From an uncultured Burkholderiales bacterium (GTDB taxonomy: Bacteria > Pseudomonadota > Gammaproteobacteria > Burkholderiales > Thiobacillaceae), in assembly GCA_937949525.1 (NCBI GenBank), contig CALEDT010000017.1, forward strand, positions 62,001 through 126,000: a stretch of 64,000 nucleotides of DNA, in the 5' to 3' direction. The translations under genes and the position numbers were made by a program. The notes under the pieces were generated by a model, which worked only from the letters and a program-made list of their open reading frames with translations, did no database searches and was not told where the DNA came from. Numbering within the stretch: position 1 is the stretch's first letter; each line of letters opens with the position of its first letter. This document shows, one piece after another, positions 1 to 64,000 of this stretch.

Positions 1-225
1 CTCGCCGGCGATCTTGTGCGCCAGACCCTGGCGCACCAGCCATTCGAGCACGCGATACAGGGTGACGCGGTCCAGCGCCTCCTGCTCGGCCAGGGAACGT
101 TCCAGTTCGTGATGGGTGAGCGCTCGCGGGGCCTGCAAGAGCGCGGCGAGTACGCGCCGGCGCGCGGGCGTGACGCGCCCGCCTTGGGCGCGCAGCAAGG
201 ATTCGGCCTGATCGATGCCAGTCAT
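1..225 (-). CDS. Fur-family transcriptional regulator, partial
   Basis: This is the first 75 codons of a metal-responsive repressor; the rest lies left of the window. The winged-helix DNA-binding domain is visible. It starts with a [10 protein letters not shown] helix near residues 18-27 and ends with the family signature [20 protein letters not shown] near residues 52-71. The metal-binding C-terminal half is missing, so Fur, Zur and PerR cannot be told apart. The ATG at 225 is the only reasonable start. The gene is divergent from lipA and shares an intergenic region of about 90 bp with it. The family call is from motifs; the metal specificity is open. Confidence 0.8.
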
Positions 226-312
226 GCGCGCGATGGTAACGTGAAACCGTGCCTGCGTCGGCGCCCGCACGTGCCACCGCAGCGCCGGGTCATGGTTAGA
301 ATGCGCACCACC

Positions 313-1239
313 ATGGCCGACCCCCTGCTGCACAAGGGCGCCGCGAAAACCGCGCGCATCCCCGTCAAGATCATCCCGCGACCACGCACGCGTCTGCCGG
401 CCTGGATCAAGGCACCGGCGCCGACCGGGACACAGGTGGCCCAGTTGAAGGCCACGCTGCGCGCGGCGGGGCTGCATACCGTGTGCGAGGAGGCGGCCTG
501 CCCCAACCTGGGCGAGTGCTTCCGCCAAGGCACCGCCACGTTCATGATCCTGGGTGACCTGTGCACCCGGCGCTGCCCGTTCTGCGACGTCGGCCATGGA
601 CGGCCTTTGCCGCCCGACGCGGACGAACCGGCACGGCTGGCTGACACGGTGGCGGCGATGAAGCTGCGCCATGTGGTGATCACCAGCGTCGACCGCGACG
701 ATCTGGCCGACGGCGGCGCGGCGCATTTCGCCGCCTGCGTCAAGTTGGTGCGCGCCGCCGCCCCCGGCATACGCGTCGAAATCCTCACGCCGGACTTCCG
801 CGGCCGGCTCGAGCGCGCGCTCGTGGCCCTGGCCGGGGCGCCGCCGGATGTGATGAACCACAATCTGGAAACCGTGCCGCGCCTGTACAGGGCCTGCCGC
901 CCCGGCGCCGATTACGCGCACTCGTTGACATTGCTGGATGAGTTCAAGCGCGCGCACCCCGGCGTGCACACCAAATCCGGGCTCATGCTGGGCCTGGGCG
1001 AACACGACGATGAAGTGGTGGCGGTGATGCACGATCTACGCCGGCATCAGGTCGACCTGCTCACGCTGGGTCAGTACCTGCAACCCGGCCCCCATCACCT
1101 GCCGGTGGCACGCTTCGTACCGCCCGAAGGGTTCGAGCGGCTGGCGGGCATCGCCCGGGCACTCGGCTTTCGCCACGTCGCCAGCGGCCCGCTGGTGCGC
1201 TCCAGCTATCACGCCGACCGGCAGGCCGCCACGCTGTGA
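313..1239 (+). CDS. lipA: Lipoyl synthase
   Basis: A radical-SAM enzyme that inserts two sulfur atoms into protein-bound octanoyl groups to make lipoate for 2-oxoacid dehydrogenases and the glycine cleavage system. With the start at 313 the protein has 308 residues, close to the usual 310-330. The auxiliary cluster cysteines C58, C63 and C69 ([12 protein letters not shown]), the radical-SAM CxxxCxxC at C84, C88 and C91, and the C-terminal RSSYHA at 296-301 are all intact. ATGs at 301 and 292 are in frame, but a -10-like TAGAAT at 297-302 overlaps them. That favours 313 with a very short leader. No lipB is adjacent. Confidence 0.95.
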
Positions 1240-1266
1240 CCGTGGCGCCCGCCGGGTCGGGGCTGC

Positions 1267-1842
1267 TTACAACGCCATGCCGTGCGCTCGCACCTCCTCT
1301 TCCGCCAGCAGTTTGCCGACTTCACGCGTCAACGCGCGCATCACGCCGGCGGCATTGCGCATGCCCGCCTGCATGCCGTTGACTGCGAGGCCACCGAGGG
1401 GCGCCAGCGCGCCGGCCAGTTCCTTGAGCGGGTCGAGGCAGGCTTCGCCCTCGGTGCTCACCGGGGCCGGTGTCTGCGGCGCCACCTGAGCGCCGTCACG
1501 GAAGCCCTGGCGGAAACGCGCGATGTCCCATTGCCAGCGCATCAGCCGGCCGGCTTCATAAGCGGTGATACGGCCTTCGCGCTGGGCCTGTTCGATGGCG
1601 GCGAAACGCGCCATGGTCTCAGCCACCAGCGCGGCATCGTCGGGTGCCGCCGGCGCCGTTGCGCGCGGAGCCGGCATACGCGCGCGTGCGCAGGCCCTGG
1701 CGTCGCCCGGCTTTGCCGACATCTGCGGCAGTCCGGCGGCGGTATCCTCGACGGGGTTGGCATGGCCGGGGCCGGCCGCGGCGAACAGCAACGTCGTCAG
1801 CGTAGCGATGGTGAACGTCTTCAGAGGGGAACGGGATGTCAT
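1267..1842 (-). CDS. Secreted protein of unknown function
   Basis: A 191-residue protein with a clear signal peptide: a basic start, a hydrophobic stretch at about residues 9-24, and a likely cut after GHA at residue 28. The mature part is rich in alanine and arginine and has two cysteines. It contains a probable helical segment with ETMARFAAIEQAQREGRIT and RLMRWQWDIARFRQGFRDG. I do not recognise the family. The start at 1842 is chosen because AAGGAG lies seven bases upstream; an upstream extension of the frame lacks such a site. The gene is convergent with lipA. It is probably exported to the periplasm, with no enzymatic motif seen. Confidence 0.7.
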   Translation of the reverse strand: MTSRSPLKTFTIATLTTLLFAAAGPGHANPVEDTAAGLPQMSAKPGDARACARARMPAPRATAPAAPDDAALVAETMARFAAIEQAQREGRITAYEAGRLMRWQWDIARFRQGFRDGAQVAPQTPAPVSTEGEACLDPLKELAGALAPLGGLAVNGMQAGMRNAAGVMRALTREVGKLLAEEEVRAHGMAL

Positions 1843-1989
1843 GATCTTTCTCCTTGAGGTTGCCCGCCGGCACCGATTGCACGGCGGTGAAGCCAGTGTG
1901 CGGCGGCGGCGTGAGCGCGCGATTTCCGCCCTGTTGCCAAATTGCAAGCAGTTGTTTCAGGCCGGAATCGCGCTCCCGAGGGCGGATGA

Positions 1990-2172
1990 TCATTGCGCGT
2001 AACCCCGCGCGATCCAACGCCCCAGCAGTTCCAGCCACGCGCGCGCCAGTTCCAGCGGCCACAGCAGGCCGACCAGCCAGGCGTCGAGCGCGGGCGTCCC
2101 CTGCCGCCGGCGCAGCCAGCCCAAGGACAAGGCGATTCCGGCGTAGATCAACAGGTACAAGGTCAGGCTCAT
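1990..2172 (-). CDS. Small putative membrane protein
   Basis: A 60-residue ORF with two hydrophobic stretches, about residues 3-20 (LTLYLLIYAGIALSLGWL) and 28-50, joined by a short basic loop WLRRRQG. This suggests a two-helix inner-membrane protein. A weak purine-rich stretch (GGGGTG) precedes the ATG. It lies upstream of the secreted-protein gene on the same strand, 147 bp away, so co-transcription is possible. The family is not recognised. A chance ORF cannot be excluded, but the hydrophobic pattern is coherent. Confidence 0.5.
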   Translation of the reverse strand: MSLTLYLLIYAGIALSLGWLRRRQGTPALDAWLVGLLWPLELARAWLELLGRWIARGYAQ

Positions 2173-2320
2173 GGCGGCACCCCGATGACGACGATGCCGG
2201 CCAGGATAGCGCTCCAGGGTCTCACCGGATGAGCCTTGGGCAGACGTGGCGCCGGGCTTGTGGCATCGTTACCAGCGGCCAGCCCGTGCCACCCGACCAT
2301 CCTCATCGCGAGTGAATGCC

Positions 2321-2728
2321 ATGCCCCTTTGGATCCCCGCCCTGAAAGCTGCCCTGCCCTACGTCGCCAGCGTCGTCGGCAGCGCCATTCCCGCCTTTAC
2401 CGCACGCAAGGATCAAGCGCGCACCAACGACCTGATCAGTCAGCAGATCGCCGAATTGCAGCAGGCCGTGACCGCCAATGCCGGCTCCATCCGGCTGCTG
2501 GCGCAGCAACTGGAGAACACGCTGAAAGCCGTGGAACAGGGCGGCAATGCGCTGGAACGCAGTCTCAACGAATCACGCGAGCTGCTGGTGCGCCACGAGC
2601 GGCTGGCGGCGCAGCGGGAACAGGAATACGCGCAGATGCAACGCACACTGCGGCAGACGCGCTGGCTGGCGCTGGGCGCGCTGGCCACCGCCTTGCTGGC
2701 GCTGCTGGCGGCGTTGCGGCCGGCCTGA
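2321..2728 (+). CDS. Coiled-coil protein with C-terminal membrane anchor, unknown function
   Basis: A 135-residue protein. Residues 1-25 are mildly hydrophobic (PLWIPALKAALPYVASVVGSA). Residues 30-110 are glutamine- and glutamate-rich and predict a long coiled coil. The extreme C-terminus is a single transmembrane helix (WLALGALATALLALLAALRP) with almost nothing after it, so a tail-anchored topology is likely. The ATG at 2321 is used; a GTG three codons upstream is possible. It converges on gltD with a 23-bp gap. The family is not recognised and no catalytic motif is visible. Confidence 0.65.
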   Translation: MPLWIPALKAALPYVASVVGSAIPAFTARKDQARTNDLISQQIAELQQAVTANAGSIRLLAQQLENTLKAVEQGGNALERSLNESRELLVRHERLAAQREQEYAQMQRTLRQTRWLALGALATALLALLAALRPA

Positions 2729-2751
2729 GCGGTCGGCCCGCCGCCCCGGAC

Positions 2752-8614
<5,863 letters not shown>

Positions 8615-8703
8615 CGTTGTTGCGCCGATCAGGGTGAGTGGAGCAAAAAAGGGCGGAAATTTTAGCCCGGACAAGGACTGCCCGCCAGCAGGCCGACACC
8701 CCG

Positions 8704-8746
8704 TTGCGAATGCAACGCCAATAGCCGACAATTCTACTCGGCTATT
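8704..8746 (+). promoter_or_regulatory. Candidate promoter overlapped by a 9-bp palindrome
   Basis: TTGCGA at 8704-8709 and GACAAT at 8727-8732 are 17 bp apart, a fair sigma-70 layout for the downstream small gene pair. A perfect inverted repeat, AATAGCCGA / TCGGCTATT (8720-8728 and 8738-8746, 9-base loop), covers the -10 box. It could be an operator or a 5' hairpin. The repeat is seen directly; both functions are inferred. Confidence 0.45.
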
Positions 8747-8760
8747 TACCGGGAATCCGC

Positions 8761-8988
8761 ATGCCTTACTTCATTTACAAGATCGGCCCGATGAACATTC
8801 TCAGCAAACAGGATGTGGCCGACAGCTTCAAGGCCGCCAAGGCGATCGCCAACGAGCTGCGCAAGCAACTCGATGCCACTGCCGGCACGACGATCAAGAT
8901 GATCTTCGCCGACAACGAATTGGCCGCCGAAGACATTCTGTCGCAACCGCGTGAACTGGATCCGTCGCTGGCCGGCGACGACTACTGA
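8761..8988 (+). CDS. Small conserved-looking protein of unknown function
   Basis: A 75-residue soluble protein beginning [10 protein letters not shown]. It has a lysine- and alanine-rich helical middle ([16 protein letters not shown]) and an acidic tail (DPSLAGDDY). There is no signal peptide and no cysteine. The ATG at 8761 is preceded by GGGAA. It sits 21 bp ahead of a cysteine-rich gene and the two look like one unit. I have a vague memory of similar short proteins in other proteobacteria but cannot name the family. No function is proposed. Confidence 0.7.
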
Positions 8989-9009
8989 CGCGGGTCACGC
9001 CGGCGGGCC

Positions 9010-9462
9010 ATGTCCGGTTACAACGAGGAAGCCTACAAGGCCGCACGCGACAGCGCGATCGCGCTGCCCTGTCCGTTCGAGCGCGCCTTGTTGTCCCGTT
9101 GCGCCGAATGTCATCGGGCGCGCAGGCTGCTGCTGGCGGAACGGGAAGCGATCAGTTGCACCGAAGCCGGCGCCAACGCCGACTGCCGCGCGCTGCACCA
9201 CGCCCTGCACGTCAACGCGCGCTTCGCGTTGCACATCGGCGCGGACCAACCGTGGCCGTTCGGCAAGGAGATCCGCGCGCAGTGTGGCGGCATGTTGGGG
9301 CTGCGTGGCGCGCTCGACGAGGACGACGACCGTCTGCCGGATATCGGCAGGCTGGTGGAGCGTGCGCTACAGGTCTATGGCACGGTCGACGCCTTTCCCT
9401 ACTCGCGCATCATGCGCGACGTGGCGCACTACCAGCCGCGCAGACGCCGCAGCGAGAAGTGA
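9010..9462 (+). CDS. Cysteine-rich protein of unknown function
   Basis: A 150-residue cytoplasmic protein. Six cysteines are seen at residues 21, 31, 34, 50, 59 and 92. The first three lie in LPCPFERALLSRCAECHRAR, where CxxC followed by His could bind a metal or Fe-S cluster. CxxCH would also fit haem, but there is no signal peptide to reach the periplasm. Later motifs include FGKEIRAQCGGMLGLRGAL. It follows the 75-residue gene by 21 bp. The family is not recognised. The cysteine spacing suggests metal binding or redox work, which is inference only. Confidence 0.7.
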   Translation: MSGYNEEAYKAARDSAIALPCPFERALLSRCAECHRARRLLLAEREAISCTEAGANADCRALHHALHVNARFALHIGADQPWPFGKEIRAQCGGMLGLRGALDEDDDRLPDIGRLVERALQVYGTVDAFPYSRIMRDVAHYQPRRRRSEK

Positions 9463-9487
9463 GTGCGCGCCATTGGCGCCGGCGCAA

Positions 9488-10237
9488 TCAGTGCGCCGCG
9501 GACACGGGCGGCATCGACAACTGCACGATGTCACCCACCGCCAAGCCGAGCGCCGAAGCCGCGTGCGCACGGTTGGCAGCGATCTCGATCAGACCGGCGC
9601 TGTTGACGTACCAGAAGGGCTCGCCCTTGCGCGCATCGCCGAACACCCGGCGCCACGTCAGACTGTGCCCTTTGACCTGCACGGTCACACTCGGATCGGC
9701 CAGGCCTCCGCGTATGCCGGTCCAAGCGTTGCCGTAGTGGTCGATGTAGATGATGCGCGCCAGGTCGCCGGCATCGAATCGGATGTTGAGCCGGTCCCGC
9801 GCGGTCAGGCGATCGGCGGGGAAGCGCCCGGCGGCGATGGCGGCGGCAATGGGCGCGAACAGATCGCGGCCGTGAAAGGTGTCGGACAACGACTCCGGCG
9901 TCCAGTCGATGCGCCACACTTGGGCCTGTTCGGCACGTGCGGCGGCGATGGACAGCAGACCGTTGTCGGGACCGACGAACCAGCGCCCGTCGGCCTGCAC
10001 CACACAGGCTTCGCGCGGGCCGCCGACGCCGGGATCGACCACGCAGAAGAATACGGTACCCGGCGCGAACGACAGGCTCAGCGCGTCCAGCAACTGCGCG
10101 CCGGCGTGGGCGTTGAAATCGGGCGCGGCATGCAACAGATCGATGATGGGCACACCGGGCGCCTCGCGCGCCAGCACCCCCTTGACCTGCCCCACGTAAG
10201 GGTCCTGCCAGCCGTAATCGGTGAACAGCACCAGCAT
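9488..10237 (-). CDS. SAM hydroxide adenosyltransferase (DUF62 family)
   Basis: A 249-residue member of the fluorinase/chlorinase superfamily. Ordinary bacterial members hydrolyse S-adenosylmethionine to adenosine and methionine. It begins MLVLFTDYGWQDPYVGQVKG, with the typical TDxG and the YVGxVKG substrate loop. It continues with FFCVVDPGVGGPRE and RWFVGPDNGLLS. The latter two are strong family signatures. The start at 10237 matches family N-termini; an in-frame ATG at 10255 would add six residues. It is 26 bp after the YkgJ-like gene on the same strand. Its role here is unclear. Confidence 0.88.
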   Translation of the reverse strand: MLVLFTDYGWQDPYVGQVKGVLAREAPGVPIIDLLHAAPDFNAHAGAQLLDALSLSFAPGTVFFCVVDPGVGGPREACVVQADGRWFVGPDNGLLSIAAARAEQAQVWRIDWTPESLSDTFHGRDLFAPIAAAIAAGRFPADRLTARDRLNIRFDAGDLARIIYIDHYGNAWTGIRGGLADPSVTVQVKGHSLTWRRVFGDARKGEPFWYVNSAGLIEIAANRAHAASALGLAVGDIVQLSMPPVSAAH

Positions 10238-10263
10238 CGCCGCGGCCCCGCCCATGACCTGAG

Positions 10264-11211
10264 TCAGCCCTGTTTGTCGCCGCAGCCGCAATCGCCGGCG
10301 CGCGGCTCGTCGCTGTATTTCTCGTCTTCCAGCCGCTCGCGGTTGCTCAGGAACTCCTCACGCAGTTTCTCCGCCTTGGCCTTCAGACGCGCCATGCGCT
10401 CGTCATAGGCGCCTTCGCGTTCCTGCAGGAAACGCTCGCCGAACAACGCGTGCTTGAGGAAGTTGTAGCCGAATCCCATCAGCGCCTCGTCGTCCGCCAG
10501 CAGCGTGGCCATCACCTCCAGCGGCACGTCATAGGTGCGGTTGAACGATTCGCTGGAGACGAAGGCGCGGAACCGGTCGATGTCGTAACTGACCATGAAG
10601 AACAACTGGTTGGAGACGGCCGGCGGCTTGCCGATGGCCGGACCGGCGGACTTCTTCTTCAGCACCAGTTGACGCCAGCCGCGTCCCTTGTCGTCGTAGA
10701 CATCGACGCCCTGTTCCTCGCGGTAGGCGTCGATGGTCAGCGAGCGGGGCTCCTTGTGACCCAGACAGTGGGGTTCCTGCACCAGAGCATAGGACGTGCG
10801 GTCGGTGTACTCGTCCTGGTTGCGCATCGACAACAGGGCCACGGGGTAGTAACGGCAGGCCGTGGGACGGTTCTCGTAGACCGCACAGCCTTCCGGCCGC
10901 ATGAAGCGGCAGGCGGTGCCGCCCTCGACCGGCCGCAACTTGACCCCCGGCGTGCCGTCCTGGTCCATCTCGTACGGTACCGTGTACTGCTGCAGGAACT
11001 CGCCGGACGACAGTTGCAGATGGTTCTTCAGCCGCAGGATGTCGTAGGGGGTCAGGGTGATGTCGATGTTGGAGCAGCAGGCGTTCCAACATCCGACGTC
11101 CTTGTGGCAGCGGAACTGGATGACTTTGTCACCTGGCAGCAGCGTGGGCATGACCGGGGAGAGCTCGAAAGGGGCTTGCTCGGCGAGATTCTTGAACTGG
11201 CTGTCGTCCAT
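10264..11211 (-). CDS. YkgJ-family cysteine-cluster protein
   Basis: A 315-residue protein with the CxxxCxxCC type zinc/iron-chelating signature of the YkgJ family. C35, C41, C45 and C46 are in RCHKDVGCWNACCSN. A second set is C101, C109 and C119 (CRFMRPEGCAVYENRPTACR). The C-terminus is charged and helical and ends in DCGCGDKQG, adding two more cysteines. It is often annotated as an Fe-S oxidoreductase, but no reaction is established for the family. It lies downstream of the aprA terminator and is 26 bp ahead of the SAM hydrolase gene. Confidence 0.82.
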   Translation of the reverse strand: MDDSQFKNLAEQAPFELSPVMPTLLPGDKVIQFRCHKDVGCWNACCSNIDITLTPYDILRLKNHLQLSSGEFLQQYTVPYEMDQDGTPGVKLRPVEGGTACRFMRPEGCAVYENRPTACRYYPVALLSMRNQDEYTDRTSYALVQEPHCLGHKEPRSLTIDAYREEQGVDVYDDKGRGWRQLVLKKKSAGPAIGKPPAVSNQLFFMVSYDIDRFRAFVSSESFNRTYDVPLEVMATLLADDEALMGFGYNFLKHALFGERFLQEREGAYDERMARLKAKAEKLREEFLSNRERLEDEKYSDEPRAGDCGCGDKQG

Positions 11212-11220
11212 GGCGTCAGG

Positions 11221-11309
11221 GGTCGGAGGTCGGGAAACAGGAATCAGAGGTCAAAAACCGGGGGAGGTTCAACACGATTCCCGATTCCTGACTTCTGCTG
11301 CCTGAAGAA
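11221..11309. repeat. Degenerate heptanucleotide inverted repeat
   Basis: The left arm reads in steps of seven: GGTCGGA, GGTCGGG, AAACAGG, AATCAGA, GGTCAAA (11221-11255). The right arm reads CGATTCC, CGATTCC, TGACTTC, TGCTGCC, TGAAGAA (11275-11309). Reverse-complementing the right arm gives the same TCRGRRR-type units. The two arms flank a short G-rich centre. It lies between the YkgJ-like gene and the aprA terminator. The period is seen directly; origin and function are unknown. Confidence 0.55.
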
Positions 11310-11339
11310 AAAAACCGGGCGCCTCGTGAGCGCCCGGTT
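11307..11339 (-). terminator. Intrinsic terminator of the sat-aprBA transcript
   Basis: Read on the minus strand, a ten-base stem (AACCGGGCGC / GCGCCCGGTT, 7-base loop) is followed directly by a run of seven T. It begins 18 bases after the aprA stop codon. This is a textbook Rho-independent terminator. Confidence 0.9.
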
Positions 11340-11356
11340 GGTGTGCCTGCGGATGC

Positions 11357-13384
11357 TTAGTGGGCGGCAGGCTTGAACAGCTTGGACTTGTCGACCAGAT
11401 CGACGTGACGACGCTTGAAGTTGGTCCACTTCTTGGTGGTCTTGTCGTAGATCGAGTTGCCGAACACTTTCCAGTTCTCTTCGTCGATGAAGTTCTTGTC
11501 GGTCCGGTAGTAGAAGCCCGGATAACGCGACTCTTCACGGAACTGGATGTGCTTCATGTGGGCTTCCGCGGTCAGGATGCGGTGGTAGTTCTCCCAAGCG
11601 CGCAGCAGTTCGTGCAGGTCCTTGGCACGCATCTTCATCGCGTCTTCCTTGAGCATCTCCAGCTTCTGCTCGGCCACTTCCAGCATCTTGTCGTTGGTGT
11701 TGTAGTAGGTGGCCACGCCGGCGACATACTCGTCCATGATCTTCTGCAGACGGAACTGCAACATCTTGGGCGTGATGTAGTTGGGGTTGACGTCGATGGC
11801 CGTGGTGTAGTCCTTGAACTCCAGGTAGGTACGCACCGGACGGTAGATCTCCTCGACCAGCTCTTCCACGGAGGTGTCGAGCTCGACCTTCAGATCCTTG
11901 TTGTCCAGGCAGTACTTGACCATGGCCTTGGCGGCCAGACGGCCTTCGGTGTGGGAACCGGAGGAGAACTTGTGGCCGGATGCGCCGACGCCGTCACCGG
12001 CGGTGAACAGGCCCTTGACGGTGGTCATGCCACGATAGCCCCAGCTCCAGCCACGCGGCAGATGCTCGGGCACGCCGGGCAGCTCCGGATCGTCCGCAGT
12101 GGGGGCGCCGACGTCGGTCGGGCCGGACACCCAGATGCCGCAGCAGCCGGAGTGGGAACCCAGCAGGTAGGGCTCGGTCGGCATCAGTTCGGAGTTCTTC
12201 TTCTCCGGCTCGATGTTCTCACCCACCCAGATGCCGCACTGGCCGACGCACATGTCCAGGAAGTCTTCCCAGGCTTCCGCTTCCAGGTGCTTCACTTCGC
12301 GCGGCGACAGGGTCTCGCGCAGCTTGCCCAGAGCAGTCACGGTATCCATCCAGATCGGGCCGCGACCCTCCTTCATTTCCTTCAGCATGACGTGGTTACG
12401 CAGGCAGGAGGCGGGCACGGCGGCCTGGCCGTACGGGGGGTACTGGTCGAGCATGGCCTTGTTCTTGGCCAGGTAGTCCTCGCCATAGGCGTTGGTGGCC
12501 TTGGCCTTGAACAGCAGGAACCAGGCGCCGACCGGGCCGTAGCCGTCCTTGAAGCGGCAGGGCACGAAGCGGTTTTCCATCATGGTCAGCTCGGCGCCGG
12601 CTTCGGCGGCCATGGCGTAGGTGGAACCGGCGTTCCACACCGGGTACCAGGCGCGGCCGGTGCCCTCGCCGACGGAACGCGGACGGAAGATGTTCACGCA
12701 GCCGCCGGCAGCCAGCAGGATGGCCTTGGCCTTGTAGACGTGCAGCGTGTGGTTACGGGTGGAGAAGCCGACAGCACCGGCGATGCGGTTCTTGTCGTTC
12801 TTGTCGTTCACCAGCTTGACGATGAAGATGCGCTCTTCGATGCGGTCCATGCCCAGGGCCTTCTTGGCGGCCTCGGCGACGATCCACTTGTAGGATTCGC
12901 CGTTGATCATGATCTGCCACTTGCCGGAGCGCACCGGCTTGCCGCCGTCCTTCAGGGCGGGCAGACCTTCGCCGATGGCGGCGGCACCGTCGTGACGTTC
13001 GCCGTTGGCGTCGGTTTTCCAAATGGGCAGACCCCACTCTTCGAACAGGTGCACGGAATCGTCGACGTTGCGGCCGACGTCGTAGGCCAGGTCGTCGCGG
13101 GTGATGCCCATCAGGTCGTTGGACACCATACGGGCGTAGTCGGCCGGGTCCTTGTCGTCGCCGATGTAGGTGTTGATGGCGGACAGGCCCTGGGCCACGG
13201 CGCCGGAACGGTCCATGGCGGCCTTGTCGACCAGCTTGATCTTCAGATCGACGCCGGCTTCGGCCTTGGCGGCTTCGGCCCAGCGCATGACTTCATAGGC
13301 GGCGCCGCAGCAGGCCATGCCACCGCCGATCAGCAGAATGTCGAGTTCTTCCTGGATGATGTCCGGATTTCCAAATTCAGCCAT
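11357..13384 (-). CDS. aprA: Adenylylsulfate reductase alpha subunit
   Basis: The 675-residue FAD-containing catalytic subunit of APS reductase. In sulfur oxidisers it runs in reverse, turning sulfite and AMP into APS. The FAD Rossmann motif LLIGGGMACCGAAYE lies at about residues 17-31. A FAD-contact segment, KAILLAAGGCVNIFRPRS, and the C-terminal helical domain with RYPGFYYRTDKNF are typical. Length is normal for the family. A GAGGT site lies eight bases before the ATG. It follows aprB by 18 bp. Whether it oxidises or reduces cannot be read from motifs; the absence of dsr genes in the window does not settle it. Confidence 0.96.
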   Translation of the reverse strand: MAEFGNPDIIQEELDILLIGGGMACCGAAYEVMRWAEAAKAEAGVDLKIKLVDKAAMDRSGAVAQGLSAINTYIGDDKDPADYARMVSNDLMGITRDDLAYDVGRNVDDSVHLFEEWGLPIWKTDANGERHDGAAAIGEGLPALKDGGKPVRSGKWQIMINGESYKWIVAEAAKKALGMDRIEERIFIVKLVNDKNDKNRIAGAVGFSTRNHTLHVYKAKAILLAAGGCVNIFRPRSVGEGTGRAWYPVWNAGSTYAMAAEAGAELTMMENRFVPCRFKDGYGPVGAWFLLFKAKATNAYGEDYLAKNKAMLDQYPPYGQAAVPASCLRNHVMLKEMKEGRGPIWMDTVTALGKLRETLSPREVKHLEAEAWEDFLDMCVGQCGIWVGENIEPEKKNSELMPTEPYLLGSHSGCCGIWVSGPTDVGAPTADDPELPGVPEHLPRGWSWGYRGMTTVKGLFTAGDGVGASGHKFSSGSHTEGRLAAKAMVKYCLDNKDLKVELDTSVEELVEEIYRPVRTYLEFKDYTTAIDVNPNYITPKMLQFRLQKIMDEYVAGVATYYNTNDKMLEVAEQKLEMLKEDAMKMRAKDLHELLRAWENYHRILTAEAHMKHIQFREESRYPGFYYRTDKNFIDEENWKVFGNSIYDKTTKKWTNFKRRHVDLVDKSKLFKPAAH

Positions 13385-13402
13385 TTCGTTACCTCTTTGC
13401 GA

Positions 13403-13876
13403 TTACTTGCGGATCAGTTCGGCGGGGTTGCCGGCGCGGTAGCCACCCGTGGTGTCGCGCGTGAAGGAGCCGACCGCGTCGATGTCGGCCAGCTTGGGCA
13501 TGGGTTTGCCGCCGTACGGATCGATCGAGCCTTCCGGGGTGGTGCGGATCGGGAACTTGAAGCGCTTCAGCGTGCCGTTGCGGAACTTGATGGTCCACAT
13601 GATGGAGTCGGAACCACGCAGCGGCTGCACGGAACCACCCAGCGGCACGACGTCGGCATAGTGGCGGGCTTCGATGGCCTGCTGCGGGCAGATCTTGACG
13701 CAGGAATAGCATTCCCAGCACTGCTCGGGTTCCTGGTTGTAGGACTTCATGGCGTGGCCGGTTTCCGAGCCATCGCGGTCGAGCTTCATCAGGTCATGCG
13801 GGCAGATGTACATGCAGGCGGTCTTGTCTTGACCCTTGCAGCCGTCGCACTTGTCGGTACGGACGAAGGTAGGCAT
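13403..13876 (-). CDS. aprB: Adenylylsulfate reductase beta subunit
   Basis: A 157-residue ferredoxin-like subunit with two [4Fe-4S] clusters that connect the AprA flavin to the membrane electron carrier. Cluster cysteines are C10, C13, C21 and C25 (CDGCKGQDKTACMYIC) and C53, C56, C59 and C63 (CWECYSCVKIC). The long insertion in the first motif is a hallmark of AprB. AAGGAG precedes the ATG, and a 14-bp palindrome abuts it. It is upstream of aprA in the same transcript. No aprM or qmo gene is in this window. Confidence 0.96.
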   Translation of the reverse strand: MPTFVRTDKCDGCKGQDKTACMYICPHDLMKLDRDGSETGHAMKSYNQEPEQCWECYSCVKICPQQAIEARHYADVVPLGGSVQPLRGSDSIMWTIKFRNGTLKRFKFPIRTTPEGSIDPYGGKPMPKLADIDAVGSFTRDTTGGYRAGNPAELIRK

Positions 13877-13887
13877 TCATTCACTCC

Positions 13888-13901
13888 TTGTTAGCTAACA
13901 A
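13888..13901. promoter_or_regulatory. Perfect 14-bp palindrome at the aprB ribosome site
   Basis: TTGTTAGCTAACAA is a perfect palindrome. On the minus strand it ends exactly where the aprB Shine-Dalgarno AAGGAG begins. It is markedly AT-rich for this window. It could be a dimeric repressor site or a small hairpin affecting aprB translation. Only the symmetry and position are observed. Confidence 0.45.
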
Positions 13902-14078
13902 TCCGCGCGGTCATCCACGCGGCCCATTCAGTCGACCCGCGCCCCACCTTGGCCGGGGGGCGTATCGCGAATCCGCTTCCGGCGGGCGCGGGGTACCAAA
14001 TTCCATCGAGCGGGCTTCAGGGCCGGCGGCCGGGACTGTCATGCCGCGGTTTCGCCTGCCACCGGCCACGCGCTGCGG

Positions 14079-15296
14079 TCAGGCGGCCGAATGCCCCTTG
14101 AGCTCGACCTTGACGTTCTCTTCGGCCGACAGGCCTTGGTAGTACTTCTTCAGCACCGCAGCGACTTCCGGACGGCTGAAGGTTTCCGGCAGATCCTGGC
14201 CTTCGGACAGCATCTTGCGCACCTTGGTGCCGGACAGCAGCACGCGGTCTTCGGCACTGTGCGGGCAGGTGCGCATGGAGGCCATGCCACCGCACTTGTT
14301 GCACCAGAAGGTCCAGTCGATCTTCAGCGGCAGCGTTTCCAGCGCACCGGCGGGAATCTCGTCGAAGATATGCTGCGCGTCGAACGGACCATAGTAATCG
14401 CCGACACCGGCGTGATCGCGACCGACGATCAGATGCGAGCAACCATAGTTCTGGCGGAACAACGCATGCAGCAGCGCCTCGCGCGGGCCGGCGTAGCGCA
14501 TGTCGAGCGGATAGCCGGCCTGCACCACGGTGTTCTTGACGAAATAGTTGTCGATCAGCGTGCTGATCGCCTCGCTGCGCACCTCGGCCGGAATGTCACC
14601 GGGTTTCAGCGCACCCAGCAGGGAATGGATCAGCACGCCGTCGCAGGTCTCGATGGCGATCTTGGCCAGATACTCGTGCGAGCGGTGCATGGGGTTGCGC
14701 GTCTGGAACGCGGCCACCTTGGCCCAGCCCATCTTCTCGAACAGCGCGCGCGTCTCGGCCGGCGTCATGAACTGGTCGCCATACTTTTCCTTGAAGCCGC
14801 CGGTGGACAACACCTTGACCGGACCGGCCAGGTTGATCGGCCCCTGGTCCATGACCATCTTCACGCCGGGGTGGGCGATGTCGGTGGTCTTGTAAACCAT
14901 CATGCACTCGTGGCCCTTGTCGATGCCGTAGATCTCGGTCACGCGCATGGTGCCCATGATCTCGTCGCCGTCCGCGCCGACCAGCGCGACGTCCTGACCC
15001 AGGCTCAGGGTTTCCGCGGTCTTGGCGTCGGTGGACAGCGTCACCGGAATCGGCCAGAAGGTGCCGTTGGCCATCTTGTAGCCGTCGCACACGCCGGCCC
15101 AGTCGGCATGGGTCATGAAGCCTTCCAGCGGGGTGAAGCCGCCAATGCCCATCATGATCAGATCGCCGGTCTCGCGCGAGCTCATCTTGATCTTGGGCAG
15201 GCTTTGCGCGCGGGCCAGCTCGGCATCGCGCGCCGCGCCTTCGAGCAGCAGGGGCTTCAGTTCGCCACCACCGTGGGGTTTCACGAGACGGGACAT
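14079..15296 (-). CDS. sat: Sulfate adenylyltransferase (ATP sulfurylase)
   Basis: A 405-residue homo-oligomeric ATP sulfurylase. With AprBA it converts APS and pyrophosphate to ATP and sulfate. It has the catalytic [11 protein letters not shown] at 198-208 and [11 protein letters not shown] at 292-302. A zinc-type set, C332, C335, C344 and H346, is also present. This is the dissimilatory Sat type, not CysDN. The start at 15296 is chosen for AAGGAG five bases upstream; an upstream extension of the frame has no family sequence. The gene leads sat-aprB-aprA, with about 200 bp before aprB and no obvious terminator there. Confidence 0.95.
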
Positions 15297-15386
15297 GCGG
15301 ACTCCTTGGACAAGTTGACTGAGAACCCGGACAACCACTGCAGGTTCAGGGGATTCGAAAAAACTGATGGAGCAAGTGGGCGGCGA

Positions 15387-15448
15387 GAATAGCACCCGCA
15401 CCCACCCCTCTCTAATCAGACTTATTTTTTCCGAATAAATTTTTTTTG
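15387..15448 (-). promoter_or_regulatory. Candidate sat promoter with an AT-rich upstream element
   Basis: On the minus strand TAGAGA (15415-15410) and TATTCT (15392-15387) are separated by 17 bp. Each matches four of six sigma-70 consensus bases. Directly upstream, 15421-15448 is almost pure A/T with runs of A and T, like an UP element. The leader would be about 85 bases. The base pattern is observed; promoter strength is inferred. Confidence 0.5.
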
Positions 15449-15548
15449 GGAGCAAGACGTCCACTTAACCGCCCACGACGCCGCCGGGCCGACGACCAGG
15501 CGGCATCGGCGCTAGAATCGGATGCCGTCGAGGTTTAGCGGTGATGCC

Positions 15549-16262
15549 ATGTGCAAAAGCCCCCTGTTGCCGATTCTGATCCTGTCCCTGCTCACCGGCT
15601 GCGCTGGTCAAGGCATACAGCGCAAGGACGGCACCAGCAGCGCCCGCCCGTTCAAGGCCGCCAACCTGGCCAAGAGCGACGTGGACATGGTCATCGAGAT
15701 GCATCAGCAGGAGGTGCTGAAGAGCCTGAAGACCCTGACGCTGAAGCTCTATCGCCGCAACCCGCAGGAGTTCCGCAAGGTCGGCCTCGACTCGGCCGAG
15801 ACTGCGACCGACCGCATCTTCTCGCAACTCGACCGGTGGGCGGATGCGCCGCTGCGGCAGCTCGATTGGGAGGCGCAGTTCCGTCTGGCGTTTCTCGAAG
15901 GTTACAGCGGCGACCGCGTGCATGCCTTCATGAGTGCACTGACCATCATGTTGATGGCCGCCTATGAGGACAAGACCGCGTTCTATCTCCTGGACGAACT
16001 GTCCCCGCAAAAGCTTTACAACAGCGCGCGCAACATCGAGGTGGCGGTGTGGAAGCTGTCGAATGCGCGTCAGCCGAACGGCGCGCGCGTGCTCATCAGC
16101 AACAGCATGGACGGCGAGGTGCAGAACCTCAGCTTCGAGCGGGAATTCGGCAAATTGATCGCGCAGCAGGATGTGCTCGCCCTGATCATGGAGGACAAGA
16201 GCAACCGTTCGATCAACCGCATCCTGCAGAACGCCGCCACATTCATCTTCCTGCCGATCTGA
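15549..16262 (+). CDS. Putative outer-membrane lipoprotein, unknown function
   Basis: A 237-residue protein with a lipoprotein signal: MCKSPLLPILILSLLTGC, lipobox LTGC, lipidated Cys18. The mature part is mostly helical and includes ETATDRIFSQLDRW, EAQFRLAFLEGYSGDRVHAF and the C-terminal LIMEDKSNRSINRILQNAA. The ATG at 15549 gives a good lipobox position; an upstream start would spoil it. A TAGAAT box lies at 15513-15518. Its promoter region abuts that of sat, which is transcribed away from it. I do not recognise a named family. No catalytic motif is seen. Confidence 0.75.
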   Translation: MCKSPLLPILILSLLTGCAGQGIQRKDGTSSARPFKAANLAKSDVDMVIEMHQQEVLKSLKTLTLKLYRRNPQEFRKVGLDSAETATDRIFSQLDRWADAPLRQLDWEAQFRLAFLEGYSGDRVHAFMSALTIMLMAAYEDKTAFYLLDELSPQKLYNSARNIEVAVWKLSNARQPNGARVLISNSMDGEVQNLSFEREFGKLIAQQDVLALIMEDKSNRSINRILQNAATFIFLPI

Positions 16263-16344
16263 ACGCCCGGCGAGACCGCCGGCGCCTGTAACGGCAACGT
16301 CATGATGCGGTCACACAATGCCGCGTCTTTGCGGAGGACACAAC

Positions 16345-16797
16345 ATGGATTTGATACTGTGGCGCCACGCCGACGCCCAGGATGGCGAGCCCGATCTGGA
16401 TCGCGCGCTGACCGCCAAGGGTCACCGCCAGGCCACCGACATGGCGGCCTGGCTGCGCGCGCGCCTGCCCGACAATGTGCGTGTGCTGGTCAGTCCGGCG
16501 CGGCGCGCGCGCCAGACGGCGGATGCACTGGGCTTGGACTATCGCATCGTCGACGAGATCGCGCCGGGCGCAGACGGCGTCCACGTGCTGAGCGCGGCGG
16601 GCTGGCCGGATGCCGGCGAGAGCGCGCTGGTGGTGGGGCATCAGCCGACTTTGGGCGAGGCGGTCAGCCTGCTCTTGTACGGCGAGGCGCGCGAACTCAG
16701 CATCAAGAAAGGCGGCGTGCTGTGGCTGAGCAACCGGGTGCGCGGCAGCAAACCGCAAACCATCCTGCGTGCGGCGATGATGCCGGACATGCTGTAA
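16345..16797 (+). CDS. sixA: Phosphohistidine phosphatase SixA
   Basis: A 150-residue histidine-phosphatase-superfamily protein. SixA removes phosphate from phosphohistidine on signalling or PTS proteins. The RHA motif (R7, H8 in LILWRHADA) carries the nucleophile. VSPARRARQTA supplies the second arginine, and VVGHQP the second histidine. The size fits SixA rather than larger phosphoglycerate mutases. GGAGG lies eight bases upstream of the ATG. It converges on the HDOD/EAL gene with a very short gap. Confidence 0.88.
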   Translation: MDLILWRHADAQDGEPDLDRALTAKGHRQATDMAAWLRARLPDNVRVLVSPARRARQTADALGLDYRIVDEIAPGADGVHVLSAAGWPDAGESALVVGHQPTLGEAVSLLLYGEARELSIKKGGVLWLSNRVRGSKPQTILRAAMMPDML

Positions 16798-16803
16798 ACC
16801 CGC

Positions 16804-18024
16804 CTAGCTGTCCAGGTCGAGCTGTTCCACCCAGGCCAACGCTTGCAGGTGCGCCTCGCTGACTTGGCGCGGCAACAGCATGAGTGATTCGGTCAGGGCT
16901 TCCAGACGCCGTTCATCGCCCTCCTCCACCGCTTCGGCCAGGGCGAGGAACGGCCCGTACAGACCGGAACGATCGAGCAGCGCGTCGGCGATCTTGTCGG
17001 CGATGACGATGCGCTCCAGCACCTGATCCATCGGCATTTCCAGAAAAGCCGGCAGCAGGGAAAACACGCCGACGATGAACAGATTGTCCTGATCGGCACG
17101 CGGCAACGCGTTCTTGGCCAGCAATTCGCACAGACGCCCGCGCGTGATGGCCGTGCGTGCCAACGTCGGCGAGGACGGCGACGCACCGGCGGTGGCCAGC
17201 AGCAGCGTCAGCCAGCGGTACAGCGGCTGCATGCCGAGTATCGTGACCGCATGGCGAATGGACTGGACTTCGCAGGACAAGCCGAAGCCGGCCGAGTTGA
17301 TGTAACGCAGCAGCTTGAACGTGAGCGCGACATCCTTCTTGAACAGCGGCTCCAGTTCCCGCACATCGACCCCTTGTCGCACCTTGTCCAGCAACATGAT
17401 CACGGTGGCGTGGTTGGGATTGATGACCCGTGCGACCAGATGCTCGGGATGCGCAAAGTAGTAGCCCTGGAAAAAATCGAAGCCGAGCGCCTGGCAGCGC
17501 TTGAACTGATCGAGTGTCTCCACTTTTTCGGCCACCAGCTTCACCGGATGCCGGCGCAACCGCGCGACCAGTCCGGCCAGTTCGGTCGGTGTGTACGCGA
17601 GCACATCGACCTTGACATAGCTGGCATGCGGCAGCAGCGTCTGCGCGTCGGGCGTATCCTGGAAGTCGTCCAACGCGAAGCGGTAGCCCTCGGCCCGTAA
17701 CGCGTCGACGCGTTCGAGGACGTCGGCCGTCGCGTGCACGGTCTCCAACAACTCGATGACCACATACTCGGGTGGCAACAGGGTCGACAGGTCCGACTGC
17801 AACAGGTCGGCCGCCATGTTGACGAACGCCAGCTTGCCCTTGAGCAACCACTCCGCGCCCATGTTCATCAGCGTGTTGGCGATCACCTGCAGGCCGGCGG
17901 CGACGTCATCCTCGATGACCGCGGTGCGGCTGTCGGCGGTGTCACGAAACAGCAGTTCGTAGGCGTAGAGGCGATGCTGGCCGTCGACGATGGGTTGACG
18001 GGCGATGAAAGCGTCTTGACTCAT
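16804..18024 (-). CDS. EAL-HDOD domain signalling protein
   Basis: A 406-residue protein with an N-terminal EAL-like domain (about 1-200) and a C-terminal HDOD domain (about 205-390). The family start IARQPIVDGQHRLYAYELLFR is clear. The EAL motif is ELL, and the metal-binding residues of active phosphodiesterases are not evident. It is therefore probably a non-catalytic regulator, as is usual for YuxH-type members. HDOD signatures include LTFKLLRYINSAGFG and IRHAVTILG. It is the last gene of the chemotaxis operon, 77 bp after cheA, suggesting a link to motility control. Confidence 0.85.
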   Translation of the reverse strand: MSQDAFIARQPIVDGQHRLYAYELLFRDTADSRTAVIEDDVAAGLQVIANTLMNMGAEWLLKGKLAFVNMAADLLQSDLSTLLPPEYVVIELLETVHATADVLERVDALRAEGYRFALDDFQDTPDAQTLLPHASYVKVDVLAYTPTELAGLVARLRRHPVKLVAEKVETLDQFKRCQALGFDFFQGYYFAHPEHLVARVINPNHATVIMLLDKVRQGVDVRELEPLFKKDVALTFKLLRYINSAGFGLSCEVQSIRHAVTILGMQPLYRWLTLLLATAGASPSSPTLARTAITRGRLCELLAKNALPRADQDNLFIVGVFSLLPAFLEMPMDQVLERIVIADKIADALLDRSGLYGPFLALAEAVEEGDERRLEALTESLMLLPRQVSEAHLQALAWVEQLDLDS

Positions 18025-18101
18025 GAGCGGTGGCTGAGGCGAGATGGTCGATTCAGGGGAGGCCGCGGCGCGTCGCCCAGCCCGGCAGGCCGCGCCCGGC
18101 T

Positions 18102-20006
18102 TTACGCACGAGCAAACAGACTGGACGGCGTATCGACACCGACGTCGCCCAACAACTCCTCCATGTCCAACACCAGCACGATCGAGCCGTCACCGGACAG
18201 GGTGGCGCCGGCGATGCCCTTGGGCTTGATGTCGGACAGCGGCTTGATGACCACGTCGTCGCGCCCGACGAAGCCGTCCACCGCCATGATGAAGGTTGAC
18301 TCGGCGGCATGCATCAGCACGCCGAACGCCGGCGCCTGACGCGCCTCCCAACCGATCAGGCGGGCCAGGCTGCGCACCGGCAACACTTCCTCGCGCACCA
18401 CCATGGTGGCGCGTCCCGACACCTGTTGCAGTTCGCCCTGCTTGATGGGAATGATCTCGCGCACCATGGACAGCGGCACGGCGAACGACTGGTTGTTCAG
18501 GCGCACCACCAGCACCGGCAGGATGGCCAGCGTCAGCGGCAGCGAAATGGTGAACGTGGACCCCTGCCCCGGCACCGAGACGACATCGATCTTGCCGTTG
18601 AGGCGGCCGATGTTGGTCTTGACCACATCCATGCCAACCCCACGCCCGGACACGTTCGAGATCTCATCCTTGGTGGAGAAGCCCGGCAGGAACACCAGAT
18701 GCAGGCTTTGACGGTCATCCAGACTGTTGGCGGTTTCCGCGTCGATCACGCCCTTCTCCACCGCCTTGCGCCGGATCACGTCCGGGCGCATGCCCTTGCC
18801 GTCGTCGGAGATCTCGATGTAGATGTGATCACCCACCTGGCTGGCCGACAGCGTGACGATGGCCTTGGGCGACTTGTTCGCCGCCATGCGTTCCTCCGGC
18901 GTCTCGACGCCGTGATCGACCGCGTTGCGCACCAGATGCACCAGCGGATCGTTGAGATCCTCGATCATGGTCTTGTCGAGCTCGGTTTCCTCGCCCGACA
19001 GTACCAGTTCCACGTCCTTGCCGAGCTGGCGCGCGAGGTCGCGCGCCAGGCGCGGATACTTCTGGAACAGCCGCCCGATCGGCTGCATGCGCGTCTTCAT
19101 GACCGCGTTCTGCAGATCGGAAACCAGCAGATCGAGCTGGCTGACCGCGATGTCCAGGGCCTTGAGCGTCTCCTGGTCGGTGCGGCCGTGCAATATCTGG
19201 GTTTTCAGGTTGGCGATGCGGTTCTTGGTCAGGCCGATCTCGCCCGACAGATTGAGCACCTGATCCAGGCGCGCCGTGTCGATGCGTATCGTGGTTTCCT
19301 TCTGCAAGTTCTGCACCGGCGCCTGAGCGGCCGGCTGAGCCACGCGCGACGGCGTCGGCAAGTCCTGCACGGGCGCCCGTTGCGCCGGCGGCGCGGCGCC
19401 CGCCGGGGCGGTGGCGGACGCTGCGACGGACTGAACCGTAGCCGCCGGCACGCTGGGCGCCACGCCGCCGGTGAGCACCGCATGCAGCGCATCCCAGTTG
19501 ATGTCGTCGATCCCGGGCGGGCCATCGCCGCTCGCGGCGGGCCCCGCCACCGGCATTTTCGCCGCCGGCGCCTCCGGCACGGCCGCCGCTGCGGCGCTAC
19601 GGGCGGGCAGAGCCTTGCCGGCCAAGGCATCATCGAGCGCACGCAGCAAGGCGCTGTCCGCCGCATCCGGTTGCACCGCCTGGGACAGCGCGCCGAACAT
19701 TGCGCGCACGCTGGCGGTGGCCGCCATGATGATATCCATCAGTTCCGCACTCAGATGCAGCTCGCCATTGCGCAGCTTGTCGAACAGGTTTTCGGTGCGA
19801 TGGCACAGGTTCACCAGGTTCTCGGCATTGAGAAAACCGGCGCCGCCCTTGATGGTATGGAAGCCGCGAAAGATGTCGTTGAGCAGCTCGCGATCCTCCG
19901 GGCGTTTCTCCAGATCGACCAGCTTGTTGTCGACCTGCGACAGCAGTTCACCCGCCTCCAGCAGGAAGTCCTGCAGCAGCTCTTCCATTCCGGCGAAGTC
20001 ACTCAT
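18102..20006 (-). CDS. cheA: Chemotaxis histidine kinase CheA
   Basis: A 634-residue cytoplasmic kinase that phosphorylates CheY. The Hpt domain carries His50 in GFHTIKGGAGFL. An alanine/proline-rich linker (about 130-235) replaces a clear P2 domain. Dimerisation, ATPase and CheW-like domains follow. The N box is LVRNAVDHG, G1 is DDGKGM and G2 is GRGVGMDVV. The C-terminus is a CheW-like domain with FAVPLSMVREI. The linker contains a repeated APVQ(D/N)L motif. The gene follows cheZ by 57 bp. It is complete. Confidence 0.95.
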   Translation of the reverse strand: MSDFAGMEELLQDFLLEAGELLSQVDNKLVDLEKRPEDRELLNDIFRGFHTIKGGAGFLNAENLVNLCHRTENLFDKLRNGELHLSAELMDIIMAATASVRAMFGALSQAVQPDAADSALLRALDDALAGKALPARSAAAAAVPEAPAAKMPVAGPAASGDGPPGIDDINWDALHAVLTGGVAPSVPAATVQSVAASATAPAGAAPPAQRAPVQDLPTPSRVAQPAAQAPVQNLQKETTIRIDTARLDQVLNLSGEIGLTKNRIANLKTQILHGRTDQETLKALDIAVSQLDLLVSDLQNAVMKTRMQPIGRLFQKYPRLARDLARQLGKDVELVLSGEETELDKTMIEDLNDPLVHLVRNAVDHGVETPEERMAANKSPKAIVTLSASQVGDHIYIEISDDGKGMRPDVIRRKAVEKGVIDAETANSLDDRQSLHLVFLPGFSTKDEISNVSGRGVGMDVVKTNIGRLNGKIDVVSVPGQGSTFTISLPLTLAILPVLVVRLNNQSFAVPLSMVREIIPIKQGELQQVSGRATMVVREEVLPVRSLARLIGWEARQAPAFGVLMHAAESTFIMAVDGFVGRDDVVIKPLSDIKPKGIAGATLSGDGSIVLVLDMEELLGDVGVDTPSSLFARA

Positions 20007-20063
20007 CGTCTTCTCCTGTGCGCACGGGGCAGATGGCTGTCACCGCACCGGCACGCGCCGATT

Positions 20064-20831
20064 TCAGAACCCCAGGCTTTCCAACAGATCGTCGACCTGC
20101 TCCTGACTGGTCACCACATCACTGCGGCCGGCCGCATTGATCACCGGACCATTGAGCAGGCCGGGAGAGACCGCCTGTCGCTTGTCCTCCGGGGTGGTCT
20201 CGATCAGCAGCTTGAGCAGTTCGGATTCCAGATTCTGCGCGGCATCCAGCACCCGTTTGATGACCTGACCGGTAAGGTCCTGGAAATCCTGCGCCAGGAT
20301 GATTTCCATCAGTTGGGCGTTGGTCGCCTCGGTGCGCTCGGGCACGGCACGCAGATAGCCATGCGTATCACGCACCAACTGCTTGAATTCGTCCACACCG
20401 AGTTGCTTGGCGAACAGCCTGTCCCACTGCCCGGCCAACCTGATCGCGTCCGTGCTCAACGCACTCTGGATCGGCTGGGCCGCCTCGGCGGCATTGAGTG
20501 TGCGCTCCGCCGCCTTGGCGGTCATCGCGGCGATGTAGTTGAGGCGGTCGCGATTGTCCGGCAGCTCGCTGGCGACCTTCTCCAGGGTCTTGTCATAGCC
20601 GAGTTCGCGCAGCAGGTTGTGCAGGCCGCGCGTCATCTGCCCGAGCCGGGCGAATACGCGCTCCGGACAGGCAGCGTGCTCCTCGCCGGCCTCACGCGTC
20701 ATCGCCGCGCTGATGCTGTCGAACAGGCTCTCCAGTTCGGGGGGGTCACCCGCGGCCGGCGCCGGGCGCGGCTGGCTGGCCTGCGCGATGCTGTCGAACA
20801 AGGCCTCCAGTTCGGGGGAATCGCCGCTCAT
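20064..20831 (-). CDS. cheZ: CheY-P phosphatase CheZ
   Basis: A 255-residue protein that removes phosphate from CheY-P. The catalytic region reads LAQDFQDLTGQVIKRV, containing the active-site Asp and Gln. The C-terminal CheY-binding tail is SQEQVDDLLESLGF. The long helical middle fits the family. The N-terminus contains two near-identical segments, SPELEALFDSI and PPELESLFDSI, about 26 residues apart, an unusual duplication. GGAG lies five bases before the ATG at 20831. It sits between cheY and cheA. Confidence 0.93.
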   Translation of the reverse strand: MSGDSPELEALFDSIAQASQPRPAPAAGDPPELESLFDSISAAMTREAGEEHAACPERVFARLGQMTRGLHNLLRELGYDKTLEKVASELPDNRDRLNYIAAMTAKAAERTLNAAEAAQPIQSALSTDAIRLAGQWDRLFAKQLGVDEFKQLVRDTHGYLRAVPERTEATNAQLMEIILAQDFQDLTGQVIKRVLDAAQNLESELLKLLIETTPEDKRQAVSPGLLNGPVINAAGRSDVVTSQEQVDDLLESLGF

Positions 20832-20863
20832 CGTGTCTCCTGCTGCGCGCACCGACGCGCGCA

Positions 20864-21253
20864 TCACATACCGAATTTCTCGAAAATCTTGCCCAACTTC
20901 TCTTCCAGCGTGGCGGCGGTGAACGGCTTGACGATGTAGCCCGACGCGCCCGCCTGCGCCGCTTCGATGATGTTCTCCTTCCTCGCCTCGGCGGTGATCA
21001 TCAGCACCGGCAGATGTTTGAGGGCGCCGTCGGCACGGATCGCGCGCAACAGTTCGATGCCGGTCATGTTGGGCATGTTCCAGTCCGTGACGACGAACTG
21101 GAAATTGCCACCCCTGAGTTTCTGTAGCGCGGCGACGCCGTCCTCCGCTTCGTCCACATTGGCATAGCCCAACTCCTTGAGCAGATTACGCACGATGCGG
21201 CGCATGGTGGAGAAGTCATCCACCACCAGAAATTTCAGGTTCTTGTCGGCCAT
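20864..21253 (-). CDS. cheY: Chemotaxis response regulator CheY
   Basis: A 129-residue single receiver domain that binds the flagellar motor when phosphorylated. The acid pair is D12-D13, the phospho-acceptor Asp57 is in [12 protein letters not shown], and the conserved lysine is in YIVKPF. The motif [17 protein letters not shown] is typical of gammaproteobacterial CheY. It sits 32 bp before cheZ and after the second cheV. Complete. Confidence 0.95.
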
Positions 21254-21311
21254 CGCCCATCCTTGCAGTACGCATAGATGCCGGGATTGTAATCGTCGCT
21301 GCCGGATCGCA

Positions 21312-22250
21312 TCAGCGTCGCAGGAAAGTCAACAGGGTGTCCGCCAGCACCGCCGGATCGAACTTGGCGACGTAGGCGTCGACACCCACCTGCTGCCCCA
21401 TGGTGCGGTTGGCCTCCGACGACAGCGACGAATGCATGACCACCGGAATGCCGGCGAAGCGGCCGTCGGTCTTGATGTTGCGCGTCAGTACGTAGCCGTC
21501 CATCTCCGGCATCTCCGCATCCACCAGGATGAGTTGGATCTGGTTGCGCAGCGGAATACGCTCGCCCGAGGCGCGATTGGCAATACCCAGCAGCTTGTCC
21601 CAGGCCTCGCGTCCATCGTTGGCCTGGATGTACTTGACGCCGAGCTTGTCCAGCACCGAGATGATCTCCCGGCGCGCAACGCTGGAGTCATCGGCGAAGA
21701 ATACCGTGGTTTCATGCGCACTTTCGACATGGGGTAGGGTCGGCATCGGCTTTTCGCCCAAGACCTCCACCAGCACGCGCTCCACGTCGAGGATGGACAC
21801 CAGGCGTCCATCGTCGAGCTCGGTGATCGCAGTGATCATGCCCTCCTGACCGGCGAGCATATTCTCCGGCGGCTTCACGCGATCCCAGTCGACACGGATG
21901 ATGCGATCGACCTCATGCACCAGGAAGCCCTGGGTGTGACGCGAGAACTCGGTCACGATCATGGTCTGCCCCAAGCCGGCGGGTACGTTGTCGAGCTGGA
22001 TGAAATGCGCCAGCGAAATCACCGGGATGATGCTGCCGCGCAGCGAAATGACGCCCTCCACGCCGGCGGGCATGTTCGGGGTCAGGGTGATGGGCGGCGT
22101 GGGCGAAACCTCGCGCACTTTGAACACGTTGATACCAAAGGTCTCGTGCGTGCCCAACGAGAACAGCAGCAGTTCCATCTTGTTGGAGCCGGCAAGCTTG
22201 GTGCGCGCATCCACCGCGGCCAGCAGTTTGTTGGGTTCCAGCTCATTCAT
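21312..22250 (-). CDS. cheV: Chemotaxis coupling protein CheV, copy 1
   Basis: A 312-residue protein with an N-terminal CheW-like domain (about 20-165) and a C-terminal receiver domain (about 180-310). CheW marks include [12 protein letters not shown] and the [12 protein letters not shown] strand. Receiver marks are [12 protein letters not shown] and the phospho-acceptor in [13 protein letters not shown]. CheV couples receptors to CheA and may act in adaptation. The ATG at 22250 is preceded by GGAG. It lies 31 bp after a second, related cheV. Confidence 0.93.
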
Positions 22251-22281
22251 GACGGGAGTCTCCAATGCCGATGCGCGTGGA

Positions 22282-23223
22282 TCATTTCAACAGTCGGTTG
22301 AGCACCTCGGCGAGCCGGTGCGGCTCGAACTTGGGCACATACTCATCGACGCCGACGGAAATACCCAGTTGGCGGTTGGCGTCCGAGGACAACGAGGAAT
22401 GCATGAGCACCGGGATGCCGGCGAAGCGGATGTCGGTCTTGATGTTCTTGGTGAGCACGTAGCCATCCATTTCCGGCATTTCCACGTCGGTCAGCACCAA
22501 TTGCACATAGTCACGGGCTTTTTTGCCGGCGATCTCGGCCTGAGCGGCGATCTTCTGCATCTCCTCCCAGGCCTGACGGCCGTTGATGGTGGCGATACCG
22601 CGCACCTGCAGCGCCTCCAGCGTGCGCTCCACCTGCTTGCGCGCCACCGAGGAATCATCCGCGTACAGTACGGTGCAGTCGCTGCGACCGAGCGGCTCCA
22701 ACGTCTCGAACAGATGGCTGTCGTCAGTCTGCGAGGTGTCGGCGAGGATCTTCTCCACGTCCAGCATCATGACCAGACGGCCGTCCTTCAGCTCCGTGAC
22801 CGCCGTGACCAGGCCCCCCATGCGCGCCGTCAGCATGGATGGCGGCACTTTCATTTCCGCCCAGTCGAGGCGCAGGATGGTATCGACCTCACCGACCAGG
22901 AAGCCCTGGGTATGGCCGTTGTATTCGGTGACGATCATGATCGACGGCGGCGCGTCGGTAGGCGTGCCGATGTACTTCGCCAGATCGACCACCGGCACCA
23001 ATACGCCACGCAGACTCACCATCCCCTCGACCGCAGCCGGCATGTCGGGCGCGCGCGTAATCGCCGGGATACGCATGACTTCGCGCACCTTGAACACGTT
23101 GATGCCGAAGGTCTCCTTGCGCTGCGTGGAAGTATCGGTACCGAGCGTGAACAACAGGATCTCCAGCTTGTTGGCGCCGGCGAGTTTGGTTCGGGCATCG
23201 ATACGTCTGAGCAGTTCCGACAT
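22282..23223 (-). CDS. cheV: Chemotaxis coupling protein CheV, copy 2
   Basis: A 313-residue CheW-receiver fusion and the first gene of the chemotaxis operon. It shares [23 protein letters not shown]-type strands and [22 protein letters not shown] with copy 1. The two are clear paralogues but far from identical. The phospho-acceptor is in LVLTDVEMPEMDG. A short insert, TDTSTQRKE, precedes the CheW beta strand. The start at 23223 has GAGG upstream. A FliA-type promoter lies 50 bp upstream. Confidence 0.93.
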   Translation of the reverse strand: MSELLRRIDARTKLAGANKLEILLFTLGTDTSTQRKETFGINVFKVREVMRIPAITRAPDMPAAVEGMVSLRGVLVPVVDLAKYIGTPTDAPPSIMIVTEYNGHTQGFLVGEVDTILRLDWAEMKVPPSMLTARMGGLVTAVTELKDGRLVMMLDVEKILADTSQTDDSHLFETLEPLGRSDCTVLYADDSSVARKQVERTLEALQVRGIATINGRQAWEEMQKIAAQAEIAGKKARDYVQLVLTDVEMPEMDGYVLTKNIKTDIRFAGIPVLMHSSLSSDANRQLGISVGVDEYVPKFEPHRLAEVLNRLLK

Positions 23224-23273
23224 GGCAGCCTCGGAGATAAGGGTCGACCACGGTGCGCCCGTGGTGTGTCGGA

Positions 23274-23301
23274 TCATCGGCAGACGGCACGGAAAACTTT
23301 A
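23274..23301 (-). promoter_or_regulatory. FliA (sigma-28) type promoter of the chemotaxis operon
   Basis: On the minus strand TAAAGTTT (23301-23294) is followed after 12 bases by GCCGATGA (23281-23274). The sigma-28 consensus is TAAAGTTT, 11 bases, GCCGATAA. Fifteen of 16 box bases match with one extra spacer base. The cheV copy 2 ATG is about 45 bases beyond the predicted start. This fits late-class control of chemotaxis genes. Confidence 0.75.
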
Positions 23302-23378
23302 GCGCGGCCACGGCGGGCCCCTCTTCTCCCGTCATCGGCCGTTCATTATCATGACCGCATCCGACGCCGCCCCCAATC

Positions 23379-24242
23379 ATGACGCATCCCTCCCCGGATG
23401 CCGCGCACCAGCGATCGGAGGATGCCGAACTCAGGCAGGCGTTTGCCCTGTTCAGCGAAACCTCGGAGAAGCTGGCCGGCACCTACCTCGAATTGCAGGG
23501 CCAAGTGGCCCGACTGACGCGCGAGCTGGCGGATGCCAATGGCGAACTGGCGCGACGTGAACGCCTGTCCGCACTCGGCGAGATGGCTGCGCAGGTGGCA
23601 CACCAACTGCGCACACCGCTGGCTACCGCCCTGCTGTATGCCGGACATCTGGCGCGTCCGCACCTGGACGATGCCGACCGCCAGCGTTTCGCCGAAAAGT
23701 TGCTCGCACGCCTGCGCTACCTCGAACGCCTGATCCAGGACATGCTGCTGTTCGTGCGCGGAGCGCGCAGCGGCGGCGAGCGTTTCGCCATCGCCACGCT
23801 GTTCGACGAGCTTGCACAGACCTGCGAGGCGCACGCCTCGGCGCATGCGGTCACGCTGACCATCGCGCCGTGCCGCGCCGGCCTGACCCTGACCGGTGAT
23901 CGCCAAGCGATCGCCGGCGCCCTGATCAGCCTGCTGGAGAACGCATTGCAGGCTTGCCCGCCTGGTGGCATCGCCCGTCTGTGGATGGATGGCGAGGGCA
24001 GCCCGTTCGCCGCCTTTCACGTCGAGGACGACGGCGCCGGCATTCCCGAGAGCGCCCGTGAGCGCCTGTTCGAACCCTTCTTCACCACGCGCGAGGGGGG
24101 CAGCGGCCTGGGGCTAGCCATCGCGCGGCAGGTAGCCGAAGCGCATCGCGGCTGGGTGGAATGGTCGCCCGGCAGCACCGGCGGCAGCCGCTTCACGTTG
24201 TACTTGCCGTTCACGCCGGGCGCCGGGGATGCCGATGCCTGA
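23379..24242 (+). CDS. flrB: Flagellar sensor histidine kinase FlrB/FleS
   Basis: A 287-residue soluble kinase. It has a coiled-coil N-terminus (about 20-60), a phospho-acceptor helix with His75 in EMAAQVAHQLRTPLATA, and an ATPase domain with DDGAGI and GSGLGLAI. It lacks transmembrane segments, as FlrB/FleS does. It would phosphorylate FlrC to turn on middle-class flagellar genes. The gene overlaps flrC by 14 bases and is divergent from the chemotaxis operon. No strong Shine-Dalgarno sequence is seen. An flrA/fleQ gene is not adjacent. Confidence 0.88.
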   Translation: MTHPSPDAAHQRSEDAELRQAFALFSETSEKLAGTYLELQGQVARLTRELADANGELARRERLSALGEMAAQVAHQLRTPLATALLYAGHLARPHLDDADRQRFAEKLLARLRYLERLIQDMLLFVRGARSGGERFAIATLFDELAQTCEAHASAHAVTLTIAPCRAGLTLTGDRQAIAGALISLLENALQACPPGGIARLWMDGEGSPFAAFHVEDDGAGIPESARERLFEPFFTTREGGSGLGLAIARQVAEAHRGWVEWSPGSTGGSRFTLYLPFTPGAGDADA

Positions 24243-25572
24243 CCGCCCGGCCATATTGGTGGTCGAAGACGATACGGCGCTGCGCGAGGCGCTGCTGGAC
24301 ACGTTGGATCTGTCCGGCTACGCCGCGACCGGCGCACGCTCGGCGGAACAGGCGCTGGCCGCACTGGCAGGAACCCGGCCGGGCCTGGTGCTGACCGACG
24401 TGCAGATGCCGGGGATGGACGGGCACGCCCTGCTGCGTCTGCTGAAGATGCGCCACCCCGAGATTCCGGTGATATTGATGACCGCGTACGGCCAGATCGA
24501 ACGGGCCGTGCAGGCCATGCGCGAAGGCGCCGCCGACTACCTCGCCAAGCCGTTCGAACCGGAACAACTGCTGGCCGCAGTGGCACGGCATTACCGGTGC
24601 ACCGATGAAATCCCGGATGCCGGCCTGATCGCCGAGGACGCCGCCACGCTGGCCTTGCTGGCGCTCACCCGACGGGTCGCCGCGACCGATTCCAGCGTAC
24701 TGCTCACCGGAGAGTCCGGGGTCGGCAAGGAAGTGTTCGCGCGCTTCATCCACGGCCGCTCCGCCCGCCGGGCCGGCCCCTTCGTGGCGGTCAATTGCGC
24801 CGCCATTCCCGAGAACCTGTTGGAATCGGTGCTGTTCGGCCACGAAAAAGGCGCGTTCACCGGCGCCACGGCGGCTCAGGCCGGCAAGTTCGAACAGGCC
24901 AACGGCGGCACCCTGCTGCTGGACGAGGTATCCGAACTACCCGCCCACCTTCAGCCCAAACTGTTGCGTGTGCTGCAGGAGCGGGAAGTCGAACGCGTCG
25001 GCGGACGCACACCGCTCGCCCTGGACCTGCGTGTACTGGCCGCAACCAATCGCGACCTCGCCGCCTGGGTACGGGAAGGGCGATTTCGCGAGGATCTCTA
25101 TTACCGCCTCAACGTATTTCCGCTGGAGATTCCCCCCCTGCGCGAACGCCGCGGCGACATCGCGCCGCTCGCACGGCACTTTCTCAAGCAGTCCGAGCGC
25201 GTGGTCGGGCGTACTGGCTTCAGCCTCGCCGTGGACGCCGTGGCTGCGTTGACGGGGTATGGGTGGCCCGGTAACATCCGCGAGCTTGGCAACGTGGTTC
25301 AGCGTGCCATGATCCTGGCCCCGGGCTCCACCATCACGGCGGAGCACCTCATGCTGCCGAGGTTACCGGCCGCGGAACAGATCGGGGCGGAGCGGACCGG
25401 CGCGCCAGGCCTGAAGGATCTGGAACGCGATGCCATCCTCGGCACGCTGCGTCGCATGGGCGGCTCCCGCCGCCGGACTGCGGAAGCCCTGAACATGAGT
25501 GAGCGCACCCTGCGGCATAAGCTCAAGCAGTATCGCGAGGCGGGGTTACTGGATGCGGATGACCTCCTATAA
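24229..25572 (+). CDS. flrC: Flagellar sigma-54 response regulator FlrC/FleR
   Basis: A 447-residue NtrC-type activator. The receiver domain carries Asp57 in [13 protein letters not shown]. The AAA+ domain has Walker A GESGVGKE, the sigma-54 contact loop GAFTGA, and Walker [12 protein letters not shown] Fis-type helix-turn-helix ([19 protein letters not shown]) ends the protein. It overlaps flrB and ends 21 bp before fliE, the usual order in polar-flagellate gammaproteobacteria. An internal ATG at 24235 is a possible alternative start. Complete. Confidence 0.92.
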
Positions 25573-25593
25573 TGGTGGCCAGGAGGCAAGGCG

Positions 25594-25914
25594 ATGAGCA
25601 GCAGTATCGATCAAATGGTGCATCAGCTTCGTGCCGTCGCGGCGCAGGCCGCTGCCGCGCCCGCGCCGTCCGCATCTTCGCCGGCTACCACCCAGGATTT
25701 CGCGGCCATGCTCAAGAGCGCCGTGGATGAGGTCAACACCGCGCAGATGGATGCACGCATGTTGACCCGTCAGTTCGAGGCCGGCGATCCCGACGTCAAT
25801 CTGCAGGACGTGGTGCTTTCGCTGCAAAAGGCCAGCCTGTCCTTCCAGACCATGGTGCAAGTGCGTAACAAGCTGGTTTCCGCATACCAGGAAATCATGA
25901 ACATGCAGGTCTGA
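25594..25914 (+). CDS. fliE: Flagellar hook-basal body protein FliE
   Basis: A 106-residue protein joining the MS ring to the rod. The conserved C-terminal half reads DFAAMLKSAVDEVN and later DVVLSLQKASLSFQTMVQVRNKLVSAYQEIMNMQV in shorter segments typical of FliE. An alanine/proline-rich N-terminus precedes it. AGGAGG lies eight bases before the ATG. It heads fliEFGHI, 11 bp before fliF. Confidence 0.93.
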   Translation: MSSSIDQMVHQLRAVAAQAAAAPAPSASSPATTQDFAAMLKSAVDEVNTAQMDARMLTRQFEAGDPDVNLQDVVLSLQKASLSFQTMVQVRNKLVSAYQEIMNMQV

Positions 25915-25925
25915 GCGATTGACGG

Positions 25926-27578
25926 ATGGCCGCGCAGCCCCAGCAGCTACTGACCCGCCTCACCACCCGCTTCCAGGAGCTTCCCGCCACCCGCAAGATG
26001 GGGCTGGCGGCGGCCTTGGCTGCGGCCGTGGCGCTGATCGTCGTGCTGTTTCTTTGGTCGAGCGCGCCCGAGTACCGTGTGCTGTTCTCCAATCTCTCCG
26101 ACAAGGACGCCGGTGCGGTGACCGCGGCGCTGCAACAGATGAACGTGCAGCACCGAACCGAGGCCAGCGGGACCATCCTGGTACCGGCCAATCAAGTCTA
26201 CGACCTGCGTTTCAGGCTGGCCGGACAGGGCCTGCCCCAGGGTGGAGCGGTCGGCTTCGAATTGATGGACTCGACGCGCCTGGGCATGACCCAGTTCCAG
26301 GAGCAGGTCGCCTATCAGCGCGGTCTGGAGGGTGAACTGTCGCGCACCATCCAGTCACTTGCGCCGGTGGAAAGCGCGCGCGTGCATCTTGCCATCCCCA
26401 AACCCTCGGTGTTCATCCGCGACCGGCAACGGCCGTCCGCCTCGGTGCTGGTGCGTCTGCATGCGGGGCGCGCGCTCGATGCCGGCCAGGTGCAATCCAT
26501 CGTGCATCTGGTATCCAGCAGCGTGCCCGAACTGACCGCGAACAGCGTGACCGTGGTCGATCAGGCCGGCAACCTGTTGACCGCCAGCGGCGACGCCATG
26601 GGCACGCGCGGACTGAACTCCAATCAGCTCGACTACACGCGACAGATCGAGGCCTACTACGCGCAGCGCATCGAGGCCATCGTCAAGCCCATCGTCGGTG
26701 ACGGCAACGTCAAGGCCGAAGTACGCGCGGATCTGGATTTTTCCGAAACGGAGGCGACCAGCGAAAGCTATCGGCCCAATCCGAGTCCGGAAACCCAGGC
26801 CATCCGTAGCCAGCAGACGGTCGAGGATCAGCAGACCGGCGGCGGCGGGCCTGCCCAGGGCGTGCCTGGCGCGCTGACCAATCAGCCGCCGGGACCGGCG
26901 GCGGCGCCGTTCGAGACCGCACCCGGCGCGAATGCCGGTGCCGCTGCAGGCGGCCAGGTGCTGGCCAGCTCGTCGCAGCGGCGCGAAAACACGGTCAACT
27001 ACGAACTCGACAAGACCATACGTCACGTACGCGAGCCGGTCGGCCGCATCAAGCGTCTTTCCGTCGCGGTCGTGGTCAATTACAAGAACATCAGCGGCGA
27101 GCAAGGCGAAGCGCCACGCCCCGCGCCGCTGCCGGCTGAGGAACTGGCGCAGATCAACAATCTGGTGCGCGAGGCCATGGGCTACAACCAGGAACGCGGT
27201 GATACGGTCAACGTGGTCAACGCCGCGTTCACCGAGGCGGCACCGGGCATGGAGCCGCCCTTGTGGAAGGACCCCGACAACATCGCCATGGCCAAATCAC
27301 TGCTGAAGAACCTGCTGGTGTTCGGCCTGGCGTTTTACCTGGTGTTTGGCGTGTTGCGTCCGCTACTGCGTGACCTGGTCAAGGAACCGCAACCGGTCGT
27401 GGCGGCACCGGGCGAACTCGCACTCGGTGGCGTCGGCGGGGTGGACGGTCAGGAGGGGCCGGAGACCGGAGCGCCCGTGGACAGCTATGGCGACGCACTC
27501 GCCAAGGCGCGCGAGTTCGCCAAGTCCAACCCCAAGGTCACCGCGGACATCGTCAAGGAATGGATGGCCAAGGAGTGA
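25926..27578 (+). CDS. fliF: Flagellar MS-ring protein FliF
   Basis: A 550-residue inner-membrane protein forming the MS ring. The first transmembrane helix is at about 25-44 and the second at about 458-477 (LLVFGLAFYLVFGVL). Between them lie the ring-building motifs EYRVLFSNLSDKDAGAV, TRLGMTQFQEQVAYQRGLEGEL cut by family as MTQFQEQVAYQRGLEGEL, and a low-complexity stretch rich in G, P and A (about 300-345). The C-terminal tail (KSNPKVTADIVKEWM) is the FliG-binding site. It is 7 bp before fliG. Confidence 0.94.
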   Translation: MAAQPQQLLTRLTTRFQELPATRKMGLAAALAAAVALIVVLFLWSSAPEYRVLFSNLSDKDAGAVTAALQQMNVQHRTEASGTILVPANQVYDLRFRLAGQGLPQGGAVGFELMDSTRLGMTQFQEQVAYQRGLEGELSRTIQSLAPVESARVHLAIPKPSVFIRDRQRPSASVLVRLHAGRALDAGQVQSIVHLVSSSVPELTANSVTVVDQAGNLLTASGDAMGTRGLNSNQLDYTRQIEAYYAQRIEAIVKPIVGDGNVKAEVRADLDFSETEATSESYRPNPSPETQAIRSQQTVEDQQTGGGGPAQGVPGALTNQPPGPAAAPFETAPGANAGAAAGGQVLASSSQRRENTVNYELDKTIRHVREPVGRIKRLSVAVVVNYKNISGEQGEAPRPAPLPAEELAQINNLVREAMGYNQERGDTVNVVNAAFTEAAPGMEPPLWKDPDNIAMAKSLLKNLLVFGLAFYLVFGVLRPLLRDLVKEPQPVVAAPGELALGGVGGVDGQEGPETGAPVDSYGDALAKAREFAKSNPKVTADIVKEWMAKE

Positions 27579-27585
27579 CGCCGCG

Positions 27586-28584
27586 ATGAGCGACGAAGGG
27601 ATCAACAAGAGCGCCATCCTGATGCTCGCCCTCGGACACGAAGAGGCGGCCGAAGTCTTCAAGTATCTCGGGCCCAAGGAGGTGCAGAAGCTCGGCACGG
27701 CGATGACCGGGGTGGGTAACGTCAGTCGCGAACGCATCGAGGCGGTACTGCGCGAGTTCCACGATGAAACCGAAGGCCGCGTCAGCCTGGCCGATACCGA
27801 CGAGTATCTGCGTTCGGTGCTAAAAAAGGCATTGGGTGACGACAAGGCCGCACACCTGATCGACCGCATCCTGCAGGGCAACGAGAGCGCCGGCATCGAA
27901 AGCCTGAAATGGTTGGATGCGGCCAGTGTCGCCGAAATGATCCGCAACGAGCATCCGCAGATCATCGCCACCATCATGGTGCATCTGGAACGCGACCATG
28001 CCAGTGAAATCCTCAACCTGCTGTCGGAACGGCTGCGCAACGACGTGATGATGCGCATCGCCACGCTGGAGAGCATCCAGCCCCTGGCCATGCGCGAGCT
28101 GAACGAAGTGCTCACGCAGTTGCTGTCCGGCGGCGAGATCACCAAGAAGAGCACGCTGGGCGGGGTCAAGGCCGCGGCCGAGATCCTCAACTACATGGGC
28201 GGTGCGGTGGAGGCCTCGGTGCTGGCCAACCTGCGCGAGCACGACGCGGAGCTGGCGCAGAAGATCCAGGACAAGATGTTCACGTTCGACAACATCCTGG
28301 ACCTGGACGACCGCTCGATCCAGTTGCTGCTGCGCGAGATCCAGTCGGAGACATTGATCATCGCGCTCAAGGGCACCTCGCAGGAGCTCAAGGACCACAT
28401 CTTCAAGAACATGTCCACGCGCGCGGCGGAGGCACTCAAAGAGGACCTGGAAGCGAAGGGGCCGGTACGCCTGTCCGAGGTCGAGGCGGAACAGAAGGAG
28501 ATCCTCAAGGTGGTGCGCAAACTGGTGGACGAAGGCCAGATCGTGCTGGGCGGCAAGGGCGGCGAGGAGGGACTGGTGGAATGA
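27586..28584 (+). CDS. fliG: Flagellar motor switch protein FliG
   Basis: A 332-residue switch protein that bridges FliF and the stator. The N-terminal domain carries KSAILMLALGHEEAAEVFKY. The middle domain has the EHPQIIATIMVHL motif. The C-terminal torque helix reads DDRSIQLLLREIQSETLI, with the charged residues that meet MotA. Start: ATG at 27586, after the fliF stop. An in-frame extension upstream overlaps fliF and is not used. Complete and of normal length. Confidence 0.95.
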   Translation: MSDEGINKSAILMLALGHEEAAEVFKYLGPKEVQKLGTAMTGVGNVSRERIEAVLREFHDETEGRVSLADTDEYLRSVLKKALGDDKAAHLIDRILQGNESAGIESLKWLDAASVAEMIRNEHPQIIATIMVHLERDHASEILNLLSERLRNDVMMRIATLESIQPLAMRELNEVLTQLLSGGEITKKSTLGGVKAAAEILNYMGGAVEASVLANLREHDAELAQKIQDKMFTFDNILDLDDRSIQLLLREIQSETLIIALKGTSQELKDHIFKNMSTRAAEALKEDLEAKGPVRLSEVEAEQKEILKVVRKLVDEGQIVLGGKGGEEGLVE

Positions 28585-28655
28585 CGCGCTCACCCGCTCC
28601 CGCGGCCATGGCGGATCGGTCTGCACGACGACGGCTCGGCCGATCGCACTGACCC

Positions 28656-29327
28656 ATGTCCGCCAAGGTCATCCCCAAGGAACAGCTCACCGCCTACCAG
28701 CGCTGGGAACTGGCGCATATCGAGTCCGGGACCGACGAGCCTGCCGAAGCGCCGCCCGCTACGGCACCCGCGGATAGCGCCGAGATCGCGCTGCCGACCG
28801 CCGAGGATATCGAACGTATCCAGCAGCAGGCCTGGCGTGAGGGGTACGAACTCGGCATGGAGGAAGGACGCAAGGCCGGCTTCGATGCCGGCATGCGTGA
28901 CGGCACCACACGCCTGGAGCAATTGCACGCGCTGCTTACCGCTGTGGATGCCGCCCGCCTCCGCCAAGACGAGGCAGTGGCGCGTGAAGTGCTGGAACTG
29001 GCGCTGGCCATCGCCCGCCAATTGGTGCGCACCGCCCTGCAGGTCAAGCCGGAGCTGATTCTCGGCGCGATCCAGGAAGCCTTGCTGTCGTTACCCGCAC
29101 TCGAGGGCCGACACACCGTGCATACCCATCCGGATTGCGTGGAGATCGTGCGCGAGTGGCTGGCGGGCGAGCATGGCCATCTGTCCTGGAAAGTCAAGGA
29201 GGACGCGCGCCTGCAGCCAGGCAGTTTCCGTATCGAGAGCGCTTACAGCGAACTGGACGGTGACCTCGCCATACGGTGGCGGGAGATCGTCGAATGCCTG
29301 GGGAGCGACAGCACGTGGCTGAGCTGA
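28656..29327 (+). CDS. fliH: Flagellar assembly protein FliH
   Basis: A 223-residue regulator of the FliI export ATPase. The N-terminus is acidic and proline/alanine rich. The GxxxG-type repeat typical of FliH is visible in [17 protein letters not shown] (about 64-80). A V-ATPase E-subunit-like C-terminal half ends in [20 protein letters not shown] cut to [14 protein letters not shown]. The start has no strong ribosome site, and a 71-bp gap separates it from fliG. It overlaps fliI by up to 34 bases. Confidence 0.88.
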
Positions 29328-30736
29328 ACCCGGCTGAACCGCTGCTCACCTATCTGCGCGATTGTCGTGACGCCGTGGCTCAGATCACGCCTTGGCGCGT
29401 GCGCGGGCGGCTGACCCGGGTCGCCGGACTGATCATGGAGGCCACGGGTTTGAAACTGGCAACCGGGGTGTCCTGCCAGGTGGTGATGGCCGGCGGCCAG
29501 CAGATCGATGCGGAAGTGGTCGGTTTCGCCGGCGAACGCCTGTACCTGATGCCATCCACGGACATCTACGGCCTTGCTCCCGGCGCCACCGTCGAAACCG
29601 CTGCGGTGTGCGGTTTCGATCCACCGGCCGTGCACAAGCCCTACCTGCGGCGGCGGCGCATCGAGGATCGCATTCGCCAGGTGGGCGTCGGCGCGGAACT
29701 GCTTGGTCGCGTCATCGACGGTGCCGGGCGACCGCTCGACCGACTCGGCCCGGTCCATCCTTCGCGTCGCGCGCCGCTCTATTCCCGCCCGTTCAATCCG
29801 ATGGAACGCGAGCCGATCAACGAGGTGCTCGACGTCGGCGTGCGCGCGATCAACGCGCTGCTCACGGTCGGGCGCGGCCAGCGCATGGGTCTGTTCGCCG
29901 GCAGCGGCGTCGGCAAGTCCATGTTGCTGGGCATGATGGCACGCTACACCGCGGCTGACGTGGTCGTGGTCGGCCTGATCGGTGAACGGGGTCGCGAGGT
30001 CAAGGATTTCGTGGAAAACATCCTCGGCAGTGAGGGACTGGAGCGCGCCGCCGTGGTCGCCGCACCGGCCGACGCGCCGCCGCTGCTGCGGCTGCATGGC
30101 GCCGCATACGCCACCGCCATCGCCGAGCATTTTCGCGACCAGGGCCAGCATGTGCTGCTGATCATGGACTCGCTGACCCGGTACGCACAGGCGCAGCGTG
30201 AAGTCGCGCTGGCCGTGGGCGAACCGCCGGCAACCAAGGGATACCCGCCATCGGTTTTTGCCAAATTACCGCAACTGGTGGAACGCGCCGGCAACGGCCG
30301 CGCCGGCACCGGTTCGATCACCGCGTTCTACACGGTGCTGATGGAAGGTGACGATCAACAGGATCCGGTAGCCGACGCCGCGCGCGCCATTCTCGATGGG
30401 CACATCGTGCTGTCCCGTATCTTGGCCGATCAGGGGCATTACCCCGCAATCGACATCGAAGCATCAATCTCGCGCGCCATAACCGAACTGCTGTCGCGTG
30501 ACGAGCTCGAACGGGTACGCCGCTTCAAGAGCCTTTACGCGCGCTATCAGCGCAGCCGCGACCTGATCACCATTGGTGCTTACGCGCGCGGCAACGATCC
30601 ATTACTCGACGAAGCCATTGGCTTGTACCCACACATGGAAGCTTTCCTGGTACAAGACTTTCAACAGCAGGAGGACTATGCCGGCAGCCGCACGCAACTG
30701 GCGGAGCTGCTCGGCACCAGCACCGCGCCGGCTTGA
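29294..30736 (+). CDS. fliI: Flagellum-specific export ATPase FliI
   Basis: A 480-residue ATPase powering flagellar type III export. It has Walker [12 protein letters not shown] (about 198-208), the [12 protein letters not shown] signature and the Walker B segment VLLIMDS. The C-terminal LLGTSTAPA follows a [12 protein letters not shown] helix. The ATG at 29294 overlaps fliH; a GTG at 29315 would give a length nearer the family mean. It is the last gene of the plus-strand block. fliJ, which usually follows, is not there. Confidence 0.94.
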
Positions 30737-30762
30737 GCGTGCCGGGCGCGGCGCCGGTCACG

Positions 30763-30906
30763 TCAATGCGGCTTGCGCTCTTCGTCGTGCATATTCTTCA
30801 CCACGCGGGTGAAGATGAAGATCGCCATGGCGATGATGAAACCGATGGTGAACAGGCTCAGCAGGCCGATCGGGGTCTTGAACAGCTCGTGCATGACAAC
30901 GTCCAT
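30763..30906 (-). CDS. DUF3149-like membrane miniprotein
   Basis: A 47-residue ORF starting MDVVMHELFKTPIGLLSLFT. It has one hydrophobic helix (about 11-32) and ends with FTRVVKNMHDEERKPH. AAGGAG lies five bases before the ATG. It is the last gene of the ccoN-to-ccoH cluster, about 60 bp after ccoH. The pattern (short N-terminus, PIGLLSL start of the helix, FTRxVxNMxxE tail) matches what I recall of DUF3149 proteins. Its function is not established; position suggests a role with the cbb3 oxidase. Confidence 0.72.
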   Translation of the reverse strand: MDVVMHELFKTPIGLLSLFTIGFIIAMAIFIFTRVVKNMHDEERKPH

Positions 30907-30953
30907 TTTCAGCTCCTTGTGTGAGCGCCCTGGAGGGCTCGGGTAGGTAAACG

Positions 30954-31466
30954 TCAGCGGGCGCTGGGACCACCGAGGTCGAGCGACTGATCACGGGGCG
31001 CCTGCCAATGTCCGCTCAAGCGCCACGACAGGTCTTCGGGCTCGATGATCACCTGACGGCGCCCATTATCCATGTCGGCAACAGTGCCAATATACTGATT
31101 TTGGTCCGTTCGTACCAGCAGCACGTTGATGTCCTGTTCCACATGGGTCGGGTGGATCAGTGACAGCCGCAGGTCGCCCGTCAACTCGGCCATGGGTGAG
31201 GCCAGCGACAGCGTGATGGTGCCATCCGCCTGCATCGCCAATCGCCCGCTCAGGCCCAGCGCACGCGCGCGGTCTTCCAGCGTGGTGTCCTTGTCCGGGG
31301 CCATGCCTTCCTTGTGGTAACCGGCTTTGACCAGCGGATCCGGATTGCTCGCCGCGATGAAGTAGGTGGCGAAACTGGCGACCACCGCAGCCATGGGCAG
31401 TCCGGCAATCAGCCAAACCATGGGTTCCTTCCACCACGGACGTGGCATGGTCAGAGCTTCCTTCAT
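30954..31466 (-). CDS. ccoH: cbb3 oxidase accessory protein CcoH (FixH)
   Basis: A 170-residue single-span membrane protein needed to assemble or stabilise the cbb3 oxidase. The helix is at about residues 13-35 (MVWLIAGLPMAAVVASFATYF). The periplasmic domain carries DPLVKAGYHKEG, the FixH signature, and LSLIHPTHVEQD. The start at 31466 is preferred because AAAGG lies nine bases upstream. An ATG three codons earlier has no room for a ribosome site. It follows ccoG directly. Confidence 0.88.
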   Translation of the reverse strand: MKEALTMPRPWWKEPMVWLIAGLPMAAVVASFATYFIAASNPDPLVKAGYHKEGMAPDKDTTLEDRARALGLSGRLAMQADGTITLSLASPMAELTGDLRLSLIHPTHVEQDINVLLVRTDQNQYIGTVADMDNGRRQVIIEPEDLSWRLSGHWQAPRDQSLDLGGPSAR

Positions 31467-31490
31467 CGTGGACATCCTTTCAGTTGGGCA

Positions 31491-32981
31491 TCATTTCAAG
31501 AAACTCGACTTCGCCTCTCGCGTGATGCTCGCGTCATCGGTCGATTGGATGGTGAAAAACACCGGGGTGCTCGGACGTTTCAGGTGGGAAGCGTCGGCGC
31601 GCAGCACGACGTTGACGTCGGTGGTTCCCAACGCCGGTACCTCCACCTGATCACCGGCCACGACGCGCAGTCCATCGATCCCCTGCGCGCGGATGGTGTA
31701 GCGATGTGGCCGGCCGTCCATGTTGATGATCTGCAGACGGTACAGGTTCTCGATCTGTCCGTGTTCCACCTCGCGCGACAGCGTCAGGCGGTCGCGGATC
31801 ACGTCGGCACGCAATGGGACGCGCGCGGCCAGCGTGTAGACGAACGCCACCATGATCGCCAGCAGGATGAAGGCGTAGACCAGCGTGCGCGGCCGCAGCA
31901 CGTGCTTGACGATCTCCCGGTCCGGATACTTGCCGTCGATGGCGTTCTGGGTCGAGTAACGGATCAGGCCCTTCGGGTAGTTCATCTTGGCCATGACCTG
32001 GTCACAGGCGTCGATACAGGCCGCGCAGCCAATGCACATGTACTGCAGGCCGTTGCGGATATCGATGCCGGTCGGACAGACCTGCACACAGATGCCGCAG
32101 TCGACACAATCGCCCAAGCCCTGCGCCTTGTAATCACTACCCTTCTTGCGCGGACCACGGCTCTCGCCGCGCCGGTAATCGTAGGTGATGATCAACGTGT
32201 CCGGATCGAACATGACGCTCTGGAAGCGGGCGTACGGACACATGTATTTGCACACCTGTTCGCGCATGAAACCGGCGAAACCCCAGGTGGTAAACCCATA
32301 GAAGAAGATCCAGAAGGTCTCCCACGGCCCCAGTTCCCACGCCATGAACGCGGCGCCCAACTCGGTAATCGGCGTGAAATAGCCGACGAAGGTGAAGCCC
32401 GTCCACAGCGACAGCACCACCCAGGCCACGTGCTTGCCACTGCGGCGCATGATCTTCTGCGCATTCCACGGCGCTTCGCTGAGCTTCTTCTGCTTGATGT
32501 GGTCGCCCTCGAACCAGCGTTCGATCCACATGAACAACTCGGTGTAGACGGTTTGCGGACAGGCGTAGCCGCACCACAGCCGGCCGGCCACCGCGGTGAA
32601 CAGGAACAGGGCCAGGGCGGAGATGATCAGCAGCGCCGCGAACCAGACGAAATCCTGCGGCCACAGCACGAGGTCGAACAGGTAGAACTTGCGCGCGGCC
32701 AGGTCGAACAGCACGGCCTGACGGTCGTCCCAACGGACCCACGGCAGGCCGTAGAAGATGAGCTGAGTGAACACCACCAAGGCGATCCGCCAGCCGTTGA
32801 ACACGCCGGTCACGGCGCGCGGATAGATCTTCTCCTTGACCTCGTAGAGCGAGACTTCCTGTTCGCCCTCGTTCTTGGACAGGATGGGAATGTTTTGCTG
32901 CTTCGACACTGACGGCCTCTCGCTCTGCGTCCGGTAAACATGCGTCGGGCCGCTTGCCGGCTCCACACGGGGCGGAGTCAT
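31491..32981 (-). CDS. ccoG: cbb3 oxidase assembly ferredoxin CcoG
   Basis: A 496-residue polytopic membrane protein of the FixG/RdxA type, implicated in copper delivery to the cbb3 oxidase. The WCGYACPQTVYTE motif lies in the membrane part. Two ferredoxin cysteine sets follow, CVDCGICVQVCPTG and CIGCAACIDACD. The C-terminus is an immunoglobulin-like domain. The ATG at 32981 is used; the frame stays open upstream without family sequence. It lies between ccoP and ccoH. Complete. Confidence 0.93.
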   Translation of the reverse strand: MTPPRVEPASGPTHVYRTQSERPSVSKQQNIPILSKNEGEQEVSLYEVKEKIYPRAVTGVFNGWRIALVVFTQLIFYGLPWVRWDDRQAVLFDLAARKFYLFDLVLWPQDFVWFAALLIISALALFLFTAVAGRLWCGYACPQTVYTELFMWIERWFEGDHIKQKKLSEAPWNAQKIMRRSGKHVAWVVLSLWTGFTFVGYFTPITELGAAFMAWELGPWETFWIFFYGFTTWGFAGFMREQVCKYMCPYARFQSVMFDPDTLIITYDYRRGESRGPRKKGSDYKAQGLGDCVDCGICVQVCPTGIDIRNGLQYMCIGCAACIDACDQVMAKMNYPKGLIRYSTQNAIDGKYPDREIVKHVLRPRTLVYAFILLAIMVAFVYTLAARVPLRADVIRDRLTLSREVEHGQIENLYRLQIINMDGRPHRYTIRAQGIDGLRVVAGDQVEVPALGTTDVNVVLRADASHLKRPSTPVFFTIQSTDDASITREAKSSFLK

Positions 32982-33113
32982 GATCGCAGCGGCACGCCGC
33001 GCTCTTACCGGAAGACAGCCCACTCGACTGCGCCCACATCTGCCATGCCGGGCCAAATGGGCTGACTTCCGGGGTCGACTGTTGAGCCGACCCTGAATTC
33101 TACACCTTAAGGA

Positions 33114-34109
33114 TTATTGCTGAGCCGCGGCGGCTGCACCGGATTCCATCACCGGTGCCTCCTCTGCAACGGATGCCGGTGCCGGCTTCACGCCGCCACC
33201 CAGTCCCCAGACGTAGGCGGTCAGCAGATGGATCTTGGCATCGCCCAACATGTTCTGGAATGCCGGCATACCGCCCTTGCGGCCCTTCATGATGCTGGCG
33301 ACGATGTCCGCCTCGCTACCGCCATACTGCCAAGCGTCATCGACGATGTTGGGAAAGCCGGCGGCGGGGATACCCTTGCCGTCCTCACCGTGGCAACCGG
33401 CACAGGCGGCGTACTTCTCGCGCCCCGCCGCTGCCAGCGCGGCGTCGTGGGGCTTGCCGCCCATTGCCAGCACATAGTTGGCCACCTCGCGCGCGCCCGC
33501 TTCGCCACCGACCGCATCACCCATGGGCGGCATCTCGGCCATACGGCCATTGACGATGCTGTCCCGGATCTCCTCCGGCGTACCGCCGAACAACCAGAGA
33601 TTGTCGGTGAGGTCGGGGAAGCCACGCGCACCGCGGGCATCCGAGCCATGACACTGCGAGCAGTAGGTCATGTACAGATTGCGCCCCATGGCGCGCGCAG
33701 CGGGATCGGCGGCAATGGCCATCGGATCCTGCTCGAGGAAGGGCTGGAACACCCGGTCGAACTGGGCATCGACGCGCGTCTTCTCGTCGTTGTACTGGGA
33801 TGCCGAGGACCAGTTGAACACGCCCTGGAACTTGCCCAGTCCGGGATACAGCACCAGATAGATGATGCCGAACACCACCAACGCATAGAACAGCCACATC
33901 CACCAGCGCGGCAGCGGGTTGTTCAGTTCCTGCAGGTCGCCGTCCCAGGTCGGGTGCAGCGTTTCCGCCTGCTCACCGGGCGCCAATTTCCGCGTGGTCT
34001 GGCTCTTCAGCACCCACACGGAAAAAACGATGCCAAGGATGGTGAGCGCGGCAATGTAGTAGTGCCAGAAATCGCTGACGAAATCGGGTACCGCGTAGCC
34101 TTCGATCAT
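33114..34109 (-). CDS. ccoP: cbb3-type cytochrome c oxidase subunit CcoP
   Basis: A 331-residue dihaem subunit that receives electrons from cytochrome c. Two N-terminal helices are at about 16-35 and 70-89. Two c-type haem sites are CSQCH (150-154) and CAGCH (236-240). The distal methionines are likely in EMPPMG and GGMPAF. The C-terminus is alanine/proline rich. It is 14 bp after ccoQ. Confidence 0.95.
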   Translation of the reverse strand: MIEGYAVPDFVSDFWHYYIAALTILGIVFSVWVLKSQTTRKLAPGEQAETLHPTWDGDLQELNNPLPRWWMWLFYALVVFGIIYLVLYPGLGKFQGVFNWSSASQYNDEKTRVDAQFDRVFQPFLEQDPMAIAADPAARAMGRNLYMTYCSQCHGSDARGARGFPDLTDNLWLFGGTPEEIRDSIVNGRMAEMPPMGDAVGGEAGAREVANYVLAMGGKPHDAALAAAGREKYAACAGCHGEDGKGIPAAGFPNIVDDAWQYGGSEADIVASIMKGRKGGMPAFQNMLGDAKIHLLTAYVWGLGGGVKPAPASVAEEAPVMESGAAAAAQQ

Positions 34110-34123
34110 TTGAGTCTCCTAAT

Positions 34124-34285
34124 TCATTCCGACTTGCGGGTATCCTCGGGGTCTTCGCGGAACGGCAGATTGGCAGCATCATCGAACTTCTGCTTGTTGC
34201 CCCGGTGGTAGGCCCACCAGACGATCAGCACGAAGACAATGAAGAACACCACCGTCACCACGGAGCTGTAGAAACCCGCGTCCAT
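34124..34285 (-). CDS. ccoQ: cbb3-type cytochrome c oxidase subunit CcoQ (FixQ)
   Basis: A 53-residue single-helix protein. The helix (about 8-25, VVTVVFFIVFVLIVWWAY) is followed by HRGNKQKFDDAANLPF, the CcoQ hallmark. It stabilises the oxidase complex. It lies exactly between ccoO and ccoP, as in the standard ccoNOQP order. It is short but confidently placed. Confidence 0.93.
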   Translation of the reverse strand: MDAGFYSSVVTVVFFIVFVLIVWWAYHRGNKQKFDDAANLPFREDPEDTRKSE

Positions 34286-34304
34286 GTTCACTGATCCCTG
34301 ATGC

Positions 34305-34919
34305 TCAGTTGCCCTTGGGGCCGGCGGTACCGAGCACCTGCAGATACGCGATCAGCGCATCCATCTCGGTCTTGCCTTCCAGTTCGGCGGGTGCCGCGGC
34401 GATTTCCTCATCCGTGTAGGGATGACCGGCCATGTTCTTCAGCACGGTCATCTTTCTTTGGATGGTCTTCGCATCCGCGGGCGCGTCCGCCAACCAGAAA
34501 TAGGCCGGCATGTTGGACTCGGGCACGACATCACGCGGGTTCATCAGGTGAACGTAATGCCACTCGTCGGAATAGCGACCACCAACCCGGTGCAGGTCCG
34601 GGCCGGTGCGCTTGGAGCCCCATTGGAAGGGACGGTCGTATACGAACTCGCCGGCCAGCGAGAAATGGCCGTAGCGTTCGGTCTCGGCGCGGAACGGGCG
34701 GACCATCTGCGAATGGCAGGTGTAGCAGCCTTCGCGAATGTAGATGTCGCGTCCGGTCAGTTGCAGCGCGGTGTAAGGCTTGAGGCCCTCCACCGGCTGG
34801 GTCGTCGACTTCTGGAAGAACAGCGGAACGATCTGCACCAAGCCGCCAACGGAGACGACGATGAACGTCAGCACCATGAGCCAGCCGATGTTCTTTTCAA
34901 GTACCTTGTGGGAAAACAT
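34305..34919 (-). CDS. ccoO: cbb3-type cytochrome c oxidase subunit CcoO
   Basis: A 204-residue monohaem subunit carrying electrons to CcoN. One N-terminal helix (about 12-34) anchors it. The haem-c site is C65-C68-H69 in [14 protein letters not shown]. The axial methionine is likely in [11 protein letters not shown]. Full length. It sits 18 bp after ccoN. Confidence 0.96.
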
Positions 34920-34937
34920 GCTCGGTCTCCTCTTGCG

Positions 34938-36368
34938 TCAGGCGGCAACGGTTTGCGGAATGCGGGCGTCGTCGACGACACGACCCACGGCCACGGTCTT
35001 CCACACGTTGTAAGCCATCATCAGCATGCCGACGAAGAACAGCGTGCCACCGATCAGACGGATGGTGTAGAACGGGTACATTGCGTTGACCGACTGCGCG
35101 AAGCTATAGGTCAGCGTGCCATCGAGGTTGGTGGCGCGCCACATCAGACCCTGCGCGACACCGGCGATCCACAGCGCGGCAATGTACAGCACCACGCCGA
35201 TGGTGGCCGTCCAGAAGTGGGTGTTGATCAGCTTGACGCTGTACATCTCCTCGCGCCCGAACAGCCGCGGGATCAGGTAGTACAGCGAGCCGATGGAGAT
35301 CATCGCCACCCAGCCCAGCGCGCCGGAGTGCACGTGACCGATGGTCCATTCGGTGTAGTGCGACAGCGCGTTGACGGTCTTGACCGACATCATCGGGCCT
35401 TCGAAGGTCGACATGCCGTAGAAGGACAGCGAGGTGATCAGGAACTTCAGGATCGGATCGGTGCGCAGTTTGTGCCAGGCACCGGACAGCGTCATGATGC
35501 CATTCATCATGCCGCCCCAGGACGGCGCGATCAGCATCAGCGAGAACACCATGCCCAGCGACTGGGTCCAGTCGGGCAGCGCGGTGTACATCAGGTGGTG
35601 CGGGCCGGCCCACATGTAGATGAAGTTCAGCGACCAGAAGTGGACGATGGACAGGCGATAGGAAAAGATCGGACGACCGGCCTGCTTGGGCACGAAGTAA
35701 TACATCATGCCGAGGAAGGCAGTGGTCAGGAAGAAGCCCACGGCGTTGTGGCCGTACCACCACTGCACCATGGCGTCATGCACGCCGGCATACATGGAAT
35801 ACGACTTGGTCAGCGTCACCGGCCAGGCCATGCTGTTGACGATGTGCAGCAGCGCGATGGTGACGATGTAGGCGCCGAAGAACCAGTTGGCGACGTAGAT
35901 GTGCTGCGTCTTGCGCTTGACCACGGTGCCGAAGAACAGCACGGCGTAGGCCACCCAGACCACCGCGATGAGGACGTCGATGGGCCACTCCAGCTCTGCG
36001 TATTCCTTGCTGGTGGTGATGCCCAGCGGCAGCGTGACCGCGGCGAGCACGATGACCAGTTGCCAGCCCCAGAACACGAAGGCGGCTAGGCCGTCCGAGA
36101 TCAAGCGGGTCTGACAGGTACGTTGCACCACGTACAGCGAGGTGGCGAACAGCGCCGAGCCGCCGAACGCGAAGATCACCGCGTTGGTGTGCAGCGGGCG
36201 GATGCGCCCGTAGGAAAGATACGGAGCCAAGGGCCCCAGGGCTTCGGTGAGAGCGGGCCAGATCAGCTGGGCGGACAAAATGACGCCCACCAGCATGCCG
36301 ACAATTCCCCAGACCACCGTCATGATGGCGAATTGGCGGACGACCTTATAGTTGTATGTTGCTTCCAT
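34938..36368 (-). CDS. ccoN: cbb3-type cytochrome c oxidase catalytic subunit CcoN
   Basis: A 476-residue, 12-helix subunit. It holds haem b, haem b3 and CuB and reduces O2 with high affinity. Ligand regions seen are [30 protein letters not shown] and [10 protein letters not shown], all conserved in CcoN. AAGGAG precedes the ATG. A promoter candidate lies upstream, inside the end of ccoS. It heads the ccoNOQP-GH transcript. Confidence 0.97.
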
Positions 36369-36430
36369 ACGGGTCTCCTTAACGCAGCTGTTGCAGGTTG
36401 AAAAACGAACGCCGAAAAAACGACATCGAA

Positions 36431-36459
36431 ATCCTAAATACCCTCTCGACCAAAGTCAA
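36431..36459 (-). promoter_or_regulatory. Candidate ccoN promoter with FNR-like overlap
   Basis: On the minus strand TTGACT (36459-36454) and TAGGAT (36436-36431) lie 17 bp apart. TTGAC-TTTG-GTCGA, which includes the -35 box, resembles an imperfect FNR/Anr site (TTGAT-N4-ATCAA). The site overlaps the last codon of ccoS. The sigma-70 layout is seen; oxygen control is inference from the known regulation of cco operons. Confidence 0.5.
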
Positions 36460-36656
36460 TCGGGCGCATTATCTGTTTTTTTTGGGCTTTGTATATCGGC
36501 CGGGCCAACCACCGGACTGTCGTCATCCATCAGGATACGGTGCGCAGGCCCTTCCATGTCCTCGAACTGCCCGCTCTTGACCGCCCACAGGAACACCAGG
36601 GCGATCACCGCCACGAACACCAAGCTTAGCGGGATGAGCAGATAGAGGATGTCCAT
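36456..36656 (-). CDS. ccoS: cbb3 oxidase maturation protein CcoS
   Basis: A 66-residue single-helix protein. MDILYLLIPLSLVFVAVIAL forms the membrane helix, followed by FLWAVKSGQFEDMEGPAHRI, the strict CcoS signature. It is needed for haem or copper insertion into CcoN. It lies between ccoI and ccoN, 64 bp after ccoI. Confidence 0.95.
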   Translation of the reverse strand: MDILYLLIPLSLVFVAVIALVFLWAVKSGQFEDMEGPAHRILMDDDSPVVGPADIQSPKKTDNAPD

Positions 36657-36720
36657 TGGCAGTCTTTATAGACGCCGCGCGAAGAACTGGCCAGTCGGAC
36701 GCATCGACGATCCATCCTGT

Positions 36721-39186
36721 TTATGACCGGTTGGCGCGCGACAGGCGCAAGGCGTTGAGCACCACCAGCAGCGACGACGACGACATGCCGATGCCGGCCA
36801 TCCACGGCGTGACGTGACCCAACGCCGCGGCCGGCAGCGCCAGCGCGTTGTACAGCGCCGACCATGCCAGATTCTGGCGGATGATGCGCTGGGTCTTGCG
36901 CGCCAGACGCACGCCGTCGGCCAGCCGCCCGATCTCGCTCGACAGCAACACCATGTCAGCCGCGGCCTGCGCCGCCTCGGCGCCCTGATCGATGGCGATG
37001 GACACCTGCGCCTGCGCCAGCACCGGTGCATCGTTGACGCCATCGCCGGTCATTACCACGACGGCGCCCTCGCGTTGCAGCGCGCGCACCGCTTCCAGCT
37101 TGTCCTCCGGCAGCATGCCGCCGCGCGCATCCTCGATACCCAGTTCGGCCGCCAGCGCACGCACGTTGTCCGGACGATCACCGGAATACAGACGCACGCG
37201 CACGCCCAGCGCCTTCAGATCGGCGACCAGCCGGCGCGCCTGCGGTCGCGGCGCATCCCCCAACGCAAACCAGGCGACCACGCCCTCGTCATCGGCCAGA
37301 CCAACCACCGTGACGCCGGCGGCAAACCGCCCGACCGGCACCGTCGCGCCGACGAATTCCGGGGCGCCGAGGCGATAGACCCTCCCCTCGATACGCCCCT
37401 CCACGCCCCGTCCGGGGGTGTAGCGCAACTCGCTCGCGGCCGGACCGTCGGCCGGCGCGGCATCGCGCAAGGCCGCCGCGACCGGATGCGTCGCACCCTG
37501 CTCCAAGGCGCGTGCCAGGGCGAGCGCACGCGCGCCGTCGCCGCGCAGGATTTCGCTGTCGACCAGGGAGAAGCGGCCCGTGGTCAGGGTGCCGGTCTTG
37601 TCGAACACGAAGTCGGTGGCATGCGCCAAGGTCTCCAGCGCATGGCCACGCGTCGACAGCAGCCCCAGCCGGGTGAGTCGGCCGAGGCCGGCGGTCAGCG
37701 CCGTGGGCGTGGCCAGCGCCAGCGCGCAGGGGCAGGACACCACCAGCACGGATACCGTGATCCAGAACGCGCGCGTGGCATCCACCACATACCACGCCGC
37801 GGCGACGCCGACCGCGGCGACCAGCAACGCCAGCACGAACCAGCCCGCCACCCGGTCGGCCAACTGTGCCAGGCGCGGCTTTTCCGCCAGCGCGCGGTCG
37901 AGCAGACGGACGATGCTGGACAGCACGGTATCGGCGCCGACTTTATCGACGCGCACCACCAGCGGGCTGTCGAGGTTGATGCTGCCGCCGATCACCGCAT
38001 CGCGCGCATGCTTGGGCACTGGCAGCGATTCACCGGTGAGCAGGGATTCGTCGACACTGGAACGCCCCTCGACCACCGCACCGTCGGCCGGGAAACTGTC
38101 GCCCGGTCCGACCAGCACATGGTCGCCAGCACTCAGTTTCACCGCCGCCACCACCTCCTCGTCGCGCGTGGCGGGATAGCCGGGCAGGCGCGTGGCCGCG
38201 GCCGGTATCAGTTTGACCAGGCTCTCGGCCGCCTCGGCGGAACGCTTGCGCGCGTTCATCTCCAGGAAGCGCCCGGTGAGCAGGAAGAACACGAACATCA
38301 CCACGGCGTCGTAATACACCACGCTGGAGCCGGTGAAGGTGCCGTAGATGCTGGCCAGATACGCTGCCCCGATGCCCAGCGCCACGGGTACGTCCATGCC
38401 GGCACGGCCGCGGCGGAGATCGCGCCAGGCGCCCTGGAAGAACGGCACCGCCGAGTAGAACACCACTGGCGTGGTCAGGATCAGGCTGGCGAAGCGCATC
38501 AGCGCCTCGATGTCGCTGGTCATGGCGCCGGCCTCGGCGACGTATTCCGGCACCGCGTACATCATGACCTGCATCATGCCCAGCCCGGCGATGGCCAGGC
38601 GGCGGATGGCGGTATTGCGCTCCTTGCGGTACAGCTCCTCCTGCCGGTTGGTGTCGAACGGATAGGCCAGATAGCCGATGTCCTGCACGGCCTTGAGGAT
38701 GTCCGACAGGCGCACCTGCCGCTCGTCCCAGCGCACGCGCATGCGCCGCGTGGAAAAATTGATATCGGCCGCGAGCACACCCGGCAACTGGCGCACATGA
38801 CGTTCGTTCAGCCAGACGCAGGCGGCGCAGACGATGCCCTCCAGGATCAGGCTGGCCTCGCGCTCATCGCCCTCGCCAAACACGAAGCTGGTCTGCACCT
38901 CGGGCAGATCGTACAAAGCCAGATTGCGCAGTTCGTCGAGCGCCGCCTCCGGCGTCTTGGGCAGGTCGGTGCGCAGCCGGTAATAATCGGCATTGCCGCT
39001 ATCGATGATGGTCTGCGCCACCGCCTGGCAGCCGGCGCAGCAGGCCGGCTCCTGGCGCTGCTCGTAGCGGATGACGTAACGCGCGCCGGCGGGCACCGGC
39101 TCGCCACAGTGAAAACAGCGCGCCCCCGCGGGCGGCAGCGCACGCACGGCGTCGCCGGGTGCGCTCAGGGTCTGGGTGTCGCTCAT
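36721..39186 (-). CDS. ccoI: Copper-exporting P-type ATPase for cbb3 oxidase (CcoI/FixI)
   Basis: An 821-residue P1B-type ATPase. The N-terminal zinc-finger-like region has CFHCGEPVP and CCAGCQAV. A heavy-metal-associated domain with GIVCAACVW follows. The membrane copper site is SCPCALALATP, the phosphorylation site is DKTGT and the hinge is MTGDGVNDAPVL. The CPC motif and position next to ccoS support copper supply to CcoN. The start at 39186 is an ATG just past the rsmA stop; an upstream extension of the frame falls inside rsmA and is rejected. Confidence 0.94.
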   Translation of the reverse strand: MSDTQTLSAPGDAVRALPPAGARCFHCGEPVPAGARYVIRYEQRQEPACCAGCQAVAQTIIDSGNADYYRLRTDLPKTPEAALDELRNLALYDLPEVQTSFVFGEGDEREASLILEGIVCAACVWLNERHVRQLPGVLAADINFSTRRMRVRWDERQVRLSDILKAVQDIGYLAYPFDTNRQEELYRKERNTAIRRLAIAGLGMMQVMMYAVPEYVAEAGAMTSDIEALMRFASLILTTPVVFYSAVPFFQGAWRDLRRGRAGMDVPVALGIGAAYLASIYGTFTGSSVVYYDAVVMFVFFLLTGRFLEMNARKRSAEAAESLVKLIPAAATRLPGYPATRDEEVVAAVKLSAGDHVLVGPGDSFPADGAVVEGRSSVDESLLTGESLPVPKHARDAVIGGSINLDSPLVVRVDKVGADTVLSSIVRLLDRALAEKPRLAQLADRVAGWFVLALLVAAVGVAAAWYVVDATRAFWITVSVLVVSCPCALALATPTALTAGLGRLTRLGLLSTRGHALETLAHATDFVFDKTGTLTTGRFSLVDSEILRGDGARALALARALEQGATHPVAAALRDAAPADGPAASELRYTPGRGVEGRIEGRVYRLGAPEFVGATVPVGRFAAGVTVVGLADDEGVVAWFALGDAPRPQARRLVADLKALGVRVRLYSGDRPDNVRALAAELGIEDARGGMLPEDKLEAVRALQREGAVVVMTGDGVNDAPVLAQAQVSIAIDQGAEAAQAAADMVLLSSEIGRLADGVRLARKTQRIIRQNLAWSALYNALALPAAALGHVTPWMAGIGMSSSSLLVVLNALRLSRANRS

Positions 39187-39196
39187 CGGCGCGATT

Positions 39197-40021
39197 CTAC
39201 CTGCGCTCGCCCAGCCAGTTGGCGAGCCGCGCGAACTCGGCCACGGACAGCGTTTCGCCACGGCGGGCCGGATCGATGCCCAGTTCCAGCAACAGGGCCT
39301 CCTCCGCCAGCCCGCGCAGCGCATTGCGCAGCGTCTTGCGGCGCTGGCCGAACGCGCGCGCGACCACCTCGGCGAACACCTGGCCATCGTCGTAGCGCAC
39401 TTCGCTCGCGGACAACGGTGTCAACCGGACGATGGCGGACTCCACCTTGGGCTGAGGTCGGAACGCACCCGGCGGCACCACGAACAATTTCTCCACGCGG
39501 AAGCGGGCCTGCAACATCACCGACAGCCGTCCGTATTCCGGGGTGTCTGGCGCCGCAGCCATGCGTTCCACCACTTCGCGTTGCAGCATGAAGGTCATGT
39601 CACGAAGGTGGCCCGCATACCGGGCCAGATGGAACAGCAGCGGCGACGAGATGTTGTATGGCAGGTTGCCCACCACGCGCAGCATGCCGCCAGCGGCCAG
39701 CGCGGCGAAATCGAAACGCAGCGCATCCGCCGCATGCACACTCAGGCGCTGCGGTGGAAAAGCCGCGCGCAGACGCTCGGCCAGGTCGCGATCCACTTCG
39801 ACCACATGCAGGTGCGGCAGTACCTGCAGCAACGGTGCCGTCAGCGCGCCGGGACCGGGGCCGATCTCCACCATCAAGTCAGCCGCGTCCGGACGGATGG
39901 CGGCGACGATGCGCGCGATGTAATGCGCGTCCACCAGGAAATGCTGGCCCAGCGCCTTCTTCGCCTGGGGCAGTGGAGCCGTCGGCGGCAAGGCTCCCTC
40001 CGATCCGACACGCGCGCTCAC
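39197..40021 (-). CDS. rsmA: 16S rRNA dimethyladenosine transferase RsmA (KsgA)
   Basis: A 274-residue methyltransferase that dimethylates A1518 and A1519 of 16S rRNA. The KKALGQHFL start, SAM motif [10 protein letters not shown] and catalytic [11 protein letters not shown] are all present. The C-terminal [10 protein letters not shown] is the RNA-binding segment. The GTG at 40021 is chosen because it overlaps the pdxA stop as GTGA, a common coupled start. It precedes ccoI by 10 bp. Confidence 0.95.
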
Positions 40022-41052
40022 ACCGCCGCCCGCCGCCGCGCCATGGCCCGTGCCGTTTCCAGCGCCACGCACAGGCTGCCCACGTCCACCTGGCCGCTGC
40101 CGGCACGTTCCAGCGCCGTGCCGTGATCGACCGAGGTCCGCACGAACGGCAGGCCCAGCGTGATGTTGACGCCGGCACCGAAACTGGCGTGTTTCAACAC
40201 CGGCAGACCCTGGTCGTGGTACATGGCCAGCACGGCGTCGGCTTCGGCCAGCAACTGCTGCTGGAACAGCGTATCGGCCGGCAGCGGTCCGCGCAGATCC
40301 AGGCCCTGCGCGCGCAGACGCGCCAGCACCGGTGCGATCACCTCGATCTCCTCATGCCCCAGGTGGCCGCCCTCGCCGGCGTGCGGATTGAGCCCGGCCA
40401 CCAGGACGCGCGGCCGGGCGATGCCGAAGTCGTCGCGCAACGCCGCGGCGAGGATGCGCAGCGTGCTTTCCAGCAACTCCGGCGTGACGGCGTCTGCCAC
40501 CGCGCGCAACGGCAGATGCGTGGTGACCAGCGCGACGCGCAGACCGCCGCCGGCCAGCATCATCACCACGTGCGCCACGCCGGCGCGCGCTGCCAGATAT
40601 TCGGTGTGCCCGGTGAAGGCGATGCCGGCCTCGTTGATCACGCCCTTATGCACCGGGCCGGTCACCAGGCCGGCGAATTCGCCGCTCAGACAGCCGGCGC
40701 AGGCGCGTTGCAAGCCGTCCAGCACGGCGGCCGCGTTGCCGGCATCGAGACGCCCCGGGGTCACCGCGCGCGCCACCGGCACGTGCAGCAAACTGAGCGG
40801 CGCCGGCGTCGCGGCCACGTAATCCGGCAACGCGAAGTCCACACCGAGCATCGCGGCGCGCGCCGCCAGCACCGCGCGATCCGCCAGCACCACCACCGGC
40901 GCCGCCGCATCCACACCCTGGTGCGCCAGCAACACGCACAGATCGGGACCGATGCCCGCCGGCTCGCCCGCGGTCAATATCAGCGGTCGCGTCGGTTCCG
41001 GCCGCAGGAAAGAAAAAGGGCGGCTCGCGCCGCCCCCGTCCACCACCGGCAC
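40018..41052 (-). CDS. pdxA: 4-hydroxythreonine-4-phosphate dehydrogenase PdxA
   Basis: A vitamin B6 synthesis enzyme oxidising 4-phosphohydroxythreonine. It carries [13 protein letters not shown] near the N-terminus, [20 protein letters not shown], and the metal-binding [13 protein letters not shown]. The first family residue is near 40983, yet no ATG occurs before it. The GTG at 41052, 2 bases after the Bax gene stop, gives 344 residues against about 330 for the family. That start places an intrinsic terminator inside the coding sequence. GTG codons at 41046 and 41043 and a rare CTG at 41007 are alternatives. Function is sure; the start is not. Confidence 0.88.
41013..41035 (-). terminator. 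Intrinsic terminator after the Bax inhibitor-1 gene
   Basis: On the minus strand GGGCGGC (41035-41029), loop GCGA, GCCGCCC (41024-41018), then a run of five T. It lies 20 bases past the upstream stop codon. It also overlaps the 5' end of pdxA. Confidence 0.8.
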
Positions 41053-41054
41053 GC

Positions 41055-41756
41055 TCAATCGCGTTCGCCGGTGAAGGCGCCCAGCAGGTGCAACAGGCTG
41101 GTGAACAGGTTGTAGATCGACACGTACAGCCCCACCGTGGCCAGCACGTAGTTGGTTTCGCCGCCGTTGACGATCTCGCTGGTCTGCCACAGGATCAGGC
41201 CGCACATCAGGAACGCGAACATCGCCGAAACGGTCAGCGCCAGCGCCGGCATCGGGTAACCGAACAGCGACGAGACCAACGCGACGATGGCGGCGATGAA
41301 GGCCACCAGGATGCCGATCATCAGGAAGTTGCGCATGAAGCTGAAGTCCTTGCGCGTATACAGCACGTAGCCGGACAGGCCGACGAAAGCACCACCGGTG
41401 ATGCCCAGGGCCAGCATGACGATCTGGGCGCCGTTGGCCAGGGCAAGGTAGTGCGTCAGCACCGGACCGAGCCCGAAACCGAGTAGGCCGGTCACGCCGA
41501 ACACGACGTAGATGCCGGTGGCCGACTGCGCGGTGCGCGGCACCACGAACCACAGCAAGCCCAGCGCGATCAGGCTGGTGACCAGGCTGACGCCGTAAGG
41601 CACGGCCAGGGCCATCGACACGCCGGCCATCAGCGCGCTGAACAGCAGCGTCATGGCCAGCAGCATGTAGGTGTTGCGCAATACCTTGTTGGTCTCGCCG
41701 GCGCCGCTGACGACGACACCGTCCAAGTGCGCGACGTTCTGGTACGGGTTCTGCAT
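41055..41756 (-). CDS. Bax inhibitor-1/YccA-family membrane protein
   Basis: A 233-residue polytopic protein of the UPF0005 family. About seven hydrophobic helices are seen, beginning [20 protein letters not shown] cut to [15 protein letters not shown]. The family signature [17 protein letters not shown] is read here as [19 protein letters not shown]. The hydrophilic N-terminus is about 25 residues. Members such as E. coli YccA modulate FtsH; others act as calcium or proton leak channels. It precedes pdxA. Confidence 0.9.
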
Positions 41757-41854
41757 CGTTGTAGCTCCACGTGCGGGTTGAAAACGGGGCTAAGACTACC
41801 GGCGGCGGCAAAGAGTTTCAACCGCACGCCGATGACGCGCATACCCCGGGGCAC

Positions 41855-41883
41855 TGGCTTGCCCGCCACGCGCTGGATAGAAT
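41855..41883 (+). promoter_or_regulatory. Candidate lysC promoter
   Basis: TGGCTT at 41855-41860 and TAGAAT at 41878-41883 are separated by 17 bp. They lie 31 bases before the lysC ATG. The -10 box is good; the -35 box is poor. The same TAGAAT sequence recurs ahead of other genes in the window. Confidence 0.4.
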
Positions 41884-41913
41884 TGCGCGCTTTACCGCAT
41901 TTCCGGCGCAACC

Positions 41914-43143
41914 ATGGCACTCATCGTCCAGAAGTACGGCGGCACCTCGGTCGGTTCCGTCGAGCGCATCCGCAATGTCGCCGAGCGCGTCGCCAAGTTC
42001 AAGATGCTTGGCCATCAGGTCGTGGTGGTTGTGTCCGCCATGTCCGGCGAAACCAACCGGCTGATCGCGCTGGCCAAGGAGATCCAGAAGGAGCCGGACC
42101 CGCGCGAACTGGACGTGCTGCTGTCCACCGGCGAACAGGTCACCATCGCCCTGCTCGCCATGGCGTTGAAGGATCTGGGCCTGCGCGCCAAGAGCTACAC
42201 CGGCGCGCAGGTGCGCATCGTCACGGACAGCGCGCATACCAAGGCGCGCATCCTGTCGATCGACGAAAACCGCATCCGCGAGGACCTCGCCAGCGGCCAC
42301 GTGGTCGTCGTCGCCGGCTTCCAGGGCATCGACGAGGCCGGCAACATCACCACGCTGGGCCGGGGCGGCTCGGACACCACCGGCGTGGCGCTGGCGGCCG
42401 CATTGAAGGCGGACGAGTGCCAGATCTACACCGACGTCGACGGCGTCTACACCACGGATCCGCGCATCGTGCCGGATGCGCGCAAGCTCGACACCATCAC
42501 CTTCGAGGAAATGCTGGAACTGGCCAGCCTGGGCTCCAAGGTGCTGCAGATCCGCTCGGTCGAGTTCGCCGGCAAATATCAGGTCAAACTGCGCGTGCTC
42601 TCCAGCTTCGCCGACGAGGGCGAGGGCACGCTGATCACCTTCGAGGAAGACAGCATGGAACAACCCGTCATCACCGGTATCGCCTTCAACCGCGACGAAG
42701 CCAAGCTCACCGTGTTGGGCGTGCCGGACAAACCCGGCATCGCCGCGCACATCCTCGGCCCCATCGCCGACGCCAACATCGACGTCGACATGATCGTGCA
42801 GAACGTCGGCATCGACGGCACCACCGACTTCTCGTTCACCGTGCACCGCAACGAGATGAAAAAGGCGCTGGACGTGCTGGCCATGGTCAAGAGCGCCATC
42901 GGCGCGCGCGACGTGATCGGCGATGACCGCATCGCCAAGGTGTCCATCGTCGGCGTCGGCATGCGCAACCACGCCGGCGTGGCCGGCATGATGTTCAAGA
43001 CCCTGGCGCAGGAGAACATCAACATCCAGATGATCTCCACCTCGGAGATCAAGATCTCGGTGATCGTCGACGACAAGTACATGGAGCTGGCGGTACGCGC
43101 GCTGCACCAAGCCTTCGGCCTCGACCGGTCGCCAGCGGCCTGA
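41914..43143 (+). CDS. lysC: Aspartate kinase
   Basis: A 409-residue enzyme phosphorylating aspartate, the first step toward lysine, threonine and methionine. The N-terminus [11 protein letters not shown] is the kinase signature. [22 protein letters not shown] cut to [17 protein letters not shown] is also seen. Two ACT domains (about 265-400) bind amino-acid effectors: [14 protein letters not shown] and [16 protein letters not shown]. Length and form match the feedback-regulated monofunctional type. It is followed by tRNA-Ser. Confidence 0.95.
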
Positions 43144-43155
43144 CCCCGACCGACA

Positions 43156-43184
43156 TTGCTTTCCCATGGCCGCGCGGGTATCCT
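43156..43184 (+). promoter_or_regulatory. Candidate promoter of tRNA-Ser
   Basis: TTGCTT at 43156-43161 and TATCCT at 43179-43184 are exactly 17 bp apart. GC-rich sequence follows the -10 box, as in stringently controlled stable-RNA promoters. A 7-bp inverted repeat (GCCGCGC / GCGCGGC, 43169-43192) overlaps it and could end lysC transcription. Confidence 0.5.
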
Positions 43185-43219
43185 TGCGCGGCTTTGTCCG
43201 GCCTCGCCGGCGCAAGACT

Positions 43220-43313
43220 GGAGACGTGGCCGAGAGGTCGAAGGCACTCCCCTGCTAAGGGAGCATACGGGCAAAAACCTGTATCGAGGGTTCGAATCCC
43301 TCCGTCTCCGCCA
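43220..43313 (+). tRNA. tRNA-Ser (anticodon GCU)
   Basis: A class II tRNA. The acceptor stem GGAGACG pairs with CGTCTCC. The anticodon arm CTCCC-CTGCTAA-GGGAG gives anticodon GCU, which reads AGC and AGU. A long variable arm and a TTCGAATC T-loop are present. The discriminator is G and CCA is encoded. Confidence 0.96.
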
Positions 43314-43534
43314 ACCTCACCCCCAACGCCCTGCATAAGCCCCAGCGGGGATGTTGCGCCCCGATACTCGACATGCACCGCACCTGCCGGTTTACTCGGG
43401 TGACGACCGGACTCCGATCGACATCAATCCGATCGACATCAAAGCGCCGGTTCCGGGTTTGGCGGGAGGCCATCGACATTGCGGCATGGTTGAACATGAC
43501 CCAGAATGCCACGACGAGCGAACGGGAGCCGCCG

Positions 43535-43882
43535 ATGGAACTGATGGATGCACTGCGCCACGCGATACAGGACTGGGTCATACCGGAACTGGACAAACTG
43601 CACCTGGAAAATGCGGAGATCCGCACGACCCTGGGCCTGACCAACAAGCGCCTGGACGACATTCAGCAGCAGCTCATCGATCAGAGTCGCCGCATCGACG
43701 AAACCAACAAGCGCATCGACAAGGTTCATGACGACCTGCTGGCGCGCATCGACGAGACCAACAAGCGTCTCGATCGGCTGTACGAAGTGATCGTGCGCCG
43801 CGACGAGCATGTCGGCCTGGAGCACTGGGTACGCGAGCTGGACCGCAAGATTGACTCGCTGGAACGCCGGCTCGCCGCCTGA
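43535..43882 (+). CDS. Coiled-coil protein of unknown function
   Basis: A 115-residue acidic/basic helical protein. It is nearly all coiled coil and contains a repeated RIDETNKR segment (twice, 19 residues apart). The C-terminus is HWVRELDRKIDSLERRLAA. No signal, membrane or enzyme motif is seen. GGGAG seven bases upstream supports the ATG at 43535. An in-frame ATG at 43496 and a longer 5' extension have no ribosome site. It is 220 bp downstream of tRNA-Ser. The family is not recognised. Confidence 0.65.
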   Translation: MELMDALRHAIQDWVIPELDKLHLENAEIRTTLGLTNKRLDDIQQQLIDQSRRIDETNKRIDKVHDDLLARIDETNKRLDRLYEVIVRRDEHVGLEHWVRELDRKIDSLERRLAA

Positions 43883-44187
43883 CCGGCCGGCTGCGCGCGG
43901 ACGCCCGCTGGATTGTCACACAGCGCGCCGCTGCGCGGCCCACGATGAGGTCATCGCAACCGCTCTGCATGACCTACGCAAACCCAGCCATTTCCGGCTA
44001 GCCGCCGCTTGCTTCCTGCTTCATGGCGGCCGGGTTTGTGACCAACCTTCGACAATCCGCGTTTGCGGGCCATCGGCCCAGTGGTCGCCGGTAACGGAAG
44101 CCCCGGCATGCCGGCGGCATGCGTCATGGAGCGGCAACATCCGGCTGTTAGCTTCGCCCATCCCGATGCCACCCGACGGAGCACGCC
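43883..44187. other. Intergenic region with no identified feature
   Basis: These 305 bases separate the coiled-coil gene from the phosphatase gene. No convincing ORF, tRNA or terminator is seen. No clear Pho box could be recognised, although one might be expected before a PhoX gene. Confidence 0.6.
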
Positions 44188-46236
44188 ATGCGCGATCCCA
44201 AGCAGCCCACGACCATCATCGACCACGGCGACGGCGACGAGCCGCGGTGCAACGCCTCGGCCAATGCCGATTTCGCCAGCGTGCTGCAGGCACGCATGAG
44301 CCGGCGCGCGGTGCTCAAGGGCGGCCTGGGCGCGTCGCTGGCGGCCTTGTTCGCGCCGCTGACCCCAGCGTTCGCTTATGGCACCACACAGGCCAGCGCT
44401 TCGCTGCTGGGTTTCGCGCCGGTGCCGGCCAGCGCCGCCGACCGGGTGACGGTACCCACCGGCTACCGCGTGCAGGTGCTGGCCCCCTGGGGCACGCCGC
44501 TGTCCGGCACCGACGTGCCGTTCGACCCGATCCGGACCAGCGGCGCCGATCAGGCGGCGCTGGTGGGCAGCCATCACGATGGCATGCATTTCTTCCCGAT
44601 CGAGGGAACGGACCCTTACCAGGGCAGTTCGGACGATGGTCTGCTGGTGATGAACCATGAGTACGTGGAACCGCGCTTTATGCACGCTTCCGCGGTCGGC
44701 CGTGCGCTCACGCGCAGCGCTGTACCGCTCGACGCCAACGGCAAACGCGCGGCGGACGAAGTGCTGAAGGAACTCAACGGCCACGGCGTCAGCGTGCTGC
44801 GCATCCGGCGCAATGCGGACGGCGTGTGGAACGTGGTGGCGGACCCGCGCAACCGCCGCATCACCGGTCTCACACCCATGATCCTCAGCGGTCCGGTGCG
44901 CGGCGACGACAAGGTGAAGACCAAGTACAGCCCGGACGGCACCATGACCCGCGGCACGCTGAACAACTGCGCGCATGGCGTCACGCCGTGGAACACCTAT
45001 CTGACCTGCGAGGAAAACTGGGCGGGTTACTTCGTCAACCGAGGCGAACGGCCGCGCGAACACGCACGCTACGGCGTGGCCACCAAGACCGCGCGTTACG
45101 GCTGGGACCTGGCCGACAGCGGCGCCGACGAATTCATCCGCTTCGATGCCGGCGCCAAGGCGGCCGATGCCACGCAGGATTACCGCAACGAGCCCAACAC
45201 TTTCGGCTGGGTGGTCGAGATCGACCCGTTCGACCCGAACGGCGTGCCGGTCAAACGCACGCATCTCGGCCGCTTCGCCCACGAAGGCGTGATCTTTCAC
45301 GCACCGGTCGAGGGCAAACCGGTGGTGTGTTACTCCGGCGACGATGCGCGCGACGAATACATCTACAAGTTTGTCAGCGCCCAGCCCTACCACCAGGCCA
45401 GCGCCAGCGGCGCGCTGCTGGACGAGGGCACGCTGTACGTGGCCCGCTTCAATGCCGACGGCACCGGCGACTGGCTGCCGCTGAAATGGGGTCACGGCCC
45501 GCTGGTGCCGCAGCCGGTCAACCAGGGCGAGGAACCGGACTGCGACTGTTTCAAGAGCCAGGCCGACGTGCTGCTCAACACCCGCCTGGCCGCCGACAAA
45601 CTGGGCGCGACCAGGATGGACCGGCCGGAATGGGGCGCCATCGACCCGCACACCGGTCTGGTCTATTTCACCTTGACCAACAACACCAGCCGCAAGACCG
45701 CCGACGCCGCCAATCCGCGCGCCAACAGCCGCTGGGGCCACATCATTCGCTGGCGCGAAGCGGGCAACGACCCGGCCGCGACCCGCTTCGAATGGGATAT
45801 CTTTCTGCTTGCCGGCCCCTCCGGCGATTCGCGCTTCGCCGGAAAGCCGCTCACCGCGGAACAGATCTTCAACAGTCCGGACGGCCTGTGGTTCGATCCG
45901 GATGGCCGCCTGTGGATCCAGACCGACACCAGCGAAAGCGTCATGAATGCCGGCGACTACGCCCAGTTCGGCAACAACCAGATGCTCGCCGCCGACCCGG
46001 CGCGCAGCGATCTGCGCCGCTTCCTGGTGGGGCCGCTGGGCCAGGAGATCACCGGTGTGATCACCACGCCGGACCGGCGCACGATGTTCGTCAACATCCA
46101 GCATCCGGGCGCATCCACCTCGGCAGAGGACTTCGCCGCCGGCAGGCTCACCGGCACCTGGCCCAACCAGGGACGTTACCCGCGCTCCGCCACGGTGGTG
46201 ATCACGCGCGAGGACGGCGGCATCATCGGCGCATGA
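44188..46236 (+). CDS. PhoX-family phosphatase, Tat-exported
   Basis: A 682-residue DUF839/PhoX-type protein. Members are calcium- and iron-dependent periplasmic alkaline phosphatases. A twin-arginine signal lies at residues 38-66: SRRAVLKGGLGASLAALFAP. The hydrophilic N-terminal extension of about 37 residues is typical for PhoX. Family segments include TYLTCEENWAGYF, FGWVVEIDPFDPNG, HEGVIFH, VVCYSGDDARDEYIYKF and SPDGLWFDPDGRLWIQTD. The gene is alone and converges on an EAL-GGDEF gene. Substrate is inferred from the family only. Confidence 0.9.
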   Translation: MRDPKQPTTIIDHGDGDEPRCNASANADFASVLQARMSRRAVLKGGLGASLAALFAPLTPAFAYGTTQASASLLGFAPVPASAADRVTVPTGYRVQVLAPWGTPLSGTDVPFDPIRTSGADQAALVGSHHDGMHFFPIEGTDPYQGSSDDGLLVMNHEYVEPRFMHASAVGRALTRSAVPLDANGKRAADEVLKELNGHGVSVLRIRRNADGVWNVVADPRNRRITGLTPMILSGPVRGDDKVKTKYSPDGTMTRGTLNNCAHGVTPWNTYLTCEENWAGYFVNRGERPREHARYGVATKTARYGWDLADSGADEFIRFDAGAKAADATQDYRNEPNTFGWVVEIDPFDPNGVPVKRTHLGRFAHEGVIFHAPVEGKPVVCYSGDDARDEYIYKFVSAQPYHQASASGALLDEGTLYVARFNADGTGDWLPLKWGHGPLVPQPVNQGEEPDCDCFKSQADVLLNTRLAADKLGATRMDRPEWGAIDPHTGLVYFTLTNNTSRKTADAANPRANSRWGHIIRWREAGNDPAATRFEWDIFLLAGPSGDSRFAGKPLTAEQIFNSPDGLWFDPDGRLWIQTDTSESVMNAGDYAQFGNNQMLAADPARSDLRRFLVGPLGQEITGVITTPDRRTMFVNIQHPGASTSAEDFAAGRLTGTWPNQGRYPRSATVVITREDGGIIGA

Positions 46237-46246
46237 TACCGTGCTA

Positions 46247-46268
46247 CCCGACCGGGGTCCCGGTCGGG
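46247..46268. terminator. Inverted repeat between convergent genes
   Basis: CCCGACCGGG (46247-46256) and CCCGGTCGGG (46259-46268) are perfectly complementary with a two-base centre. It sits 10 bases after the phosphatase stop and 12 bases after the facing gene's stop. There is no T-run, so it may stall or protect both transcripts rather than act as a strong terminator. Confidence 0.55.
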
Positions 46269-46279
46269 CCAAACGCGGG

Positions 46280-48094
46280 TCAACGCATCGCCTCGGCCGC
46301 CACGTTCTCGGCCAGACGCAAGGCCGATGGTCGCGTGCGCTGCTCGACGAACAGCGCGCTGCCATCCACCCGTTTGGCCATGTGCTTGGCCTCGCTGGCG
46401 GCGCGGGCCACTTCCTGGTAATGCGTGTAGTGCGCGGGGTCGATGGCCACCGCACCGATCGACAAGCTCACCAGCGCGTGGAACACGACGCGGCCACGCC
46501 GGTCCTCGCACCGGTAGCCGCCCGCGGCGACGTGGTCCGCCTGGAACAGCGCCAGGCGTTCCTCGTCGAAGCGATCGATCATCGCCTTACAGCGCGCGCG
46601 CCAGTCATCGCTCTGGAACAGCACGACGAAATCGTCGCCGCCGATGTGGCCGACGAAATCCAGCTCCGGATTGACTGCATCGCGCAACAGGCGCGCGAGC
46701 AGACGGATCATATCGTCGCCGCGGCGGAAGCCGTACACGTCGTTGTAGGGCTTGAACTGGTCGAGATCGGCATAGGCGGTGACGAAACCCTGGCCGCCCG
46801 CCAGCAGCCGTTCCAGATGCTGCTGGATCGGCACGTTGCCGGGCAGGCCGGTCAACGGATTGGCGTAGCGCGCGGCGACGATCTGCATCTGCGTCACCTC
46901 GCGCATCAGGTCAAAACCGGAGCCCAGGCCGACGTAAGTGCCCAGTTCGGTAATGATGAAGCCCTGGGTGAACGCCTGTTTGCCCTTGCGCACCACCAGT
47001 TCGGACAGATCCTGGATCGGCGTCGCCTTGTCGACGATCAACGGATCCGCCTCCATGATCATGCTGCACGGCTTGCGCCCGAACAGTTCGCGCCCGAATT
47101 TGTTGATGAAGCGGTCGAGCAAAGCCGGGCGATGGATGATGCCGACCGGCACGCCGTCGCGCAGCACGGCCACCGCGTGCAGGTCGGGGTTGCGCAGCAT
47201 CATGTCGAGCACCGCCTCGCTGCGGGTATCGGCTTGTACCGGTGTCGCCGGGATGATCAGACGTTCGGCGGTGATCGGGCGGTGTCCGCCGGACATGGGG
47301 AACACGCTGACCGGCCCGCCGTTCAGACCGTTGAGCGCCTGCGCCGGCGGCAGGCGGGCGGGTGTCGAGGACGGTCGGCCGATCAGGTAGCCCTGGGCGT
47401 AGCGGATACCCAGGTCGCGCATGATGGCCTGCTCGGCGCGGGTCTCGACGCCTTCAGCGATGACCGCGGCGTGCGCGCCTTCGGCGAGTTGCTGGATGGA
47501 ACGCACGAATTGCAGTTTGTGCGGATCCTGGTCGATGCCGGACACGAAGTGCTTGTCGATCTTGACGAACGCCGGTTTCAGTTCCGACCACAGCCGCAGG
47601 CTGGAGAAGCCCTCGCCGAAGTCGTCCATGGCCACCTCCAGCCCGCCGACGCGCAGCGCATCCACCGCACGCTTGAGCGCAGCGTAGTCGAACCCGGCAG
47701 TGTTCTCGGTGATCTCGAAGATCAGTCGATGCCGTTCCAGCCCGTGCCGCGCCAGTCGCTCCAATACCGCTTCGAGGCCGAAGGCCGGATCGAGCAGGCT
47801 GCCCGGCGTCAGATTCACGAACAGCCGGCCGGGCAGGCGCAGGCGGGCAAAGGTAGCCATGGCTACATCGCAGCACAGCGCGTCCAGCTGGCTCACCTGA
47901 CCGCACGCCTCGGCCATCCTGAATAGCGCCTGTGGCGCATGCAGCGCGCTATCGGAAGGACCGCGCGCGAGTGCCTCGTAACCGGCGATGCAGCCTTCGG
48001 CCATGTCCAGGATGGGCTGCAGCAGCGTGGTCACACGGGCGTCGGCCAGGATCTCGTCGAAACGAAGCTGCAACTCGGCGGGATTCATGGGCAT
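46280..48094 (-). CDS. EAL-CBS-GGDEF c-di-GMP protein
   Basis: A 604-residue cytoplasmic protein. An N-terminal EAL phosphodiesterase domain (about 10-255) has its active residues: YEALAR, FVNLTP, FEITEN, DDFGEGFSS, VKIDKHF, AEGVET. A CBS-pair-like middle (about 270-410) may bind nucleotides. The C-terminal GGDEF domain carries GGDDF and no RxxD inhibitory site upstream. It could degrade, and perhaps make, c-di-GMP. The ATG at 48094 is used; a TTG eight codons earlier is weaker. It follows the other c-di-GMP gene on the same strand. Confidence 0.88.
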   Translation of the reverse strand: MPMNPAELQLRFDEILADARVTTLLQPILDMAEGCIAGYEALARGPSDSALHAPQALFRMAEACGQVSQLDALCCDVAMATFARLRLPGRLFVNLTPGSLLDPAFGLEAVLERLARHGLERHRLIFEITENTAGFDYAALKRAVDALRVGGLEVAMDDFGEGFSSLRLWSELKPAFVKIDKHFVSGIDQDPHKLQFVRSIQQLAEGAHAAVIAEGVETRAEQAIMRDLGIRYAQGYLIGRPSSTPARLPPAQALNGLNGGPVSVFPMSGGHRPITAERLIIPATPVQADTRSEAVLDMMLRNPDLHAVAVLRDGVPVGIIHRPALLDRFINKFGRELFGRKPCSMIMEADPLIVDKATPIQDLSELVVRKGKQAFTQGFIITELGTYVGLGSGFDLMREVTQMQIVAARYANPLTGLPGNVPIQQHLERLLAGGQGFVTAYADLDQFKPYNDVYGFRRGDDMIRLLARLLRDAVNPELDFVGHIGGDDFVVLFQSDDWRARCKAMIDRFDEERLALFQADHVAAGGYRCEDRRGRVVFHALVSLSIGAVAIDPAHYTHYQEVARAASEAKHMAKRVDGSALFVEQRTRPSALRLAENVAAEAMR

Positions 48095-48287
48095 GGTGAA
48101 CTCGTGACTGGAGTGCAAAAAACGGATGCCATCGATACCTGGCCCCGCCAGGCGTCATCGTGATCGACCCGGCCGGCCATCCGTCGCATGCAATCGGCAA
48201 AGCCCCGGTCAGGATCGAAAGCCGGCGGTTTTTAACAGAACGACATGACGGTTGTTCGCGCCCCGGTCATCCACCACCTTGCGGATT

Positions 48288-50366
48288 TCAGGCGGCGCGC
48301 AACAGCCGGCGCCACGACCCGCCGGCGAGATAGGCGCCGATCTCGCCGGCCGCCAGCGGCGCGCCGAACAGAAAGCCCTGCACGGCATCGCAACCGTTGG
48401 CGCGCAGGAAGGCGAGCTGCGCGACGCTGTCCACCCCTTCGGCGACGGTGCGCAAACCCAGGCGCCGACCGAACGCCAGCAGTGCCGCCACCAACTCGCG
48501 GCTCTGCGGGTTGTGGTCGATCTCCTCGACGAAGGACAGGTCGATCTTGATCGCGGCCAGCGGCAACTGACGCAGCAGCGCGAACGAGCAGAAGCCGGCA
48601 CCGAAATCGTCCAGCGCGCAGCGGAAACCGGCGTGATGCAGCGCCAGCAGGCCGTCGAGACGCTCGGGGTGACCGGACAGAGCGCTTTCCGGGCACTCCA
48701 GCGTGATGTCCTCGGGAGTGCGCCCATGCTCGCGCAGCAACGCCAGTAACGGCGCGGGATCGCGCAGCGCAGCGAGCTGGCATCCGGACAGGTCGAGTGA
48801 CAGGCCGATGCGGTGGTCCGCATGGGCGTCGAGCGCGGCCAGTGCCTGGCGCAGCGTATCCAGGCCGAGCTCGGGCATCAAACCGAGACGCTCGACGTGG
48901 TTGACGAAACGACGCGCTTCCAGCACCCCCAATTCGGGATGGTCGAAGCGCAGCAGCATCTCGATGCGCTCGACCTCGCCGCCGGACAGCGAAATTTCTG
49001 GCAGGAAGCGCAGTTCGAAGCGGTGCTCGGCGTGGCCGCGCAACAGTTCGTCATCGAACGAGCGGCGTGCGCGCGCCGCCTGCTCGTGCGCCTCGCGATG
49101 GAAGCGCAGGCGCGCGCGCCCTTCGCGCTTGGCCAGATAGAGCGCGCGGTCGGCGGCATCCAGCAGGCTCTCGACATCGACGCCATCGTCCGGGTACAGC
49201 GCCACACCGATGCTGGCGCCGATGCGAACTTCCTGGCCGTCGATGTGATAGGGGCGGGACACGCTCTCGATCAGCGTGTCCCCCACGCGCTGCGCGCTGG
49301 CGGCCGCATCCTCGGACAGCAGTGCCGCGACGAACTCGTCGCCGCCGCGCCGGCTCAGGGTATCGCTGGCACGCACGCAAGCCTGCATGCGCCGCGCCGC
49401 CTCGGCCAGTACCCGGTCGCCGAAAGCGTGGCCGTAGCGGTCGTTGACCGGTTTGAAACCGTCGATGTCCAGATACAGCACCGCCATGCCGCCGCCGTAG
49501 CGTTGCAACTGGGCAATCATGCGGCGCACGCGGTCGGTGAACAGGATGCGGTTGGGCAGACCAGTGAGCGCATCGAAATGGGCCAGCCGGCGTACCCGCT
49601 CCTCCTCCCGCTTGCGTTCGCTGATATCCGAGAACAGGCCGACATACCGCGTCGTGCGCGCGCCCGGCGCGCCGACCGCGACGATGGACAGCCAGCAGGC
49701 ATAGGACTCGCCGTTCTTGCGCCGGTTGACCATCTCGCCTGACCAGCGGCCCACGCCCAGCAGGCTTTCCCTGATCACGCCGAACGTCTCGCGCTGCGGC
49801 TGGCCGGGTGCGAGCAGCGACGCCGGCTGGCCGACCGCTTCGTCGGCGCGGTAACCGCTGATCTCGCTGAACGCCGGATTGACCGTGAGGATACGGCCAT
49901 CGGCGTCGGTCACCACCAAGCCCTCGCTAGCGGCGTCGAACGCCAGCCGCGCCAGACGCAGGTCGCGCGCCCACGCCGCGTCGCGCAACGCCTTGGACAC
50001 CGCATCCCTGAGCAGCGCCGTGTCGATCGGCTTCAACACGTAGCGGTCGACACCGATATCCAGCGCCTCGCGCAGATGTTCGGTCTGCGACGACGCCGAC
50101 ACCACGATGATCTGGGCATCGGCATCCTCGGCGCGGATCGCCCGGCTCATCGCCAGGCCATCCATACGCGGCATGATCACGTCGGTAACCACCACGTCCG
50201 GCTGCCAGGCACGCCAACGCTCGATGCCTTCGCTGCCATCCGCCGCCACCTCGACCTCGACGCCGAGCGAGCGGATCGCCTCGCGCATGAGCATGCGCAA
50301 CGCGGCACTGTCCTCCACTACCAATACGCGCGCGGAATGGATCGTAGCAACCATGGTGTCGGCCAT
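48288..50366 (-). CDS. Receiver-PAS-GGDEF-EAL response regulator
   Basis: A 692-residue protein. The receiver domain has VVEDSAALR and phospho-acceptor VVTDVIMPRMDG. A PAS domain (about 135-255) carries FSEISGYRADEAVGQ. The GGDEF domain has intact RRGGDEFVA and an RASD inhibitory site five residues before it. The EAL domain is altered: EML replaces EAL, and the metal-ligand Asn of NLS is Asp in SLDLSG. DDFG, KID and AEGV remain. It is probably a regulated diguanylate cyclase with weak or no phosphodiesterase activity. It is divergent from dusB. Confidence 0.9.
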   Translation of the reverse strand: MADTMVATIHSARVLVVEDSAALRMLMREAIRSLGVEVEVAADGSEGIERWRAWQPDVVVTDVIMPRMDGLAMSRAIRAEDADAQIIVVSASSQTEHLREALDIGVDRYVLKPIDTALLRDAVSKALRDAAWARDLRLARLAFDAASEGLVVTDADGRILTVNPAFSEISGYRADEAVGQPASLLAPGQPQRETFGVIRESLLGVGRWSGEMVNRRKNGESYACWLSIVAVGAPGARTTRYVGLFSDISERKREEERVRRLAHFDALTGLPNRILFTDRVRRMIAQLQRYGGGMAVLYLDIDGFKPVNDRYGHAFGDRVLAEAARRMQACVRASDTLSRRGGDEFVAALLSEDAAASAQRVGDTLIESVSRPYHIDGQEVRIGASIGVALYPDDGVDVESLLDAADRALYLAKREGRARLRFHREAHEQAARARRSFDDELLRGHAEHRFELRFLPEISLSGGEVERIEMLLRFDHPELGVLEARRFVNHVERLGLMPELGLDTLRQALAALDAHADHRIGLSLDLSGCQLAALRDPAPLLALLREHGRTPEDITLECPESALSGHPERLDGLLALHHAGFRCALDDFGAGFCSFALLRQLPLAAIKIDLSFVEEIDHNPQSRELVAALLAFGRRLGLRTVAEGVDSVAQLAFLRANGCDAVQGFLFGAPLAAGEIGAYLAGGSWRRLLRAA

Positions 50367-50498
50367 GCGCGCATGCTAGCACGCTGGCTGGCGCCGTCAC
50401 CGGCCGCACCGGCTTCACGCGCTGGGCGCGCTTTTTTCGCCACCGGGCTTGCGTATAGAATGCCGGGTCCACCACAACGGTCACCGCCCGCCGCCATC

Positions 50499-51524
50499 AT
50501 GCAGATCGGCCCCTATCGGCTCAGGAACCATCTGGTCGTCGCGCCCATGGCGGGCGTGACCGACCGGCCGTTCCGCCAGTTGTGCAAACGCATGGGCGCG
50601 GGCATGGCGGTCTCCGAGATGGTGACGTCCAACTCCCTGCTGTACGGCTCGGCCAAGACGTTGCGACGCGCCGACCACGAGGGCGAGGTCGCCCCGGTCA
50701 GCGTGCAGATCGCCGGCGCCGACCCGGCCATGATGGCGGCGGCGGCACGCCACAACGTCGAACGCGGCGCGCAGATCATCGACATCAACATGGGCTGCCC
50801 GGCCAAGAAAGTGTGCAACGTCATGGCCGGCTCGGCGCTGCTGCAGGACGAGGCGCTGGTGGCGCGCATCCTCGACGCCGTGGTCCGCGCGGTGCCGGAC
50901 ACGCCGGTCACGCTGAAGATCCGCACCGGCTGGGACAAGGCCCACCGCAACGCGCTCAACGTGTTGCGCATCGCCCAGGACTGCGGCATCCAGGCCCTGG
51001 CCATCCACGGCCGCACCCGTGCCTGCGGCTACAGCGGCGAGGCGGAATACCAGACCATCGCCGCGGTGAAAGCGGTGGCGCGCATCCCGGTGATCGCCAA
51101 CGGCGACATCACCACGCCGGAGAAGGCGCGTCACGTGCTGCAGGTCACCGGCGCGGACGGCATCATGATCGGCCGCGCCGCGCAGGGCCGGCCCTGGCTG
51201 TTCCGCGAGATCGCCCATTATCTGGCGACCGGCGAGCGGCTGCCGGCACCGGAGGTGACCGAGATCCACCAGGTGCTGCTGACGCATCTGGATGCGCTGT
51301 ACGCGTTCTATGGCGAACTCGCCGGCACGCGCATGGCGCGTAAGCACATCGCCTGGTACACACGCGGGCTGGCGGATTCCGCCGGCTTCCGCCATGCCAT
51401 GAATCGGCTGGAGAGCACCCGCGCCCAGCTCGATGCGGTCAACGATTTCTTCCGGCGCGCGCGTGAACGCGGCCAGCGTCCGATCGATCTCGACGCCGCG
51501 CCGGCCGAGCGCGCCGCGGCGTGA
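50499..51524 (+). CDS. dusB: tRNA-dihydrouridine synthase DusB
   Basis: A 341-residue flavin enzyme reducing uridine in the tRNA D-loop. The start MQIGPYRLRNHLVVAPMAGV, the catalytic MGCPAKKVCNVMAGSALL (active Cys in the KVCN context) and HGRTRACGYSG are typical. The ATG at 50499 begins the family sequence. TATAGAAT lies 38 bases upstream. It overlaps fis by 4 bases, the classical gammaproteobacterial dusB-fis operon. Confidence 0.95.
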   Translation: MQIGPYRLRNHLVVAPMAGVTDRPFRQLCKRMGAGMAVSEMVTSNSLLYGSAKTLRRADHEGEVAPVSVQIAGADPAMMAAAARHNVERGAQIIDINMGCPAKKVCNVMAGSALLQDEALVARILDAVVRAVPDTPVTLKIRTGWDKAHRNALNVLRIAQDCGIQALAIHGRTRACGYSGEAEYQTIAAVKAVARIPVIANGDITTPEKARHVLQVTGADGIMIGRAAQGRPWLFREIAHYLATGERLPAPEVTEIHQVLLTHLDALYAFYGELAGTRMARKHIAWYTRGLADSAGFRHAMNRLESTRAQLDAVNDFFRRARERGQRPIDLDAAPAERAAA

Positions 51525-51790
51525 ACCCCACCCAGGCCACCGCGATGGAACCGCAATTCAACGAAAGCGAACTCGCCGCCTGTCTGCGCCGGGAGCTGAT
51601 CCAGTATTTCAAGGATCTGGACGGCGAGGCGCCGTCGGGCATCTACGAGATGGTGCTCAACTGCGTCGAGAAACCCATGCTCGAAGTCATCCTCGATCGC
51701 GCCGGCGGCAATCAGAGCCGCGCCGCCGAATGGCTGGGCATCAACCGCAACACGCTGCGCAAGAAGATGTCGCTGCACGGCGTGAAATAG
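51521..51790 (+). CDS. fis: DNA-binding protein Fis
   Basis: An 89-residue nucleoid protein and global activator of rRNA and tRNA genes. The C-terminal helix-turn-helix reads GNQSRAAEWLGINRNTLRKKM. The GTG at 51521 overlaps the dusB stop as GTGA; an ATG at 51545 would give 81 residues. Both are slightly shorter than the enteric protein of 98. It sits 30 bp before purH. Confidence 0.94.
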   Translation: MNPTQATAMEPQFNESELAACLRRELIQYFKDLDGEAPSGIYEMVLNCVEKPMLEVILDRAGGNQSRAAEWLGINRNTLRKKMSLHGVK

Positions 51791-51820
51791 ATTCCTTCAC
51801 CCCAACCCAACCGCACCCGC

Positions 51821-53377
51821 ATGCAACGCGCCCTGCTCTCCGTTTCCGACAAGACCGGTCTGATCGATTTCGCCCGCGCGCTGGCCGAATCCGGCGTCGA
51901 ACTGCTCTCCACCGGCGGCACCGCGCGTGCGCTGCGCGAGGCCGGCCTGGCGGTACGCGAGGTGGCCGATTTCACCGGCTTTCCGGAGATGCTCGACGGC
52001 CGCGTCAAGACCCTGCACCCGCGCGTGCACGCCGGCATCCTGGCGCTGCGCGACCAAGCCGAGCATGTCGCCACCATGCGGGCGCACGGGCTGGAATACA
52101 TCGACCTGGTTTGCGTCAACCTGTACCCGTTCGCGCAGACCGTGGCCGGGCCGCATACGCTGGAGCAGGCGATCGAGAACATCGACATCGGTGGCCCCGC
52201 CATGGTGCGTTCGGCGGCGAAGAACCATCGCCATGTCGCCATCGTCACCGACCCGGCCGACTATCCCGCGCTGATCGCCGAACTGCGCGCCAACGGCGGC
52301 ACATTGAGCGCCGCCACGCGCCTGGCGCTGGCGCAGAAGGCGTTCTCGCATACCGCGCGTTACGACGGCCAGATCAGCAACTACCTGACCGCACTCAACG
52401 CCGACGGCACGCGCAGCGCATTCGGCGAATGCCTGAACCTGCAATTTCGGCGCGCGCAAGTGTGCCGTTACGGCGAGAACCCGCATCAGAACGGCGCGTT
52501 CTACGTCGAGGACGACGCCCCGGCCGGAAGCATCGCGCGCGCGCGCCAGCTCCAGGGTAAGGAACTGTCGTACAACAACATCGCCGACACCGATGCGGCG
52601 CTGGAGTGCGTCAAGCAGTTCGGTGACGCGCCTGCGTGCGTCATCGTCAAGCACGCCAACCCCTGCGGCGTGGCCTACGGCGCCGACCTGCTCGATGCCT
52701 ACGACCGCGCCTATCGCACCGATCCGGAATCCGCGTTCGGCGGCATCATCGCCTTCAACCGTCCGCTCGACGGCGCCACCGCGCAGGCCATCGTCGAGCG
52801 CCAGTTCGTCGAGGTGATCGTCGCGCCCGTGGTGAGCGAGGACGCAACCGCTACGGTGGCCGCCAAGAAGAACGTGCGCCTGCTGGCCTGCGGCGCCTGG
52901 GCTGACGACGACGGCGCGCGGCTGGACATGAAGCGCGTCGCCGGCGGCCTCTTGGTGCAGGACACCGACCGGCTGCTGCACGGCGAGCTCAAGGTGGTCA
53001 CCCGGCGCGCGCCGGACCAGCAGGAGATGGCCGACCTGCTGTTCGCCTGGCGTGTGGCCAAGTTCGTCAAGTCCAACGCCATCGTCTATGCGCGCGACGG
53101 CATGACCATCGGCGTTGGCGCCGGGCAGATGAGCCGGGTCAATTCCGCGCGCATCGCCGCCATCAAGGCCGAGCACGCCGGGCTGGCGGTAGCCGGCTCG
53201 GTGATGGCGTCCGACGCCTTCTTCCCGTTCCGCGACGGCATCGACCAAGCCGCCGCCGCCGGCATCCGTGCGGTGATCCAGCCCGGCGGCTCGATGCGCG
53301 ACGAGGAGGTGATCGCGGCCGCGGACGAGCACGGTCTGGCCATGGTGTTCACCGGTGTGCGCCATTTCCGGCACTGA
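51821..53377 (+). CDS. purH: Bifunctional AICAR transformylase/IMP cyclohydrolase PurH
   Basis: A 518-residue enzyme for the last two steps of IMP synthesis. The N-terminal cyclohydrolase has the SVSDKTGL start, STGGTA and [12 protein letters not shown]. The C-terminal transformylase has [12 protein letters not shown] with the catalytic Lys-His pair, and [12 protein letters not shown]. Complete. It is 65 bp before purD. Confidence 0.96.
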
Positions 53378-53442
53378 ACACCGGCAGCGCCCCCCGGATC
53401 CAGGCCGAACCGTTTTTCCAACCCGTCAGCCACCCGTTCACC

Positions 53443-54720
53443 ATGAAACTACTCGTCATCGGCGCCGGCGGCCGTGAACACGCGCTGGCCTGGCGCCTGA
53501 AACAATCGCCGCGTGTGCAGAAGGTGTTCGTCGCACCCGGTAACGGCGGCACCGCGCGCGAGGAAGGTCTGGAGAACGTCGCCATCGATGCGATCGACGA
53601 GCTGGTGGCGTTCGCGCGGCGCGAGGACATCGCACTCACCGTGGTCGGCCCGGAAGCACCGCTGGCCGCCGGCGTGGTCGATGCGTTCCGCGCCGCCGGC
53701 CTGAGGATATTCGGTGCGACGCGCGCCGCCGCGCAACTGGAAGCCTCCAAGGACTTCGCCAAGCAGTTCATGGCGCGCCACGGCATTCCCACCGCCGCGT
53801 TCGCCACCTTCACCGACGCGGCCGCAGCACACGCCCACATCGACCGGCAAGGCGCGCCCATCGTCGTCAAGGCCGACGGCCTGGCCGCCGGCAAGGGCGT
53901 GGTGGTGGCGACCACCGTGGCGGAGGCCCACGCTGCGGTCGAGCGCATGCTGGCCGACAACGTCTTCGGCGATGCCGGCGCGCGCGTGTTGATCGAGGAA
54001 TGCCTGCAAGGCGAGGAAGCCAGCTTCATCGTCATGGTCGACGGCACGCACATCCTGCCGCTGGCCACCAGTCAGGACCACAAACGGCTGCTCGACGGCG
54101 ACCAAGGCCCCAATACCGGCGGCATGGGCGCCTACTCGCCGGCGCCGGTGGTCACGCCGGAGATCCACGCGCGCGTGCTGCGCGAGGTGATCCGCCCGGT
54201 GGTCGCCGGCATGCAGGCGGAAGGCGTGCCGTTCACCGGCTTCCTGTATGCCGGGCTGATGATCGGCGCCGACGGCTCGGTCAAGGTGCTGGAATTCAAC
54301 TGCCGCATGGGCGATCCGGAAACCCAACCGATCCTGCTGCGGCTCAAATCCGATCTGCTGCCGCTGCTGGATGCCGCGGTCGACGGCCGTCTCGACCAGG
54401 TCGAGGCGGAATGGGATCGGCGCTATGCGTTGGGCGTGGTGCTGGCCGCCGCGGGCTATCCGGACAGCCCGCGCAAGGGTGACGCCATCACCGGCCTGGA
54501 CGTGCGCGGCGCCGATTTCCACGTGTTCCATGCCGGCACCGCGCTGGCCGGCGACCAGGTCGTCACCGCCGGCGGGCGCGTGCTGTGCGTCACCGCGCTG
54601 GGCGATACCGTCAAGATGGCGCAGCGGCGGGCATACGAGATCGCCGAGACCATCGATTTCGCCGGCCGGCAGATGCGCCGTGACATCGGCTGGCGCGCCA
54701 TCACCCGGCGCAAGAAGTGA
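53443..54720 (+). CDS. purD: Phosphoribosylamine-glycine ligase PurD
   Basis: A 425-residue ATP-grasp enzyme that joins glycine to phosphoribosylamine. The start [17 protein letters not shown], the PEAPLAAG segment, [12 protein letters not shown] and [13 protein letters not shown] are all classical. Complete, with an operon position after purH. Confidence 0.96.
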
Positions 54721-54735
54721 ACCCCGGAGCAGGCC

Positions 54736-55647
54736 ATGGATAGCCACAGCGTCAAGGAATTCCTGCTGGAGTTGCAGCAACTGATCGTCGAACGCATGCA
54801 GCAGGTGGATGGCAAGATCTTCCGCCGCGACGGCTGGCTGCGGCCGGAAGGCGGCGGCGGCCTGTCCTGCCTGGTGGAAGAAGGCAACGTGCTGGAACGC
54901 GGCGGCGTCAACTTCTCCCATGTCATGGGCGAGCGACTGCCGCCCTCGGCCTCGGCGCATCGCCCGGAACTGGCCGGAGGACGCTGGGAGGCCATGGGCC
55001 TGTCGCTGGTCATGCACCCGCGCAACCCCTATGCCCCCACCTCGCACATGAACGTGCGTTTCTTCGTCGCCCATCCGCCGGGTGGCGGCGAGGCGGTGTG
55101 GTGGTTCGGCGGCGGCATGGATCTGACCCCCTACTACGGCTTCGAGGAGGATGCCACGCACTTCCATGCCATGTGCAAACGCGCGCTGGACCCGTTCGAC
55201 ACCGGTTACTACCCGCGTTTCAAGCGGTGGTGCGACGAGTATTTCTTCCTCAGGCACCGCAACGAGCCACGCGGCATCGGCGGCATCTTCTATGACGACC
55301 TCAACGAAGGCGGCTTCGAGCAGTGTCTGAGCCTGACCGAATCGGTGGGCGACCATTTCCTCGCCGCCTACGTCCCCATCCTGGAGCGACGCGCCGATCT
55401 GCCCTATGGCGAGCGCGAGCGCGATTTCCAGCTCTACCGGCGCGGCCGCTACGTCGAATTCAATCTGGTGTTCGACCGCGGCACCCTGTTCGGCCTGCAA
55501 TCCGGCGGACGCACGGAGTCCATCCTGATGTCCATGCCGCCGCTGGTGAAGTGGCGCTACGACTGGCAACCCGAACCAGGTTCGCCGGAAGCGCGCCTGT
55601 ACAGCGATTTCCTGCGCCCGCGCGACTGGCTGGCGCCCGGCGCCTGA
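54736..55647 (+). CDS. hemF: Aerobic coproporphyrinogen III oxidase HemF
   Basis: A 303-residue oxygen-dependent haem-synthesis enzyme. Motifs seen include [47 protein letters not shown] and [14 protein letters not shown], all family marks. GGAGCAGGCC precedes the ATG. It is 15 bp after purD. It matches the aerobic oxidase, not the radical-SAM HemN. Confidence 0.96.
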
Positions 55648-55673
55648 CGGCGCGCTCCGACAAGGACACCACC

Positions 55674-56588
55674 ATGGACCTCGACACGCTCAACCAGCAA
55701 CACGCCATCGCCGACCGACTCCGCTTCATCGAGGGTCCGGGCGGCTTGCCCTTCGCCGAGATCGACAATGCGCTGGGCACCGCCTATCTGTGCCTGCAGG
55801 GCGCGCACGTCACCACCTGGCGGCCCAAGGATCAGGACGCACCAGTCGTATGGCTGTCGGATTACGCGCGCTTCGCGCCCGGCAAATCCATCCGCGGCGG
55901 CGTGCCGGTATGCTGGCCATGGTTCGGCCCGCACGCCAGCGAGCCTGGTTTTCCCGCGCACGGCTACGCGCGCACATCGATGTGGACGGTCACCACCAGC
56001 AGCACGCTGGACGACGGCCGCACGCGTATCGTGCTGACCCTGCCGGACAGCGACCAGACGCGCGCGCAATGGCCGCACCCCTGCCGGGTGGAACTCTCGG
56101 TCACGGTCGGCGCCAGCTTGGAGCTGGCGCTGACCACGCACAACCTGGGCGATGCGCCCATGCAACTGGGCGAGGCCCTGCACACCTATTTCCAGATCAG
56201 CGACATCGGTGCGGTACGCGTCACCGGCCTCGACGGCCGCGTCTACGTCGACAAGGTGGACGGCGGCGCGCGCAAAACCCAGACCGGCGCGGTCACCTTC
56301 GACGGCGAGGTCGACCGTGTCTACCTCGACAGCGACGACACCTGCGTGATCGAAGACCCCGGCCTGGGCCGGCGCATCGTCGTCGCCAAACGCGATTCGC
56401 GCGCCACCGTGCTGTGGACGCCATGGCGCGACAAAGCCGACCAGATGGGCGATTTCGGCCCCGACGGCTGGCGGCGCATGGTCTGCGTCGAGTCGGCCAA
56501 CGCCGTCGACAACGTGGTGACGCTGGCGCCGGGCGCCACGCACACGCTGTGGGCACGTTATCACGCCGAAGCCCTGCCGACGGCCTGA
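55674..56588 (+). CDS. D-hexose-6-phosphate mutarotase (YeaD type)
   Basis: A 304-residue aldose-1-epimerase-like protein that interconverts hexose-6-phosphate anomers. GAHVTTW, RGGVPVCWPWFGPH, the likely active His96 in HGYART, LGEALHTYF and MVCVESANAVD are the family marks. The ATG at 55674 matches typical N-termini; the open frame upstream overlaps hemF and is rejected. It sits between hemF and hemA. Confidence 0.9.
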   Translation: MDLDTLNQQHAIADRLRFIEGPGGLPFAEIDNALGTAYLCLQGAHVTTWRPKDQDAPVVWLSDYARFAPGKSIRGGVPVCWPWFGPHASEPGFPAHGYARTSMWTVTTSSTLDDGRTRIVLTLPDSDQTRAQWPHPCRVELSVTVGASLELALTTHNLGDAPMQLGEALHTYFQISDIGAVRVTGLDGRVYVDKVDGGARKTQTGAVTFDGEVDRVYLDSDDTCVIEDPGLGRRIVVAKRDSRATVLWTPWRDKADQMGDFGPDGWRRMVCVESANAVDNVVTLAPGATHTLWARYHAEALPTA

Positions 56589-56637
56589 GGACGGTTCGGC
56601 GTTGTCCCGCGTCAAGGCCATGGCCTGCGCTTCGCGC

Positions 56638-56643
56638 TACAAT
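56638..56643 (+). promoter_or_regulatory. Candidate -10 box of hemA
   Basis: TACAAT lies 34 bases before the hemA ATG in the 88-bp gap after the mutarotase gene. No good -35 box is found at 16-18 bp. It supports a possible separate hemA-prfA-prmC transcript, weakly. Confidence 0.35.
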
Positions 56644-56676
56644 GCGCGCCTCGCAATGCCTTGATTCGACGACGCA

Positions 56677-57930
56677 ATGCAGCTCTTCGCGTGTGGCGTG
56701 AACCATCACACCGCCCCGGTTGCGATCCGGGAGCGGGTGGCGTTCCCCCCCGACATCCTGCCGCGCGCGCTCGCCGACATCACCGGCGAGCGACGGCTGG
56801 CGCGCGAAGCGGCGATCCTGTCCACCTGTAACCGCACCGAGCTGTACTGCAACACGCAGGAGCCGGACGCGGTGGCCGACTGGCTGGCCGGCTTCCACGG
56901 CCTGTCACCGCGCGACGTCAAGCCCTATCTGTACCTGCTGCCGCGCGAGCAGGCGGCGCAGCATGCCTTCCGCGTGGCATCCGGGCTGGACTCCATGGTG
57001 CTGGGCGAGACCCAGATCCTCGGCCAGATGAAGCAGGCGGCGGAGAAGGCGCAGCGCGCCGGTACGCTCGGCCTGTTGCTCAACAAACTGTTTCAGCGCA
57101 CGTTCTCGGTGGCCAAGGAAGTGCGCACCGCCACTGAGATCGGCGCCAACACCGTGTCCATGTCGGCCGCCGCGGTCACGCTGGCGGAACGTATCTTTCC
57201 GTCCATCGCCGAACAGGCCGTGCTGTTCATCGGCGCCGGCGAGATGATCGACCTGGTGGCCACGCATTTCGCCGCGCGCCAGCCGCGCCGCATCATGGTG
57301 GTGAACCGCACCGTGGAACGTGCGCGCGACCTGGCCAACAAGTTCGGCGGCGAGGCTGCGGCGCTATCCAACCTGCCGGAAGTGCTGGCCGACTTCGACA
57401 TCCTGGTGACTTCCACCGCCAGCCCGCTGCCCATCGTCGGCCTGGGCATGGTGGAACGCGCCATCAAGCAGCGCAAGCACCGGCCGATGTTCATGGTCGA
57501 CCTGGCGGTGCCGCGTGACATCGAGGCCGAGGTCGGCGAGCTCGACGACGTGTTCCTGTATACCGTCGACAACCTGGGCGAAGTGGTACGCGCCGGCCAC
57601 GACAGCCGGCAGTCGGCGGTGACCCAGGCCGAGGCGATCATTCACGCGCGTGTGCACGAATTCATGCGCTGGATGGAGACCCGCCGCGCCGTGCCGGTGA
57701 TCCGCGACCTGCGCGACCACGGCGAGCGCATGCGCCGCCACGAGCTGGACAAGGCGCGCAAGGCACTGGCGCGCGGCGAGGATCCGCAGGCCGTGCTGGA
57801 AGCCATGAGCCGGGCGCTGCTCAACAAGATGCTGCACGACCCCAGCCACGCGCTGAACCAGGCCGACAGCCACGAGCGTGAGGAACTCGCGCGCGTGGTC
57901 TCGCGGCTTTACAACCTGCACAGTGATTAG
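56677..57930 (+). CDS. hemA: Glutamyl-tRNA reductase HemA
   Basis: A 417-residue enzyme forming glutamate-1-semialdehyde, the first step to haem. The nucleophile Cys51 lies in [27 protein letters not shown] and the NADPH motif [12 protein letters not shown] are typical. A C-terminal dimerisation helix ends it. No clear Shine-Dalgarno sequence precedes the ATG. It is followed by prfA, the usual gammaproteobacterial order. Confidence 0.96.
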
Positions 57931-57936
57931 CGGCCG

Positions 57937-57982
57937 GCCGGTCGCCGGTGATGCGCCCTGGCGTGCATCACCGGCGACCGGC
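57937..57982 (+). repeat. 18-bp inverted repeat before prfA
   Basis: GCCGGTCGCCGGTGATGC (57937-57954) pairs perfectly with 57965-57982 across a 10-base loop. It lies entirely within the 60-bp hemA-prfA gap. It ends 8 bases before the prfA ATG. There is no T-run after it. Confidence 0.9.
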
Positions 57983-57990
57983 GCCGCGGC

Positions 57991-59076
57991 ATGATGAACT
58001 CCGCCCTGCAAGACAAACTCGAACAGCTCGCGCTGCGCCAGGAAGAACTCGACCGTCTGCTGGCCGACGAGCGCGCCACGGCCGACCTGGCGCAGTACCG
58101 CAGGCTGCATCAGGAGCATGCCGAAATCGCGCCGGTGGTGGCCGGTTACCGCGCCTGGCTGCGGGCGCGCAACGATCTCGCCGCCGCCGAGGCGATGCAG
58201 GCCGACCCGGAACTGCGCGAGTTCGGGCGCGAGGAGGCGGACACGGCACGCGCCCGCCTCGGCACGCTGGAACGCGAGTTGCAGGTGCTGCTGCTGCCGC
58301 GCGACCCCGATGACGGCCGCAACCTGTTTCTGGAGATCCGCGCCGGCACCGGCGGCAACGAATCCGCGCTGTTCGCCGGCGATCTGCTGCGCATGTACAG
58401 CCGCTATGCCGAACGCCAGGGCTGGAAGATCGAGCCGATCTCGGTCAGCGCGGGCGAAGTGGGCGGCTACAAGGAAGTGATTTGCCGCGTGCTGGGCGAC
58501 GGCGCCTACGCCCGGCTCAAGTTCGAATCGGGTGGTCATCGGGTGCAGCGCATACCGGAGACCGAGACCCAGGGGCGCATCCACACCTCCGCCTGCACCG
58601 TCGCGGTGCTGCCGGAAGCCGACGCGCTCGGCGACATTGAGCTCGATCCGGCCGATCTGCGCATCGACACGTTCCGCGCCTCCGGCGCCGGCGGCCAGCA
58701 CATCAACAAGACCGATTCTGCGGTGCGTGTCACCCACCTGCCCAGCGGCCTGGTGGTGGAATGCCAGGACGACCGCTCGCAGCACCGCAACAAGGAGCGC
58801 GCACTGGCGGTGCTGGCGGCGCGGCTCAAGGACCGGCGCGATCGCGCCGCGCAGGCGCAGACGGCGAACACGCGCAAGAGCCTGATCGGCAGCGGCGACC
58901 GCTCCGACCGCATCCGCACCTACAACTTCCCGCAGGGGCGGGTCACCGACCACCGCATCAACCTGACGCTGTACAAGCTCGGTGCGATCATGGAAGGCGA
59001 CCTCGACGAACTGATCGCCGCGCTCACCGCCGCGCGCCAGGCCGAACTGCTGGCGTCCCTGGCCGGCGAAGATTGA
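57991..59076 (+). CDS. prfA: Peptide chain release factor 1
   Basis: A 361-residue factor ending translation at UAA and UAG. The PxT stop-recognition motif is P189-E190-T191, which identifies RF1 rather than RF2. The GGQ motif that triggers peptide release is at 234-236 ([10 protein letters not shown]). Complete. No Shine-Dalgarno sequence is visible; a strong hairpin occupies the place where one would lie. Confidence 0.96.
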
Positions 59077-59080
59077 CACC

Positions 59081-59968
59081 ATGGCCGGACACGCAGCCGC
59101 TTCCACGCACCGGCCCGCCGACACCATCGCCGGACTGCTGCGCCAGGCCGCGCAACGCCTCGCCGTTGCGTTGGTGCTCGACCGCGCCGGAGCCCGCATC
59201 GAAGCGCGCGCGCTGTGCGCGCACGCCCTGGGGGTCGAGGCCGGCTGGCTGCTGGCGCACGACCTGGAGCCGCTAACCGCGGCACAGGCTGCGGCCATCG
59301 AGGCCCTGATCGCGCGGCGCGAACGCGGCGAACCGGTGGCCTACCTCACGGGCACGCGCGAGTTCCATGGGCGCGAATTCGCGGTGACGCCGGACGTGCT
59401 GATCCCCCGCCCGGAAACCGAGCTGCTGGTCGGCCTGGCGCTGCAAATGGGCCCGGCCGACCGGCCGATCCGGGTGCTCGACATCGGCACCGGCAGCGGC
59501 ATCATCGCCATCACACTGGCGCTGGAACGGCCGCGCTGGCAGGTCAGCGCGCTCGATGTCTGCCCACGCGCGTTGTCACAGGCGCGTGCCAACGCCGCGC
59601 GGCTGGGTGCGCCGGTACGGTTTTTGCTCAGCGACCTGTTCTCCCACGTCGGGGACACGACGTTCGATCTGATCGTCAGCAACCCGCCCTATATCGCCCA
59701 AGACGACCCGCACCTGGGGCGCGGCGACCTGCGCTTCGAACCCGTGTTGGCATTGGCCTCCGGCAACAACGGTCTTGCGCTGATCGAACACCTGATTCAG
59801 ACCGCACCCAGTTACCTGGACAGGGGAGGCGCGTTGCTACTGGAACACGGCTGGCAACAGGGGGAGCAAGTGCGCGCATGGATGCACGCCGCCGGCTACC
59901 ACGACATTGCCTCACACCGCGATCTGGCCGGCTGGTCGCGCGTCACCGCAGGCCGCACGCTCTCGTAA
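59081..59968 (+). CDS. prmC: Release factor glutamine methyltransferase PrmC
   Basis: A 295-residue methyltransferase that methylates the glutamine of the RF1/RF2 GGQ motif. The substrate-binding NPPYIAQDD and the SAM motif LDIGTGSGIIAI are intact. PEPVAYLTGTREFHG is read here as EPVAYLTGTREFHGREF. It starts 4 bp after prfA, forming a functional pair. Confidence 0.95.
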   Translation: MAGHAAASTHRPADTIAGLLRQAAQRLAVALVLDRAGARIEARALCAHALGVEAGWLLAHDLEPLTAAQAAAIEALIARRERGEPVAYLTGTREFHGREFAVTPDVLIPRPETELLVGLALQMGPADRPIRVLDIGTGSGIIAITLALERPRWQVSALDVCPRALSQARANAARLGAPVRFLLSDLFSHVGDTTFDLIVSNPPYIAQDDPHLGRGDLRFEPVLALASGNNGLALIEHLIQTAPSYLDRGGALLLEHGWQQGEQVRAWMHAAGYHDIASHRDLAGWSRVTAGRTLS

Positions 59969-60014
59969 GGGCGCAAGCGGTTATCCTTGTGCACCCGCGA
60001 CTGCTCCCGACATC

Positions 60015-60281
60015 GTGTCCACCCATCCCCCACCCTCCTGGTACGTGCCCGCGCATGCCGATCTGGTCTGGCGCTGCTGGGGTGATGAATGCGTGGTGCA
60101 TCATCGGCTGAGTAACGACACGCACCGGCTGTCGATCATGGCGGCGGAAATCCTGATCGCACTGGCGCAGCAGGGCGAACTGAGCGAACAGGAACTGGCC
60201 AAGCGGCATGATCTGGCCAGCGAAGACGTGCGCACGATCCTGCAGCAGCTCGCGCAACTCGATCTGGTGCATGGGCGATGA
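60015..60281 (+). CDS. PqqD-like protein of an HPr-rel-A type cluster
   Basis: An 88-residue protein resembling the PqqD-family peptide chaperones found in the HPr-rel-A gene clusters. Its core reads DECVVHHRLSNDTHRLSIMA, followed by a winged-helix-like tail (EEDVRTILQQLAQLDLV, here SEDVRTILQQLAQLDLV). The frame has no ATG near the start; GTG at 60015 gives a sensible length. It overlaps the kinase gene by 4 bases. The family assignment is from recalled patterns; the molecular role is unknown. Confidence 0.75.
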   Translation: MSTHPPPSWYVPAHADLVWRCWGDECVVHHRLSNDTHRLSIMAAEILIALAQQGELSEQELAKRHDLASEDVRTILQQLAQLDLVHGR

Positions 60282-61180
60282 AGCTGGGCGAACTCGACGC
60301 CGCCACGCTGGCACGCCGTCTACGCCATGGCATCACGCTCATCACGGGCCCATTCCGCTTCCGGGTACGCAGTGCCTGCCCCAATGTCGCGCGTGGACTG
60401 CACACCCTGTATCCGGCGTTCACGGTCGAAGCGGACAGCGGCTTTCGTGATTTCCATGTTCGTGTCGATCGCGTCGCCGGTCTGCGTCGTTGGTTCAAGC
60501 CACAGGTGAATTTCTGGTACGACGCGCACAATCCATTCCTGCCGCTCGCCGCCAACCATGCTTATGCCCTGCTGGAATGGGGCATGAACTGGTGCATCGC
60601 CGGTCATGCCCATCATTATCTGCAACTGCATGCCGCCGTTGTGGAACGCAACGGCCAAGCGGTCATCCTGCCCGGCGACCCCGGCGCGGGCAAGAGCACC
60701 CTGACCGCCGCGCTGGCCTTGTCGGGCTGGCGCCTGTTGTCGGACGAAGTCACGCTCGTCGACCGTGACGATGGCCGGGTAGCGGCGTTGGCTCGTCCCA
60801 TCAGCCTGAAGAACCAGTCGATCGACATCATTCGCGCGTTCGACGCGCGCGCCGTATTCGGTGAGATCGCGCACGACACGCACAAAGGCACGGTCGCGCA
60901 TCTACGCCCGCCGGACGATAGCGTCGCGCGCATGCACGAAAAGGCGTCTGCCACCCACATCGTGTTTCCGCGCTGGCGTGCCGGCGTGCGCACCCGTCTG
61001 AGTCGGCACGCCAAGGCCGACGCTTTCATGCACGCCGCCAACCACGCGTTCAACTACAGCCTGCTCGGGCGCCGGGGCTTCGAGCTCAACGCCGACCTGG
61101 TCGAAGCCTGTGCCTGCTGGGACTTCGAATATTCGCGTCTGGACGAAGCGCTGCGCACGTTCGAGGACTTGACGCAATGA
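60278..61180 (+). CDS. HprK-related kinase A
   Basis: A 300-residue protein related to the C-terminal domain of HPr kinase/phosphorylase. The P-loop GDPGAGKST lies at 133-141, and LSDEVTLVD follows as in HprK. The N-terminal 110 residues have no HprK counterpart. HPr itself is not encoded nearby, so the substrate is unknown. It overlaps the genes on both sides by 4 bases, giving one translationally coupled block. Confidence 0.85.
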   Translation: MKLGELDAATLARRLRHGITLITGPFRFRVRSACPNVARGLHTLYPAFTVEADSGFRDFHVRVDRVAGLRRWFKPQVNFWYDAHNPFLPLAANHAYALLEWGMNWCIAGHAHHYLQLHAAVVERNGQAVILPGDPGAGKSTLTAALALSGWRLLSDEVTLVDRDDGRVAALARPISLKNQSIDIIRAFDARAVFGEIAHDTHKGTVAHLRPPDDSVARMHEKASATHIVFPRWRAGVRTRLSRHAKADAFMHAANHAFNYSLLGRRGFELNADLVEACACWDFEYSRLDEALRTFEDLTQ

Positions 61181-62301
61181 AGCACGCCTGCGCGCCGCTG
61201 CTCGACGCGCTGCGCGAGCCCGCGCGCATGGGTGCATTCGATGACGACACCTGGGACCGCGTCGTCCGCGTGGCCGAGGCAGCCGGCCTGCTCGGCCGTC
61301 TCGGGGCGCTGGCGCGCGACCTCGGCCTGCTGGCCGAACTGCCGTCCGCCGTCGCCCGGCACCTGTCGGCCGCCCTCAATCTCGCCGAGCAGCAACGTCG
61401 CTCGGTACTGTGGGAAATCGCGCATCTGCGCGCCGCGCTGCGTGATTTTCCCGGGCCGGTGGTGCTGCTCAAGGGCGCGGCCTACGCCGCCGCCGATCTG
61501 CCGCCGTCACGCGGACGGCTGTTTGCCGACATCGATCTGCTGGTACCCAAGGCGCTGATCGCGGAGGCCGAATCGGCGCTCATGCTGGCCGGATGGATCA
61601 CCAGCCATCACGACGCCTACGATCAACGCTATTACCGCGAATGGATGCATGAGTTGCCGCCCATGCGCCACCTGTTCCGCGGCACGGTGCTGGACCTGCA
61701 CCACGACCTGCTGCCGGAAACCGCGCGCCTGCGCACGCACGCCGATCGCCTGCTGGCGGCAGCGATACCCGTGCCCGGTGTGCCCGGTTTTGCCATTTTG
61801 GCGCCGGCCGACCAGGTGCTGCACTCCGCCACCCATTTGTTCCATGAAGGCGAATGGGAACACGGCCTGCGCGATCTGGTCGATCTCGACGCGCTGCTTC
61901 GCGCCTATGGCCACGACGACGCCTTCTGGCCGAGCCTGCTGGCCCGTGCCCGCGAGCTGAATCTCGGCCGTCCTTTGTATTACGCCTTGCGCCATGCGCG
62001 CGATCTGCTCGCCACGCCCATGCCGCCGGAACTGTCGGCAATCTGCCCTGACCAACCAGGCACACTGAGCCGGCCGATCATGAATAGCCTGCTGCGCGCC
62101 GCGTTCGCCAGCGCGCACCCCGATTGCCGACCGCCCGGCACCTTCGTCGCCGAGTTCGTGCTGTACGTGCGCAGCCATTGGTTACGCATGCCGGTTCACC
62201 TGTTGCTGCCCCATCTGTTGCGCAAGGCTTGGGTGAAACGGAAGGAGGCGCGTATGTCGAAAAACGAAACACCGCGAGGAAATCCCGACCTTGACGCGTG
62301 A
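61177..62301 (+). CDS. Nucleotidyltransferase-family protein (NTP_transf_5 type)
   Basis: A 374-residue protein of the uncharacterised nucleotidyltransferase group. The motif LLKGAAYAAADLPPSRGRLF and FADIDLLVP at about 98-126 form the putative Mg2+-binding DxD. HHDAYDQRYYREWMHELPPM and LDLHHDLLP follow, as in family members. Its substrate is unknown. It is the third gene of the HPr-rel-A type block, overlapping the kinase by 4 bases. The C-terminus is basic (RKAWVKRKEAR). Confidence 0.82.
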   Translation: MKHACAPLLDALREPARMGAFDDDTWDRVVRVAEAAGLLGRLGALARDLGLLAELPSAVARHLSAALNLAEQQRRSVLWEIAHLRAALRDFPGPVVLLKGAAYAAADLPPSRGRLFADIDLLVPKALIAEAESALMLAGWITSHHDAYDQRYYREWMHELPPMRHLFRGTVLDLHHDLLPETARLRTHADRLLAAAIPVPGVPGFAILAPADQVLHSATHLFHEGEWEHGLRDLVDLDALLRAYGHDDAFWPSLLARARELNLGRPLYYALRHARDLLATPMPPELSAICPDQPGTLSRPIMNSLLRAAFASAHPDCRPPGTFVAEFVLYVRSHWLRMPVHLLLPHLLRKAWVKRKEARMSKNETPRGNPDLDA

Positions 62302-62383
62302 TGTTCATGACCCGTAGGCGGCGGAGCAACGCTGCATCATGTCGGGATTCTTTACAATGCCACCTCGAACCGACACCGGACTC

Positions 62384-62412
62384 TTGAATAATCAAACAGT
62401 AATGCATATGGC
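62384..62412 (+). promoter_or_regulatory. Candidate promoter of the exported-protein gene
   Basis: TTGAAT at 62384-62389 and TATGGC at 62407-62412 are 17 bp apart within an unusually AT-rich 100-bp stretch. The site is 47 bases before the gene start. It could allow expression apart from the upstream block. Confidence 0.4.
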
Positions 62413-62458
62413 GTAAAACTTGCTTAAGAGACTGCAAAACCTTACGGAAGGTATCCAC

Positions 62459-63121
62459 ATGCACGACGAACGACCCCACTCGACGCAAGCGCCCGACCTG
62501 TCGCGCCGGCGTTTCACCAAAGGCGGCCTGGCGGCGCCGGTGGTCCTTGCAACACTCGCCAGCAAGCCGGTGCTGGGTGCGAGCTATCACTGCACGGTGT
62601 CCGGCAAGATTTCGGGCAACACCTCCGCGCCGCATGGCGACGGCTCCTGCACGGTCAGTGGCGCCAAGACCGCCGACACCTGGAGGAACACACCCATCAG
62701 CCAGTGGCCGGCCGAGGCAAAGAACGACGCCGGAACGAGCTCCCGCTCGTTCAAGAACACACCCAAGAACGGCTCGCTGAAATTCAGCAACGTGTACAAG
62801 AAGCCGGACAACGCGGATGCGCGCCTGATGGACGTGCTCACGTCCAATCTGAAGGCCGGCGCGCCCAATCCGGAACTGGGCAAGGAAGCGGTGGCCGCGA
62901 TGCTCAATGCCCTGAGCTTGGATGGCTTGGGCGGCCCCACCCATTTCCCGATCAGCGCCACCGAAGTGGCCCGACTGTTCAATGCCGTGGTCAACGGCGG
63001 CACGGTCGAACCCACCGCCACCTATCCTGGCAAGCGTTGGGGCGCAACCGAGGTGCTGACGTATTTCAAGTGCATCAACGGCACCGGATTCTGTCCGGTT
63101 ACCATTCCCTCGGTGACCTGA
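62459..63121 (+). CDS. Tat-exported cysteine-containing protein of the HPr-rel-A type cluster
   Basis: A 220-residue protein with a twin-arginine signal SRRRFTKGGLAAPVVLATLA (15-34). The likely cut is near residue 41. Four cysteines remain in the mature part: C45, C64, C205 and C212. The N-terminal mature segment reads CTVSGKISGNTSAPHGDGSC, then TWRNTPISQWP. This resembles secreted proteins I recall next to HPr-rel-A genes, but no family name is sure. GGAAGG lies eight bases before the ATG. It would fold before export; function is unknown. Confidence 0.72.
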   Translation: MHDERPHSTQAPDLSRRRFTKGGLAAPVVLATLASKPVLGASYHCTVSGKISGNTSAPHGDGSCTVSGAKTADTWRNTPISQWPAEAKNDAGTSSRSFKNTPKNGSLKFSNVYKKPDNADARLMDVLTSNLKAGAPNPELGKEAVAAMLNALSLDGLGGPTHFPISATEVARLFNAVVNGGTVEPTATYPGKRWGATEVLTYFKCINGTGFCPVTIPSVT

Positions 63122-63276
63122 TCCGACCCGCCTACCCAGATCGGATGCGTTTCATCGTCCGAATGGAGGTGCGGGTTGTGGCAGCCATGAGGCTCGACGG
63201 CCGGCCTCACCCGCGATCCGGAAAACGGCCGGCGGGCGAGAGGCCAAGCCTGCCCTAGCCCCTGCCGGCGCTGCCG

Positions 63277-64000
63277 TCAGCCCTGACGGTGATACCCCAC
63301 CACCACCTCCACCTCGTTCTTCGACCCCAGGATCACCGGCACGCGCTGGTGCAATGACTCCGGCTGCATGTCCAGAATGCGTTCATAGCCGGTAGAGGCC
63401 ATGCCGCCGGCCTGTTCGACAATGAAGCTCATCGGATTGGCTTCGTACATCAGGCGCAGTTTGCCGGGCTTGCTCGGATCCTTGGTGTCGCGCGGGTACA
63501 TGAAGATGCCGCCGCGGGTCAGGATACGGTGCACCTCGGCGACCATGGACGCCACCCAGCGCATGTTGAAGTCGCGCCCGCGCGGACCTTCCTTGCCCTG
63601 CAGGCATTCCTCGACGTAACGCTGCACCGGCGGTTCCCAGAAACGCTGGTTGGAGGCGTTGATGGCGAATTCCTTGGTATCGGCCGGAATCTTCATGTCC
63701 GGGTGGGTGAGCAGGAACTCGCCCACCTCGCGGTCCAGCGTGAAGCCGTTGACGCCGTGACCGGTGGTCAGCACCAGCATGGTGGACGAACCGTACAGGG
63801 CATAGCCGGCGCACACCTGCTTGACGCCCGGTTGCAGGAAGTCGGCCTCGGACGCAGCGCGGTTGGGCACCGGCGCGCGCAGGATGGAGAAGATGGTGCC
63901 GACCGAGATGTTGATGTCGACGTTGGACGAGCCGTCCAGCGGATCGAACACCAGCAGATACTTGCCCAGTGGGTACTTGTTGGGGATGGCATAGACCTCG
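63277..64000 (-). CDS. fbp: Fructose-1,6-bisphosphatase class I, partial
   Basis: The C-terminal 240 residues of a class I FBPase; the N-terminus lies right of the window. The metal-binding [20 protein letters not shown] core is seen in pieces ([11 protein letters not shown]). [27 protein letters not shown] and [15 protein letters not shown] are family marks. It serves gluconeogenesis and, in an autotroph, could serve the Calvin cycle. No other Calvin-cycle gene is in view. Confidence 0.95.

Follow-up and report, generated by a model that had tools for sequence, protein, structure and literature searches.

A Tat-type exported protein family as the usual partner, and candidate substrate, of the HPr-rel-A gene set

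Main finding

A family of exported proteins with a putative Tat-type leader is the usual partner of the HPr-rel-A gene set, an association that is new here and that was analysed in a stretch of 64,000 nucleotides from an uncultured Burkholderiales bacterium (the window) and in kinase loci of other genomes. Since the gene of the exported protein sits in most loci with those encoding a PqqD-like protein, an HprK-related kinase and an NTP_transf_5 protein (the trio), the exported protein is, judging from the sequences, very probably the substrate of the trio, the modification most likely being a phosphate on a serine of its N-terminal region. The gene set occurs in 61/398 sampled Pseudomonadota genomes; no substrate is given in the HPr-rel-A catalogue entries consulted, and a literature library searched with the names and accessions of the set yielded no paper. 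The naming of a candidate substrate family and of a specific serine motif makes the substrate question experimentally tractable.

Organization of the gene block

The genes encoding the PqqD-like protein (HPr-rel-A system PqqD family peptide chaperone; 60015..60281, plus strand, 88 aa, GTG start), HprK-related kinase A (60278..61180, plus strand, 300 aa) and the NTP_transf_5 protein (61177..62301, plus strand, 374 aa) are joined by 4-base ATGA overlaps at both junctions, and the ORF coordinates thus bear out the three-gene block described in the first-pass annotation. The identities given there also hold, all three products scoring over the cut-off of their family: 43.8 bits against 35 for NCBIfam TIGR04353, 394.7 against 200 for TIGR04352, and 193.9 against 31.2 for PF14907. 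The NTP_transf_5 neighbour is presumably part of the NCBI definition of HPr-rel-A. The idea of an undescribed pathway has to be narrowed, since kinase and PqqD-like protein are catalogued as HPr-rel-A and sets of a kinase, an NTP transferase and an RRE have precedent. Inspection of the ORFs of positions 56000-64000 revealed hemA, prfA, prmC, the trio with the exported gene, and fbp; the block lies outside any polysaccharide locus.

The exported gene (62459..63121, plus strand) had been credited with an AT-rich promoter region of its own. The intergenic stretch preceding it (62302..62458, plus strand) is indeed AT-richer, with a GC content of 0.458 in 62320-62439 and of 0.46-0.48 over 62320-62499, against 0.56-0.57 just before that stretch and 0.58-0.78 over most gene sequence. 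A search upstream of the gene for sigma-70-like promoters found 0 (0.5 in shuffled sequence), so that a separate promoter is unproven.

In the kinase, the P-loop PGDPGAGKST (60671..60700, plus strand) is present as annotated, with P132, G136, G138, K139 and T141 invariant in alignment A1, and H118, K139, D156 and E157 are invariant among 12 homologues; by sequence, the motifs of the enzyme are intact. The kinase resembles HprK in its P-loop core and in the H/K/D positions, and can be aligned with it over profile positions 120-178, but it has D-E where HprK has D-D and remains far under the HPr kinase cut-offs (24.5 bits against 240 for TIGR00679; 23.5 against 33.3 for PF07475). The absence of HPr from the block was correctly noted, as the single HPr match of the genome is on contig C49, while a protein encoded on contig C3 exceeds the cut-off for HPr kinases (220 bits for PF07475). 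Since the genome has this separate pair, the block kinase need not act on HPr, and HPr was dropped as its target, both partners being on other contigs. The transferase motifs also appear intact: K99-G100, R114, D118 and D120 of the NTP_transf_5 protein are invariant among 10 homologues, and we take D118 and D120 to be the metal-binding pair of the superfamily.

Linkage and co-occurrence of the exported gene and the kinase

The neighbourhood survey proposed with the annotation placed the exported gene on the same strand as the kinase and within a few kb of it in 144/165 distinct loci, that is, 74/75 of the named loci, 30/32 of the set of relatives and 40/58 phylum-wide, de-duplication having been performed by exact kinase core only (5 of 170 removed). 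The rarity of this arrangement, named with the annotation as a refuting outcome, was not observed. This linkage persists across quite different gene neighbourhoods. The NTP_transf_5 gene is near the kinase in 150/165 loci. Two further loci (L078 and L084) have no kinase match and are outside the 165, their exported copies being counted among the 148 family members discussed below.

At the genome level, a profile of the exported family (a permissive one, since its iterations used a small set of ORFs taken from the surroundings of kinase loci) matches 35/398 Pseudomonadota genomes, 32 of which also harbor the kinase, which is present in 61; about 5.4 shared genomes would be expected, and the suggested co-occurrence above expectation is therefore upheld (Fisher p 7e-27, uncorrected for phylogeny, with overlaps counted by eye from match listings). 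The three kinase-free matches start at profile position 67 or later and correspond to the body of the protein, not to its leader; the 32 matches that reach the leader are all in kinase-bearing genomes.

Where the exported gene and the PqqD gene lie close together (119 pairs), the median gap between them is 9 bases. The two genes stay adjacent in five otherwise rearranged loci: in G184, G325 and G129 they share a contig other than that of the kinase, and the stretch around the kinase is devoid of a PqqD gene; in L222 the two have an inverted orientation with respect to the kinase; and in L095 it lies downstream of the kinase and NTP_transf_5 genes. No PqqD gene was found by the exported gene within the 6.4 kb examined in G141. 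The layout of the window, with the exported gene solely downstream, occurs in 19 loci, and in 17/19 of them the PqqD gene is by the kinase and not by the exported gene; the other two are L095 and L085, the latter being cut by a contig end. A role of the PqqD-like protein in presenting the exported protein to the enzymes is strengthened by the five rearranged loci and by the RRE fold described below, but not by the layout of the window, where the two genes do not adjoin.

The exported protein and its leader

The exported protein of the window (220 aa) has twin arginines at residues 16-17 and four cysteines (45, 64, 205 and 212). Its conserved leader RRRFTKGGLAAPVVLATLASKPVLG (residues 16-40; 62504..62578, plus strand) shows the layout of a Tat substrate, i.e., twin Arg, a hydrophobic core and a small residue at the likely cleavage site, after VLG. 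Against Pfam and NCBIfam, generic Tat model included, the window protein has no match at E<=1, and TIGR01409 matches just 1/83 family members at E<=0.01, the searches having assigned the protein to no known family; the annotated Tat export, right as regards the twin Arg and the cysteines, is thus not recovered by the generic model, and the assignment as a putative Tat substrate rests on inspection and conservation. R16 and R17 are present in 83/83 rows of alignment A3, whose rows had been trimmed by a twin-Arg filter (passed by 148/153 family members) and chosen partly by an SG motif, 83 of 93 listed members being used.

Two types of members can be distinguished, 108 with a body domain and 38 without; the proportion of body-type members (108/148) does not refer to a blind sample, since 56 A3 rows had served to construct the body profile A4. 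The leader is still recognisable in members whose remaining protein differs, bearing in mind that the leader model was trained on the same sequences as those it found. The fold predicted for the exported protein has no match in the PDB (best Foldseek E 6.5; no VIA-align Z>=2 among 43 chains). The partners in f63 genomes differ again.

The PqqD-like protein as a predicted RRE

The AlphaFold model of the PqqD-like protein (pLDDT 94.5) consists of three strands followed by three helices, and the five best hits in the PDB are all structures of TbiB1 in the presence of leader peptides (E 2.5e-4 to 9e-3), i.e., leader-bound lasso-peptide RREs. By its predicted fold and its similarity to known RREs, this protein is a predicted RRE, and by analogy it is proposed to bind the leader of the exported precursor. 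A [Y/W]xxP motif is absent from the leader of the window protein. A co-variation test on 117 loci, in which PqqD distances were compared with those of leader or body after removal of the kinase and NTP_transf_5 gene distances, gave no signal, the partial correlation being 0.037 for the leader (a value reached in 65/500 permutations) and -0.075 for the body (483/500).

A separate observation from the same 117 loci is a kinase-body partial correlation of 0.47, the permutations having covered the two PqqD correlations.

A serine motif behind the leader

The motif C45-T-V-S48-G-K-I-S52-G-N-T-S56 (62591..62626, plus strand), at the predicted mature N-terminus, is the candidate phosphorylation region. 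In A3, the rows of which were pre-chosen partly on this motif, S48 is conserved in 83/83, S52 in 82/83 and C45 in 81/83 sequences. The pattern C-x2-3-S-x3-S is located just behind the leader in 93/108 body-type members, where it begins 20-40 residues past the first Arg (97/108 if it is counted anywhere after the leader), compared with 6/632 equal-sized windows further along. The tail carrying it has a low pLDDT in the predicted structure. In the three body-sharing proteins from kinase-free genomes no motif adjoins the body, one of them (L299) having a single match 108 residues before it.

In the 38 bodyless members C-x-x-S as such is missing; the serine most often retained is in a C-terminal S-C-W-x-S stretch (36/38), and a second one lies near the mature N-terminus (28/38). 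Since C-x-x-S is missing and other serines are kept, the modified site may differ from that of the body type. A single universal serine was accordingly rejected, C-x2-3-S-x3-S being specific to the body type. A coarser alignment of 53 mixed members did not reveal the serines of the bodyless ones.

Comparison with known systems

The closest described relatives are the linear polyphosphorylated peptides (LPPs) of Bacillota. The combination on which LPPs are recognised, i.e., an RRE, an HprK-like kinase and an NTP transferase, is also present in the block. In the available part of the LPP study (PMC13381572), the RRE is discrete, the precursors have a conserved N-terminus and a variable C-terminus, and polysaccharide loci are often nearby, features that the present system shares; LppK, whose cluster also encodes an RRE, polyphosphorylates Ser3 in a core starting AQSNWK. 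The same part reports no change upon deletion of lppN, a result that speaks against drawing the role of the transferase from this precedent. The exported protein differs from LPP precursors in its Tat-type leader and predicted folded body. The LPP leader motif YxxPxVLxHQxIxFETxxS is absent from the window leader, the window protein having no Tyr before residue 43, and, by inspection, from the sampled family leaders. Neither the SipW-like signal peptidase nor the MsbA-like transporter of LPP clusters was seen by inspection among the ORFs of 56000-64000, or named among the scanned neighbour families of the 165 loci, a scan that covered part of the families. By analogy, the best reading is that the system functions like the LPPs but without their peptidase, transporter and leader motif.

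In lasso peptides of the paeninodin/pseudomycoidin type, as presented in the available part of the review PMC9266682, an HprK-like kinase and an annotated nucleotidyltransferase act on a precursor serine, PsmK/PsmN adding first a phosphate and next a hexose; whether PsmN is a true nucleotidyltransferase is left open there. The system described here differs in its candidate substrate, a 220-aa exported protein, and in its candidate serine near the mature N-terminus, even though bodyless members also keep a C-terminal one. Neither the macrolactam cyclase (C) nor the B2 peptidase of lasso clusters was seen by inspection among the ORFs of 56000-64000. The DUF2063-associated RREs with DUF2282 precursors, from what is accessible of PMC12710340, also combine an RRE with an export-signal-bearing precursor, but belong to another family and use Sec instead of Tat.

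Proposed mechanism and alternatives

The reading that we favour, and consider somewhat probable, is an RRE-guided phosphorylation of the serine tail before Tat export, possibly with capping by the NTP_transf_5 enzyme; the block would then constitute a self-contained maturation system for the exported protein. The PqqD-like RRE would hold the precursor through its conserved leader region, and the kinase would phosphorylate, perhaps repeatedly, a serine in the short flexible tail behind it; in the window protein, Ser48 or Ser52 is the most likely target. The phosphate might then be capped by the NTP_transf_5 enzyme with a sugar or a nucleotide, as the precedents suggest, and the folded modified protein would leave through the Tat machinery and be trimmed by an ordinary signal peptidase. 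If this is true, RRE-guided tailoring extends past small peptides to folded Tat-exported proteins, and occurs in a phylum, the Pseudomonadota, outside the Bacillota to which the available part of PMC13381572 says LPPs are restricted.

It is unlikely, even though the invariant D118 and D120 and the doubt left about PsmN would suit such an activity, that the NTP_transf_5 enzyme nucleotidylates the exported protein directly (AMP/UMP-type), with the kinase making or removing the acceptor instead of being the main modifier: in the available parts of PMC9266682 and PMC13381572, it is the kinase step that deletions demonstrated in pseudomycoidin and LPP, and hexoses attach to phosphorylated Ser.

Rather unlikely is also that the trio acts on another target, either a small molecule or the polysaccharide of XrtA exopolysaccharide loci, the exported protein being a co-regulated user and not the substrate. 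In 73/165 kinase loci the examined stretch contains one or more genes of the XrtA/PEP-CTERM exopolysaccharide set (neighbour-gene clusters having been formed by single linkage and one representative of each named), and exosortase is commoner in kinase-bearing genomes (32/61) than in kinase-free ones (47/337); this association is a tendency confounded by phylogeny, and 29/61 kinase genomes have no exosortase at E<=1e-10. Against such a role stand the binding of peptides by RRE proteins, the retention of PqqD by the exported gene in the five rearranged loci, the position of the serine motif, which follows the leader but does not precede the body in the three leaderless relatives, and the window block itself, which is outside polysaccharide loci. 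A related speculation, to which we assign a low probability, retains the exported protein as substrate and views HPr-rel-A as a RiPP-like pathway acting on a folded Tat protein, where a phosphosugar on the N-terminal serine tail would tether it covalently to exopolysaccharide; such a tether would explain the many copies in XrtA exopolysaccharide loci.

A regulatory operon, in which the PqqD-like protein would bind DNA as a small winged-helix regulator, as weak matches to TFIIE_alpha, MarR and TrmB might suggest, is very improbable, these matches and that to PF05402 being all under cut-off, against a TIGR04353 score over its cut-off and a model that best matches leader-bound RREs. Equally far-fetched is an ordinary Tat signal in a neighbourhood owed to accidents of conserved gene order: the leader does have a general Tat layout, and at least one of hemA, prfA, prmC and fbp also recurs around the window block and 24 other loci, but the linkage is kept in quite different neighbourhoods, 32/32 leader-reaching matches among the 398 surveyed genomes fall in kinase-bearing ones, and the exported/PqqD pair persists at sites unlinked to the kinase.

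Structure of the block and proposed mechanism

The block is placed between prmC and fbp (gene labels assigned by inspection) and consists of a PqqD-like gene (60015-60281), a gene for HprK-related kinase A (60278-61180) and an NTP_transf_5 gene (61177-62301), whose products all score over their curated family cut-offs, followed by a gene (62459-63121) for an exported protein of 220 aa without a family match. The ORF coordinates bear out the 4-base overlaps that the first-pass annotation had reported between the first three genes (the trio); an AT-richer short stretch separates the NTP_transf_5 gene from the exported one. The kinase P-loop, likewise annotated as intact, is indeed so, and the H, K and D positions common to HprK are also kept, except that the second D is replaced by E. 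The NTP_transf_5 protein retains K-G...R...D-x-D. The predicted model of the PqqD-like protein (pLDDT 94.5) comprises three strands and three helices. Among its PDB matches, TbiB1, the RiPP recognition element (RRE) of a lasso peptide, in structures with leader peptides, takes the first five ranks (E 2.5e-4 to 9e-3, TM about 0.62-0.69), and another lasso B1-leader complex the seventh. The window genome's one match to PF05402 (PqqD-domain) over the cut-off lies away from the block, on contig C8, within a 520-aa open frame (L001:1501-1680).

The four-part system is real and widespread, and the exported protein is strongly assigned as the substrate of the trio. The chemistry is what we infer: by analogy with pseudomycoidin, a phosphorylated lasso peptide, and with the linear polyphosphorylated peptides (LPP) of Bacillota, the block would act in the cytoplasm, phosphorylating the exported protein, and the folded, phosphorylated product would, again by analogy, leave the cell through Tat. 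For pseudomycoidin, a review attributes the phosphorylation of Ser to PsmK and the addition of a hexose onto that phosphate to PsmN on the basis of knock-outs (PMC9266682); the LPP study describes an HprK-like kinase, clustered with an RRE, that polyphosphorylates core Ser3, and a transferase whose deletion had no visible effect (PMC13381572). Unlike LPP clusters, the window block has no SipW-like peptidase, MsbA-like transporter or YxxP leader motif, and it is not an LPP cluster. In the open-licence literature, no paper was found for HPr-rel-A, HprK-related kinase A, NTP_transf_5, TIGR04352, TIGR04353 or PF14907, nor, among the matches listed there (the best 20 or fewer per search, judged by title and abstract start), any on the association of this gene set with a Tat-exported protein.

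Linkage of the exported gene to the kinase

Kinase loci were taken from the window's own genome and 60 relatives, from named genome loci (the best 80 of 199 confirmed) and from 398 Pseudomonadota genomes; ORFs were called on every kinase stretch and five duplicates were dropped, leaving 165 distinct loci. At 144 of them (30/32, 74/75 and 40/58 for the three sources), the kinase shares its strand with a gene of the exported family whose start lies no further away than 4 kb upstream or 5 kb downstream, which upholds the earlier proposal that this gene belongs with the three-gene set. It lies upstream at 124 loci and downstream, as in the window, at 15; four loci have two copies downstream and one has two upstream.

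Ten of the 21 loci without a linked exported gene (L252-L260, L262) derive from one genome family, f63, and nine of these ten encode, upstream and in the same orientation, a different twin-arginine-type protein whose leader is RRALMLGAVGASAIVSIRPALAQ-like and whose body is not that of the exported family (the twin-Arg pattern was matched in 7/9, the remaining two being assigned by similarity). In L252-L260 this small protein, RRALMLGAVGASAIVSIRPALAQ...CEIPVPDPG, occupies the exported gene's position upstream of PqqD. Six further loci are cut short by the end of their contig (L077, L083, L158, L231, L243, L263, each on one side), L222 has the exported/PqqD pair inverted, and the last four, L224, L225, L237 and L247, are taken up with the rearranged loci.

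A3, the profile of the body-type exported members (those with the body domain), matches 35 of the 398 genomes, 32 of which are among the 61 kinase genomes, with about 5.4 expected by chance (genome relatedness uncorrected); co-occurrence beyond expectation was the point that the first-pass annotation had proposed to test. At E<=0.001, 29 kinase genomes of this set gave no A3 match, and 16 of them, by a tally from the listings, have a divergent exported member beside the kinase. The profile of the body alone (A4) matches 13/398 genomes, ten with the kinase. In the three kinase-free genomes matched by A3 (G340, G397, G229) only the body domain is covered, each time within a larger protein that looks exported but is laid out differently (288 aa, L300:3935-4801; 750 aa, L299:2142-4394; 420 aa, L301:3-1265). 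In the 288-aa protein a signal-region stretch aligns too, with a worthless domain E of 51; a pattern check of the three found no serine motif adjoining the body, although the 750-aa protein matches by chance at a point 108 residues ahead of it. The L299 protein, the one of the three scanned, is unmatched in NCBIfam at E<=1e-10. The body domain, TPGYWK...W...LNA, stands in these genomes without a twin-arginine leader.

Rearranged loci

In G184, G325 and G129, the kinase stretches contain the NTP gene and lack both the PqqD and the exported gene, which adjoin on another contig; L222 has the two in inverted orientation, and L095 carries them together on the downstream side of kinase and NTP gene. 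The pair is kept in all five of these rearrangements, so that precursor and PqqD behave there as one mobile unit, as an RRE would with its precursor. Against this, in the window layout PqqD adjoins the kinase and the exported gene stands apart.

In G231 the split of the set is a contig break, and no exported gene was found in G082, whose locus (L231) is truncated by the end of its contig. Within the 6.4 kb read of G141 the exported gene stands alone, and neither NTP nor PqqD was matched in the kinase stretch of that genome (L225); a 154-aa Cys-rich protein (L295:719-1183), which we take to be YkgJ-like and which NCBIfam leaves unmatched at E<=1e-10, follows that lone gene. In G019, two exported copies lie mid-contig (L084:7079-8760), away from the trio at another contig's end, possibly through an assembly gap or as a true orphan pair.

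On a kinase tree of 164 tips, partner type (body, bodyless, f63, none) changes 19 times, versus a mean of 58 and a minimum of 50 in 500 shuffles; partner types are therefore inherited with the kinase and not often swapped.

Leader, serine motif and candidate sites

The leader of the exported family is recognisable even where the remaining protein differs. The body domain is carried by 108 of the 148 exported members, in 93 of which C-x2-3-S-x3-S starts 20-40 residues after the first Arg; further along the same proteins, it starts in 6/632 windows of equal size. In the A3 alignment, S48 is conserved in 83/83 rows and S52 in 82/83 (rows partly picked on this motif). The motif-bearing residues 31-60 of the predicted model have a mean pLDDT of 48-50 per ten-residue block, which fits a flexible substrate arm, and residues 61-210 reach 74-97.

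In a separate alignment of the bodyless members, Ser is found in a C-terminal S-C-W-x-S stretch in 36/38 and near the mature N-terminus in 28/38, and in 33/38 a Ser precedes the first post-leader Cys by no more than ten residues. The C-terminal Ser recalls the lasso-peptide site and the N-terminal Ser the LPP site AQSNWK; both are candidate sites for this type, and the Ser of the S-C-W-x-S-F-like ending (e.g., L294:4887-5426, L298:4692-5156) is a possible second modification site.

Genomic setting

The stretches of 73 of the 165 loci include one or more genes of the XrtA/PEP-CTERM exopolysaccharide set, assigned by naming one representative of each single-linkage cluster, and an exosortase is present in 32/61 kinase genomes versus 47/337 others. 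LPP clusters are reported to occur in capsule loci as well (PMC13381572). The window block lies outside an XrtA exopolysaccharide locus, and its genome has one exosortase match.
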